In this document: one piece after another, positions 1 to 48,196 of the stretch | Position numbering within the stretch: the stretch's first letter is position 1 | Layout of the letters: each line of letters opens with the position of its first letter | NCBI RefSeq assembly: GCF_005281615.1 | Contig: NZ_SZZM01000003.1 | Span: forward strand, 180,010-228,205 | Length of the DNA stretch: 48,196 bases | Direction: 5' to 3' | Source of the DNA: Rhodoligotrophos defluvii | GTDB taxonomy: Bacteria; Pseudomonadota; Alphaproteobacteria; Rhizobiales; Im1 | The notes under the pieces: model-generated | The model's input: only the letters and a program-made list of their open reading frames with translations | Told to the model about the DNA's origin: nothing | The model's database searches: none | Program-made: the position numbers and the translations under genes

Positions 1-58
1 CCGCCTCGGGCAGGCGCATTGAGATCGGGTATTCCTTGCGTTCGGCGGTCGTGGCCAT
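1..58 (-). CDS. TacA-like (DUF1778) antitoxin, N-terminal fragment
   Basis: Only the first 19 codons lie in the window; the gene runs off the left edge on the minus strand. They read MATTAERKEYPISMRLPEA, which resembles the start of DUF1778/TacA antitoxins, ribbon-helix-helix proteins that neutralise GNAT toxins and repress their own operon. The start at 56-58 is supported by a Shine-Dalgarno AAGGAG at 66-71. A palindrome just upstream fits autoregulation. A TacT-like GNAT tail sits on the same strand at the opposite edge of the window. With so few residues, another small ribbon-helix-helix protein is possible. Confidence 0.5.
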   Translation of the reverse strand, partial: MATTAERKEYPISMRLPEA

Positions 59-88
59 GGCGAATCTCCTTGGTCGGCATATCGCGAC

Positions 89-106
89 TTGTATCGCGAA
101 TTACAA
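89..106. promoter_or_regulatory. Candidate antitoxin operator (TTGTA-N8-TACAA)
   Basis: TTGTA at 89-93 and TACAA at 102-106 form a perfect 5-bp inverted repeat about 30 bp upstream of the TacA-like start. Short palindromes overlapping the promoter are usual for ribbon-helix-helix antitoxins. Assigning it to this protein is inference. Confidence 0.4.
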
Positions 107-261
107 TACGATAAGGTTGCGCCCACAGTCAATGACCTCATGAGGACAGGCGACGAGGCCAATGATGACCGGGCCAGCGAGGGATTCCGATAGGTTATTT
201 TGCTACGCCATGGCTCGCCAGGACACGCTGGGCTACGCGATAGCACGCTCACCCGCGCCAA

Positions 262-552
262 TTGCCGCCGAATATTCGCCTTCAATTTCCGTTGCTTATG
301 CTTCCCTCGGGGCGAATGCTGCAAGTTATGACCTTGCGAGCCCCAGGAAACCCGGCAAAGATGACAGGAGGAGAGCGCGAAGCGCTGCTCGAATCCTTGC
401 TGCTGGACGAGCCGGAGCTGACGTTTACGCCACGCGGCAATCCCGACCCACGCCTTCTGCGTCTGGTCGGCATCCTGGCGAGGCAGGCGGCGCAGGAGTG
501 CTATGCAGAGGAAGTGAAGATGCCACGGCAAAGGAGGAAGCGCTCCTCCTGA
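262..552 (+). CDS. Small hypothetical protein upstream of the recombinase
   Basis: Open frame of 96 codons ending 20 bp before the recombinase start. The part from the in-frame ATG at 361 (MTGGEREALLESLLLDEPEL) looks protein-like, with an acidic-leucine segment, a hydrophobic LLRLVGILARQAAQ helix and a basic tail. The 262 start adds a less convincing N-terminus. No known domain is recognised. Its position suggests an accessory ORF of the recombinase element, possibly co-transcribed. It may be a remnant like its neighbour. Confidence 0.4.
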   Translation: MPPNIRLQFPLLMLPSGRMLQVMTLRAPGNPAKMTGGEREALLESLLLDEPELTFTPRGNPDPRLLRLVGILARQAAQECYAEEVKMPRQRRKRSS

Positions 553-571
553 TACGGATGGGAGCCAAGTT

Positions 572-1275
572 TTGAAAGTCGCGATCTACGCCCGCTATTC
601 TTCCGACAATCAACGCGACGCTTCCATCGCCGACCAGTTCCGTATGTGCCGCCTCCATGCCGAAAAGCAGGGCTGACACATCGTCGAGGAATATTCGGAC
701 CACGCGATCTCCGGCGCCTCGCTGATCCGGCCGGGCATTCAGGCGCTCATGGCCGACGCTATGGGTGGCCGCTTTGACCTGATCCTCGCCGAGGCGATGG
801 ACCGCCTCTCCCGCGACCAGGAAGACATCGCGGGCATCTTCAAGCGCATGTCCTATGCCGACGTGAAGATGTTCACCCTCTCGGAAGGCGAGGTGACGCA
901 CCTGCATGTCGGGCTCAAGGGCACAATGAATGCGCTCTTCCTGAAGGATCTGGCCGACAAGACCCGCCGCGGGCAGCGCGGCCGCGTCGAGGCGGGCAAA
1001 TCGGGCGGCGGCAATGCCTATGGCTACGATGTGGTCAAGAAGTTCGATGCGAACGGCGAGCCGATCCGCGGCGATCGCACCATCAACGAATTCCAGGCCG
1101 AAGTCGTGCGCCGCATCTTCAGCGACTATGCCGCCGGCAAATCGGCCAAGACCATCGCCTTCGCCCTGAACAAGGAAGGCATTCCCGCTCCGTCAGGCGG
1201 CGACTGGGGCTTCAGCACGATCAACGGGAACCCGAAGCGCGGCAACGGCATCCTCAACAACGAGATGTATGTCCG
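572..1275 (+). pseudogene. Large serine recombinase, nonsense-mutated and truncated
   Basis: From a TTG at 572 the frame gives MKVAIYARYSSDNQRDASI, the N-terminal resolvase core with the catalytic serine in YSSDNQ. An in-frame TGA at 674-676 falls where homologues usually have tryptophan (HAEKQGW). The same frame then continues through the resolvase domain (EAMDRLSRDQEDIAGI) and the Recombinase domain (AVEVVRRIF-like, KTIAFALNKEGIPAPSG) to NNEMYV near 1272. There it runs into IS3 DNA, so the zinc ribbon and coiled-coil C-terminus are missing. This family excises or integrates mobile elements. Both lesions make it non-functional unless the stop is suppressed. Confidence 0.8.
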
Positions 1276-2451
1276 CCGTCAGCACCCATGGCACAGGTTT
1301 GAGGTTGTAAGTTAAGGAGGTTTTGGGCTTCGTCGTAGTGATGAAGGAACGAAGATGAAGCCCAAAACCTCCTTGAAAAAATCTCCGGTGAAGGTCCCTG
1401 CTGAGCGGGTGGTGAAGGATATCCGCCGTGCGACCCGTCGGCACTTCTCGGCCGAGGATAAGATCCGCATCGTGCTCGATGGGTTGCGCGGTGAGGACAG
1501 CATTGCCGAACTGTGCCGCAAGGAAGGCATCGCGCAGAGCCTGTATTACACTTGGTCGAAGGAGTTCATGGAGGCCGGCAAGCGCCGTCTCGCTGGAGAC
1601 ACCGCCCGTGCTGCGACCACCGGCGAAGTGCATGACCTGCGTCGTGAAGCCCGCGCCCTGAAGGAATGTGTTGCCGACCTCACGCTGGACAATCGCCTGC
1701 TTAAAAAAAGCATGATCGCGGATGGGGGCGACGACGAATGAGGTATCCCGCATCCGAGAAGCTCGAGATCATTCGGATCGTCGAGCAGTCGCACCTGCCC
1801 GCCAAGCACACGCTGGACCAGCTCGGCATTGCTCGCCGGACGTTCTACCGCTGGTATGACCGCTATCTCGTGGGCGGGCCGGAGGCGCTGGAAGATCGAC
1901 CATCGGCGCCGAGCCGGGTGTGGAACCGCATCGGCGACGACACCCAGGACCAGATCGTCGAGATGGCGCTCGATTACAGCGAGCTGTCACCGCGCGAGTT
2001 AGCGGTGCGCTTCACCGATGAGAAGCGCTACTTCGTGTCCGAAGCCACGGTTTACCGCCTGTTGAAGGCCCATGATCTGATCACCAGCCCGGCCTATGTC
2101 GTGATCAAGGCCGCCGATCAGTTCCACACCAAAACCACCCGACCAAACGAGATGTGGCAGACCGATTTCACCTACTTCAAGATCATCGGGGGCTGGTTGT
2201 ATCTGTCGACCGTGCTCGATGACTTCTCGCGCTACATCATCGCCTGGAAGCTATGCACCAATATGCGGGCCGAGGATGTGACCGACACGCTGGACCGCGC
2301 TCTCAAGTCCTCGGGCTGCGACAACGCCACCGTGCTGCACAAGCCTCGGCTGCTGTCGGATAATGGCCCGAGTTATATCGCGGGCGAACTGGCGGAATAT
2401 ATCAAGGCCCGGAAAATGAGCCATGTGCGCGGTGCTCCGATGCATCCCCAG
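1273..2451 (+). mobile_element. IS3-family element, 3' end missing
   Basis: Carries orfA and most of orfB of an IS3-family element inserted in the serine recombinase. The left boundary is placed where recombinase homology stops (about 1273); no clean terminal repeat was resolved. The right part, including the end of orfB and the right inverted repeat, is replaced at about 2451 by IS21 DNA. The element cannot transpose by itself. Confidence 0.7.
1355..1741 (+). CDS. IS3-family transposase OrfA
   Basis: 128-residue DNA-binding subunit. It has an N-terminal HTH ([22 protein letters not shown], then [14 protein letters not shown]) and a C-terminal coiled coil ([26 protein letters not shown]) of the IS3 OrfA type. 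It overlaps orfB by 4 bp (ATGA), so OrfB could be made by coupling or frameshift. OrfA appears intact, but its partner is a truncated chimera, so at most it could act in trans on related elements. Confidence 0.85.
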
Positions 2452-2847
2452 CGGGTTCGCTTCTTTTCGACCGTCGAACTGGTCAATGCGCTGGAGCAGG
2501 AAAAGGCCCAGGGCAAGGCCGGGCAGATCGCCAACCGGCTCATCCATTCCGATCTGGTGATCCTTGATGAGCTCGGATATTTGCCCTTCAGCGCTTCAGG
2601 AGGAGCATTGCTCTTCCATCTGCTGAGCAAGCTCTATGAGCGCACCAGCGTAATCATCACCACCAATCTCAGCTTTGCCGAATGGGCCAGCGTATTCGGC
2701 GACGCCAAGATGACGACCGCGCTGCTCGACCGGCTGACCCATCACTGCCATATCCTCGAGACCGGAAACGACAGCTTCCGGTTCAAAAACAGCTCGGCCC
2801 AAACCGTCAAAACCAAAAAGGAGAAAACACCCGGCTTGACCACCTGA
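1738..2847 (+). pseudogene. Chimeric ORF: IS3 OrfB fused to IS21 IstB C-terminus
   Basis: Residues 1 to about 238 are IS3 OrfB: an HTH ([18 protein letters not shown]) and the rve core with the first two catalytic aspartates in WQTDFTYF and LLSDNGPSY. Homology stops at PMHPQ, just before the segment holding the catalytic glutamate. The frame then continues without a stop into the C-terminal half of an IS21 helper ATPase: [20 protein letters not shown], a Walker B-like [13 protein letters not shown], and the [12 protein letters not shown] sensor region. The IstB Walker A is absent. Neither half should be catalytic. The fused frame is probably a chance product of deletion between two elements. 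Confidence 0.8.
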
Positions 2848-2923
2848 CCAATCCCAAATCATATCCATGAGGCGGGTCAATTCTCGGTGAAAATACCGGG
2901 TCACTTCTCAGCAGAAATCAACA
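2452..2923 (+). mobile_element. IS21-family right-end remnant
   Basis: Contains the 3' part of istB and the right end of an IS21-like element. Near the end two GGGTCA motifs occur (2874-2879 and 2898-2903), and the sequence finishes with CAGAAATCAACA at about 2923. Multiple terminal repeats and a terminal CA are typical of IS21 ends. istA, the left end and the IstB Walker A region are absent. Confidence 0.65.
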
Positions 2924-2993
2924 GCCACAAGGAGTTCCCACATGTGGGGACTATCCCGCGACAGGGAAGCAGGTGCAATCCTGCCCGACGGCC

Positions 2994-3707
2994 CTATCCC
3001 AGCAGGCGCGCGACGAGCGGCGCGGCGAGTACGTTCAGGAGGCCAACGAGCACCATGACCAGCCCGGCGACCGCGCCTTCGGTCTCGCCGAGTTGGTGCG
3101 CCCGCGCCGTTCCGGCGCCATGTGCGCCTACGCCGAACAACGCCCCTCGGGCAAGCGCGGACGCGACCGGGATTCTCGCGAGGATCAAATCTCCTATAAC
3201 CGCGCCGGCGATGCCGGTGACGACCACGAACACCGCCGTGAGATCCGGAACGCCGCCGATCTCTCCCGAGACCTCCATGGCGAACGGCGTGCTGATCGAT
3301 CGCGGCAGCAGGCTGAGCAGCAGCGTCTGGTCTAATCCGACCAGCCTGGCCAGCGCCCAGCTCGAAACGATGGCGGCAGCGCTGCCCGCAAGCATACCGG
3401 CGAGAAGCACGGGCCAGTGCTTGCGAATGAGGGCGCGCTGCTCATAGATCGGGACCGCAAAGGCGACGGTGGCGGGGCCGAGAAGCAACACCAGCCACCG
3501 CGTTCCGCTGATGTAGTCGTGATAGGTCGCATGCAGTGAGAGCACCGCAGCGGCGACGAGAACCGGCGTCACGGCCAGCGGCATCAGCCACCAGCGTGGC
3601 CATCTGCGGTAGACGCGTTTCGCCAGCAGGTAGAAGCCGATGGTGATCGCCGACCAGATAAGGGCCTGGGCAGCCGGCTCAGCGAAGATCCGGTCGAACT
3701 GCGGCAC
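2994..3707 (-). CDS. LrgB/CidB-family membrane protein
   Basis: 237-residue integral membrane protein of the LrgB family (COG1346). It has about six to eight hydrophobic segments and the family-typical SLLPRSISTPFAMEVSGEIGG region near residues 130-150. LrgB works with CidA/LrgA proteins in holin-like or overflow-metabolite (pyruvate/acetate) transport. The start is GTG at 3707, with a GGAG 8 bp upstream; it overlaps the upstream CidA-like gene by 29 bp, so the two are translationally coupled. The 3' end lies about 70 bp from the IS21 remnant but looks complete. The substrate is unknown. Confidence 0.9.
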   Translation of the reverse strand: MPQFDRIFAEPAAQALIWSAITIGFYLLAKRVYRRWPRWWLMPLAVTPVLVAAAVLSLHATYHDYISGTRWLVLLLGPATVAFAVPIYEQRALIRKHWPVLLAGMLAGSAAAIVSSWALARLVGLDQTLLLSLLPRSISTPFAMEVSGEIGGVPDLTAVFVVVTGIAGAVIGDLILARIPVASALARGALFGVGAHGAGTARAHQLGETEGAVAGLVMVLVGLLNVLAAPLVARLLG

Positions 3708-4089
3708 GGTGAAGACTCCAGCGATAGCAGCGGTCGACGGTGAAGGCCGTGACCAGCATGACGGCGGCGGTGCTGAGCAGGATGACGAACAGGATCTTCA
3801 GTCCCGTAAGGCCGAGGAATTCCCGATGGTCGAGCACGGCCAGCACCGCCGGCACGAAGAACAGCAGCATGTCGGCAAGGAACCACTCCGCGCCGCGCCG
3901 CATGGTAGATGCGCTCAGCCGCCGCGTTGCGAGCAGCAGGAAAAGAACCGCCAGCCCCACCATTGCGCCGGGAAGCGGAAGGCCTGACAGCCGCACCGTC
4001 GCCTCGCCCGCCACCCAGAAGGCAAGGATCAGGGCGATCTGGACAATCGTGTTGCGGTGAACGAACCTTGATGATCTGGCACTATGCAT
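3679..4089 (-). CDS. CidA/LrgA-family protein
   Basis: 136-residue small membrane protein of the CidA/LrgA family (COG1380), with four predicted transmembrane helices and the family-typical GLPLPGAMVGLAVLFLLL stretch followed by WFLADMLLFFVPAVLAVLDH. The ATG at 4089 is chosen because AGGAG lies about 7 bp upstream; a longer frame would start inside the divergent promoter. It is the first gene of the pair with the LrgB-type gene. The divergent LysR gene next door suggests control like that of CidR over cidAB. Confidence 0.88.
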   Translation of the reverse strand: MHSARSSRFVHRNTIVQIALILAFWVAGEATVRLSGLPLPGAMVGLAVLFLLLATRRLSASTMRRGAEWFLADMLLFFVPAVLAVLDHREFLGLTGLKILFVILLSTAAVMLVTAFTVDRCYRWSLHRAAVRPDLR

Positions 4090-4178
4090 CAGACATCTCC
4101 TGCGTGGAAATCTATGTCGCGACGCAGTATGATAAAAATGAATTGATCGACTGGTTTCCATTCTGATATGGACTAGTT
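4090..4178. promoter_or_regulatory. Divergent promoter region of the cidA-like and lysR genes
   Basis: The 89-bp gap between the oppositely oriented genes is AT-richer than its surroundings and must hold both promoters and the LysR binding site. A TATGATAA stretch at about 4128-4135 could be a -10 element. No unambiguous T-N11-A palindrome was picked out. Confidence 0.45.
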
Positions 4179-5084
4179 ATGGAATTTCGACCACTCCGCG
4201 CTTTCGTCGAAGTCGTCCGTCAAGGCGGCTTCTCCCAGGCCGCCAAGACCGTCTTCGCCACGCAGTCCACGGTCAGCAAGGCGGTGAAGCACCTCGAAGA
4301 AGAGATTGGCTTTCCTCTGCTCGACCGGATCGGCCATCGCAGCGTGCTTACCGCGGCGGGCGAGGTCGTCTATCGGCGCGGCGTGAAGCTGCTGGCCGAC
4401 CGCGACGACCTTCTGGCCGAGCTCGACGAGATTCGTGGCCTCAGGCGCGGTGTTCTCCGGCTCGGCCTGCCGCCGGTCGGCAGCAGCACGCTGTTCGCGC
4501 CGCTCTTCGCCCTCTACCGGCAGCGCTATCCGGGCATCGAGGTACGGCTGGTGGAGCATGGCAGCGACCAGTTGGAGGACACGCTGCGGGCCGGCGAGAT
4601 CGACTTCGCGGGCGCCCTGCTGCCGATGTCCGAGGAGTTTGACCGGCAACCCGTCAAGCAGGAACCGCTGGTGGCGCTGCTGCCTTCCGGCCACGCGCTG
4701 GCAACACGCGATGCGGTTCGCCTTGCCGAGTTGAAGGATACCCCCTTCATCATTTTCGAGAGCGGCTTCAGCCTTCATCGCATCATCCTCGACGCAAGCC
4801 GGTGGGCGGGGTTCGAGCCCGATGTCGTGGCGCGGAGCAGCCAGATGGATTTCATGGTCGAACTGGTCGCAGCAGGCCTTGGCGTCGCCTTCCTGCCACG
4901 GATGATCGGGGAGCAACGCGCAAGGCCCACGGTCCGTCAGGTCCTTCTCGATGAACCCGGCACAGAATGGAGCATGGTCATGGCATGGAGGCGGCACGCC
5001 TATTTGTCGCAAGCGGCCAGGGCATGGCTGGACCTCGTGCGCGAGGTCCACGGCGCCGACACGCATCCCAAGCCGGACGGGTAA
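4179..5084 (+). CDS. LysR-family transcriptional regulator, CidR-like by context
   Basis: 301 residues. The N-terminal winged HTH (LRAFVEVVRQGGFSQAAKTV, TQSTVSKAVKHLEEEIGFPL) occupies residues 5-65, followed by a linker helix and a LysR substrate-binding domain (RGVLRLGLPPVGSSTLFAPL to the C-terminus). It is transcribed divergently from the cidA/lrgB-like pair, the classical arrangement for an activator of its neighbour. CidR-type regulators respond to acetate or related metabolites; that ligand is an inference from family context only. The gene is complete and of usual length. Confidence 0.9.
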   Translation: MEFRPLRAFVEVVRQGGFSQAAKTVFATQSTVSKAVKHLEEEIGFPLLDRIGHRSVLTAAGEVVYRRGVKLLADRDDLLAELDEIRGLRRGVLRLGLPPVGSSTLFAPLFALYRQRYPGIEVRLVEHGSDQLEDTLRAGEIDFAGALLPMSEEFDRQPVKQEPLVALLPSGHALATRDAVRLAELKDTPFIIFESGFSLHRIILDASRWAGFEPDVVARSSQMDFMVELVAAGLGVAFLPRMIGEQRARPTVRQVLLDEPGTEWSMVMAWRRHAYLSQAARAWLDLVREVHGADTHPKPDG

Positions 5085-5095
5085 GCTTCCGCGCT

Positions 5096-5596
5096 TTACG
5101 TCTCGGCGCAGAGCGGAGCGACAACCGCGTCGAGCACTTCCAGCGCATCCTGCGGAGAAAGCCCGATCAGGAAGCCGCGCTTGCCTCCATTGACCACGAT
5201 GAGCGGCTGCTCCAACGCGGATTCATCGAGCGCCGCCCGAACAGGGCGTCTATGCCCGAAAGGGCTGATCCCGCCGACATGATAGCCCGTCATCTTCTCG
5301 GCCTTGTCCGGTTGCATCATTATCGCCGACTTCCCTCCGACCGCTGCTGCGAGGCGCTTCATCGACAGAACGCGGTCCACGGGAACGATCGCGCACATCC
5401 CTGTCCCATCCACCTCGGCAAGCAGCGTCTTGAAGACCCGGTCCGCAGGCAAGCCGATCGCCGCGGCCGCATGCATGCCGAGCCTGCCGTCCGCCCCGTC
5501 ATAGTCGTAGTCGTAGATATAGGTTGTGAAGGCGATGCCTGCCTTTGCAAGCGCCCGGGTCGCCGGGGTTGCGGGATAACGTTCTGAACTCTTCAT
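5096..5596 (-). CDS. ybaK: YbaK/EbsC-type aminoacyl-tRNA deacylase
   Basis: 166-residue single-domain YbaK/ProX protein, likely a Cys-tRNA(Pro) or similar mischarged-tRNA deacylase. Visible family features are an N-terminal helix (TPATRALAKAGIAFTTYIYDYD), the FKTLLAEVDG strand, CAIVPVDRVLSMKRLAAAVG, and the conserved GGISPFG segment. The ATG at 5596 is preferred because MKSSERYPATPAT matches the usual N-terminus; its Shine-Dalgarno is weak. It is convergent with the lysR gene, 11 bp between stops. No neighbour relates to translation, so it looks like an independent cargo gene. Confidence 0.88.
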   Translation of the reverse strand: MKSSERYPATPATRALAKAGIAFTTYIYDYDYDGADGRLGMHAAAAIGLPADRVFKTLLAEVDGTGMCAIVPVDRVLSMKRLAAAVGGKSAIMMQPDKAEKMTGYHVGGISPFGHRRPVRAALDESALEQPLIVVNGGKRGFLIGLSPQDALEVLDAVVAPLCAET

Positions 5597-5736
5597 GTCG
5601 ATCTTGCCGTTTTGGCGAAACTGCCCGTATACCGACGCCGCAATCGGCAAAAAAACGCCATTTCTTGCGTCTGCTCAATGAAAGAAACCGCCGTTCGGAG
5701 TTTGTTGCAACCCATGCCCGATCGAGCCGATCGGCG

Positions 5737-5829
5737 GGCTCTGATGATGTGACCGCCCGCCGACGGCATCAATGTGCCATGATGGGTCTGCGATGATCCA
5801 CAAAGGAGGACGGTCACATCATCAGAGCC
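5737..5829. repeat. 93-bp element with 19-bp perfect inverted repeats (MITE-like or IS scar)
   Basis: GGCTCTGATGATGTGACCG at 5737-5755 is repeated exactly in inverted orientation at 5811-5829. The 55-bp interior holds no gene. Terminal perfect repeats around a short core fit a MITE or an insertion sequence that lost its transposase. The right repeat abuts the point where MucR homology begins, so this element or its parent probably removed the start of that gene. The transposase family is not recognised. Confidence 0.75.
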
Positions 5830-6219
5830 GTACCTGTCGCCGAATTGCCCGGCTTGATCTCCAGGGTGTATACGAGCCTGCTGCAGCAGACCGATGTCCC
5901 CGCGGAAGTCGTATCAGAATCCAAAAAGCCCGCAGTCCCAATCAAGAAGTCGGTGACGCCGGACTACATCGTCTGTCTCGAGGACGGAAAACAGTTCAAA
6001 TCCCTGAAGCGCCACTTGTCGACCCACCATGGCCTCACCCCGGACGAATATCGTGCGAAATGGGGCCTGCCGGCAGACTATCCGCTGGTCGCGCCAAACT
6101 ACGCCGCAGCGCGTTCCGCACTGGCAAAATCGATGGGATTAGGACGCAAGCCAAAGCCCGTCGAAGAACCGCCAGCGGCTCCTGCCAGACGGAAGAGACT
6201 CGGCCTCAAATTCTCATAG
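5825..6219 (+). pseudogene. MucR/Ros-family zinc-finger regulator, N-terminus lost
   Basis: The frame reads [20 protein letters not shown], then [49 protein letters not shown]. This is the Ros/MucR zinc-finger region: one cysteine, then the HLSTHH histidines. Intact MucR proteins have 20-30 further residues before VPVAELP. Here homology starts at the right arm of the 19-bp inverted repeat. No ATG is available; TTG at 5845 would give a 124-residue protein retaining the whole DNA-binding domain. In Ros fingers two cysteines are usual (CxxC); here the first position reads V-C (IVCLEDGK), matching the MucR variant. It could still be expressed from the alternative start. Confidence 0.7.
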
Positions 6220-6563
6220 GGCCTCTTTCGACCGTTCCCCAGGTTGCACCGGAACAACTCGCCGCCCCATTTGCGCGATTCAATAGATGCCGTCCTGAAT
6301 GCACCGGCGCTTCTCCATCGCGAACGGTGAGCAGGGTCAACGGCAGTTCGAAGAACAGACCACCGATGACCCGCACCACTACGGCACCGATGACGAATGT
6401 CAGATTCTGAAGGGCAATCCCAGCCGTGCGGCAGGAAGGCCGGTGCGCATCGGGGTCTTCACGTCATCTCCTAGTAAAGAGCTGCCCTCTCGCGGTTCGG
6501 TGCGGGAGGGCAAGCAGGAACACCGTTCATGGATGTTGTCGCCGCAAGTCACTGCTTGCGCAA
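6220..6563. other. Gene-poor stretch with a hydrophobic minus-strand frame
   Basis: No convincing gene between the mucR remnant and the cupin gene. On the minus strand, one frame between about 6225 and 6460 encodes a hydrophobic segment (GIALQNLTFVIGAVVVRVIG, then GLFFELPLTLLTVRDG) that looks like part of a membrane protein. It has no start codon or Shine-Dalgarno and a stop just upstream. It may be a decayed gene fragment. The family is not recognised. Confidence 0.3.
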
Positions 6564-6568
6564 CGGCG

Positions 6569-6964
6569 TTATTCGGTGGTCTTGCCGTCGAAGTGTTCAT
6601 GCGCGGCGTCGGCTTCAGCCTTGGTTGGATGAACGACACCGTCGACGTGCTCGGGAGGGCTGTAGATCGTATAAAGCTTCAGCGGCTCATTCCCGGTGTT
6701 TTTGACGTTATGCCGCGCACCGGCCGGTACGATCATGGCCATATCGGCCCTGATCCTGCTCACATTGCCGTCGATCAGGATTTCGCCTTCGCCGTCCTCG
6801 ACACGGAAGAACTGATCGCCGTCGTCGTGAACCTCTTCGCCGATCTCCTCGCCGGGCTGAAGCGCCATCAGCACGAGCTGCATATTTCTTGCCGTATAAA
6901 GAACACGGCGAAAATCCGTGTTTCCTTCGGTCAGTTCCTCGATGTCATCAACAAATCCACGCAT
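6569..6964 (-). CDS. Cupin-domain protein
   Basis: 131-residue single-domain cupin. Motif 1 is seen as GEEIGEEVHDDGDQFFRVEDGEG (metal-ligand pattern modified to E-V-H with a downstream acidic residue) and motif 2 as PAGARHNVKNTGNEPLKLYTIY near residues 80-105. Such small cupins are mannose-6-phosphate-isomerase-like and often bind Zn, Mn or Fe; the substrate is unknown. The ATG at 6964 is preferred over one four codons upstream because a GGAG (6971-6974) stands 6 bp away. It lies downstream of and on the same strand as the unknown 91-residue ORF, 21 bp apart, so they may share a transcript. Confidence 0.85.
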   Translation of the reverse strand: MRGFVDDIEELTEGNTDFRRVLYTARNMQLVLMALQPGEEIGEEVHDDGDQFFRVEDGEGEILIDGNVSRIRADMAMIVPAGARHNVKNTGNEPLKLYTIYSPPEHVDGVVHPTKAEADAAHEHFDGKTTE

Positions 6965-6985
6965 GATATGCTCCATTTCATTGGT

Positions 6986-7261
6986 TTATTGCAAAAATGT
7001 TAGCTCGTCGTTGATCTCACTCAAGTCTCCCCATAAGACTTTCGCATATGGTCGTGTCGCCGATGCGACTTTGGTAAGAGTATCCTCAAGCTGTCCTTCC
7101 AGCAGCGGCGCGTCCACATCAAAGCATCCGCCAGGGAATCGAGACTTGTCAACCTGTGCATTTACGCACGGAAATCCCTTTGGTTTAGGCGGCAATTCCA
7201 CCACAGCTCCCCATGTGGTCGCCCGACGAACCAGAACCAAGGCAGCGGCCTGTGCATTCAT
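6986..7261 (-). CDS. Hypothetical protein
   Basis: 91 codons from ATG at 7261, with an in-frame TTG 11 codons further upstream. The product has no recognised domain. It starts with a short alanine-rich hydrophobic helix (MNAQAAALVLVRRATTWGAV), has two cysteines, and ends in an acidic segment (WGDLSEINDELTFLQ). No strong Shine-Dalgarno precedes either start. It is followed by the cupin gene on the same strand. It may be a real small gene or a remnant of a longer one. Confidence 0.4.
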   Translation of the reverse strand: MNAQAAALVLVRRATTWGAVVELPPKPKGFPCVNAQVDKSRFPGGCFDVDAPLLEGQLEDTLTKVASATRPYAKVLWGDLSEINDELTFLQ

Positions 7262-7363
7262 GCAAGCCTGGCTTGCCGGTTTCACCAATCGCAATGCGGG
7301 GTCAAACCCTTAGATCAATGAGGCAGGGGACACCCCTTCCCCACTATCGAAAGGAACCCGATC

Positions 7364-7585
7364 ATGACCCAGAAAACCATCCTTCGCAGCGATGAGCTTT
7401 CCTGCCCCTCCTGCGTACCCAAGATCGAGAAGGCGCTCAACGCCCTTCCCGGTGTGGCAAAGGCCGAGGTGCGCTTCAACACCGGCAAGATCGAGGTCGA
7501 GCACGACCCCGCGCAATCGAGCGTTGAAGCGCTGGTCGAGGCAGTGCGTGGAACCGGCTACGAGGCGCGGCCTGCCGCCTTTTGA
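7364..7585 (+). CDS. Heavy-metal-associated (HMA) domain protein, CopZ-like
   Basis: 73-residue single HMA domain with metal site SCPSCVPKIE near residues 13-22, followed by ALNALPGVAKAEVRFNTGKIEVEHDP, the standard beta-alpha-beta-beta-alpha-beta fold. Such proteins carry soft metals (Cu, Zn, Cd, Hg) to P1B ATPases. The start has AAAGGA 7 bp upstream. The next gene is a P1B ATPase lacking its own HMA domain, so this is probably its detached cytoplasmic chaperone. It is the first gene of a two-gene operon closed by a terminator at 9632-9665. The metal cannot be told from the sequence. Confidence 0.9.
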   Translation: MTQKTILRSDELSCPSCVPKIEKALNALPGVAKAEVRFNTGKIEVEHDPAQSSVEALVEAVRGTGYEARPAAF

Positions 7586-7671
7586 TCGGCACTCCGCCTT
7601 TTTCGCCGCGCCGCGTGCCGGCGCGGCAGGCACGCTTTTCCGACATGGATGAAGATGAAAGGAGCGAGGAG

Positions 7672-9621
7672 ATGAGCAATCTTGTCAGCAGGATCAAGAG
7701 CGCCTTCGTGCATCCGGCACGGCGGCGTTTCTGGCTGACGGTCGGCAGCGGCGGGTTGATCGCGGCCGGTCTTCTGGCGCGCTACGGCTTCGGCATGGTC
7801 GAGGCATGGACCGCGCTGATGGTCGCGGCCGCATTTCTTGCCGGCTCCGACATCGCGATCCGTGCCTGGCGCTCGCTGCGTGTAAAGCATTTCAGCATCG
7901 AATTGCTCGTCACCGTCGCGGCGGTCGGCGCGCTCATTATTGGCGAAGTCTGGGAGTCGGCGGCCGTCACCTTCCTGTTCATGTTCGGCGGCTGGCTGGA
8001 GGCGCGCACCATGGGGCAGACCCGTGGCGCGCTGAAGGCATTGCTTGATGCCGCGCCCGCCACCGCGACCGTGCTGCGCGACGGCGATCCCGTCGAGGTG
8101 CCGGCGCATATGGTCCAGCTTGGCGAGACCGTGCTGGTCAGGGCCGGTCAACGCATCCCGGTGGATGGTGAAGTAACCGAAGGCACCGCCGCCGTCAGCG
8201 AGGCGGCGATTACCGGTGAGCCGATGCCGGCCGAGAAAGCGCCTGGCAGCCACGTCCATGCAGGAACGATCGCCGAGAACGGGTTGCTGCGCATCCGCGC
8301 CACTAATGTCGGCGCCGACACCACCCTTGCCCGCATTATTCAGCGCGTCGAGGAAGCGCAGGAGGAAAAGGCCCCGAGCCAGCGCATGATCGAGCGCTTT
8401 GCGCAATGGTATACGCCGTCGATCATCGGGCTCGCGGTCGCCGCCTTCGCGGTGACGCAGGACATCCGCCTGGCGCTGACGCTGCTGGTCGTCGGTTGCC
8501 CCGGCGCGCTGGTCATCTCGACGCCGGTCTCCATCGTCGCCGGCATCGGCCGGGCGGCGCGCAGCGGCATCCTGATCAAGGGCGGCCAGCATCTGGAAAG
8601 TGCGGGCCGCATCGATACGCTGGCGCTCGACAAGACCGGCACGCTGACGGAAGGCAAGCCGCAGCTCGCCTCTATCGTCGCGCTCGGCGGCATTGCCGAG
8701 GCCGAGTTGCTGCATCTGGCTGCGACCGCCGAGACCGGATCGACCCATCCGCTCGGCCGTCCGATCGTCGAGGCCGGCCGCAAGCAGGGGCCGCTTTCCA
8801 CGCTCGAATCGCTGGAGGAACATGCCGGCATGGGCCTGAGCGCCCGCATCGACGGCCGCATCATCGCCGCCGGCAACCGGCGCCTCATGGACACGCTCGG
8901 CATTGCGCTGGGCCAGGAGGGCGAAGCCGCTCTGGACCGTCTGCTGTCCAATGGCCAGACGCCGATCCTGGTGGCGCGTGACGGGCAGTTGATCGGGATG
9001 CTGGGCATGTCCGACATGGCCCGTGAAGGCGCGGCGGAAGCCATCACCCGGCTGCGTAACATCGGCATAGGCCGTGTGGTCATGCTGACCGGCGACCAGC
9101 ATGGCGCAGCCGAAGCCATCGCCCGCGAGGTCGGTATCGACGAGGTCCATGCCGGGCTGATGCCCGAGGACAAGCTGGAACTGATCCGGAAGATGAAGGC
9201 GGATGGCGCGCATGTCGCCATGGTCGGCGACGGCATCAACGATGCCCCCGCTCTTGCCGCCGCCGACACCTCGATCGCCATGGGCGCCGCCGGCAGCGAC
9301 GTCGCCATCGAGACCGCCGACATCGCGCTCCTGAAAGACGATCTCGGCAAGATCCCCGAGGCGATGGCGATCTCGCGCGCAACGCTGGGCAATATGCGCC
9401 AGAACCTCGTCATCGCACTGGTGACGGTGGCCGGACTGCTGGCGGGCGTGTTCTCCGGCAATGTCCATATGGCCGGCGGCATGCTGGTCCACCAACTTTC
9501 GGTGCTGATCGTCATCGCCAACGGCATGCGCCTTCTGCGCATGCCGAAGACGACCGCACCCGGCGGGAGGGCCTCAAAGGTCGCCACCGCCCGGCCCGCA
9601 ACTGTGGCCGCGCGAGGCTGA
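7672..9621 (+). CDS. P1B-type metal-transporting ATPase with CPG membrane motif
   Basis: 649 residues. It has no N-terminal metal-binding domain and starts directly with transmembrane helices. The actuator TGE lies in ITGEPMPAEK, the transmembrane metal motif is GCPGALVIS (CPG at about residues 276-278), the phosphorylation site is DKTGTLT (D about 320), and the hinge is [16 protein letters not shown]. The usual CPC or SPC is therefore replaced by CPG, so substrate class is uncertain; Cd/Zn/Pb-type export is a guess. The HP dipeptide of the nucleotide domain is present (STHPLGRPI). The ATG at 7672 has AAGGAG 8 bp upstream. It forms an operon with the CopZ-like gene. Confidence 0.9.
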   Translation: MSNLVSRIKSAFVHPARRRFWLTVGSGGLIAAGLLARYGFGMVEAWTALMVAAAFLAGSDIAIRAWRSLRVKHFSIELLVTVAAVGALIIGEVWESAAVTFLFMFGGWLEARTMGQTRGALKALLDAAPATATVLRDGDPVEVPAHMVQLGETVLVRAGQRIPVDGEVTEGTAAVSEAAITGEPMPAEKAPGSHVHAGTIAENGLLRIRATNVGADTTLARIIQRVEEAQEEKAPSQRMIERFAQWYTPSIIGLAVAAFAVTQDIRLALTLLVVGCPGALVISTPVSIVAGIGRAARSGILIKGGQHLESAGRIDTLALDKTGTLTEGKPQLASIVALGGIAEAELLHLAATAETGSTHPLGRPIVEAGRKQGPLSTLESLEEHAGMGLSARIDGRIIAAGNRRLMDTLGIALGQEGEAALDRLLSNGQTPILVARDGQLIGMLGMSDMAREGAAEAITRLRNIGIGRVVMLTGDQHGAAEAIAREVGIDEVHAGLMPEDKLELIRKMKADGAHVAMVGDGINDAPALAAADTSIAMGAAGSDVAIETADIALLKDDLGKIPEAMAISRATLGNMRQNLVIALVTVAGLLAGVFSGNVHMAGGMLVHQLSVLIVIANGMRLLRMPKTTAPGGRASKVATARPATVAARG

Positions 9622-9631
9622 AGCCTCCTCG

Positions 9632-9665
9632 CAGACCCCGCAGCGATGCGGAGTCTGTTGTTTTT
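9632..9665 (+). terminator. Rho-independent terminator of the HMA-ATPase operon
   Basis: CAGACCCCGCA (9632-9642) pairs with TGCGGAGTCTG (9647-9657) with one mismatch around a GCGA loop, followed by TTGTTTTT. This is a classical intrinsic terminator 10 bp after the ATPase stop codon. Confidence 0.85.
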
Positions 9666-9713
9666 GCGACGTCAACCCTGTCTCATCGCTCGCATTTGTC
9701 GGAAAGGATCGAC

Positions 9714-10358
9714 ATGAATGCCAGGACCGCCCCATGGAACGACGTTTTCGACTTCTGGTTTCCCGAAGGCCGCTCCTCACAGATAAAGGCTGAAACTCAC
9801 CGCGATCACTGGTCGTGGCGGCTGCACGGCGGAGCGGATGACATGATCGTCGAGCGCTTCGCCGACCTCACGAGAAGCGCAGCTTCAGGCGATCTCGACG
9901 ACTGGACCAGCGACCCCGAAGGCAGGCTGGCGCTAATCATCGTGCTCGACCAGTTCTCGCGCTCGCTCTGGCGCAACACACAGCGCGCATTCGCGCAGGA
10001 CCCTGCCGCGCTGTCGCTGGCGATGGAGGGGTTTTCGAACGGCCACTACGCATCGCTGGACATGCCCTGGTTCAGAATCGTCTACAGTCAGCCCCTTGGC
10101 CATTGCGAAGGCCCGGATCACCTCGCGCGCATCGACCTGCTCATCAGGCTTCGCGAAGAGATAGCGGCGGAAGCGTCCGCTTCCCTTCAACCGATATACC
10201 AGTCGCTGGTGGATCAGGCTGGCGACGTACGCAAGGTCATCGCCGCTTTCGACCGTCATCCGCACCGCAATAACGTCCTCGGCCGAGAATCGACGCCGGC
10301 GGAAGAAGCTTACATCGCCGGAAGGGATTTCCCGCACGAAAGGGCGTTTCAGGCGTGA
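9714..10358 (+). CDS. DUF924 family protein
   Basis: 214 residues matching the all-helical DUF924 family: VFDFWFPEGRSSQ at the N-terminus, LALIIVLDQFSRSLWRNTQRAFAQDP in the centre, and FDRHPHRNNVLGRESTPAEEAYI near the end. The family's molecular function is unknown; it is tetratricopeptide-like. The ATG at 9714 is preceded by GGAAAGGA. It stands between a strong terminator and the next gene 96 bp downstream, so it probably has its own promoter. No link to metal resistance is evident apart from location. Confidence 0.9.
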   Translation: MNARTAPWNDVFDFWFPEGRSSQIKAETHRDHWSWRLHGGADDMIVERFADLTRSAASGDLDDWTSDPEGRLALIIVLDQFSRSLWRNTQRAFAQDPAALSLAMEGFSNGHYASLDMPWFRIVYSQPLGHCEGPDHLARIDLLIRLREEIAAEASASLQPIYQSLVDQAGDVRKVIAAFDRHPHRNNVLGRESTPAEEAYIAGRDFPHERAFQA

Positions 10359-10454
10359 CGCCTGGAGGCGAAGCGCATCGCGGGTTGATGCTTTCGTCGG
10401 CTGCTCGGGTAGATTACGGTTGTTGCGTATTCATATTCTCTGGAAGGAAAAAAC

Positions 10455-10685
10455 ATGGCTGACATCTGGCTTCCCTCACTCAAGACAGCGACCCCGCAGG
10501 AGGGGTTCGACCTTGCCACCAAAATGGCGCGGGTCGGCGTCAAGGTCACCCAACCGTCCGCAGAAATTCGCGACAAGCTGCGCGCGGCCTACGATCAGGA
10601 CACCGCGCAACTGATCGCCTCCTCACAGGTGATCGCCATCCATTTCCAGACGGTGGCGGCCGCCAACAATTACTGGCGCGACTGA
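10455..10685 (+). CDS. Small hypothetical protein
   Basis: 76 residues starting MADIWLPSLKTATPQEGFDL, with a good Shine-Dalgarno (GGAAGGA) 6 bp before the ATG. The rest looks like a compact helical protein with no cysteines or membrane segment. The family is not recognised. It ends inside a symmetrical hairpin that separates it from the convergent ATPase gene. Ribosome-binding site, regular codon use and the adjacent terminator make it a likely real gene. Confidence 0.6.
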   Translation: MADIWLPSLKTATPQEGFDLATKMARVGVKVTQPSAEIRDKLRAAYDQDTAQLIASSQVIAIHFQTVAAANNYWRD

Positions 10686-10722
10686 CGCCCTCGCCTACGA
10701 CTGACGCCAGGGCGTCAGTCGC
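10678..10722. terminator. Bidirectional hairpin between convergent genes
   Basis: GCGACTGACGCCCT (10678-10691) and AGGGCGTCAGTCGC (10709-10722) are a perfect 14-bp inverted repeat with a 17-bp loop, overlapping the stop of the small gene and lying 14 bp from the stop of the opposing ATPase gene. No T-tract follows, so termination may be Rho-assisted. Confidence 0.65.
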
Positions 10723-10735
10723 GTCAGCGTTTCAG

Positions 10736-13087
10736 TCACAGTTTCAGACCCCGCAACCGCAGCGCGTTGGCGATGACGCTGACCGACGACAGCGACATGG
10801 CGGCTGCTGCGATGATCGGTGACAGGAGCAGGCCGAAAGAAGGGTAGAGCACGCCTGCGGCAACCGGGATGCCGGCGGCATTGTAGATGAAGGCGAAGAA
10901 CAGGTTCTGGCGGATGTTCGCCATCGTCGCCTCGGATAACCGCCGCGCCTTGACGATCCCCATCAGATCGCCCTTGAGCAGGGTGACGCCGGCGCTTTCG
11001 ATGGCGACATCGGTGCCCGAGCCCATGGCGATCCCGACATCGGCGGCGGCAAGCGCGGGCGCGTCGTTGACGCCGTCGCCCGCCATCGCCACCACCCGGC
11101 CTTCTGCCTTGAGCCGGCTTATGACCGCGCTCTTTGCGTCCGGCAGCACGTCCGCTTCAACCTCATCGATGCCGAGTTGCCGCGCGACGGCTTCGGCCGT
11201 GGTTTTATTGTCGCCGGTCAGCATGACGATGCGGATGCCCTCGCCATGCAGCGCGTTCAGCGCCTCCTGCGTCGTCGCCTTGACCGGATCGGCGATGGCG
11301 AAGATGCCGCCGGCCCTGCCATCGATCCCGATATAGATCGCGGTGGCGCCATCATGACGCAACGCATCTGCCTGGCCGGACAATTCCGCGACGTCGACGT
11401 CGTGTTCCTTGAGGAACACCGCATTGCCGACCACGATCGCCTTGCCTTCGACGCTGCCGAGCGCGCCCTTGCCAAGCGGAGAGTCGAAATCCACTACGGG
11501 CGGGATGGCGATGCCCTTCTTCTCCGCCGCCTCCACGATCGCCAATGCCAGCGGATGTTCCGACGCCTTCTCGACACCGGCGGCAAGCCGCAGGATTTCC
11601 GTTTCGTCGAAGCCGGCCGCCGCAACGACCGCCGTCACCGACGGCTTGCCCTCGGTGAGCGTGCCGGTCTTGTCGACCACCAGCGTGTCGACCTTTTCCA
11701 TATGCTCGAGCGCCTCGGCGTTCTTGATCAGGACGCCGGCACTAGCGCCCTTGCCGACGCCAACCATGATCGACATTGGCGTCGCCAGCCCAAGTGCGCA
11801 GGGACACGCGATGATCAGCACCGAAACGGCCACGACCAGCCCATAGGCAAAGCGCGGCTCCGGCCCCCAGATGCCCCAGACAATGAAGGCGAGAATTGCG
11901 ATGACGATGACCAGCGGTACGAACCAGCCCGAGACGTGGTCGGCCATGCGCTGGATCGGCGCACGCGAACGCTGCGCATCGGCGACCATCTGGACGATCC
12001 GCGACAGCATCGTATCGCGGCCGACCTTTTCCGCACGGATCACCAGCGCCCCGGTCTGGTTCAGCGTACCGCCGATGACCTGATCGCCCACAGTGCGGGT
12101 GACAGGCATGGATTCGCCGGTAACCATCGTCTCGTCGAGCGATGAGCGTCCGTCCTCCACCACGCCATCGACCGGCACGGTCTCGCCGGGCCGCACGCGC
12201 AGCCTGTCGCCGAGAATAACGTGCTCGACCGGCACGTCTTCCTCTGTGCCGTCATCGCCGATGCGCCGCGCCGTCTTCGGCGCCAGATCAAGCAGCGCCC
12301 TGATCGCGCCCGAGGTCTGTTCGCGGGCGCGCAGTTCCAGCACTTGGCCAAGCAGCACCAGAACGGTGATGACCGCCGCCGCCTCGAAATAGACCGCGAC
12401 CGTGCCATCTTCCGCGCGGAAAGCGGCGGGGAAAATTCCCGGCGCAAGGGCGGCGACGATGCTGTAGGCCCAGGCGACGCCGGTGCCCATGGCGATCAAA
12501 GTGAACATGTTGAGGCTGCGATTGATCAGCGAGGCCCAGGCGCGCTCGAAAAACGGCCATCCGCACCACAAAACCACCGGCGTCGCCAGAACGAGCTGAA
12601 TCCAGATCGATATCCGCATTGGCACCAGATGGTGCAGGGCCGGGAAAAGATGACCGCCCATTTCGAGCACGAAGACCGGAGCGGCGAGAACCAGCCCGAT
12701 CCAGAAACGCCGTGTCATGTCGGCGAGTTCGGGGCTGGGGCCGCTGTCGGCCGTCACCACCAGCGGCTCCAGCGCCATGCCGCAGATCGGGCAGCTTCCC
12801 GGCCCGTCCTGCCGGATCTCGGGATGCATCGGGCAGGTCCAGATCGCGCCCTCGGGCGCTTCCGGTATGGGCGACGCTTCCCCTGCAAGATATCGCGCCG
12901 GGTCCGCCTCGAATTTCGCATTGCAGGACGCCGAGCAGAAATAGTGAGTGTGGCCCCCATGGGTCAGGCGATGTTCTGCGGTTTGCGGGTCGACCTCCAT
13001 CCCGCAGACCGGGTCCGTCACAAGATGCGCATGACCCGAATGGTCATGATCATTCGAATGGTGCCGATGCTCATCGTGTCCGTTCAT
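10736..13087 (-). CDS. copA: Copper-type P1B ATPase with YHS and heavy-metal-binding N-terminal domains
   Basis: 783 residues. The N-terminus is histidine-rich, followed by a YHS domain ([28 protein letters not shown], residues about 24-68) and a heavy-metal-binding domain ([25 protein letters not shown], about 82-106). The ATPase core has TGESMPV, the CPC motif in IACPCALG (about residue 428), DKTGTLT (D about 472), SEHPLA and [22 protein letters not shown]. This is the CopA/SilP-like P1B-1 type that exports Cu(I) or Ag(I). It lies 35 bp downstream of the flavin reductase gene and is probably co-transcribed with it. Confidence 0.92.
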
Positions 13088-13122
13088 TCTCTAACCCGCC
13101 GCCTCAATGGAACTTGGAAAAC

Positions 13123-14511
13123 TCATCGTTTCGCTACGTTGCCAAATAGCGCGTTCAGCCCCTCGGCCATTGTCGGGTGCGCAAGAACCGCATCGCGCAG
13201 GACACTGTAGGACAGACCGCCAAGCATGGCCGCCTGCACCACGGCCATCACTTCCCCGGCCTCCGAGCCGATCATGGTAAAGCCTGCGATCCGATCCTGC
13301 GGATCGACCAGCGCCTTCATGAAGCCCGCGGTCTGCGATGTCGTCCGTGTCCGCAGCACCGCCTTCATCGGCAGTTTGACGACGCGCAAATCCATTCCAT
13401 TGGCCCGCGCTTGCGCCTCGCTCATGCCGATGCGGGCCAGCGGCGGGTCGATGAACATGCAATAGGGCATCAGCCGCCCGGTGGTCGTTCTGTCTCCACC
13501 GTCGAGATTGTCCCGGATTATTCGGAAATCATCGAGCGAAGCGTGGGTGAATTGCGGACTTCCCGCGCATTCGCCGATGGCCCAAACGTCCTTTGCGGTC
13601 GTCTCCAGGCGATCGTTCACCTTGATGGTGCCGGGATCCGTCAGCGCAACCCCTGCCTCTTCAAGGCCGATGCCTCGCGTGTTGGGCGTGCGGCCGGCTG
13701 CAACCAGAATGTCTGTGCCTTCGATCATTCTCGAACCATCCGGCGTCCGAACGGTGACGCGCACGCTTCCGGCTGATCGGCCCTCCACGTTCGCAACTTC
13801 AGCCGACAAAAGCACCTCGACGCCCTCCGCCTCCAGGATCAGTCGGACCTCGTCGGAAACATCCTCATCCTCGCGCTTCAGCAGCCGCGGGCCACGGTCC
13901 ACAACTGTGACGCGACTGCCGAAACGTCGATACGCCTGGGCAAGTTCAAGGCCGACATAGCCTCCGCCGAGAACAATCAGATGTGCCGGCAACCGGTCCA
14001 GTTCGAGCGCCTCGATATGAGTGAGCGGCCTGGTCTCGGCGAGGCCGGGAACAGGCGGAATGGTTGCATGCGTCCCAAGATTGAGGAACAGCTTTTCAGT
14101 GGCGAGCCGCCGCATCCCGCCGTCGTTCAAGGCAACTTGAATCGTCCCAGGCGCGACGAGGCGTGCATTGCCCATGACGAGTTCCGCGCCGGTCGCCTCG
14201 TAGCGCTCGAGATGAAACGCCACGAGGCTCTCGACCATGGCGCGCTTGCGCGCCACAACCGTCTTCATGTCGACCGAGACGGGGCCGGCGACAACGCCAT
14301 ACTCCCCGGCATGGGCAACGGTATGAGCGACACCCGCGCTCCAGATCTCGTTCTTGCTGGGCAGGCAGTTGATGTTGGGACACGAACCGCCGATCCAGCG
14401 CCGCTCCATGACGGCTACCTTCTGGCCGGCTTGCGCCATATCCCAGGCGAGGTATTTGCCGCCCTCGCCACTGCCGATCACGACAGCGTCGTAGCGCTCC
14501 GCTTCCGTCAT
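13123..14511 (-). CDS. MerA-like FAD-dependent pyridine nucleotide-disulfide oxidoreductase
   Basis: 462-residue class I flavoprotein. FAD-binding YDAVVIGSGEGGKYLAWDMA is at the N-terminus; the redox pair is in GSCPNINCLPSKN (about residues 44-56, canonical CxxxxC). NAD(P)-binding LIVLGGGYVGLELAQAYRRFG is central, FAD-binding VWAIGECAGSPQFTH follows, and the dimerisation domain has the catalytic HPTMAEGL. It lacks the NmerA domain and the vicinal C-terminal cysteines of mercuric reductase (it ends ALFGNVAKR), so mercury reduction is unlikely. It may reduce another metal or a disulfide in the service of the copper ATPase behind it. The start is ATG 14511, with AAGGA upstream. Confidence 0.9.
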   Translation of the reverse strand: MTEAERYDAVVIGSGEGGKYLAWDMAQAGQKVAVMERRWIGGSCPNINCLPSKNEIWSAGVAHTVAHAGEYGVVAGPVSVDMKTVVARKRAMVESLVAFHLERYEATGAELVMGNARLVAPGTIQVALNDGGMRRLATEKLFLNLGTHATIPPVPGLAETRPLTHIEALELDRLPAHLIVLGGGYVGLELAQAYRRFGSRVTVVDRGPRLLKREDEDVSDEVRLILEAEGVEVLLSAEVANVEGRSAGSVRVTVRTPDGSRMIEGTDILVAAGRTPNTRGIGLEEAGVALTDPGTIKVNDRLETTAKDVWAIGECAGSPQFTHASLDDFRIIRDNLDGGDRTTTGRLMPYCMFIDPPLARIGMSEAQARANGMDLRVVKLPMKAVLRTRTTSQTAGFMKALVDPQDRIAGFTMIGSEAGEVMAVVQAAMLGGLSYSVLRDAVLAHPTMAEGLNALFGNVAKR

Positions 14512-14803
14512 CAACTACGTATCCTTCTGCAACAGCGACTCACCGCACGATGAAAATATGGCGCTCGGACATATATGCGGAATCATGTCATACTCTTGCG
14601 GGGTCGAACAATTACTGTTGCTTTTGCGGGCGGCCCCTTGAGGTGGCCTTACTGCCAGTATCCGTGCCGTCGCATCATTTCCAGGCCACGGCCTTAAAAT
14701 GGGCCGGGATCATGGAGTGGAGTGGGTTCTGCTCCGGCTGTATTGCCCGGAAAGGGAACATGCTGGCTGCACAGGATTGGCCGACTTTCTGTAGGAGAAA
14801 ATC
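14512..14803. promoter_or_regulatory. Divergent intergenic region, oxidoreductase / acetoin reductase
   Basis: 292 bp without a convincing gene. It should hold the promoter of the reductase-ATPase operon on the minus strand and that of the acetoin reductase gene on the plus strand. An AT-rich stretch lies at 14548-14600. A metal-responsive regulator site was looked for, but no clear MerR-type dyad was found. The 87-codon frame at 14550-14813 overlaps the next gene and is not accepted. Confidence 0.35.
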
Positions 14804-15583
14804 ATGTCGTTGAATGGCAAAGTCATTTTGGTAACCGGCGCTGGCCAGGGGATCGGACGCGGTATTGCGCTGCGGCTTGCAAAGGAAGGCGCTGATCTCG
14901 CGCTGGCCGACGTCAAGGCCGATAAGCTCGACTCCGTTCGCAAGGAAGTCGAAGCGCTCGGACGCAAGGCCGCCACCGTCGTCGCCGATGTCAGCAAGCG
15001 CGACGAAGTCTACGCCGCCATCGACCATGCAGAGAAGCAACTCGGCGGGTTCGACGTCATGGTCAACAATGCCGGCATCGCCCAGGTCAAGCCGATCGCC
15101 GACGTCACGCCCGAGGACATGGACCTGATCTTCCGGATCAATGTCGACGGCGTGCTCTGGGGCATCCAGGCGGCTTCGCAGAAATTCAAGGATCGAGGTC
15201 AGAAGGGCAAGATCATCAATGCCTGCTCGATTGCCGGACATGACGGCTTCGCCATGCTCGGCGTCTATTCGGCAACCAAGTTCGCCGTGCGTGCGCTGAC
15301 GCAAGCCGCCGCCAAGGAATATGCCAGCGCGGGCATCACGGTGAACGCCTACTGCCCCGGCATCGTCGGCACCGACATGTGGGTGGAGATCGACGAGCGC
15401 TTTTCCGAGATCACCGGAACGCCGAAGGGCGAAACCTACAAGAAATACGTCGAGGGCATCGCTTTGGGCCGCGCGCAGACACCGGAGGACGTGGCAGCGT
15501 TGGTCGCCTTCCTCGCGGGCGCCGATTCCGACTACATCACGGGACAGTCGATCCTGACCGATGGCGGTATCGTCTATCGATAA
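14804..15583 (+). CDS. budC: Acetoin/diacetyl reductase, short-chain dehydrogenase
   Basis: 259-residue classical SDR. It has the cofactor motif [19 protein letters not shown], the acidic D in ALADVKAD favouring NAD(H), NNAG, the catalytic Ser in ACSIAG and YSATK, and the C-terminal [11 protein letters not shown]. The [16 protein letters not shown] segment matches the meso-2,3-butanediol dehydrogenase/diacetyl reductase subgroup. The start has AGGAG 7 bp upstream. It stands alone between divergent metal operons, and no acetolactate genes are present. A broader SDR substrate is possible. Confidence 0.85.
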
Positions 15584-15842
15584 AGCCGCCTGCCAAATCG
15601 CGAACGTTCAGAAGCGCCCACACCGGGAAACGGCCTTGTGAGAATTTTTCTCTCCAGCGGAATGGTTCCGTCTGGAAGAACCGCGTTTTGTCGGAGAGAA
15701 TTGTTCTCTTGTTGCTTGGCATGGTCATCGCCGCCTTCGGTCGCCATTCGCACTACAGGTTCTTGACCGGCAATCGACACCTGCTGAAGATCGATCGGTT
15801 TCCTCATCTACGCGCGTTTCGAGCGGGATTGCCGTCATCCGG
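15584..15842. other. Intergenic region with an imperfect inverted repeat
   Basis: No gene is supported here. GAGAATTTTTCTCTCC (15640-15655) and GGAGAGAATTGTTCTC (15693-15708) match in inverted orientation at 13 of 16 positions around a 37-bp spacer. It lies between the stop of the SDR gene and the stop of the convergent ATPase gene. It could be a bidirectional terminator or a regulator site. Confidence 0.4.
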
Positions 15843-17921
15843 TCAAACCCCTGACTGGTATGAAGGCTCTACAGGGCCGGCGTTGGATTGGCGTCGCAGT
15901 GAGGTCGCACTGCGCGCCCGGATCGGGTCGGCGAGTAGCCTGAGGCCGTTCAGCACCACCAGCACCGTGCCGCCTTCGTGTCCGACGACCGCGAGCGGCA
16001 GAGGCAGGGCGAAGAACAGGCTCGAGGCGACCAGAAGCAGCATCATGCCGATGGCGAAAATCAGATTCTGGCGGATAATCCGGTGGGTGCGCCGCGCCAG
16101 CCGATGCGCGGCGGCAAGCCGGGCCATGTCCTCCGACAACAGCGCGACATCGGCCGCCTGCAACGCGACATCGCTGCCCGCCGCGCCCATGGCGATGCCG
16201 ACATCGGCGCGCGCCAGCGCGGCGGCGTCGTTCACCCCGTCGCCGACAAAGGCGACTTTCCCATTCCTCGCCAGTTCGCCCACCAGCCGGACCTTGTCTT
16301 CAGGCAGCAGATCGGCATGGACATGTTTTGCTTCCAGTCCGAGCTCCGCGGCGATCCGCAAGCCGACAGAGCGCCGGTCGCCGGTCATCATGGCGATGGT
16401 GCCCACCCCAGCCGCTCTGAGCGCAGCCAACCCCGCGGCCGAGGTCGCGCGCGGACGGTCGGCGACGGTGAGCGCGCCATAGACCCGATCTCCCCGCCCC
16501 AGCCACACCACGGTCTGGCTGCCGTCCGTCAGCTGCGCAAATTCGGGTGCGTCGAGCGATGCGCCCATGCGCGCGGCCATGCGCGGATTGCCGGCCCAGA
16601 GCGGGCCCACGGCATCCTCCCCCGTAATCCCCTCACTGGGCACGGTTTCCACATCGCGCACCACGGCGGCGGTTATGCCTTTTTCGTCGATGTGGCGGCG
16701 GATCGCATCGGCAATTGGATGTTCGGAATGCGCCTCGAGACCCGCGATCAATGACAGGAACCGCTCTTCGGCCTGTGCTCCCGTTTCCGACGCCACCACC
16801 TGTGTCACCTCGGCCTTGCCTGTTGTCAGCGTACCGGTCTTGTCGAAGGCGAAGATATCGACATCGGCCAGCGTCTCCAGCGCCGCGCCGCCCTTGAACA
16901 GCACGCCGCCGCGCGCGGCCGCCGCCAATGCCGAGAGGATCGCGGCCGGGACCGATATCACCACCGCGCAGGGGCTGGCCGCGACAAGCAGCGTCGCGGC
17001 GCGATAAAGCGCATCCTGCATCGTCCAGCCAAGCGCGAGGAATATCGCCAAAGCAAGCACCGCACCCACCAGCACCGCGATGGTGTAGCGCTGGCCGAAC
17101 CAGGCGCTGAACCGTTCGGACGGAGCGCGTGCGGCCTGTGCCTCTGTCACCAGTTCGATCATCCGCGCCACCGTGCTTTCCGCGACCGGGCGGGTGACGC
17201 GGACCACCAGCACGGCGTTGAGGTTCACCGTGGCCTCAAACACCTTAGCACCCGGGCTTTTGCCGACCGGCATCGATTCGCCTGTGATCGTCGCCTCATC
17301 GAGCGAGCCTTCCCCTTCCGCCACCTCGCCATCGGCCGGCACCCGCGCGCCGGGCCGCAGCACCACCAGATCGCCGGCCACGAGATCGCCCACCGGAACT
17401 TCCGTGACGGCGCCCTCTGGGTCGCGTCTCAGCGCGGTGTCGGGGCGCAGCGCCATCAGCGCCTCGACCGCATGGCGCGCCCGGCCCATCGCCCGCTGCT
17501 CCAACGTGGTTGAGAGACTGAACAGCGTCAGCAGCACTGCCCCTTCAAGCGCGGCGCCGACCGCAGCGGCAGCAAGGGCTGCCACGATCATCAAAAGATC
17601 GATGTCGAGGATCCGCTCACGCCAGAGCGTGGTCAGGGCCCGAACCGCCGTCGGCACACCACCGGCCAGATAGACCAGCACGAGGCCGACCGGTCCCCAT
17701 AGACCGGGGCTCAAAAAGGCATCGACAGTTGCAAGCGCCATCCCGGCAAGCGTGATGCCGGTCAATGCTGTCATGAAGCGGTCGGAAGAAAGATCGATTT
17801 GCAATTTGTGTTCCTGGCTGTGCCGCGACGGCGGCAGTGGCTGGGGAGACCGGCGATGATGCGCCGGATGGGCTGGCGATCTGTCCGGTCGATCAGGTTC
17901 CTGGTCGCTATTCCTTTCCAT
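15843..17921 (-). CDS. P1B-4-type metal ATPase with SPC motif, CzcP/CoaT-like
   Basis: 692 residues. The N-terminal tail of about 45 residues is rich in His, Arg and Pro. The core has TGESMPVGKS, the transmembrane metal motif AASPCAVVIS, DKTGTLTTGKAEV, SEHPIADAI and [22 protein letters not shown]. The SPC motif marks the P1B-4 class that exports Co, Zn, Fe or similar divalent ions. Its ATG overlaps the chrA stop by one base (TAATG), so expression is coupled to chrA. The C-terminus (RARSATSLRRQSNAGPVEPS) is a soluble tail. Substrate among divalent metals is not resolved. Confidence 0.9.
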   Translation of the reverse strand: MERNSDQEPDRPDRSPAHPAHHRRSPQPLPPSRHSQEHKLQIDLSSDRFMTALTGITLAGMALATVDAFLSPGLWGPVGLVLVYLAGGVPTAVRALTTLWRERILDIDLLMIVAALAAAAVGAALEGAVLLTLFSLSTTLEQRAMGRARHAVEALMALRPDTALRRDPEGAVTEVPVGDLVAGDLVVLRPGARVPADGEVAEGEGSLDEATITGESMPVGKSPGAKVFEATVNLNAVLVVRVTRPVAESTVARMIELVTEAQAARAPSERFSAWFGQRYTIAVLVGAVLALAIFLALGWTMQDALYRAATLLVAASPCAVVISVPAAILSALAAAARGGVLFKGGAALETLADVDIFAFDKTGTLTTGKAEVTQVVASETGAQAEERFLSLIAGLEAHSEHPIADAIRRHIDEKGITAAVVRDVETVPSEGITGEDAVGPLWAGNPRMAARMGASLDAPEFAQLTDGSQTVVWLGRGDRVYGALTVADRPRATSAAGLAALRAAGVGTIAMMTGDRRSVGLRIAAELGLEAKHVHADLLPEDKVRLVGELARNGKVAFVGDGVNDAAALARADVGIAMGAAGSDVALQAADVALLSEDMARLAAAHRLARRTHRIIRQNLIFAIGMMLLLVASSLFFALPLPLAVVGHEGGTVLVVLNGLRLLADPIRARSATSLRRQSNAGPVEPSYQSGV

Positions 17922-19156
17922 TATGACATTGAGCTTACCTCCAGAATCGCGCCGCCGGCAGCCGCGATCAGCACCACGAGCCAGGGCGGGAATCTCCAGC
18001 TCATCAAGGCCACGAAACAGGTCAGCGCCAGCGCAAAGTCGCGGGGCGAACCGATCGCGCTGATCCAGAGCGGATCGTAGAGCGCAGCGCCCAGAATGCC
18101 GACCACCGCAGCGTTCGCGCCTGCCATCGGCGCCCGCACGCCGGAGCGTGCGCGCAGTGTGTTCCAGAACGGCAGCGCGCCGACAAGCAGCAGGAAGCCC
18201 GGCAGGAAGATCGCAAGAAGGGCGAGCGTCGCGCCGGCGATCCCGTTCGGGCCGGGTTCGAGCAGCATGCCGAGATAGGCGGCGAAGGTGAATAGCGGCC
18301 CCGGCACCGCCTGGGCCGCGCCATAGCCGGCCAGGAACGCATCGGGCGTGACCCAGCCCGGGCGAACCACTTCGGCTTCCAGCAAAGGCAGGACCACATG
18401 GCCGCCACCGAATACCAGAGCACCGGCGCGATAGAACGCGTCGATCACCGCCAATCCCTGCGCGGGAAACAGCGCCGCCGCCAGCGGTAGGCCGAAGATC
18501 AGGATGAAGAACAGGGCCAGCGCGACTATCCCCGCCTGTCGCGAGACCGGGAAGGGCAGCGCTTCACCCGTCTCTCCCGCCGTGTCCCGGCAAAGCCAGA
18601 GCCCGGCAAGTCCACCGAGCAGAATTGCACCCACCTGGCCCGTCGCGCCCCCGATCAGCACCACCATCAGGACGGCGGCGAGCGCGATCGTCTGGCGTGA
18701 GCGGTCGGGGCAGAGCGTGCGCGCCATCCCCCAGACCGCCTGCGCCACGATGGCCACCGCCACCAGTTTCAACCCGTGGAGCACCCCGATGCCAAGCGGG
18801 CCTGAAAACGCCCCCGCTCCGAGCGCGAACAACAGCAGCAGCAGGGCGGAAGGCAAGGTAAACGCCACCCAGGCAGCCAGCGCACCCACCGGTCCGGCAC
18901 GCTGCAAGCCCAATGCAAAGCCGACCTGGCTGGATGCTGGTCCCGGAAGGAATTGGCATAGCGCGACCAGATCGGCATAGCCACGATCCTCGATCCAGCC
19001 GCGCCGGGCGACGAATTCCTCGCGGAAATAGCCCAGATGCGCGATCGGTCCACCGAAGGAGGTGAGGCCCAGTTTCAGGAAGGCGGCCAGAACCTCGCCG
19101 GGCGTTCCTTGTCGTTGGCGCTGAGGCATAACATTCAGCGTGTCATTGGCGGGCAT
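17921..19156 (-). CDS. chrA: Chromate efflux transporter ChrA
   Basis: 411-residue long-chain CHR protein made of two homologous halves. The first has LGLTSFGGPIAHLGYFREEFV and LCQFLPGPASSQVG; the second has GALVFGGGHVVLPLLEAEVV and GYGAAQAVPGPLFTFAAYLG. These are the diagnostic ChrA motifs, and about ten hydrophobic helices are visible. ChrA expels chromate from the cytoplasm. The ATG at 19156 has a GGAG 6 bp upstream. It is the first gene of an operon with the SPC-type ATPase. The next gene upstream on the same strand is a broken LysR gene, which could once have regulated it. Confidence 0.95.
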   Translation of the reverse strand: MPANDTLNVMPQRQRQGTPGEVLAAFLKLGLTSFGGPIAHLGYFREEFVARRGWIEDRGYADLVALCQFLPGPASSQVGFALGLQRAGPVGALAAWVAFTLPSALLLLLFALGAGAFSGPLGIGVLHGLKLVAVAIVAQAVWGMARTLCPDRSRQTIALAAVLMVVLIGGATGQVGAILLGGLAGLWLCRDTAGETGEALPFPVSRQAGIVALALFFILIFGLPLAAALFPAQGLAVIDAFYRAGALVFGGGHVVLPLLEAEVVRPGWVTPDAFLAGYGAAQAVPGPLFTFAAYLGMLLEPGPNGIAGATLALLAIFLPGFLLLVGALPFWNTLRARSGVRAPMAGANAAVVGILGAALYDPLWISAIGSPRDFALALTCFVALMSWRFPPWLVVLIAAAGGAILEVSSMS

Positions 19157-19341
19157 GATGTCTCCGTGATGCTCGCGATTTCAGGGGCTTGCCAGGCGCT
19201 ATGAGAAGACGCATCCGACATTGTCCCTGTATTGGAGCAATGGAACAGACTGGTGACTGCCGAAGCGCGCGCCTTGTTGCTCCATCAGCATCGCAAGCGG
19301 TGTCCACAGGACCGCGCCCCGCAAGAGAGATAACGGATGAA

Positions 19342-20171
19342 TCATGCCGTGGTTGTCCGGGGAGGACCCGCCTGTGGCCGGCGACCCTCCAGAAGATCGG
19401 CGTCAGCAGCGAGCGCGTCGGCCATGAAATCCATGAAGGCGCGGATACGGGCAGTGTTGCGCAGATCCTCATGGGTCAGCAGCCACAGATCGAGCCGGAA
19501 ATCTTCCGGAAACATGGCGATGCGGACGAGGTCGGGCGTGCGGTCGGCCACGGCGCAAGGCAGTGGCGCAAGGCCGATTCCGGCCCTTGCCGCGGCAATC
19601 GCAGCCGAGATCGAATTGGTCCGGTAAATCGGCCGCACCGTCGGCAGCCAATCCGCCAACTGATGGCCAATCGCTCCATGTGACCGGCCGAAGCCGATCC
19701 AGTCATTGCCGGCAAGATCGTCATCGAGTCCGTGAGCGGCGCGTTCCGCCGAGACATAGGCTCCGAATGCCAGTCGGCCGACGCGCCGGCCGACCAATGT
19801 TTCCTGCGGGGTGTTGCCGATGCGCAGTGCGACATCGGCCTCGCGTCGGGTCAGGTCCAGGGGAGTGTCCGAAACGATCACTTCCAATTCGATCCCTGGC
19901 TGCGCTGCATGGAAGGCCGCCAGAGGGCGATAATCTCCTCATCGATCCGGATGGCGGTCTCGTGCATGGCCTCTCCGGCGCCCGTCAGCGCATAGCCATC
20001 CGGCAACCGCTCAAAGAGCCGGACACCCAGACGTTCCTCGAAGGCGCCGAGACGGCGAAACACGGTCGAGTGCGTTACGCCAAGGCTGCGTGCTGCTCCA
20101 GACAGCGTGCCCGCCCGGGCCACAGCGAGGAAAAAGCGCAGATCGTCCCAGTTCTGGTTCTGTGCATCCAT
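19342..20171 (-). pseudogene. LysR-family regulator, frameshifted
   Basis: The N-terminal part (20171 down to about 19900) encodes the winged HTH: WDDLRFFLAVARAGTLSGAA, then THSTVFRRLGAFEERLGVRL. The LysR effector domain continues in another frame: AAFHAAQPGIELEVIVSDTP, then LTRREADVALRIGNTPQETL, to the end at 19342. The frame changes near 19905-19912, in the CTCTGGCGGCC stretch, where one missing base would restore continuity. Intact, it would be about 280 residues. It points toward chrA, 185 bp away. The lesion may be real or a sequencing error. Confidence 0.8.
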
Positions 20172-20290
20172 GAAGGATCACCCCTTGCAAGCCTGCTCCG
20201 ATTGCCGGCAGGCTGCCCCCATCTTGCCCGCAACACCGCGCGTTCGCATTGCCTCGTCAGAAAAGCTTGACCACGATCATCGCTCCATTA

Positions 20291-20312
20291 AGTATGTGAC
20301 TGCTCACTTACT
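20291..20312. promoter_or_regulatory. Candidate TetR operator (palindrome)
   Basis: AGTATGTGA (20291-20299) and TCACTTACT (20304-20312) are inverted with one mismatch around CTGC. The site ends 9 bp before the tetR start codon, overlapping the probable promoter or leader. Palindromes of this type (AGTnnGTGA) are typical TetR sites, so autorepression is likely. Confidence 0.65.
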
Positions 20313-20321
20313 AGGTGTTTT

Positions 20322-20918
20322 ATGCGAAAATCCGCGGAATTGCGCAAGGCCGAAATCGTCGCGGCCGTCCTCGACCTGGCCGACCAGATCGGACCGGACC
20401 GGGTGACGACAGGCGCTGCGGCGTCGGCGGTGGGCGTAAGTCAGGCTGCCCTGTTCCGGCATTTCCCGACAAAGGCCGCGATGTGGCTTGCCGTGGCGGA
20501 TCATGTGGCCGGGGAACTGGCTATGGAATGGCAGCGGGCACTGGCTGGGACTGATAACCCCCTCGACCGGGTCACAGCGCTCATGGCCGCGCAACTGGGA
20601 CAGATTGCAGCCACACCGACGCTGCCCATGCTGCTGTTCTCGCGCGAGCTGAATGTCGGCAATGAGGATCTGCGCGCGGCCTTTCGAGGCCTGTTGATGA
20701 AGTTTCAGGCGCTGATTGTAGCCGAACTGGCTCGCGGTCAGGACGGCGGCTGCCTGCGCCGCGAAGTCGCCCCTGAGGATGCCGCCGTTCTGCTGACGTC
20801 GCTGGTGCAGGGCATGGCGATCCGCTGGTCGCTCGGGGCGCGCAACTTCTCGCTGATCGGGGAAGGAAAGCGGCTCCTTGAAGTACAACTTCGGCTTTTG
20901 ACCGTGAAGGAAGATTAG
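20322..20918 (+). CDS. TetR/AcrR-family regulator
   Basis: 198 residues. The N-terminal HTH (RKAEIVAAVLDLADQIGPDRVT, then AAASAVGVSQAALFRHFPTKAAMW) spans residues 8-56; the rest is the helical ligand domain. An upstream palindrome suggests self-repression. No target operon is adjacent: the LysR remnant is divergent, and the next gene downstream is a decapitated mod whose remnant begins directly after this stop codon. The original partner gene may have been replaced by the restriction module. Confidence 0.85.
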   Translation: MRKSAELRKAEIVAAVLDLADQIGPDRVTTGAAASAVGVSQAALFRHFPTKAAMWLAVADHVAGELAMEWQRALAGTDNPLDRVTALMAAQLGQIAATPTLPMLLFSRELNVGNEDLRAAFRGLLMKFQALIVAELARGQDGGCLRREVAPEDAAVLLTSLVQGMAIRWSLGARNFSLIGEGKRLLEVQLRLLTVKED

Positions 20919-22164
20919 GCCATGCGATGAAATCTTTGGGCGATCTAATTTCATTGAGTGCTTCGTATGGAAGAAGAGCTACGGCGGGGGGCCAAAAGAG
21001 AAATATGCGGTTACCCAGCACGAATATGTTCTGATGTACGCAAAGAGCAAGGAGGACTTTCTTCCCTTTACTCTGCCATATGACCCACAAAAGGTTGAGC
21101 GGTATTACAAGGGCCGGGACGAACACTTCGAGACCCGGGGTCCTTACCGACTCAAGCCGCTTGAAGCAACGAAGAGCATGGATGCTCGCCCCAATTTGGT
21201 ATACGAAGTCACGCTCGAAAGCGGCGAGATTGTTCGGCCTCAGCGCCAATGGCTTTGGGGTAAGGATAGAGTTGTAGAGGCCCTAAAGAATAATCATGTG
21301 ATTGTAGTTAGAAATGGCGACAAGGTTACCCTAAACTATAAACAGTATCTGAAAGACGAGGAAGGAGAAGAGCGGGGAGAAAAGGCGTTTAGTGTTATTG
21401 ATGGAATCTATACGCAGCACGGCACCGCAGACCTTAGCAGGCACTTCCCTGAGGCGGTCGTAGTTCAATTCTCAAAGCCAGTTCGTCTAATTCAGCAGTT
21501 CATCGAGATTGCAACCTCGAATGACCCAACTGCGATTGTACTCGACTTTTTTGCCGGAAGTGGGACAACAGCGGAAGCCTGCTTCAGTCTGCCGAAGCCT
21601 GTGCGTGACCACGTTCAGTTTATATTGATCCAGATTCCTGAGTTGACGCCCGAAGATTCGCCTGCTCGCAAGGCTGGCTTTCAAACAATTGCGGAAATCT
21701 CGAAGGAGCGTGTTCGCCGTGCGGGACGGGCGGTGGGTGCTCAAGAGAAACATGGAGATTTTGGCTTCCGGGTGCTGAAGGTCGACACTTCGAACATGAA
21801 GGACGTCTACTACCGCCCGGACGAGCTGAAGCAGTCCGACCTGCTCGACCTGGTCGACAACGTCAAGGAGGGCCGCACGGCCGAGGACCTGCTGTTCCAG
21901 GTGCTGGTAGACTGGGGCGTGGACCTGACGCTGCCCATCCGCCGCGAGGCGGTGCAGGGCAAGACCGTGTTCTTCGTCGACGACAACGCCCTTGTCGCCT
22001 GCTTCGACCGCTGCATCACCGAGGATCTGGTGAAGGAACTGGCGGGCCACGAGCCCCTGCGCGTCGTCTTCCGCGACAACGGCTTCGTGTCGGACGCGGT
22101 GAAGATCAACGTGACCCAGATCTTCCGCCAGCTTTCGCCCAGCACCGACGTCAAGTCGATCTGA
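20919..22164 (+). pseudogene. mod: Type III DNA methyltransferase Mod, N-terminal half lost
   Basis: Continuous homology starts directly after the tetR stop with DEIFGRSNFIECFVWKKSYG, an internal Mod segment, and no start codon. The first usable ATG is at 21034. The remainder contains the target-recognition region and methyltransferase motif I, LDFFAGSGTTAEACF, at about 21540-21585. The catalytic DPPY motif IV, which comes earlier in beta-class Mod proteins, is absent, so methylation is impossible. The stretch up to about 21770 is clearly AT-richer than the rest, hinting at a mosaic origin. It ends 9 bp before res. Confidence 0.85.
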
Positions 22165-22173
22165 GGGCGCACC

Positions 22174-25100
22174 ATGAAACTCAAGTTCAAGGTCCAGCCC
22201 TATCAGACCAATGCCGTCAACGACGTGGTCGACTGCTTCGCCGGGCAGCCCATGACCTCCGGCCTGACTTACCGCATCGACCCCGGCCGCAAGGCGCAGA
22301 CCAGCGCCTTCGAGGAAGGTTTCAAGAACGCCGACCTCGCGCTGACAGACGTGCAGATTCTGGAGAACATCCAGAAGGTCCAACGGCGGCAGAACCTGCC
22401 CGTCTCGCAGTCCTTGACGGACTTCACGACCTTCAACGCCCGGGGCGAGCGCGTGCCCGTCGCGGCCAACTACAAGCGCGACGCGCTGGCCGCGACCCGC
22501 GTTCACCTCGATGTCGAGATGGAGACCGGCACGGGAAAGACCTACTGCTACATCAAGACCATCTTCGAGATGAACAAGCGGTATGGCTGGTCGAAGTTCA
22601 TCATCATGGTGCCGTCGATCGCCATTCGCGAAGGGGTCTACAAGTCGCTTCAGATCACGGCCGACCACTTCACGGAAAGCTGCGGCAAGAAAGCGCGGTT
22701 CTTCATCTATAATTCCAAGCGCCTGCACGAGCTGGAGAGCTTTTCTTCCGACGCCGGGATCAACGTTATGGTGATCAACATCCAGGCGTTCAACGCGCGC
22801 GGAGCCGACAACCGCCGCATCTACGAGGAGCTGGACGACTTCCAGTCGCGCAAGCCCATCGACGTGATCGCCTCTAACCGGCCGATCCTGATCCTGGACG
22901 AGCCGCAAAAGATGGAAGGCGCGGCGACGATGGAGGCGCTGCCGAAGTTCAAGCCGCTGTTCATCCTGCGCTACTCGGCGCCCCACCGCACCCAGCACAA
23001 CCGCGTTCATCGGCTGGACGCGCTGGACGCCTACAATCAGAAGCTGGTCAAGAAGATCGCGGTGCGCGGCATCCAGACCCGTGGGCTCGCTGGCACCAAC
23101 GCCTACCTCTACCTGGAAGGCATCGACATCTCGAAGAAGGCTCCCGTGGCGCGGATCGAGATAGAGGTGAAGCTGAAGTCGGGCGAGATCAAGCGCCAGC
23201 TTAGGCGGCTCGAGTTCCGCGATGACCTGTTCGTGGAGTCGGGCGAGCTGGACCAATATCGCGGCTTCACGATCAGCCAGATCGACGCCGTCAACGACAC
23301 GGTCGAATTCACCAACGGGGAAATGCTGAGGGCTGGCGAGGCGAACGGCGACGTCTCTGAACACGATATCCGCCGTATCCAGATCCGCGAGACGATCAAG
23401 GCGCATCTAGACAAGGAAAAGCAGCTGTTCGCACAGGGCATCAAGGTCCTGTCGCTGTTCTTCATCGACGAGGTGGTGAAGTACCGGGACTATGGCCAGG
23501 CAGACGAGAAGGGCGAGTATGCGCGGGTCTTCGAGGAAGAGTACGAGTTGCTGAAGGCTGAATACCTTTCGGAGCTCGCAATCGACAACGAGGCGTACCG
23601 GAAATATCTCGCCAGCATCGACCCCGCGAAGACGCACAACGGCTATTTCTCGATCGATAAGAAGACGAACCGCCTCAAAGACCCTGCTGTTGGCGCCCGC
23701 TCGGTCGATTCCGACGACGTGGACGCCTACGACCTGATCCTCAAGGACAAGGAGCGCCTGCTTTCCCTCGCCGAACCCACCCGGTTCATCTTCTCACACT
23801 CGGCGCTGCGCGAGGGCTGGGACAACCCGAACGTCTTCGTCATGTGCATGCTGAAGCACAGCGACAACACCATTTCGCGCCGCCAAGAAGTGGGGCGTGG
23901 CCTGCGGTTGAGCGTCGATCAGCACGGTGACAGGATGGACCACCCGGCGGTGGTGCATGACATCAACGTGCTGACCGTCGTGGCGAGCGAGAGCTACAAA
24001 GACTTCGTGGCCGGGCTCCAGAAGGAGATCGCGGAGACCCTCTCGTCGCGTCCGCGGCAGGCAACCGAGGAGTACTTCACGGGCAAGACACTCGCGACCG
24101 AGCATGGCCCGGTTGAAGTAACTGCCGCCATGGCCAAGCAGATCTACCGCTATCTGGTGAAGAATGACTACACCGACGATGCGGACCAGATCGCGGACGC
24201 CTATCATGAGGCTAAGGCCGAGGGGAAACTCGCCGACCTGCCCGACGATTTGAAGCCGCACGCCGAGCAGGTGTTCCAGCTCATCGACAGCGTCTTCAGC
24301 GACGCGCAACTGCCCAAGGTCGATGACGGCCGCAAGCCCAAGACCAACCCCCTCAATGCCAATTTCGAGAAGAAGGAGTTCCAGGAGCTCTGGGCGCGGA
24401 TCAACCGCAAGGCGGTCTATCGGGTGGAGTTCGACTCAGCGGAGCTGATCCGAAAGTGCGTCAGTGCGCTGGATAGCCAGTTGCGCGTCACCCCTCTGCA
24501 ATACACGGTTCAGGCCGGCGTGCAGAACGACGGATTGACTGACAACCAGCTTCGCAGCGGCGACGGTTTCATGGTCACCACCACGACGACCGAGCATGGG
24601 GGCTCGATCCACTCTCTCGTGAAATACGACCTCGTCGGGAAGGTGGCCGAAAACGCACAGCTGACGCGAGAAACGACTGCCACCATTCTGGGCCAAATCG
24701 CACCGGCGGTTTTCGAACAGTTCACGAATAATCCCGAGCACTTCATCTCAGAAGCCTCGCGCATCATCGCCGAGCAGAAGGCGGCCATGGTGATCGAGCG
24801 TCTGGCCTACGACGAAGTCGATGAGCGGTACGACGTCGACATCTTCACGGCGAACCAGACCAGCCAGGATTTCTCCCGAGCTACTGCGAAGCTCAAAAAC
24901 CATGTCTACGATTATGCGATCACGGACTCGGATGTCGAAAAGGCGTTCGTGAAGGAGCTGGATACAAGCAGCGAAGTGGTTGTCTACGCCAAGCTGCCGC
25001 GCGGCTTCCTGATTCCAACCCCTGTCGGGGACTACAATCCCGATTGGGCGATATCCTTTAAGGCTGGCAGCGTAAGGCACATCTACTTCGTGGCCGAGAC

Positions 25101-25272
25101 CAAGGGCACGATGTCCAGCATGAAGTTGCGCGAGATCGAGAGGACAAAGATCGAATGTGCCCGGAAGTTTTTCGATGAGATCAGCCAGAGGATTACAGCG
25201 GATCGCGTGAAATATGATGTGGTCACCGACTACAGCAAGCTGATGGACTTGGTCGGGCGTGCGGCTGCCTGA
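22174..25272 (+). CDS. res: Type III restriction endonuclease Res subunit
   Basis: 1032 residues. SF2 helicase core: Walker [15 protein letters not shown] (about 115-128), motif [11 protein letters not shown] (about 240), motif III-like [10 protein letters not shown], and a motif VI-like QEVGRGLRL near residue 575. The C-terminal nuclease has a PD-ExK-type site in [11 protein letters not shown] (about 955) and YFVAETKG (about 975). Res translocates or slides and cleaves only in complex with Mod. The gene is full length and of normal composition, but its cognate mod is truncated, so the enzyme is expected to be silent unless a Mod is supplied in trans. It follows mod at 9 bp. Confidence 0.93.
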
Positions 25273-25297
25273 GAAAATCGATACTACGGGGGATCGA

Positions 25298-27250
25298 ATG
25301 AAGATTTCGACGATACTGGATCACATTGATAGCGGGCACATGGCCTTGCCAGAGTTCCAGCGCGGCTATGTGTGGAACCGTGATCAGGTCCGGGGCCTGT
25401 TCGATTCCCTTTATCGTCGGCATCCAGTTGGTGGCTTACTGGTCTGGGCCACTGAATCGAAGACGGCGGCTCACCGGGGCGACGGGACATTGGCGGCGGG
25501 CATCGTCAAACTGCTGCTCGATGGACAGCAGCGGATGACGACGCTCTATGGCGTCGTTCGAGGAAAGCCGCCGAAGTTCTTCGACGGAAATGCCCACGTA
25601 TTCACGGGTTTGCGATTCCACCTCGGCACGGAGACCTTCGCGTTCTACCAGCCAGTCAAGATGCAGGACGACCCCCTCTGGATCGACGTGACGACCTTGA
25701 TGCAAGCTGGAACGGCCGGGCTCGGCACGTTCGTTTCAGAGCTATCAGCCGTACCGGAACACGCCGCCAACGTCGGCGCCTATGTCGGCCGTCTCAGCGC
25801 CTTGCTCGGTATCACCGACATTGATCTCCACGTTGAGGAGGTTACTGGAGCGGACAAGACGCTCGACATCGTCGTGGACATTTTCAACCGCGTGAATAGC
25901 GGCGGCACCAAGCTGTCGAAGGGTGATCTCGCGCTGGCAAAGATCTGCGCCGAGTGGCCGGACGCGCGGGATTCCATGAAGGCCAAACTCAAGGATTGGG
26001 CTGACGCGGGCTATAACTTCAACCTCGATTGGCTGCTGCGCTCGGTGAATACGGTCCTCACCGGCGAGGCCAAATTCAGCTACCTCCACGACAAAGACGC
26101 GCTCGACATTCAGGACGGATTGAAGCGCGCCTCCAAACATATCGATACCAGTTTGAACCTCATAGCAGGGAGACTTGGCCTCGATCACGATCAGGTCTTT
26201 TTCGGTCGCTTCGGCGTTCCGGTTATGGTTCGATTGATGGACCAGAAACAGGGCACCCTCGATGCCGTTGAACGCGACAAGCTGCTCTTCTGGTTTGCAC
26301 AAGCAGGAATGTGGGGTCGATTTTCGGGATCGACAGAGACAATTATCGACCAGGATTTGGGAGCCCTTGAAGGTCCAACCGGCGGTCTCGACGCGCTGCT
26401 GGAACGGCTTCGGCTCTGGCATGGCGGCTTGCGGGTGGAGCCAGGCCATTTCACAGGCTGGAGCCTCGGAGCGCGCTTCTATCCGGTCCTCTACATGCTG
26501 ACCCGCATGGGCGAGGCGCGAGATTGGGGGATGGGATTGGCCCTTAAGGCGAACCTACTGGGTAAGATGAGCCGGCTGGAAGTCCATCACATTTTCCCCA
26601 AGGCACAGCTCTATAAGAGGAATCATAGCCGGCCAGAAGTTAATGCGCTGGCGAATTTTTGCTTTCTGACAAAAGATACAAATCTGAGCATCAGCGACCG
26701 CTTGCCGGAGATCTATTTCGCGGAGGTCGAGACGAAGCATCCAGGGGCGCTGGCGTCCCAGTGGATCCCCACCGATCCCGCACTGTGGAAGATCGAGCGC
26801 TATCGCGACTTCCTCGAGGCGAGGAAGGAGCTATTGGCGGCCGAGGCGAATAAGCGCTTCGAAGAGCTGCTGCACGGGGATTCCAAGTGGTTGGGCGCGC
26901 CGATGTCGCCTATCGTCTCAGCAGAACCTCCATTTGTCGGCGGTGTGACGAGTGAGGCCGAAGAACTGGAGCTCGAAGCCATCAACGACTGGGTCGAGGG
27001 AGAAGGGTTACCGCGCGGGCAGGTCAGCTACGACTATGCAGACCCTGATACAGGTGACCAGAAGGCCGTGTTCGATTTGGCTTGGCCCGACGGCCTCCAA
27101 CCAGGACTGACCGGTCCGGTCGCGGTGCTGCTGAACGAACCCACGGATGTGTTGTCATTGGCAAGCGCTGCCGGCTTTCGCTGCTTCACCTCAGTTGCCG
27201 AGTTTCGAAGTTACGTGGCGAATGAGATCCTGAAGCTGGAGGCAGCTTGA
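25298..27250 (+). CDS. DUF262/HNH (GmrSD-like) nuclease
   Basis: 650 residues. The N-terminal DUF262 domain shows LPEFQRGYVWNRDQVRGLFD and the nucleotide-binding motif LLDGQQRMTTLYG (about residues 73-85). A DUF1524-like His-Me/HNH site follows (LEVHHIFPKAQLYKR about 427-441, then NALANFCFLTKDTNLSISDR). The C-terminal 120 residues after the HNH domain are acidic and unique. GmrSD-type proteins are NTP-dependent type IV restriction enzymes attacking modified DNA. The ATG at 25298 follows a purine-rich GGGGGA; a GTG at 25259 would overlap res. Placement 25 bp behind res suggests one defence operon. Confidence 0.88.
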   Translation: MKISTILDHIDSGHMALPEFQRGYVWNRDQVRGLFDSLYRRHPVGGLLVWATESKTAAHRGDGTLAAGIVKLLLDGQQRMTTLYGVVRGKPPKFFDGNAHVFTGLRFHLGTETFAFYQPVKMQDDPLWIDVTTLMQAGTAGLGTFVSELSAVPEHAANVGAYVGRLSALLGITDIDLHVEEVTGADKTLDIVVDIFNRVNSGGTKLSKGDLALAKICAEWPDARDSMKAKLKDWADAGYNFNLDWLLRSVNTVLTGEAKFSYLHDKDALDIQDGLKRASKHIDTSLNLIAGRLGLDHDQVFFGRFGVPVMVRLMDQKQGTLDAVERDKLLFWFAQAGMWGRFSGSTETIIDQDLGALEGPTGGLDALLERLRLWHGGLRVEPGHFTGWSLGARFYPVLYMLTRMGEARDWGMGLALKANLLGKMSRLEVHHIFPKAQLYKRNHSRPEVNALANFCFLTKDTNLSISDRLPEIYFAEVETKHPGALASQWIPTDPALWKIERYRDFLEARKELLAAEANKRFEELLHGDSKWLGAPMSPIVSAEPPFVGGVTSEAEELELEAINDWVEGEGLPRGQVSYDYADPDTGDQKAVFDLAWPDGLQPGLTGPVAVLLNEPTDVLSLASAAGFRCFTSVAEFRSYVANEILKLEAA

Positions 27251-27297
27251 AGAATTCTCCCCGCAGCTCATCTCCGGCAGCAGAAACGTGGGCGAAC

Positions 27298-27500
27298 TCA
27301 GGGGCGATTTTGGCCCTTTTCAGGCGGCGGCCTGGATACGCGAGGGGTTTGGTCTATGGTGCGCGCCAGACTCAGCAGCCGCCGGCATGCGGGGTTATCG
27401 TTCCGCGCGGACCAGACCATGCTGAAAGGCAAGACCTCACCCGCGAGTTCCCGATAGATGATTCCGGGAAATTTCGCGACGATCGTGGCTTCGCTCGTTT
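27298..27500 (-). pseudogene. LysR substrate-binding-domain C-terminal fragment
   Basis: The minus strand encodes EATIVAKFPGIIYRELAGEV, then LPFSMVWSARNDNPACRRLL and SLARTI, typical for the end of a LysR effector domain. An in-frame stop immediately upstream, near 27501, and the IS3 end at 27522 show that the 5' part is gone. It ends at a TGA at 27298. It converges on the DUF262 gene. Confidence 0.6.
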
Positions 27501-27537
27501 AACTGGCCTGACCCCATGAGGTGGTCCGGTTTCACTC

Positions 27538-27672
27538 TTAATGCATGACCGGCTTTTCGGCCATCGCCTGTGCCGACGATGGAACCGATCCGGGTGGTTG
27601 TCCGGGCCAGATGATGGCCTCCGGTGCCGGCGGCTTGTAGCCGAGCGATGAGTGCGGCCGCTCGGTATTGTA
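27538..27672 (-). pseudogene. IS3 transposase OrfB, C-terminal piece
   Basis: Encodes YNTERPHSSLGYKPPAPEAI, then IWPGQPPGSVPSSAQAMAEK and PVMH, the characteristic end of IS3 OrfB. It is the continuation of the OrfB frame that breaks off at 30304: WRRYYN there joins YNTERPHSS here. The intervening 2.6 kb is the serine-recombinase element. Confidence 0.85.
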
Positions 27673-27674
27673 CA

Positions 27675-28205
27675 ACTCGACGACGGAACGCCCACGGGAT
27701 CGATTTTGAGCGCGAGCTTCTTTACCCATGGCATCCCTGGGCCGGGCGGCAAGTCTTTATCCACGAGATAATCGACAAGAAGGACGCGGCGGTTTTCCGC
27801 TGCACCCTTTGTGGCCAGTCACTACATCGGTGGCTGGAGATTCCGGCCTGGATGTTCGACCGAGCGGTCAGCGCGAACTGGCGCATCACGACTCATCCGC
27901 GCGTCGACCTCGCCGCGCTCGGCACCCTGGCGTCACTGCTGCGGAACACGGATCCCCCATCGCAATCTGATGAGAACGGCGCAGCATTGGGCTCTCACGA
28001 CGCGAATCGGGGAGATGTCCATGCCGCGCAAGCCCACGACATACCAATTCGATCTGTTCTCCAAGCCGAACGACGCCGACACGATGCAGACGCCGCAATG
28101 GCAGACGCTGCCCGTCGAGACGCGTCGATCTGTGACGCAGCTGATGGTCAGCCTGATCCTCGACCACGTCGACGGCGATCGTGCCGGGCAACGGGAGGGC
28201 GCTGA
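27675..28205 (+). CDS. Accessory ORF of the serine-recombinase element (y4bC/DUF5372-like)
   Basis: Open frame encoding [21 protein letters not shown], then [20 protein letters not shown] and AWMFDRAV, resembling the small DUF5372-type proteins that precede such recombinases. No in-frame ATG, GTG or TTG lies at the element's left end; the nearest upstream ATG (27624) is inside the IS3 sequence, so the start is unresolved. The C-terminal 60 codons overlap the next ORF and become arginine-rich, which makes a natural end near 28010 possible. Function unknown; likely needed for movement of the element. Confidence 0.5.
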
Positions 28206-28218
28206 TCATGATGCATGA
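28015..28218 (+). CDS. Small accessory protein of the serine-recombinase element (y4bB-like)
   Basis: 67 residues: [20 protein letters not shown], followed by [20 protein letters not shown]. The ATG at 28015 or 28021 follows GGGGAG. Its stop overlaps the recombinase start region (28208-28218), indicating coupling. Short proteins with the QFDLF and LPVETR pattern regularly sit before the recombinase in this kind of element. Function unknown. Confidence 0.7.
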
Positions 28219-30280
28219 GAAGATCAGACCCCACCATCTGGAGCGGAAGGCAATCCTGTATGTGCGCCAGTCGTCGGCTCATCAGGTCCTGCACAATCGC
28301 GAGAGCGGCACGCTGCAATACGCGATGCGCGACCGTCTGACGGCGCTCGGCTGGTCTCGCGTCGAAACGATCGACGATGATCTCGGGCGCTCTGCCGCCG
28401 GCGGCGTCACGCGCGCCGGTTTCGACCGTATGGTCGCCGAGGTCTGCCTCGGCAAGGTTGGAGCAGTGGCGGCCCGAGAGGTGTCGCGGTTTGCCCGCAA
28501 CAGCCGCGATTGGCAGCAGCTCATCGAGATGTGCCGCGTCGTTGACACCGTGCTGGTCGACCAGGAGGCGGTCTATGCACCGCGCCAGGGCAACGATCGG
28601 CTGCTGCTGGGACTGAAGGGCAGCCTCAACGAGTATGAACTGGATCTTTTGCGCCAGCGTTCACTCTCGGCCCGCTATGAGAAAGCCCGCCGCGGCGAAC
28701 TTGTCGTTGCTGCTCCTGTCGGCTTCGTGAAGGTTGGAGACCGGCTCGAGAAGGATCCCGATCGCCGCGTGCAGGAAGCGATCGTCATGGTCTTCGATAA
28801 GGTGGCTGAGCTCGGTAGTGCCCGTCAGGCGCTGATGTGGTTCCTCGAGCACGGACTGGATCTGCCGGCAAAGCGCAATAATGGAGACGTCGTCTGGCGC
28901 AGGCCGAACTATGCGACCATCCACCGGATGATCGAGAACCCGATCTACGGTGGCGCCTATGCCTATGGTAAGTCTGGTGTCGCACCGGGATTTGGGCCGT
29001 CCCCTGTTCGGTCAGGCGCTCGCCGAAAGCCGCGCGAGGAATGGCTGGCCCTGATCCCGGGCAACCATGAAGGCTATGTTAGTTGGGAAAGGGCTGAGGC
29101 GATCCGCACCATGGTGAGCGATAACACGCCGACAAGCCAGCATCACGGCGCGCCCAAGCATGGCGACGCATTGCTGTCGGGGCTCGTTCGCTGTCGGCGC
29201 TGCGGCCGCAAGCTCACGGTGCGCTACACGGGCACGAAGCACAACATCCCGCGCTATTCCTGCTGGCGGGGACTGCTCGACAATGGCGAGCCGCGTTGCA
29301 TCGCCTTCGGCGGACTGCGCGTCGACGATGCGATCGAGGAAGCGCTGCTGCGTGTCGTCGAGCCGGGCGCAATCGCGGCTGCTGCCGAAGCCGAGGCGCG
29401 GGCAGCCGGTCGTCGAGACCAGGTTCGGGACGCTCTCAGTCGCGATCTGGAGGCCGCCCGCTACGCCGCCGATCGGGCCTTCCGGCAATATGACGCCGCC
29501 GACCCTGCGAACCGTCTGGTCGCAGCGGAATTGGAGATGCGATGGAACCGCGCCCTCGCACATGTTGATGAGGTCGAGAGCCAGATCGCCGCGCATGATT
29601 CCGCCACGCCGAAGCAATCGCCGGTGTCGGCAACTGACCTTCAGACCCTGGCTGCAGACCTCCCTGCTGTCTGGTCGGCGCCAACGACGGATGCGCGGCT
29701 CAAAAAGCGCATCGTACGCACGGTCATTCAGGAGGTGCTCGCCGATATCGACGACGAAGCCTCTGAGATCGTCCTGCTGATCCATTGGTTTGGTGGCGCT
29801 CATACCGAACTTCGCTTGCCGAAGCGGCGTCGTGGACAGCGCAACAGCACCTCCGCAGATATCATCGCGGCCATTCGCCAACTGGTGCTGATCGCCAGCG
29901 ACGACCTGATTGCCGGCATTCTCAACCGCAACGGCCTGGTGACCGGGCATGGCAACCGCTGGACACGGGAGCGGGTGACGGCGCACAGGTCGCATCACAA
30001 GATCCCGATCTTCCGGCCGGCGCTGGACGGCAACGAACCATGGCTTAATCTGAACAAGGCCGCACGCCTCCTCGGCGTAACACCGAAGACGCTGAGGCTC
30101 GCCGCCGAGGCCGGCAAAATCGAAGGCGTTCATCCTTTGCCGGATGGACCGTGGCTCTTCAGCCGCTCAGAACTTGGAAAGCCGCAAGCTCAGCAGATCG
30201 TTCATCGCGCGCGGCAGAACCCAAAATACCCCGCAGGATCGCAGTCCGATCAACAAAGCCTATTTACTTCAGCAACATAG
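28208..30280 (+). CDS. Large serine recombinase (y4bA-like)
   Basis: 690 residues. The N-terminal resolvase domain has the catalytic serine in [11 protein letters not shown]; further parts include [18 protein letters not shown] and [21 protein letters not shown] Recombinase domain (about 180-290), a zinc ribbon ([11 protein letters not shown] to YSCWRG) and a coiled-coil region follow. The C-terminus holds a MerR-like HTH ([20 protein letters not shown]). The gene has no stop or gap and may be active. The start ATG 28208 follows GGGAGGG. It is the only intact recombinase in the window. Confidence 0.9.
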
Positions 30281-30303
30281 ACAGATGGGTGTTATGAAAC
30301 AGG

Positions 30304-31029
30304 ATTGTAGTAGCGTCGCCATGCCTCGATAATGACCTTTGCCTCGGCGAGGCTATAGAAGATTTCTCCGTTGAGCAGTTCATCGCGCAGCTTCGAGTTG
30401 AAGCTCTCGCAGTAGTCATTCTCCCATGGGCTACCCGGCTCAATGAACGCGGTCTTTGCCCCTACCGCGGGGATCCACTCCCGCACCGCCTTGGCGATGA
30501 ACTCCGGACCGTTATCGGAACGAACATGGCCGGGCACACCGCGCAGGATGAACAAGTCCGACAGGACGTCTATGACGTCGGTCGAGTTGAGCTTACGATC
30601 GATCCGGATCGCCAGGCATTCCCGGGTGAACTCGTCGATGATGTTGAGCATGCGGAACTTCCTGCCATTGTGGGTCCGGCCCTCGACGAAGTCGTAGGAC
30701 CAGACATGGTTGGGATGCTCCGGCCGAAGCCGGACGCACGATCCGTCGTTCAGCCAGAGACGTCCTCTCTTCGGTTGCTTGTGGGGAACCTTCAGCCCCT
30801 CCCGCCGCCAGATGCGCTCGACGCGCTTGGCGTTCACCGTCCAGCCCTCGGACCGCAGCATCGCTGTGATCCTGCGATAGCCATAGCGACCGTAGCGTGA
30901 GGCGAGCCGGATGATGTCGGCGGTCAACACCTCTTCATCGGGCCGGCCTTGCGGCTTCTTTCGCTGGGTCGAGCGATGTTGGCCGAGAACCTTGCAGGCG
31001 AAGCGCTCCGACACGCAGAACTTCGCCAT
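30304..31029 (-). pseudogene. IS3 transposase OrfB, N-terminal piece
   Basis: Encodes OrfB from the HTH_21 region (RYGRYGYRRITAMLRSEGWT) through the rve core, with catalytic D in WSYDFVEG, D in VRSDNGPEF and E in SPWENDYCESFN, to WRRYYN at 30304. There the serine-recombinase element interrupts it; read-through adds PVS and a stop at 30292. The catalytic triad is complete, but the C-terminus is displaced to 27538-27672. Confidence 0.85.
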
Positions 31030-31064
31030 GACATGATCGACGCAGCGACGGCGGCGGGAGGGGC

Positions 31065-31358
31065 TTAGAAGTTTCCCGAAGCAGCCTCTTTCAGGATCAG
31101 CTTCTCAAGCGTCAGGTCCGACACCGCCTTGCGCAGCCGGTCGTTCTCCTTCTCAAGTTCTTTCAGCCGCTTCACCTGGTCGCCCTTCAGGCCACCAAAC
31201 TCCTTGCGCCAGCGGTAATACGTGAACTGTGTCACGCCGATCGAACGAACCGCTTCGCCAACCGAACGACCTTGCGACAGCAGAACATCGACCTGACGCA
31301 GCTTCGCGACGATCTCTTCGGGCTTATGCTTCTTCTGGGGCATTCCAACGTCCTCCAA
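31065..31358 (-). CDS. IS3-family transposase OrfA
   Basis: 97 residues. Starts MEDVGMPQKKHKPEEIVAKL, with an HTH (VGEAVRSIGVTQFTYYRWRK) and a leucine-rich coiled coil (LKELEKENDRLRKAVSDLTL). OrfB is encoded in the -1 frame downstream, so the active transposase would come from a frameshift near the orfA end (GGGAAACTTC region at about 31070). OrfA itself is intact. Confidence 0.88.
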   Translation of the reverse strand: MEDVGMPQKKHKPEEIVAKLRQVDVLLSQGRSVGEAVRSIGVTQFTYYRWRKEFGGLKGDQVKRLKELEKENDRLRKAVSDLTLEKLILKEAASGNF

Positions 31359-31388
31359 CGGCTCAATAGCCTACTTCAGGGAGGACCA

Positions 31389-32783
31389 CTTAGCGTAATC
31401 GCAGGTGGCCCCCCTCGCCGAGAGCGAAGCGGTTCCCCAAGCTGGCGATCCAGCAACGATCGGCTCGGCCGACAAGTGACGGAGAACCATGATGCCTTCC
31501 TATGCAGCTTTGGACGTTTCCCAAGAGACGACAGCGATCTGCGTCGTCGACGATGCCGGTCGGATTCGAGCCGAGAAGAAGGTCGCAACCTGCCCCGAAG
31601 CGATCGCCACATATTTGAATCGGAAAGCGCCAGACCTCGTCCGGGTCGGGCTCGAGACGGGACCGTTGGCCGTGTGGCTTTGGAACGAACTCGCCGCACG
31701 CCGTCTTCCAATTCTGTGCATCGACGCCCGTCATGCCAACGCAGCTTTGAAGATGCGACCGGTGAAGACGGATCGCAACGACGCTGCTGGCCTGGCGCAG
31801 ATCATGCGAACCGGCTGGTTTAAGCAAGTGCGCATCAAAAGCCGCGACAGCTACCAGGTTCGCTCCCTTCTGGTCGCCCGCGAGATGCTGGTGAGGATCC
31901 GGGTCAAGATCGAGAACGAGATCCGTGGTCTCTTGCGCACCTTCGGTGTTCTGTTCGGCAAGCGCGTCGGCGGGTTCACGGGACGGGCCGACGAGATCAT
32001 CGCCGGCGAACTCGATGCATCCCCGGAGATGCGTCTCATTGCCGAGACATTGATGAAAGCCAGAGCCTCCATTCTCGATCAGATCAAGGTTCTGGACCGG
32101 CGACTGATGGCGATCGCCAAGGCAAACCCGACCGCGCGCCTATTCATGACCGTGCCCGGCGTTGGCGTTATCACCGCCCTGTCAGTCGCCTCCTCCTTTG
32201 ACGATGCATCGCGCTTCAGTCGGTCATCGAGCGCCGGCGCCTATCTCGGCCTGACACCCCGACGATACGAGTCCGGCGAGACAAGCCGAAACGGGCGCAT
32301 CTCCAAGCAGGGGAGCGTGATGACCAGGAAGCACCTCTATGAAAAGCAGCCACAACGCTTCTGACACGCAACCTACGCTTCTCGACGCTCAAAGCCTGGG
32401 GCCTGAAGCTGGCGAAGGCGTCCGGGTTCAAGAAGGCGAGGATCGCCGTAGCTCGTAAGATGGCCGTGATCCTGCACGCCATGTGGAAGACCAATACGCC
32501 ATTCCGTTGGAGTCAGGAGGAGGCGGCATGAACATCGCTATGCCGTTCGACTGACTTCAAAGGATGCGTCCCCGCCGGGACGCTTGGCGAGGATCAGGCC
32601 GTCCCTGAAAATGCGGTGCCTTCGGCAACCACGAGGACCACTTCGGTCGATCCGACCATCTGACGCCAACATGCGGCGATCCACCGAGACCGACCGCGGA
32701 GAGAACCATGAACCCGGCGTTGCGCACAACCCATCAGCCAGCTTGACGAATGCGATTAGAGAACTTTTCAGGGGGCAGACCAC
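31389..32783 (+). mobile_element. IS110-family element, left end abutting IS3
   Basis: The region from the IS3 right end to the broken htpX. It contains the DEDD transposase, about 100 bp of left non-coding DNA and about 250 bp of right non-coding DNA (32532-32783). IS110-type elements lack inverted repeats and carry a structured guide (bridge) RNA in a non-coding end. The right boundary is set by where HtpX homology stops (32783-32788). The left boundary could have been cut by the IS3 insertion. Confidence 0.65.
31489..32531 (+). pseudogene. IS110-family transposase (DEDD recombinase), frameshifted near the C-terminus
   Basis: The first frame (31489-32364) starts MMPSYAALDVSQETTAICVV and holds the DEDD residues (D in ALDVS, E in GLETGP, D's in KTDRNDAAG) plus the transposase_20 domain (FMTVPGVGVITALSVASSFD, then GAYLGLTPRRYESGETSRNG). 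At TATGAAAAGCAG (about 32338-32349) the frame shifts: the natural C-terminus AATTLLTRNLRFSTLKAWGL onward to PFRWSQEEAA is in the -1 frame and ends at 32529-32531. Two extra adenines would explain it; slippage on A-AAG is an alternative. The ATG has GGAG upstream. Confidence 0.85.
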
Positions 32784-33298
32784 AACTGTCCGAGCCAGCT
32801 TGCCAGCGAGACGAGGCGCGACATCATGTCGGCGAGGCTCATGATCCACAGGTCGCAGTTGGCGATATGCCCGATCTCATGCGCCAGAACCCCGGCGAGT
32901 TCTCGGCCGTCGAGCAGGTTGAGCAGCCCGTCGGTGACGCAGATGGCGCTGTCCTCGGGGCTGCCCAGGGCGAAGGCGTTCGGCAGCCGGCTCGGCACGC
33001 GATATAGCGCCGGCGCGCGCTGCAGCCCGGCCCTGCGGGCGAGCTCGGCCAGGGCCGCGACGAGACCGGGGGCATCACGACCGGTGAGCCGCTGCGCCTG
33101 ATAGGCCGAGAGGAGCAGCCGGCGTGGCAGCGCGGGCGCAAACAGGAGACCCCCGACCATCGCGAGCGCCATGAGGAGACCGGTCTCGGGTCCGACGATC
33201 GCTGTCACCGCGATCCAGGCGATCGCGGCCATGAGCCCGAGCAGCAGCGCCGATTGCACGAAATTGAGCAGGCGGTGGCTGGCGGAGGCCGCGGTCAT
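32768..33298 (-). pseudogene. htpX: HtpX-like M48 membrane metalloprotease, C-terminus truncated by IS110
   Basis: 176 codons remain. Two transmembrane helices (LLNFVQSALLLGLMAAIAWI and the GLLMALAMVGGLLFAPALP region) are followed by the cytosolic peptidase domain with the zinc site LAHEIGHIANCDLWIM (HExxH). Homology ends at LASWLGQL; the last residues WSAP come from IS DNA. The downstream helices and the third zinc ligand (a glutamate) are lost, so activity is unlikely. Its ATG overlaps the psiE stop (ATGA). HtpX degrades misfolded inner-membrane proteins, fitting the heat-stress operon. Confidence 0.88.
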
Positions 33299-33774
33299 CG
33301 CGTCTCGTGGCCTCCGAGTTCGCGTCGGTCCTGATCGCGCACGAGCCAATGGACAGCGCCGAGCGCAAGCGCCGCGCCCGCGAGTGCGGCAATCTTGGAT
33401 GATTCCGTCTCGCCGAGGTCCAGGATGATGAATTTGCGCGCGATGGCGAGGAGCGCGATCAGCACGATCGTGCGGACTTGGAGGATCCCGAAGCTGCGTT
33501 CGGTCGCAACAAGAAGGGAGCGCTTGAACTCGAGCGCGATCACGACGGTGAAGATCATGCCGAACACCACCTGGAAGGTGGCGTAATCGAGAGTGTCGAA
33601 TGCCCCCAGAACCAGGCGGTTCACGACTTCGCGCATCAGCGCCCAGACCGACGCCACGACGATCGCCGCAATGATGACGCTGAGGACGAAGATGACAACT
33701 TGCTCGAACTTCTCGTAGAGCGTCATCGCCGACCATTGTTCACGGGTCAGCCCGGATCGTTGCAAGTCTTTCAT
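33295..33774 (-). CDS. psiE: PsiE-family membrane protein
   Basis: 159 residues. A short N-terminal amphipathic part is followed by four hydrophobic helices, with the family-typical FEQVVIFVLSVIIAAIVVAS, FQVVFGMIFTVVIALEFKRS and IVLIALLAIARKFIILDL. The ATG at 33774 is chosen for its GAGAGG 7 bp upstream; an extended frame to 33888 has no ribosome-binding site. It is the fourth gene of the hsp20 operon, overlapping htpX. PsiE occurs in described tLST/LHR heat-resistance islands; its function there is unknown. Confidence 0.88.
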   Translation of the reverse strand: MKDLQRSGLTREQWSAMTLYEKFEQVVIFVLSVIIAAIVVASVWALMREVVNRLVLGAFDTLDYATFQVVFGMIFTVVIALEFKRSLLVATERSFGILQVRTIVLIALLAIARKFIILDLGETESSKIAALAGAALALGAVHWLVRDQDRRELGGHETR

Positions 33775-33889
33775 GATTGCCTCTCGAAGGCCGCCCCGGA
33801 GAGACAAGCTCCCCGGGGCTTCTCCAGACGGTGCGATATCGCAAGGAGCGGAGGGGACGCCGCAAACCGGCGACACCCAATGTGGCAAA

Positions 33890-34381
33890 TCAGCCGTTCT
33901 TGACCTCGATGCGCTTGACCTTCGCCTGCGCCTCGGGAGTCTGGGGCAGCTTGATCGTCAGAACCCCGTTCTTGAAGGATGCCTGCGCCTTTTCGCCATC
34001 CACACCGGGAGGGAGCGGAATTGTCCGGTAGATCGCGCCGTAGCTGCGCTCGGACAGGTAATACCCCTTTTTCTCCTCCTGGCGCTCGATCTTCTTCTCC
34101 CCCTTCACAGTCAACATGTCATCGTTGACCGTCACCTCGATGTCCTTCATCTCCATGCCCGGCAGCTCGATCGATACTTCGATCGCCTTGTCGGTCTCGA
34201 CCACGTCGGATTTCGCTTCGCCGCTGCCAAAGGGCCATTCGAAATGACCGACACGGTTCCAGAAGTTCTCGAACACATGGTTCATTTCGCGCTGGAGTGT
34301 CGCGATCGGGTTGTCTTCGCTGCTCTTGGCATCTGGCGCGCCGTCCTTGCGCGCCCAGGGGATGAGGTCTTTGATCTGCAT
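33890..34381 (-). CDS. hsp20: Small heat-shock protein Hsp20 (third in operon)
   Basis: 163 residues. The variable N-terminus (MQIKDLIPWARKDG) is followed by a helical segment (TLQREMNHVFENFWNRVG) and an alpha-crystallin domain with ELPGMEMKDIEVTVNDDMLT and the diagnostic ASFKNGVLTIKLP near residue 140. The C-terminal IxI/V-type anchor is KRIEV. Such chaperones hold unfolding proteins without ATP and pass them to disaggregases like ClpK. AAGGAG precedes the ATG. It follows the second hsp20 by 20 bp. About 115 bp with a small CGCCG/CGGCG hairpin (33858-33872) separate it from psiE. Confidence 0.93.
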   Translation of the reverse strand: MQIKDLIPWARKDGAPDAKSSEDNPIATLQREMNHVFENFWNRVGHFEWPFGSGEAKSDVVETDKAIEVSIELPGMEMKDIEVTVNDDMLTVKGEKKIERQEEKKGYYLSERSYGAIYRTIPLPPGVDGEKAQASFKNGVLTIKLPQTPEAQAKVKRIEVKNG

Positions 34382-34401
34382 GATATGGTCTCCTTCGGTT
34401 T

Positions 34402-34800
34402 TCAGGCGCCCTTGACGGCGATCTTTTTCGGCTGCGCTTCAGGGGCTCGGGGGAGCGTCAGGGTGAGGACACCTCCACGCATCTCGGCTTCGATCCTGTT
34501 GGGGTCGAAGTCCTCGGAAAGCGTGAAGGCACGCTCGAAATCGCCCTCGCCATATTCGGCATAGGCAAGTTCGAGGTTTTCCGGCCGCACCGGGTCAACT
34601 TTGCCGCGGATCGTCAACACACGATTTTCGAGCGTGATCTCGACCGCATCGGCGGCGACCCCAGGCATTTCAAGCATCATGGAGACACCCTGATCGGTCT
34701 CGACGATATCGGTCAACGGGCGGTAGATGCGTCCGCCGCCGGTGGTCTCGGGCGAGTCGGTCGGCGTCTTTTCGGCGGCTTGCGTGATGTCGGTGCTCAT
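34402..34800 (-). CDS. hsp20: Small heat-shock protein Hsp20 (second in operon)
   Basis: 132 residues. A short polar N-terminus precedes an alpha-crystallin domain starting at YRPLTDIVETDQGVSMMLEM, with the signature AEMRGGVLTLTLP near residue 115 and a C-terminal KKIAV anchor. It is the shortest of the three Hsp20 paralogues and lacks the hydrophobic N-terminal helix of the other two, so it may form smaller oligomers or co-assemble. GAGAGGAG lies 8 bp before the ATG. It sits 14 bp after the first hsp20. Confidence 0.93.
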   Translation of the reverse strand: MSTDITQAAEKTPTDSPETTGGGRIYRPLTDIVETDQGVSMMLEMPGVAADAVEITLENRVLTIRGKVDPVRPENLELAYAEYGEGDFERAFTLSEDFDPNRIEAEMRGGVLTLTLPRAPEAQPKKIAVKGA

Positions 34801-34814
34801 CGTTCCAGCTCCTC

Positions 34815-35240
34815 TCAGGCTGCCTTGATCTCGATTTTCTTCGGCTTTTCTTCCTCGGGCCGGGAGATGACGATCCGCAATACGCCGTTCGTCATCCTCG
34901 CCTCGACCTTGTCATCCGAGGCCGCGAACGGCAGGCGGATAGTGCGGGAAAACCTGCCGAAACTGCGTTCGTTGCGGTGCCAGCGCGCACCGTCGGGAAC
35001 CTCGGGCGCCTTGCGTTCGCCCGAAAGCGTCAGGACGTTGTCCTTAACCGAAATCTCAATGTCGCCCGGTTCGATGCCGGGAAGTTCAGCGGCGATGGCA
35101 ACGGCCTCAGGGCCTTGCCAGACATTCACCGCCGGGAACGCCGCGCGGGCCGGCGGCCAGAAACCGCGGTCGAGATCGCGCATCATGGAGCGCATCAGCG
35201 CAAAGGGATCGCTGCGGCGCAGATATGTCGGGTAGAGCAT
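34815..35240 (-). CDS. hsp20: Small heat-shock protein Hsp20 (first in operon)
   Basis: 141 residues. The N-terminus MLYPTYLRRSDPFALMRSMM contains the DPF-LMR-M pattern of class A Hsp20. The alpha-crystallin domain has AAELPGIEPGDIEISVKDNV and the signature ARMTNGVLRIVIS near residue 122; the C-terminal KKIEI is the IxI anchor. It leads the operon hsp20-hsp20-hsp20-psiE-htpX and is preceded by a long structured leader whose strong AGGAGG could be masked (35247-35252), so heat-controlled translation is plausible. Confidence 0.93.
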   Translation of the reverse strand: MLYPTYLRRSDPFALMRSMMRDLDRGFWPPARAAFPAVNVWQGPEAVAIAAELPGIEPGDIEISVKDNVLTLSGERKAPEVPDGARWHRNERSFGRFSRTIRLPFAASDDKVEARMTNGVLRIVISRPEEEKPKKIEIKAA

Positions 35241-35348
35241 TACTGGCCTCCTGTTGCTGATCGATGCCCCCGAACCGTCGGCATGGAGGGACCGGGCAAC
35301 GGTGCCGGCCGGATGTGGGTTCGGAGACCGCCCATCAAGATAGGCGGT
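35241..35348 (-). promoter_or_regulatory. Structured 5' leader of hsp20 operon, candidate ROSE-like RNA thermometer
   Basis: Read on the minus strand, the leader contains hairpin ACCGCC-N10-GGCGGT (35327-35348), a GC-rich CCGGCCGG part, and a 3' structure in which CCTCC (35285-35289) can pair with the GGAGG of the Shine-Dalgarno (35247-35252) around an inner ATGCC/GGCAT stem. Several hairpins ending in a sequestered ribosome-binding site are the plan of alphaproteobacterial ROSE elements. The exact ROSE consensus was not verified. Confidence 0.4.
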
Positions 35349-35359
35349 TCCATTTATTA

Positions 35360-35382
35360 TGCAAGCATATATGATGCGTGCA
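35360..35382. promoter_or_regulatory. Candidate MarR operator in the divergent hsp20/marR promoter
   Basis: TGCAAGCAT (35360-35368) and ATGCGTGCA (35374-35382) are inverted with one mismatch around ATATG. The site sits in the only AT-rich part of the gap between the hsp20 operon and marR. Palindromes of about 20 bp are typical MarR sites, so MarR probably represses both directions. Confidence 0.6.
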
Positions 35383-35442
35383 TTGCACTTTGGATGGAGT
35401 GCGGTCTATCCTATGTCTCATGCAACCGGAGGAAGGATACCT

Positions 35443-35874
35443 ATGATCTCTTCGGACATCGCGCTGATCGGGACGACGATCCACCGGGTCGCGCAGCTCA
35501 TCCAGCAGCGGATCGACCAAGACATCCGCGACAGCGGGCTGACCCGCCTGTCCTGGATGGCGGCGGCGCATGTCGAGGATGCGCCCGGGCTGACCATCGG
35601 CGATCTGGCCGACCGACTTGAGGTCGGCCCGGCCACTGCGGGCCAGCTCGTCGATCGCATGGTCCGGGGCGGCTGGGTCGAGCGGTCGCCCTCGCTCGAC
35701 GACAGGCGGTCGCAGATCGTCACCGCAACGTCGAAGGCCCGGGCGATGCTGGAGGAACTCGCGCCGCGGCAATCGGCGCTCGAACATGAAATCCTGCAGG
35801 ATCTGTCGGCAGACGAAAGGCGCATCCTGCTGGCGCTGCTCGAGCGGATCAGGGCGCGGCTCGGGCGCCAGTGA
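35443..35874 (+). CDS. MarR-family regulator of the stress island
   Basis: 143 residues. MarR winged HTH: LSWMAAAHVEDAPGLTIGDL, ADRLEVGPATAGQLVDRMVR, and the wing SPSLDDRRSQIVTATSKARA. The ATG at 35443 is chosen because GGAGGAAGG lies 5-14 bp upstream; the open frame extends further left without a ribosome-binding site. It is divergent from the hsp20 operon and 14 bp before ftsH, so it likely heads the ftsH-clpK transcript and represses both sides through the 35360-35382 palindrome. The inducer is unknown. Regulators of described tLST loci differ, so this may mark a lineage variant. Confidence 0.88.
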   Translation: MISSDIALIGTTIHRVAQLIQQRIDQDIRDSGLTRLSWMAAAHVEDAPGLTIGDLADRLEVGPATAGQLVDRMVRGGWVERSPSLDDRRSQIVTATSKARAMLEELAPRQSALEHEILQDLSADERRILLALLERIRARLGRQ

Positions 35875-35888
35875 AAGGGACAAGCGGC

Positions 35889-37721
35889 ATGGAAAGGAAG
35901 ACCGAATATAACATCTGGTACTGGGTGGTGGCTTTCATAGCCGTGCTTTTCATCCAGAACCTGATCGCCGGCTGGCAATCCGTCGCACCGATCAGCTACA
36001 GCCAGTTCGAGAGCTATCTCGAGGATGGCAGGGTCGCGTCCGTCGCGGTCGGCGCGGACACCATCACCGGCACCTTCACCGACCCCGTCGACGGCAAGAG
36101 CCAGTTCGTCACCACGGTCGTGGATCCCGCGATCCTGCAGCGGATCGACCGCTCCGGCGTCGAGATCACGGGCGTTCCTCAGAACACCTTTCTCGGCACG
36201 CTGATTTCCTGGGTGGCGCCAGCGCTTGTCTTCTTCGGAATCTGGATGCTGCTGTTCCGTAAGTTCGCCGACAAACAGGGTTTCGGCGGGTTCATGCAGG
36301 TCGGCCGCAGCAAGGCCAAGGTTTACATGGAAAAAGAAACCGGCGTCAGCTTCGCCGACGTGGCCGGTGTGGACGAGGCCAAGGCCGAGCTCGAGGAGGT
36401 CGTAGAGTTCCTCAGGAACCCCGCCGAATACGGAAAGCTGGGCGCACATATCCCCAAAGGCATATTGCTTGTCGGGCCGCCGGGCACCGGCAAGACGCTT
36501 CTAGCGCGCGCAGTGGCAGGCGAGGCCGGCGTGACCTTCTTTTCGATCTCGGGCTCCGAGTTCGTCGAGATGTTCGTGGGCGTCGGTGCCGCGCGGGTGC
36601 GCGACCTCTTCGAGCAGGCTCGGAAATCCGCGCCGGCGATCATCTTCATCGACGAACTCGACGCTCTCGGGCGGGCGCGCTCCTCCGGCCAGATCGCTGG
36701 CGGCCACGATGAGCGTGAGCAGACGCTGAACCAGCTTCTGACCGAGCTCGACGGCTTCGACCCTTCGGTGGGCATCGTGCTCCTGGCCGCCACCAACCGA
36801 CCAGAGATCCTCGACCCCGCGCTGCTGCGTGCGGGACGCTTCGACCGGCAGGTGCTGGTGGATCGGCCGGATAAGAAGGGACGTGTGCAGATTCTCGGCG
36901 TTCACATGAAAAAGGTGAAGCTCGCCCCGGACGTCGATGCCGAGAAGGTCGCAGCGCTTACTCCCGGCTTTTCCGGGGCCGACCTCGCCAATCTCGTCAA
37001 CGAGGCAGCATTGCTCGCCACGCGCCGCAAGGCTGATGCGGTGACGATGGACGACTTCAACAATGCCGTCGAGCGCATCATCGCAGGGTTGGAAAAGAAG
37101 AACCGCGTGCTCAATCCGCGCGAACGCGAGATCGTGGCGCACCACGAGATGGGGCACGCGCTGGTCGCGATGGCTCTGCCGGGGGTGGATCCGGTGCACA
37201 AGGTCTCGATCATACCGCGCGGCATCGGCGCGCTCGGCTACACCATCCAGCGGCCGACCGAGGACCGCTTCCTGATGACCCGCGAGGAGCTGGAGAACAA
37301 GATCGCCGTGCTGCTGGGCGGGCGCGCGGCCGAGAAGATCGTCTACGACCACCTCTCGACCGGGGCGGCCGACGATCTGGTCAAGGCCACCGATATCGCC
37401 CGCGCCATGGTCGCGCGGTACGGGATGGACGAAGACCTCGGGCATGTCAGCTACGACACCGATCGGCCCGGCTTTCTCGGCACCGGTGACCAGTCGTCGT
37501 GGCTGAACCGCCGCTACGGCGAGGCCACTGCCGAGCGGATGGACGCGAAGGTGCGCGACATCGTGGATGGCGTGTTCAAGCGCACCCTCTCGCTTCTCGA
37601 AGCCAACCGGGCGCTGCTCGAGCAATCGGCGCAGGATCTCCTGCAACGGGAGACACTGGACGAGCCCGATCTGGTGGCAATTGGGGCCAAGGTGAAAAGA
37701 ACGGAAGCGGTCGCTGCGTAA
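35889..37721 (+). CDS. ftsH: AAA+ membrane metalloprotease FtsH
   Basis: 610 residues. Two N-terminal transmembrane helices ([19 protein letters not shown] and [16 protein letters not shown]) flank a periplasmic domain. AAA: Walker A GPPGTGKT (about 196-203), Walker [12 protein letters not shown] (about 250), and the pore FVG within [20 protein letters not shown]. Peptidase: HEMGH at about 418-422. It is complete but lacks a long acidic C-terminal tail. The ATG at 35889 has AAGGGA upstream. An extra FtsH is a hallmark of tLST-type islands, where it degrades damaged membrane and cytosolic proteins. It overlaps nothing and is 14 bp after marR. Confidence 0.94.
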
Positions 37722-37784
37722 CACTGTCACTGGCGCAGATGATCGGCGGACAACCCTGACTGGATAAAGAAACGGAGAAGACGA

Positions 37785-40691
<2,907 letters not shown>

Positions 40692-40705
40692 CTTTGCGAA
40701 GGACT

Positions 40706-40735
40706 GGCCCGGCGCGATGACGGTCGCGCCGGCCC
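40706..40735 (+). terminator. Strong hairpin between clpK and the HPF-sigma gene
   Basis: GGCCCGGCGCGA (40706-40717) pairs with TCGCGCCGGCCC (40724-40735) with one mismatch around a 6-nt loop, followed by only a weak ATTTCG. It could end part of the clpK transcripts or protect their 3' ends while allowing read-through. Confidence 0.6.
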
Positions 40736-40769
40736 ATTTCGTCGGAGGGTTGCAGGAAGGATCCGCGGC

Positions 40770-41909
40770 ATGGAAGTCATCAGAGCATTTCGCAATCTTG
40801 ACCGGCACGGCCAACAGCGCGCGCCTGAGGTCATCGAGGAAGAGGTGCGGCAACTTGAACCGCATCTTATACGCTTCCGCGAGAATCTCGTCCGGCTCGA
40901 AGTCGTCGCCTCGCAGACGAGGGGCAAGACGCGCATCAAAGGCGGCCTGCGCCTGCAACTGCCATCGGGCGTGATCGCGGCGCAGGAAGAGGGGTTCGAG
41001 ATCGAGCCGGTCCTGCGCAAGGCCTTTGCCGACCTGCGCCACCAGGTCGATCGGCATGTGGCGCGCCTCAAGCACGAGCCGGAGTACAAGCGTCCCGCCC
41101 GCCGGCGCCGGATCGGCGCCCCGCTGCCGCCCGCGCGGGATGCGGCGGAGGCGGAGCGGCGCCAACTCTTCTTCGACCTGATCGAGGATCATCTCGATAC
41201 GGTCTACGACACCGTCAGGCGCGAGTTGACCTATCTCGAATGCAGCGGATCTGTGCCGGAGGGTTACCTCAGCGTTCGCGATCTTGTCGATGCGACGATC
41301 CTCAAGGGACTGGAAAGGTTCGAGCAGCGGCCCACCGAGTTTTCCATAGGCGACTGGCTGCTGAAACTGGCTTTCGAGACCATCGAGGCCGAGGCGCGCG
41401 CCGCGCGCCGCGCGGTGCCGGAGGACGCCGCCTCGATCGACGCGAAACCCGAGACTCCGGCCGAGGAACCCACCGAGTCGGACGAGGAGATGTTCGAGTT
41501 CTACCAGCCCGACGACGTGCTGCTGCTCGAGGAGCTCATCGCCGACGACGGCGGGGACGACCCCGAAACGGCGGTCGCGAAACGGCAGGACGGGCTGGCC
41601 CTTCACCGGGCGATCGCCGGTCTGCCGGCGCTATGGCGCAGGGTTCTGTTTCTTGTCGACCTGAACGACACCCCGCTTGAAACGGCCTCCTCGGTTCTCG
41701 GCATTCCCGAAGACGACGTGACCCGGATCGCCCAAGCGGCGCGCGATTATCTTCGCGATAAACTGCGCGACTCAGGTCAGTCTTCCGATACCGTTCATGC
41801 GCTGTTTGACAGTGCTCATCAGAGAGGGTCGCGAATTCCCCAGCCCCTGCGGGATCGCGCCCGGCTGGAACACGCTTTTCTGGGAGACAACCGAGGGGTA
41901 GCACCATGA
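40770..41909 (+). CDS. Fusion of HPF/RaiA-like ribosome-hibernation domain and sigma-70-like protein
   Basis: 379 residues. Residues 15-105 align with HPF/RaiA: VIEEEVRQLEPHLIRFRENL, VRLEVVASQ, LRLQLPSGVIAAQEEGFEIE, LRKAFADLRHQVDRHVARLK. Residues about 130-210 look like sigma region 2 (LFFDLIEDHLDTVYDTVRRE, then DLVDATILKGLERFEQRPTE). A long acidic linker follows (EEPTESDEEMFEFYQPDD). Residues about 290-345 match sigma region 4 (LHRAIAGLPALWRRVLFLVD, LGIPEDDVTRIAQAARDYLR). HPF dimerises or inactivates ribosomes in stress; sigma domains recruit RNA polymerase. The joint function is inferred. GGAAGGA precedes the ATG; the stop overlaps the next gene (ATGA). Confidence 0.75.
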   Translation: MEVIRAFRNLDRHGQQRAPEVIEEEVRQLEPHLIRFRENLVRLEVVASQTRGKTRIKGGLRLQLPSGVIAAQEEGFEIEPVLRKAFADLRHQVDRHVARLKHEPEYKRPARRRRIGAPLPPARDAAEAERRQLFFDLIEDHLDTVYDTVRRELTYLECSGSVPEGYLSVRDLVDATILKGLERFEQRPTEFSIGDWLLKLAFETIEAEARAARRAVPEDAASIDAKPETPAEEPTESDEEMFEFYQPDDVLLLEELIADDGGDDPETAVAKRQDGLALHRAIAGLPALWRRVLFLVDLNDTPLETASSVLGIPEDDVTRIAQAARDYLRDKLRDSGQSSDTVHALFDSAHQRGSRIPQPLRDRARLEHAFLGDNRGVAP

Positions 41910-42481
41910 TGCGCGGTCACAATCGTCCACCCTTTCCGCCGAAGATACCCGGGACCGATATGAGGTCGTGGGACGTTCCGACGGCGATCATCTACCGGCC
42001 GGCTCGTTCCGCGATGACATCGGCGCCGCGGCCCAACGACTGGATACTGGAATTTGAACCGTCGCGCCCGCCCCAAATCGAGCCGCTGATGGGATATACC
42101 TCCAGCGACGATCCCTATCGTCCGCTCCGGCTGAAATTCCCTGACCGCGAAAGCGCGGTCGAATTCGCGGAGCGGCAGGACTGGCGCTATTTCGTGCGTG
42201 AGGACACAGCTCACCGGCATGCGCCTGCCCGCTGGCGGGGAGAGGAGCGGCATCGCCTCTACAAGGGAGCCGACGCCCCGGACGCCTTTCGCATACCGTC
42301 CCGCCTGGATCGGGGTCGCACGGATCACCGCCTCCGGCGCGCGGTCGAGGAGAAAGGCACGGTGGACCTGTCGTCGCAAGAACAGGCCGAATTCGATCCG
42401 GTGCTCGAAGCCTCGCTCGAATCCTTCCCGGCCTCCGATCCCCCAGCCTGGACGGGCGTGACGATCGCCGGGAAAAAATAA
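41906..42481 (+). CDS. NDUFS4-like (ETC complex I 18-kDa subunit domain) protein
   Basis: 191 residues. Residues 25-95 match the ETC_C1_NDUFS4 domain: AIIYRPARSAMTSAPRPNDW, ILEFEPSRPPQIEPLMGYTS, and LRLKFPDRESAVEFAERQDW. A charged middle follows, then a C-terminal short motif FDPVLEASLESFPASDPPAW seen as a tail on varied small bacterial proteins. Normal NDUFS4 is an accessory complex I subunit; no nuo genes are here. A stress-specific partner of complex I or a reused fold are both possible. It overlaps the preceding stop by 4 bp, so the two are coupled. Confidence 0.8.
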   Translation: MMRGHNRPPFPPKIPGTDMRSWDVPTAIIYRPARSAMTSAPRPNDWILEFEPSRPPQIEPLMGYTSSDDPYRPLRLKFPDRESAVEFAERQDWRYFVREDTAHRHAPARWRGEERHRLYKGADAPDAFRIPSRLDRGRTDHRLRRAVEEKGTVDLSSQEQAEFDPVLEASLESFPASDPPAWTGVTIAGKK

Positions 42482-42517
42482 TGAACGGAATGGCCAGCGC
42501 GAGGGAGGATTTGCCGC

Positions 42518-43270
42518 TTGTTTCCCTACCATGACAGCGTCGCGCGCCGTTACCCGCCCGTCATCGTATGGGCGGTCATCGGCATGAACGTCCTCGCGTT
42601 CCTCTATCAGATCAGCCTGCCGCCGCGCGTGCTGGACCGGTTCCTGTTCGAGTTCGCGCTGGTGCCCTCGCGCTTCTTCGGGGAACTAAGCCTCGTCGCC
42701 CCGTCCGACTGGACCCCGTTCCTGACCAACATCTTCCTGCACGGGGGCTGGCTGCACCTCATCTTGAACATGTGGACGCTCTGGATCTTCGGCCCCGCCG
42801 TCGAAGATCGGCTCGGACCGAGTAGATTCACGCTGTTCTATCTGTTCTGTGGTGTGGCGGCCGGACTGGCTCACGCGCTGGCGAACCCCCACTCAGTCGT
42901 TCCCGCGCTTGGCGCATCGGGGGCCATCGCGGGCGTGATCGGTTGCTACGCACGCATGTTTCCGGCGGCTCGGCTGGTGGTGATCGTGCCGATTCTGTTC
43001 ATTCCCCTCTTCTTCGAAGTGCGCGCGGTCATTTTCGCGATGATCTGGTTCTTCATGCAGGTCGTTCCCGGTTTCCTATCGCTCGGCAGCGATCCGGCCA
43101 CGGGCGGGGTTGCCTGGTGGGCGCATATCGGCGGGTTTCTCGCCGGTTGGCTTGTAACGCCACTCCTGCGAAGGCGCGCCGACGTCTATCGCCACTATTA
43201 TCGCGACGAGGGCATCTATGGCTTTCTGCCGGATGGCCGACGGGAAGGAGGACAAGGTCCATGGACATAA
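42518..43270 (+). CDS. Rhomboid-family intramembrane serine protease
   Basis: 250 residues, six or seven transmembrane segments. The catalytic serine is in ALGASGAIAG (GxSG, about residue 130) and the histidine in WWAHIGGFLAG; the WLHLILNMWTLWIFG segment carries the HxxxN motif. Rhomboids cut within or next to membrane helices. The start is TTG at 42518 with GGGAGGA upstream; no ATG fits. The gene overlaps the following SDH-type protease gene by 10 bp. In this island it would add membrane-protein quality control next to FtsH and PsiE. Confidence 0.9.
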   Translation: MFPYHDSVARRYPPVIVWAVIGMNVLAFLYQISLPPRVLDRFLFEFALVPSRFFGELSLVAPSDWTPFLTNIFLHGGWLHLILNMWTLWIFGPAVEDRLGPSRFTLFYLFCGVAAGLAHALANPHSVVPALGASGAIAGVIGCYARMFPAARLVVIVPILFIPLFFEVRAVIFAMIWFFMQVVPGFLSLGSDPATGGVAWWAHIGGFLAGWLVTPLLRRRADVYRHYYRDEGIYGFLPDGRREGGQGPWT

Positions 43271-44103
43271 TGCAGCTTTTCTGGCTGTTCTTCATCATTT
43301 CGGCGCTGCAGCCGGTTCTGCAGCGCAGATATCTTGAGGCGATGCGCGCACGCAAGATCGCCAGTATCGAGAAGAAGCGTGCCAGTCGCGTCATCCTGCT
43401 GATCCATAGGCAGGAGACGATGAACCTGCTGGGATTCCCCCTGATGCGCTACATCGACGTCAATGACTCGGAGGAAGTCCTGCGCGCGATCCAGATGACC
43501 GACGATGAAGTGCCACTCGACATCGTGCTGCATACACCGGGCGGCCTTGTGCTGGCGGCAACCCAGATCGCTCGGGCCATTCAGGGCCACAAGGGCAAGG
43601 TCACCGTGTTCGTGCCGCATTACGCGATGTCGGGCGGCACGTTGATCGCGCTTGCCGCCGACGAGATCGTGATGTGCGAGCATTCCGTGCTGGGACCCGT
43701 CGATCCGCAACTTGGCCAGTTGCCTGCTGCCTCGCTCCTCAAGGTCGTCGCCGAGAAGCCCATCGCCGAGATCGACGACCAGACCCTGATCATGGCCGAT
43801 GTCGGTCGCAAGGCCATTGCGCAGATCGAGGCATTCGCGAAACGTCTGCTGTCCGACAAGATGGACGAGAACCGCGCGGCGGCGCTGGCGGCGAAGCTGG
43901 CGACGGGCACCTGGACCCACGACTATCCCATCTCTGCCGATGAGGCCCGCGACATGGGCCTGCCCGTTGGAACGGACATGCCCAAGGAAATACTGGAGCT
44001 GATGACGCTCTATCCGCAGCCGGTTCGGCGCCAGGGCGGTGGCGTGGAATACCTGCCCGAGCCGCGGCAGCGAGAGGCGCGCCGCGCCATATCCACGCGC
44101 TGA
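43261..44103 (+). CDS. SDH/ClpP-fold membrane-anchored serine protease
   Basis: 280 residues. The N-terminal transmembrane helix (MQLFWLFFIISALQPVLQ) is followed by an SDH_sah/SppA-like ClpP-fold domain: VPLDIVLHTPGGLVLAATQI (oxyanion region), the nucleophile serine in HYAMSGGTLIALAADEIVM, and SVLGPVDPQLGQLP. The ATG at 43261 has GGAAGGAGG upstream and overlaps the rhomboid stop. This family includes 'serine dehydrogenase proteinases' and signal-peptide-peptidase-like enzymes. Tight coupling to the rhomboid suggests sequential membrane-peptide degradation. Confidence 0.88.
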   Translation: MDIMQLFWLFFIISALQPVLQRRYLEAMRARKIASIEKKRASRVILLIHRQETMNLLGFPLMRYIDVNDSEEVLRAIQMTDDEVPLDIVLHTPGGLVLAATQIARAIQGHKGKVTVFVPHYAMSGGTLIALAADEIVMCEHSVLGPVDPQLGQLPAASLLKVVAEKPIAEIDDQTLIMADVGRKAIAQIEAFAKRLLSDKMDENRAAALAAKLATGTWTHDYPISADEARDMGLPVGTDMPKEILELMTLYPQPVRRQGGGVEYLPEPRQREARRAISTR

Positions 44104-44155
44104 ACGCTTGCATCATTCGGCCGCCGAGCCCGGCTCGTCAACGAAAGGATACAGG

Positions 44156-44578
44156 ATGCCCACGGTCGCTTGCCTGCAGTGCAATTCCACCAACAGGGTG
44201 CCGCAAGAGCGCCTGAGCGACAACCCCAATTGCGGACGCTGCGGCGCGCCTCTCTTTCAAGGCATGCCCGTCACGCTCACCGCGGGTAATTTTGACCGCC
44301 ATGCGAATGCCGAACTGCCAATGCTGGTCGATTTCTGGGCCGAGTGGTGCGGGCCATGCAAGATGATGGCGCCCCAGTTCGAGGCGGCGGCGCGCTCGCT
44401 CGAACCCCATGTCCGCCTGGGCAAGCTCGACACCGAGGCCGAACAGCAGATTGCCGGCCGCTACGGGATCCGCGGCATTCCCACCATGATCCTGTTCAGG
44501 AGCGGCAAGGAAATCGCGAGGACGAGCGGTGCAATGCCTGCCGCGCAGATAGCGCAGTGGGCGCGCTCGCATGTCTAG
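44156..44578 (+). CDS. trxC: Thioredoxin-2 (TrxC)
   Basis: 140 residues. The N-terminal zinc ribbon has CLQC (about 6-9) and CGRC (about 26-29); the thioredoxin domain has the redox site WAEWCGPCKM (about 61-70) and the cis-proline in IRGIPTMILF. TrxC reduces disulfides in cytoplasmic proteins and is often oxidative-stress induced. The ATG at 44156 has AAAGGA upstream. Thioredoxin followed by KefB is a shared feature of tLST/LHR loci, which supports that classification. No defect is visible. Confidence 0.93.
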   Translation: MPTVACLQCNSTNRVPQERLSDNPNCGRCGAPLFQGMPVTLTAGNFDRHANAELPMLVDFWAEWCGPCKMMAPQFEAAARSLEPHVRLGKLDTEAEQQIAGRYGIRGIPTMILFRSGKEIARTSGAMPAAQIAQWARSHV

Positions 44579-44626
44579 AGGTTACAGGTAGCGGCCTTCC
44601 CTGCGCCATGCCATCAGGAGAAGAAC

Positions 44627-45307
44627 ATGCATGGCGTGACCGGATTTGTCGAGAGTGCGGCCTTGTTGGTCTTTGCCGCGTTCGTGCTCGTGACGATATG
44701 TTCACGGATTGGCGTGCCCAGCATTGTCGGTTACATTCTTGCCGGTATAGTCATTGGACCCGCCGGCCTCGGCCTGATTGCCGAAAACGCTGCCCTTAGC
44801 AGCATTGGCGAGATCGGAGTGGTGCTGCTGCTGTTCGCGCTTGGCCTGGAATTCTCGTTCGAGAAGCTCGTAAGGCTCAGGATGCATGTCTTCGGTCTTG
44901 GAGCCGTGCAGGTTGCAGTCACGACGATAACGGTGTCGTTGATAGCGAGTCTGATCTTCGATCTCGCGCCCGTCCCCGCAATCCTCATCGGCGGGGCCGT
45001 TGCCATGTCATCCACGGCCATGTGCCTCAAGGTGCTCGCAAGCGCGAACGCTCTGGGATCGGCCCAAGGACGCCTGGCCATTGCGGTGCTTCTGTTTCAA
45101 GACTTGGCAGCTGTCGCATTCCTGCTTCTGCACGATTCGATGAGTGGAGCCGCCGAAGGGTATGGCGTGATAACGGTCGTCGCCAGTGCAACGGCATTGG
45201 TTGCAGCTCTGTTCATTGCCCGTGGCCCGTTGCAGTTGCTGGCCCGTTGGGTAGCGTCGCGTGGCGATCCGGAACTTGCCCAGCTTCTCGCGCTCACCAT
45301 TGCGCTA
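44627..45307 (+). pseudogene. kefB: KefB-type cation/proton antiporter, truncated by IS5
   Basis: 227 genuine codons of a CPA2 antiporter: MHGVTGFVESAALLVFAAFV, then GVPSIVGYILAGIVIGPAGL, LLLFALGLEFSFEKLVRL, and LLFQDLAAVAFLLLHDSM, giving about seven helices. At LTIALG (45307) the IS5 element begins; the frame reads on into IS DNA and stops at 45424. The remaining helices and the RCK/TrkA-N domain are missing and do not reappear beyond the IS. KefB-type proteins extrude potassium when electrophiles are present. AGGAG precedes the ATG. Confidence 0.9.
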
Positions 45308-46158
45308 GGGCGTGTTGACAAAAGGGATTCACCGGGCGCGGTGATCGTGATTCAAGCTGGTATCTGCAATGGAGACCAGCGTGGCACGAAACCTGATGTC
45401 GAACGACGAGTGGGCGTTCTTTGAACGCTTCATCCTGGCTGTCCGTTCTCCGAACGGCCGCAAGCCCACGAACCATCGGCTTGTTCTGGATGGGATTTTC
45501 TGGATCGCCCGAACGGGGTCGCCCTGGCGCGACCTGCCGGAAGAGTTCGGCAAATGGTCGTCTGTCTATCGGCAGTTCCGGCGCTGGACGTTGGCGGGGC
45601 TGTGGGAACAGATCCTGGAGGCGCTGAACGAGAGCCGGATCGTGCCGGATGCGCTGCAGATGATCGACAGCACCGTGGTTCGCGCTCATCATCAGGCAGC
45701 GGGCGCAAAAGGGGGACTCCGCGCCAAGGTTTCGGCCGCTCGCGAGGTGGCTTCACGACCAAGATCCATCTGCGGGTCAATGCGGCAGGCCTGCCCATGA
45801 GAACCGAGATCACGGCCGGGCAGACATCGGACTACCTCGGCTTCGATCTGGTCATGGCTGACAACCTGCCCGAGCCAAGCGTTCTGCTCGCAGACCGCGG
45901 CTACGACTCCGACAACATCCGCAAGACCATGGAGGTGCGCGACGTGGTGCCGGTCATCCCCATGCGCAAAACCCGGAAGCTACGGGTCGCCGTTGACCGC
46001 AGGCTCTACCGCCTGCGCAATCTCGTTGAGCGGTGCTTCAACAAGCTCAAGAATGCCCGTCGCGTCGCCACCCGCTACGACAAGACCGCCGAAAGCTTCC
46101 TGGGCTTCATCGACATCACGTCGATCCGCCTCTGGCTCCGCCATTTGTCAACATGACC
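45308..46158 (+). mobile_element. IS5-family (IS427-like) insertion sequence
   Basis: 851 bp. The ends GGGCGTGTTGACAAAAGG (45308-45325) and CCATTTGTCAACATGACC (46141-46158) are inverted repeats matching 15 of 18. A TA dinucleotide flanks both sides (45306-45307 and 46159-46160), fitting a 2-bp target duplication. It carries a two-frame transposase and interrupts kefB, but no kefB sequence continues on the other side. Confidence 0.9.
45369..46156 (+). CDS. IS5-family transposase, two frames joined by -1 frameshift
   Basis: The first frame (45369-45800) gives LMSNDEWAFFERFILAV, RTGSPWRDLPEEFGKWSSVY and the first catalytic D in LQMIDSTVVRAHHQAAG. The second frame, active from about 45715 to 46156, gives GRSRGGFTTKIHLRVNAAGL, the second D in LLADRGYDSDNIR, and the E in LRNLVERCFNKLKNARRVAT. 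GCAAAAGGGGG at 45705-45715 lies exactly at the transition and is a slippery sequence of the type used by IS427-group elements. The transposase therefore looks intact. Confidence 0.88.
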
Positions 46159-47231
46159 TATTTCACAAGGCGAAGGTGTGGAGAGCTTGATGGTAGCGGA
46201 TGCAATGCCCGCACATCTTCTTCACTCGAACGAAGCGCCTCGGCGAGGTCGGATAAACCATATCCAAGATCTTCGAGATGTAGTCGCACGATCTCCGGCA
46301 ATACCGTCGGCATCTCAACCCTGAGGTCGAGTTCAGGCGGCTCGGCGCGGCGATAACCCATCGCGCTCATCTGCCGCCACAGGTACTGGCTCTGGTTCTC
46401 GGTAATGGCTCCAATTGCATTTGCCCGGTAGAGCAGTGCTGCCATGGACACGCGCCAAACCGGTTTCAGCGCAGCGAGTTGCTGTATCGAGAGACGTCGA
46501 CCAGAGAGGTGGGGGCGAATATCGCGCGCGGGCATAAGCAGCGCTGACGCAAAATCGTTGGCCTCGTTCTCCATTTGCGGAGATGGGACCTGATGCATCA
46601 CAACATGGCCGAGTTCGTGTGCCAAACTGAACCGCTGGCGATCCGCAGGCATATTCCGGTTCAGGAAAATGCATGGCGGCATGTCTGGTATCTGAACGGT
46701 AAAACCATCAACCTTGAGGGCGGCAAAGTCACAATGGACGACGATGCATCCTGCTCGCTCCACCCACGCCACCAGATCGCGGATCGGTCCAGATGGTACG
46801 AGCCACGTTCGCCTTATTAGATCGGCAATTCGTTCCGGGTCGCCGCCGTATTCGTCAACATCGAGGCGGGGAAGCGAAAGCTCAGGTTCAAGTTCGGCAG
46901 CATCGAGTAGCCGGCGAATGTGCAAAATCCTGATGTTCAGTTCGGCTTCAAGACGCTCGATTGCTTTCTGTCCGACGCTCGCGCGTTTCCTGTATTGGAC
47001 GCTCATCGGCAAACCGATAACCCTGTCGTTCTGAAAGAAGAAATCTATAGGGAAGCGCAGAGCTGCACTGACGTTGGTCAGCACATCATCAGTCGGACCG
47101 ATCAGTCCGTTCTCGAGCTTTGATAGATTGGCCTGAGAAACCCCCGAGCGCTTGGACAGTTCGGTTTGACTCCATCCTCGCGCCTGCCGCGCTATTCGCA
47201 GCAGATCCTGATTGAATTCGGCTGACATCAT
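46158..47231 (-). CDS. XRE-ImmA/IrrE-type HTH and zinc metallopeptidase
   Basis: 357 residues. The N-terminal Cro/C1 HTH (LLRIARQARGWSQTELSKRS, GVSQANLSKLENGLIGPTDD) covers residues 9-62. The DUF955 metallopeptidase domain has FSLAHELGHVVMHQVP (HExxH, about 200-210) and downstream ENEANDFASALLMP. The family (COG2856) cleaves or binds repressors and often serves as antitoxin or phage/ICE regulator. The stop codon TAG at 46158-46160 uses the last base of the IS5 element, so the C-terminus may be slightly altered. It overlaps the upstream unknown gene by 4 bp. Confidence 0.9.
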   Translation of the reverse strand: MMSAEFNQDLLRIARQARGWSQTELSKRSGVSQANLSKLENGLIGPTDDVLTNVSAALRFPIDFFFQNDRVIGLPMSVQYRKRASVGQKAIERLEAELNIRILHIRRLLDAAELEPELSLPRLDVDEYGGDPERIADLIRRTWLVPSGPIRDLVAWVERAGCIVVHCDFAALKVDGFTVQIPDMPPCIFLNRNMPADRQRFSLAHELGHVVMHQVPSPQMENEANDFASALLMPARDIRPHLSGRRLSIQQLAALKPVWRVSMAALLYRANAIGAITENQSQYLWRQMSAMGYRRAEPPELDLRVEMPTVLPEIVRLHLEDLGYGLSDLAEALRSSEEDVRALHPLPSSSPHLRLVK

Positions 47232-47818
47232 TCTTGCCGCTTCTTGCGGTCGTCCGAAGCGCCCTTGAGTTTAACGATCTTCGCGGCGGGCCGCTCGGGT
47301 TGCGGCTCGGACATCGGCAACGGCACCACCGCTTCGCTCGCATCCAGCAGGCTGTATTCCCAGGCGACCGAATCACCATTGCGAGCAACGACGCATACGT
47401 CTTCGACCTGCGTTTCGAGCCTGTTCAGCTTGTAGACGACCTCGACACGCTGCACTTCCGGCAGACCGAAGAGGTCCTGTTCATGATCATGGAAAGCGAG
47501 CGCAAGCTGCGTAGCAACATTCGAGGTGCGGCCCGTCGCGTCGGCTTTCTTGAACCGAAACAGGACCTCGTTCCGAACGAGGAACTTCATCGTCTCATTG
47601 CCATCGATCACGTGGACAGCATCGTGGCCCATCAACGTGGTTTGAGCCCGGTCGATTATCTGTTCCCAGACGAAGTTGGCGCGACTGCGTTTGCATCGCC
47701 ATATGCCAACGAAGCCGCTTGCCAGCCAATCGTCCCATGCGTGAAGGACGGCTGAGACGATGTGGTCGCGGATTTCGTCCAGTATAGGACGCACTGTGGT
47801 TTGGCTGGGAATTGACAA
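47228..47818 (-). CDS. Unknown protein paired with the XRE-ImmA gene
   Basis: 196 residues, no family recognised. It begins MSIPSQTTVRPILDEIRDHI from a TTG codon, contains a tryptophan- and arginine-rich segment (HAWDDWLASGFVGIWRCKRS), a middle mixed alpha/beta part and a basic C-terminus (AKIVKLKGASDDRKKRQE). Its stop overlaps the XRE-ImmA start (ATGA), so the two are a coupled pair. XRE-COG2856 proteins with an unknown partner of this size are proposed toxin-antitoxin pairs; here that remains inference. Confidence 0.7.
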   Translation of the reverse strand: MSIPSQTTVRPILDEIRDHIVSAVLHAWDDWLASGFVGIWRCKRSRANFVWEQIIDRAQTTLMGHDAVHVIDGNETMKFLVRNEVLFRFKKADATGRTSNVATQLALAFHDHEQDLFGLPEVQRVEVVYKLNRLETQVEDVCVVARNGDSVAWEYSLLDASEAVVPLPMSEPQPERPAAKIVKLKGASDDRKKRQE

Positions 47819-47833
47819 GCTCGAGCCTCGCTA

Positions 47834-47868
47834 TTTTCGTTTAGAATACCGAGGGGATTTTACGAAAT
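47834..47868. promoter_or_regulatory. Candidate operator upstream of the XRE-ImmA pair
   Basis: TTTCGT (47835-47840) and ACGAAA (47862-47867) form an inverted repeat with further partial symmetry, 16 bp before the start codon of the first gene. The segment is AT-rich against a GC-rich background and contains a TATTCT-like -10 on the minus strand. Binding by the XRE protein is inferred. Confidence 0.45.
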
Positions 47869-47963
47869 CAAGATCAAATTATTCACGTGACCATTCAGGA
47901 GGGGGCGACCAGGCAGTTCGGCCTAACTCGGAAACTGATGAGACAGGGCAAACGGAGGCACAA

Positions 47964-48196
47964 TCATCTACCGCCCTCACCGAGCGAGGCCGCGATGTCG
48001 CTGATCGAGCGAAGCAGGACCAGGGGATCATCCCTGGACGGCTCAAAGCCGCGCCGCCTCCAGAACTCGGCCGCCTCCCCGTCGACGGCGTTGACCATCA
48101 AGGCCCGCCCGCCGATCAGGTATGCGGCCTGAACGCAGCGCTGGAGAGCATGCTTCACAAGGCCGGTCCCGATGCCCAGCCCCGCCCATCCGGTGT
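47964..48196 (-). CDS. TacT-like GNAT acetyltransferase, C-terminal part
   Basis: 77 residues to the stop, running off the right edge of the window. TGWAGLGIGTGLVKHALQRC is the acetyl-CoA-binding loop and helix of a GNAT fold, followed by ALMVNAVDGEAAEFWRRRGF, the usual last strand with the FW..RGF motif. TacT toxins acetylate aminoacyl-tRNA. Paired with the TacA-like start at the other edge, it looks like one or two tacAT modules. Other GNAT families cannot be excluded because the N-terminus is missing. Confidence 0.75.
   Translation of the reverse strand, partial: TGWAGLGIGTGLVKHALQRCVQAAYLIGGRALMVNAVDGEAAEFWRRRGFEPSRDDPLVLLRSISDIAASLGEGGR

Follow-up and report, generated by a model that had tools for sequence, protein, structure and literature searches.

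Coupling between ribosomes and sigma factors in bacteria is usually discussed through separate agents such as (p)ppGpp, Rsd and RMF. The NepR-PhyR pair is an alphaproteobacterial switch, STAS is the fold of anti-anti-sigma factors, and the ribosome hibernation factor Balon is akin to the group of bacterial archaeo-eukaryotic release factors (baeRF). Sigma factors meet the RNA polymerase core over a surface that includes region 2.1, and in ECF factors the linker between the two sigma domains threads the polymerase cleft. In the part of PMC10901736 available to us, a figure legend gives Hsp20, HdeD, RaiA and "alternative sigma70 factors" as neighbours of Balon in its operons. The heat-resistance island of Escherichia coli (tLST) holds a gene, orf11, for whose product the accessible sections of PMC4563881, PMC5383660 and PMC5347186 give no function.

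Here we describe a gene of Rhodoligotrophos defluvii whose product joins an HPF/RaiA-like domain to a sigma-factor-like half. It lies in a stretch of 48,196 nucleotides (contig NZ_SZZM01000003.1), which is called the window below. The existence of the fusion is confirmed, and its earlier interpretation is, taken as a whole, partly supported. The first-pass annotation had stated that no system of this architecture was described. The literature searched, mostly open and without supplements, agrees in that no HPF and sigma fusion appears among the papers listed; relatives do, however, sit unrecognised in published tLST and plasmid annotations.

The fusion gene and its island

The fusion gene is the fourth in a series on one strand, after genes for a MarR-type regulator, FtsH and ClpK. 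Its parts and neighbours in the window are listed here; P0001 denotes the fusion protein of the window (the query), P0002 is E. coli Orf11, and L-numbers are homologous loci.

33890..35240, minus strand: three hsp20 genes, divergent and upstream (annotation in L106)
35359..35874, plus strand: MarR-type regulator gene (annotation in L106)
35871..37721, plus strand: ftsH gene (profile matches)
37785..40691, plus strand: clpK/clpG-type disaggregase gene, ending 78 bp upstream of the fusion gene (ClpK model)
40754..40760, plus strand: ribosome-binding-site-like AGGAAGG, 9 bases 5′ of the fusion-gene ATG (sequence reading)
40770-41909, plus strand: fusion gene, a single unbroken frame of 379 aa, ATG at 40770, stop ending at 41909
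40770..41081, plus strand: HPF/RaiA-like (S30AE) domain, residues 1-104 (profiles, predicted structure, Foldseek)
41082..41120, plus strand: basic linker including KRPARRRR, residues 105-117 (sequence, alignment, AlphaFold2 model)
41136..41417, plus strand: sigma region 2-like domain, residues 123-216 (TIGR02937, models, conservation)
41484..41537, plus strand: residues 239-256, an acidic stretch of the linker between the sigma-like domains, containing EEMFEFYQPDD (conservation, 31 rows)
41556..41783, plus strand: sigma region 4-like domain, residues 263-338 (Pfam, model, Foldseek)
41706..41747, plus strand: acidic helix, residues 313-326, where sigma factors have the -35 recognition helix (charge comparison)
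41784..41909, plus strand: variable C-terminal tail, residues 339-379, plus stop (least information among 18 segments)
41906..42481, plus strand: NDUS4-like gene, its ATG overlapping the fusion-gene stop (ATGA)

The single-chain architecture of 379 residues claimed by the first-pass annotation is borne out by the intact frame and by both folds, which profiles, models and Foldseek recover. The domain limits lie nearer 1-104 and 123-338 than its 15-105 and 130-345. All 31 rows of one family alignment (A1) begin at the same codon. The clpK product scores 1600 bits against the ClpK model, below the cutoff of 1900. A search of the genome found one copy of the fusion gene and, at another place, one PF02482 (HPF) gene, together with 13 other loci above the sigma70-ECF cutoff and one PhyR above the PhyR cutoff.

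A consensus scan, which says little for an alphaproteobacterium, gave no promoter-like site in the gap between clpK and the fusion gene (two sites in 10.3 kb against 1.3 expected), and no Rfam match was obtained across the window at the gathering threshold. Directly upstream of the MarR-type gene, at 35327-35348, lies an inverted repeat, ACCGCCCATC/GATAGGCGGT, with similar sequence in most of 12 other aligned rows; L048 differs in both arms at once, some others, e.g. L044, in a single arm. The repeat may be an operator for the operon's own MarR regulator. Further downstream, within 44627-46156, a kefB-like frame is apparently shortened and followed by ORFs at 45369-46156 that we take to be transposase-like, so that an insertion sequence seems to have broken the kefB-like gene.

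The HPF-like N-terminal domain

Residues 20-101 of P0001 match Pfam S30AE with E = 0.003 and 18.7 bits, below the cutoff of 23.7, and matches at E up to 1 were seen in 20 of 24 diverse members (best 2.8e-6). When ten members were scanned singly, three exceeded the cutoff (L041, L100 and L102), while P0002, L004 and L091 gave no match at E 0.05. Six of the seven Acidobacteriota members lie above it, with up to 44.3 bits. An AlphaFold2 model of the whole chain, built on an alignment of 31 homologs, has a mean pLDDT of 69.8 and a pTM of 0.50 (94 of 379 residues below 50). Its residues 2-100 adopt the HPF topology of strand-helix-strand-strand-strand-helix with a pLDDT of about 85 (block range 76 to 89). 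Searched against the PDB with Foldseek, the model matched the HPF proteins of E. coli (2rql; target TM 0.84, 2.3 Å, E 1.5e-3) and Vibrio cholerae (4hei; target TM 0.87, E 5e-3). The HPF assignment, for which the profile match of P0001 alone falls short of the cutoff, is thereby upheld.

Profile-profile comparison with 30 PF02482 proteins gave probabilities of 75 for the alphaproteobacterial members, 93.9 for the betaproteobacterial, 97.7 for the Acidobacteriota and 49.7 for the orf11 group, with crossed controls at 6.6 at most. Judged from these profiles, the match appears strong for the beta and Acidobacteriota members, less so for alpha and weak for the orf11 group, whose HPF homology seems to depend mainly on alignment with the rest of the fusion family. 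A chance resemblance to HPF is ruled out, since relatives from another phylum pass the Pfam cutoff, Foldseek agrees and the crossed controls are low.

Helix 2 of the domain was compared between 24 fusion members and the 30 PF02482 proteins, a 31st, L180, being left out because it had been taken in a wrong frame. R95 is basic in all 24 members and in 93% of the PF02482 proteins, and still ranks among the best-conserved positions once the Acidobacteriota are added; positions 99 and 101 are basic in 75% of members. At positions 88, 94, 97 and 98 basic residues are mostly lost relative to the PF02482 proteins (basic in 0-17% of members), and the helix carries a charge of +1.8, where theirs has +5.0. 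The domain as a whole shows no such deficit, at +5.0 in the members and +3.6 in the PF02482 proteins, and ribosome binding by it appears plausible.

Distribution and gene neighbourhoods

The first-pass annotation had proposed a search for the same two-domain architecture and its neighbours, which returned a family on chromosomal loci and plasmids with a recurrent link to chaperone genes. Scanning 84,980 species at one genome apiece gave 67 loci, of which 66 are fusion members in Alphaproteobacteria, as assigned from record titles and genera; L097 matches in the sigma part only. Three of the 66 are partial (L093, L095 and L096) and two are in two pieces (L086 and L094). In 63 of them the match extends from residue 1 to at least residue 372, with 60-99% identity in the best segment, which together with the single open frame rules out two genes misread as one.

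Plasmids of beta- and gammaproteobacteria also carry relatives. A tblastn match was found in 291 plasmid records, with at least 80% query coverage in 21, and those with a protein match include Klebsiella (125), Enterobacter (73) and Acinetobacter (32). The laboratory strain Methylorubrum extorquens AM1 has a relative on NC_012811 with 72.7% identity. Annotations of these relatives read sigma-70, sigma-28 or "flagellar biosynthesis protein FliA". One Cupriavidus plasmid has a second, split copy (L193 8001-8897) that is annotated as two proteins and lies close to metal-efflux genes.

Among 398 genomes sampled from the phylum to which the window belongs, three have both halves and two more match beyond sigma4. 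One of these, G297, looks like a broken copy; the other (L005/L112, G103:C1:1652-2239) is a 238-aa sigma-like frame with the QPD motif (EEFYEWYQPDE) and without an HPF domain, a stand-alone protein that is possibly an ancestor or an offshoot of the fusion. Among the Acidobacteriota, 149 genomes were sampled; nine gave a match with E no higher than 1e-12, seven of them with both halves in one frame. Since the phylum searches score no more than a few top candidates in each genome, absences in them are not proof. In the tree, the Acidobacteriota rows split from the proteobacterial rows (97/97, with a long-branch warning), and the orf11 rows group with L004, whose genome belongs to the same class as that of the window.

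Neighbourhoods were compared with 22 query genes, the fusion included, across 76 loci (66 alphaproteobacterial and 10 plasmid). ClpK is present in 67 of them and, among the 73 loci having at least 1.5 kb upstream, is the nearest upstream query gene on the same strand in 62; the place of the fusion behind clpK, as first noted, stands. The nearest downstream query gene is HdeD in 48/76 and NDUS4 in 16/76. On Burkholderia-type plasmids the fusion lies near hsp20, groEL and dnaK genes.

In three of the seven Acidobacteriota loci (L201, L203 and L205), the next gene on the same strand encodes a baeRF family 10 protein; these three form one clade of the tree and are not independent. In one locus (L204 7599-7997, minus strand) the fusion is followed by a STAS-domain gene, and neither gene was seen adjoining it in the other three. 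The window's genome gave no match to baeRF family 10, the one family searched. Some of the "alternative sigma70 factors" beside Balon may themselves be members of the fusion family.

Relation to Orf11 of the E. coli heat-resistance island

Matches in Escherichia, Enterobacter, Acinetobacter and Klebsiella reach about 26% over residues 42-340. Four such loci, one from each genus, were examined, and all four lie in tLST islands, between hdeD-GI and trx-GI in three and after hdeD-GI in Acinetobacter. In the gene order given by PMC8290217, orf11 stands at this place. The fusion family and Orf11 share homology along the chain and a stress-island setting with ClpK and Hsp20. A DNA search of 5426 complete E. 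coli genomes matched the gene at this place in 152, with 80% or more of its length covered in 144.

The accessible part of PMC7010813 reports 11 island proteins detected in a tLST proteome, one of them an unnamed hypothetical protein that may or may not be Orf11. As far as the available text of PMC8407380 goes, 7 of 13 deletions in the E. coli tLST lowered heat or chlorine resistance and that of orf11 was not among them; the study worked with one strain, following oxidation and how well cells survived brief exposure to heat or chlorine. This result is the main caution on the role proposed below.

The sigma-like half and its recognition helix

The second half of P0001 matches the sigma70-ECF model TIGR02937 over residues 136-332 with 44.1 bits, above the cutoff of 42.9, and Pfam Sigma70_r4_2 over residues 277-325 with E = 4.5e-4 and 20.2 bits, below the cutoff of 25.7; the latter matches 23 of 24 diverse members at E up to 1. 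Besides the HPF topology, the whole-chain model contains two helical sigma domains, and a separate model of residues 118-340 reached a pLDDT of 80.2 and a pTM of 0.74. With the whole model, Foldseek retrieved ECF sigma factors (best E 3.2e-4; target TM 0.70 for SigW and 0.68 for RpoE with NepR), and with the sigma part all matches listed (50 of 255) were sigma factors. The sigma4-like domain superposes on the sigma4 domain of Mycobacterium tuberculosis in 3hug within 1.0-2.3 Å. Profile and predicted structures hence agree with the sigma-like identity first read from the sequence.

The helix that stands where sigma factors have their -35 reader departs from this likeness. Over residues 313-326, the mean net charge was -2.6 in 74 family rows, which include near-copies, fragments (L003, L086 and L095) and the stand-alone L005, against +2.8 in 48 sigma factors, all of which have letters there. 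The comparison was repeated with L005 and PhyR kept apart, using 24 rows of a family alignment (A2) and seven Acidobacteriota rows, 31 dereplicated to 22, and sigma factors dereplicated from 48 to 32. The charges were then -1.9 (n=22, range -4 to 0) and +2.5 (n=32, range -1 to 4), with overlap at -1 and 0. The sigma factors were picked by similarity to the fusion-family profile, with rows from the L086, L093 and PhyR loci removed beforehand, and so are not a random sample. Lysine or arginine occupies position 320 in 66% of sigma factors and 9% of members, position 323 in 78% and 0%, position 325 in 72% and 45%, and position 319 in 6% and 50%; aspartate or glutamate occupies 316 in 0% of sigma factors and 73% of members. 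The same helix has a charge of -2 in the host's own PhyR and 0 in L005.

Pfam models of the PhyR sigma-like part found ten of the 24 members when E values up to 1 were allowed, and exceeded the cutoff in four of the seven Acidobacteriota members. No Pfam PhyR model matched P0001, its score with the NCBIfam PhyR model was weak (16.5 of 240 bits), and none of ten singly scanned proteobacterial members scored above the PhyR cutoff, the best reaching 25.6 of 27. Helix charge and PhyR-model matches together suggest that the -35 reader looks altered in every clade seen and is probably disabled. Among the roles first suggested for the sigma-like half, the acidic -35 helix, the loss of K/R at 320 and 323 and the PhyR-model matches speak against its release as an active sigma factor; a decoy or anti-sigma role would fit better.

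A proposed role and its alternatives

We propose that the fusion is a ribosome-docking sigma mimic, an adaptor of stress islands with two working ends, a reading that on present sequence evidence we rate as evenly poised between right and wrong. Upon translation collapse, under heat or similar stress, the HPF domain would dock on empty 30S or 70S ribosomes. The sigma-like half would read no promoters and would act as a decoy, binding a protein that normally binds sigma factors. Candidate partners are an anti-sigma factor, whose capture would free a host stress sigma factor in the manner of PhyR, or the RNA polymerase core; since NepR-PhyR is alphaproteobacterial, the partner in other classes would be something else. 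Docking would alter the exposure of the sigma-like half, and ribosome idling would in this way be passed on to transcription, a link that is possible. The fuller claim, that one protein senses empty ribosomes through its HPF domain and signals to the transcription machinery through its sigma mimic, and so forms a stress switch that links ribosome and RNA polymerase directly, carried by mobile proteostasis islands and present in Acidobacteriota as well, we advance only tentatively and with more doubt than confidence.

The pattern of conservation bears on a first alternative, in which the protein is a double brake: HPF parks ribosomes while the sigma-like half fills the sigma site of the RNA polymerase core, and both are stored during heat stress. 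The best conserved of 18 segments is the QPD segment in the linker (3.00 bits), with Q246 and D248 in 31/31 rows and P247 in 30/31. The region 2.1-like segment follows (2.79 bits), as a core-binding part might while the -35-reading helix is altered, and R151, E152, G160 and D174 of the region 2-like domain are among the 28 best-conserved positions. The linker between the sigma domains is strongly acidic, with a mean charge of -9.3 across fusion-family rows, which would also suit a brake, but only one of 48 sigma rows has letters there and 4/48 align in the region 2 or -10 surface, so that in neither part is the charge comparable with that of sigma factors. The PhyR resemblance points to anti-sigma factors instead, and orf11 is absent from the deletions with a heat or chlorine defect in the accessible part of PMC8407380. 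We consider such a brake unlikely.

Selection was assessed by dN/dS in ten chosen pairs and four segments. All 39 computable values (of 40) were below 1, which rules out a pseudogene, and the tested segments, the sigma-like half included, appear to be under purifying selection. Within the gene, P0001 and its relative in Brucella pecoris (L041) differ unevenly. In 30-residue windows to residue 210 nucleotide identity is 88-99% (97-99% in 151-210), and over residues 211-379 it falls through 82, 79, 62, 49 and 40%. At synonymous sites the two genes diverge by 0.14 over the sigma2-like part but by 1.20 over the sigma4-like part. Given this drop within the gene, the sigma4-like part and tail look to have been swapped as a cassette. 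Such exchange would be fitting if this part has to deal with partners that vary from host to host.

That the protein is a functional alternative sigma factor, which its HPF domain keeps on ribosomes until it is released for stress genes and whose drifted HTH reads an unusual promoter, is quite improbable. It would account for the TIGR02937 score above cutoff, the conservation of the region 2.1-like and 2.2-like (2.44 bits) segments, the K/R gained at 319 by half of the members and the sigma-factor names in plasmid annotations. It sits badly, however, with a helix that is acidic or neutral (charge of 0 or below) in alpha, beta, gamma and Acidobacteriota members alike, and with a sigma4-like part that is the most divergent of the gene between P0001 and L041. 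Similarly hard to credit is a protein that is mainly a ribosome protector, with a working HPF domain and a sigma-like half that is a relic or a ribosome-facing extension: the extra module of HibA is thought to fill vacant ribosomal sites (in the available part of PMC13324472) and it is in the sigma4-like half that P0001 and L041 differ most, but the sigma-like half is under apparent purifying selection, keeps its predicted fold and adjoins the most conserved segment.

Comparison with known systems

Should the proposed sigma mimic prove right, bacteria would have a one-protein link between ribosome state and sigma-factor control. The gene at the orf11 place gains a testable identity, and heat-resistance islands may manage ribosomes besides protein aggregates. 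The family is linked to chaperone genes in three proteobacterial classes.

Among ECF sigma factors, SigG1 (7qh5) is one with a fused regulatory domain. The fusion shares with ECF factors the sigma2 and sigma4 folds and the TIGR02937 match, and differs from them in its acidic recognition helix, its N-terminal HPF-like domain and the QPD segment in its linker. With HPF/RaiA (protein Y) it has in common the strand-helix-strand-strand-strand-helix fold, R95 of helix 2 and a stress context. HPF/RaiA proteins lack a sigma-like half, whereas the fusion has a less basic helix 2 and, in P0001, a match below the Pfam cutoff; no further HPF-type domain appears among the Pfam matches of P0001.

PhyR likewise has a sigma-like half in which an acidic helix replaces the -35 reader, and it belongs to a stress system, the alphaproteobacterial general stress response, as far as the sources available to us describe it. 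In place of the receiver domain of PhyR, which Pfam does not find in P0001, the fusion has an HPF domain, and unlike PhyR its family occurs outside the Alphaproteobacteria. Orf11 is homologous to P0001 along the chain, lies in the same kind of island and keeps the QPD motif (as QHD in P0002); it is about 25% identical, follows hdeD-GI rather than clpK and has a two-residue insert in the HTH turn that P0001 lacks.

In the part of PMC13324472 available to us, the archaeal protein HibA also fuses an HPF/RaiA domain to a domain of other function. There, in contrast to the fusion, the HPF domain is C-terminal and the fused part is a CBS module. Balon, a bacterial hibernation factor of the aeRF1 type, touches the family through the baeRF genes directly downstream of the fusion in three of the seven Acidobacteriota loci but is a separate protein.
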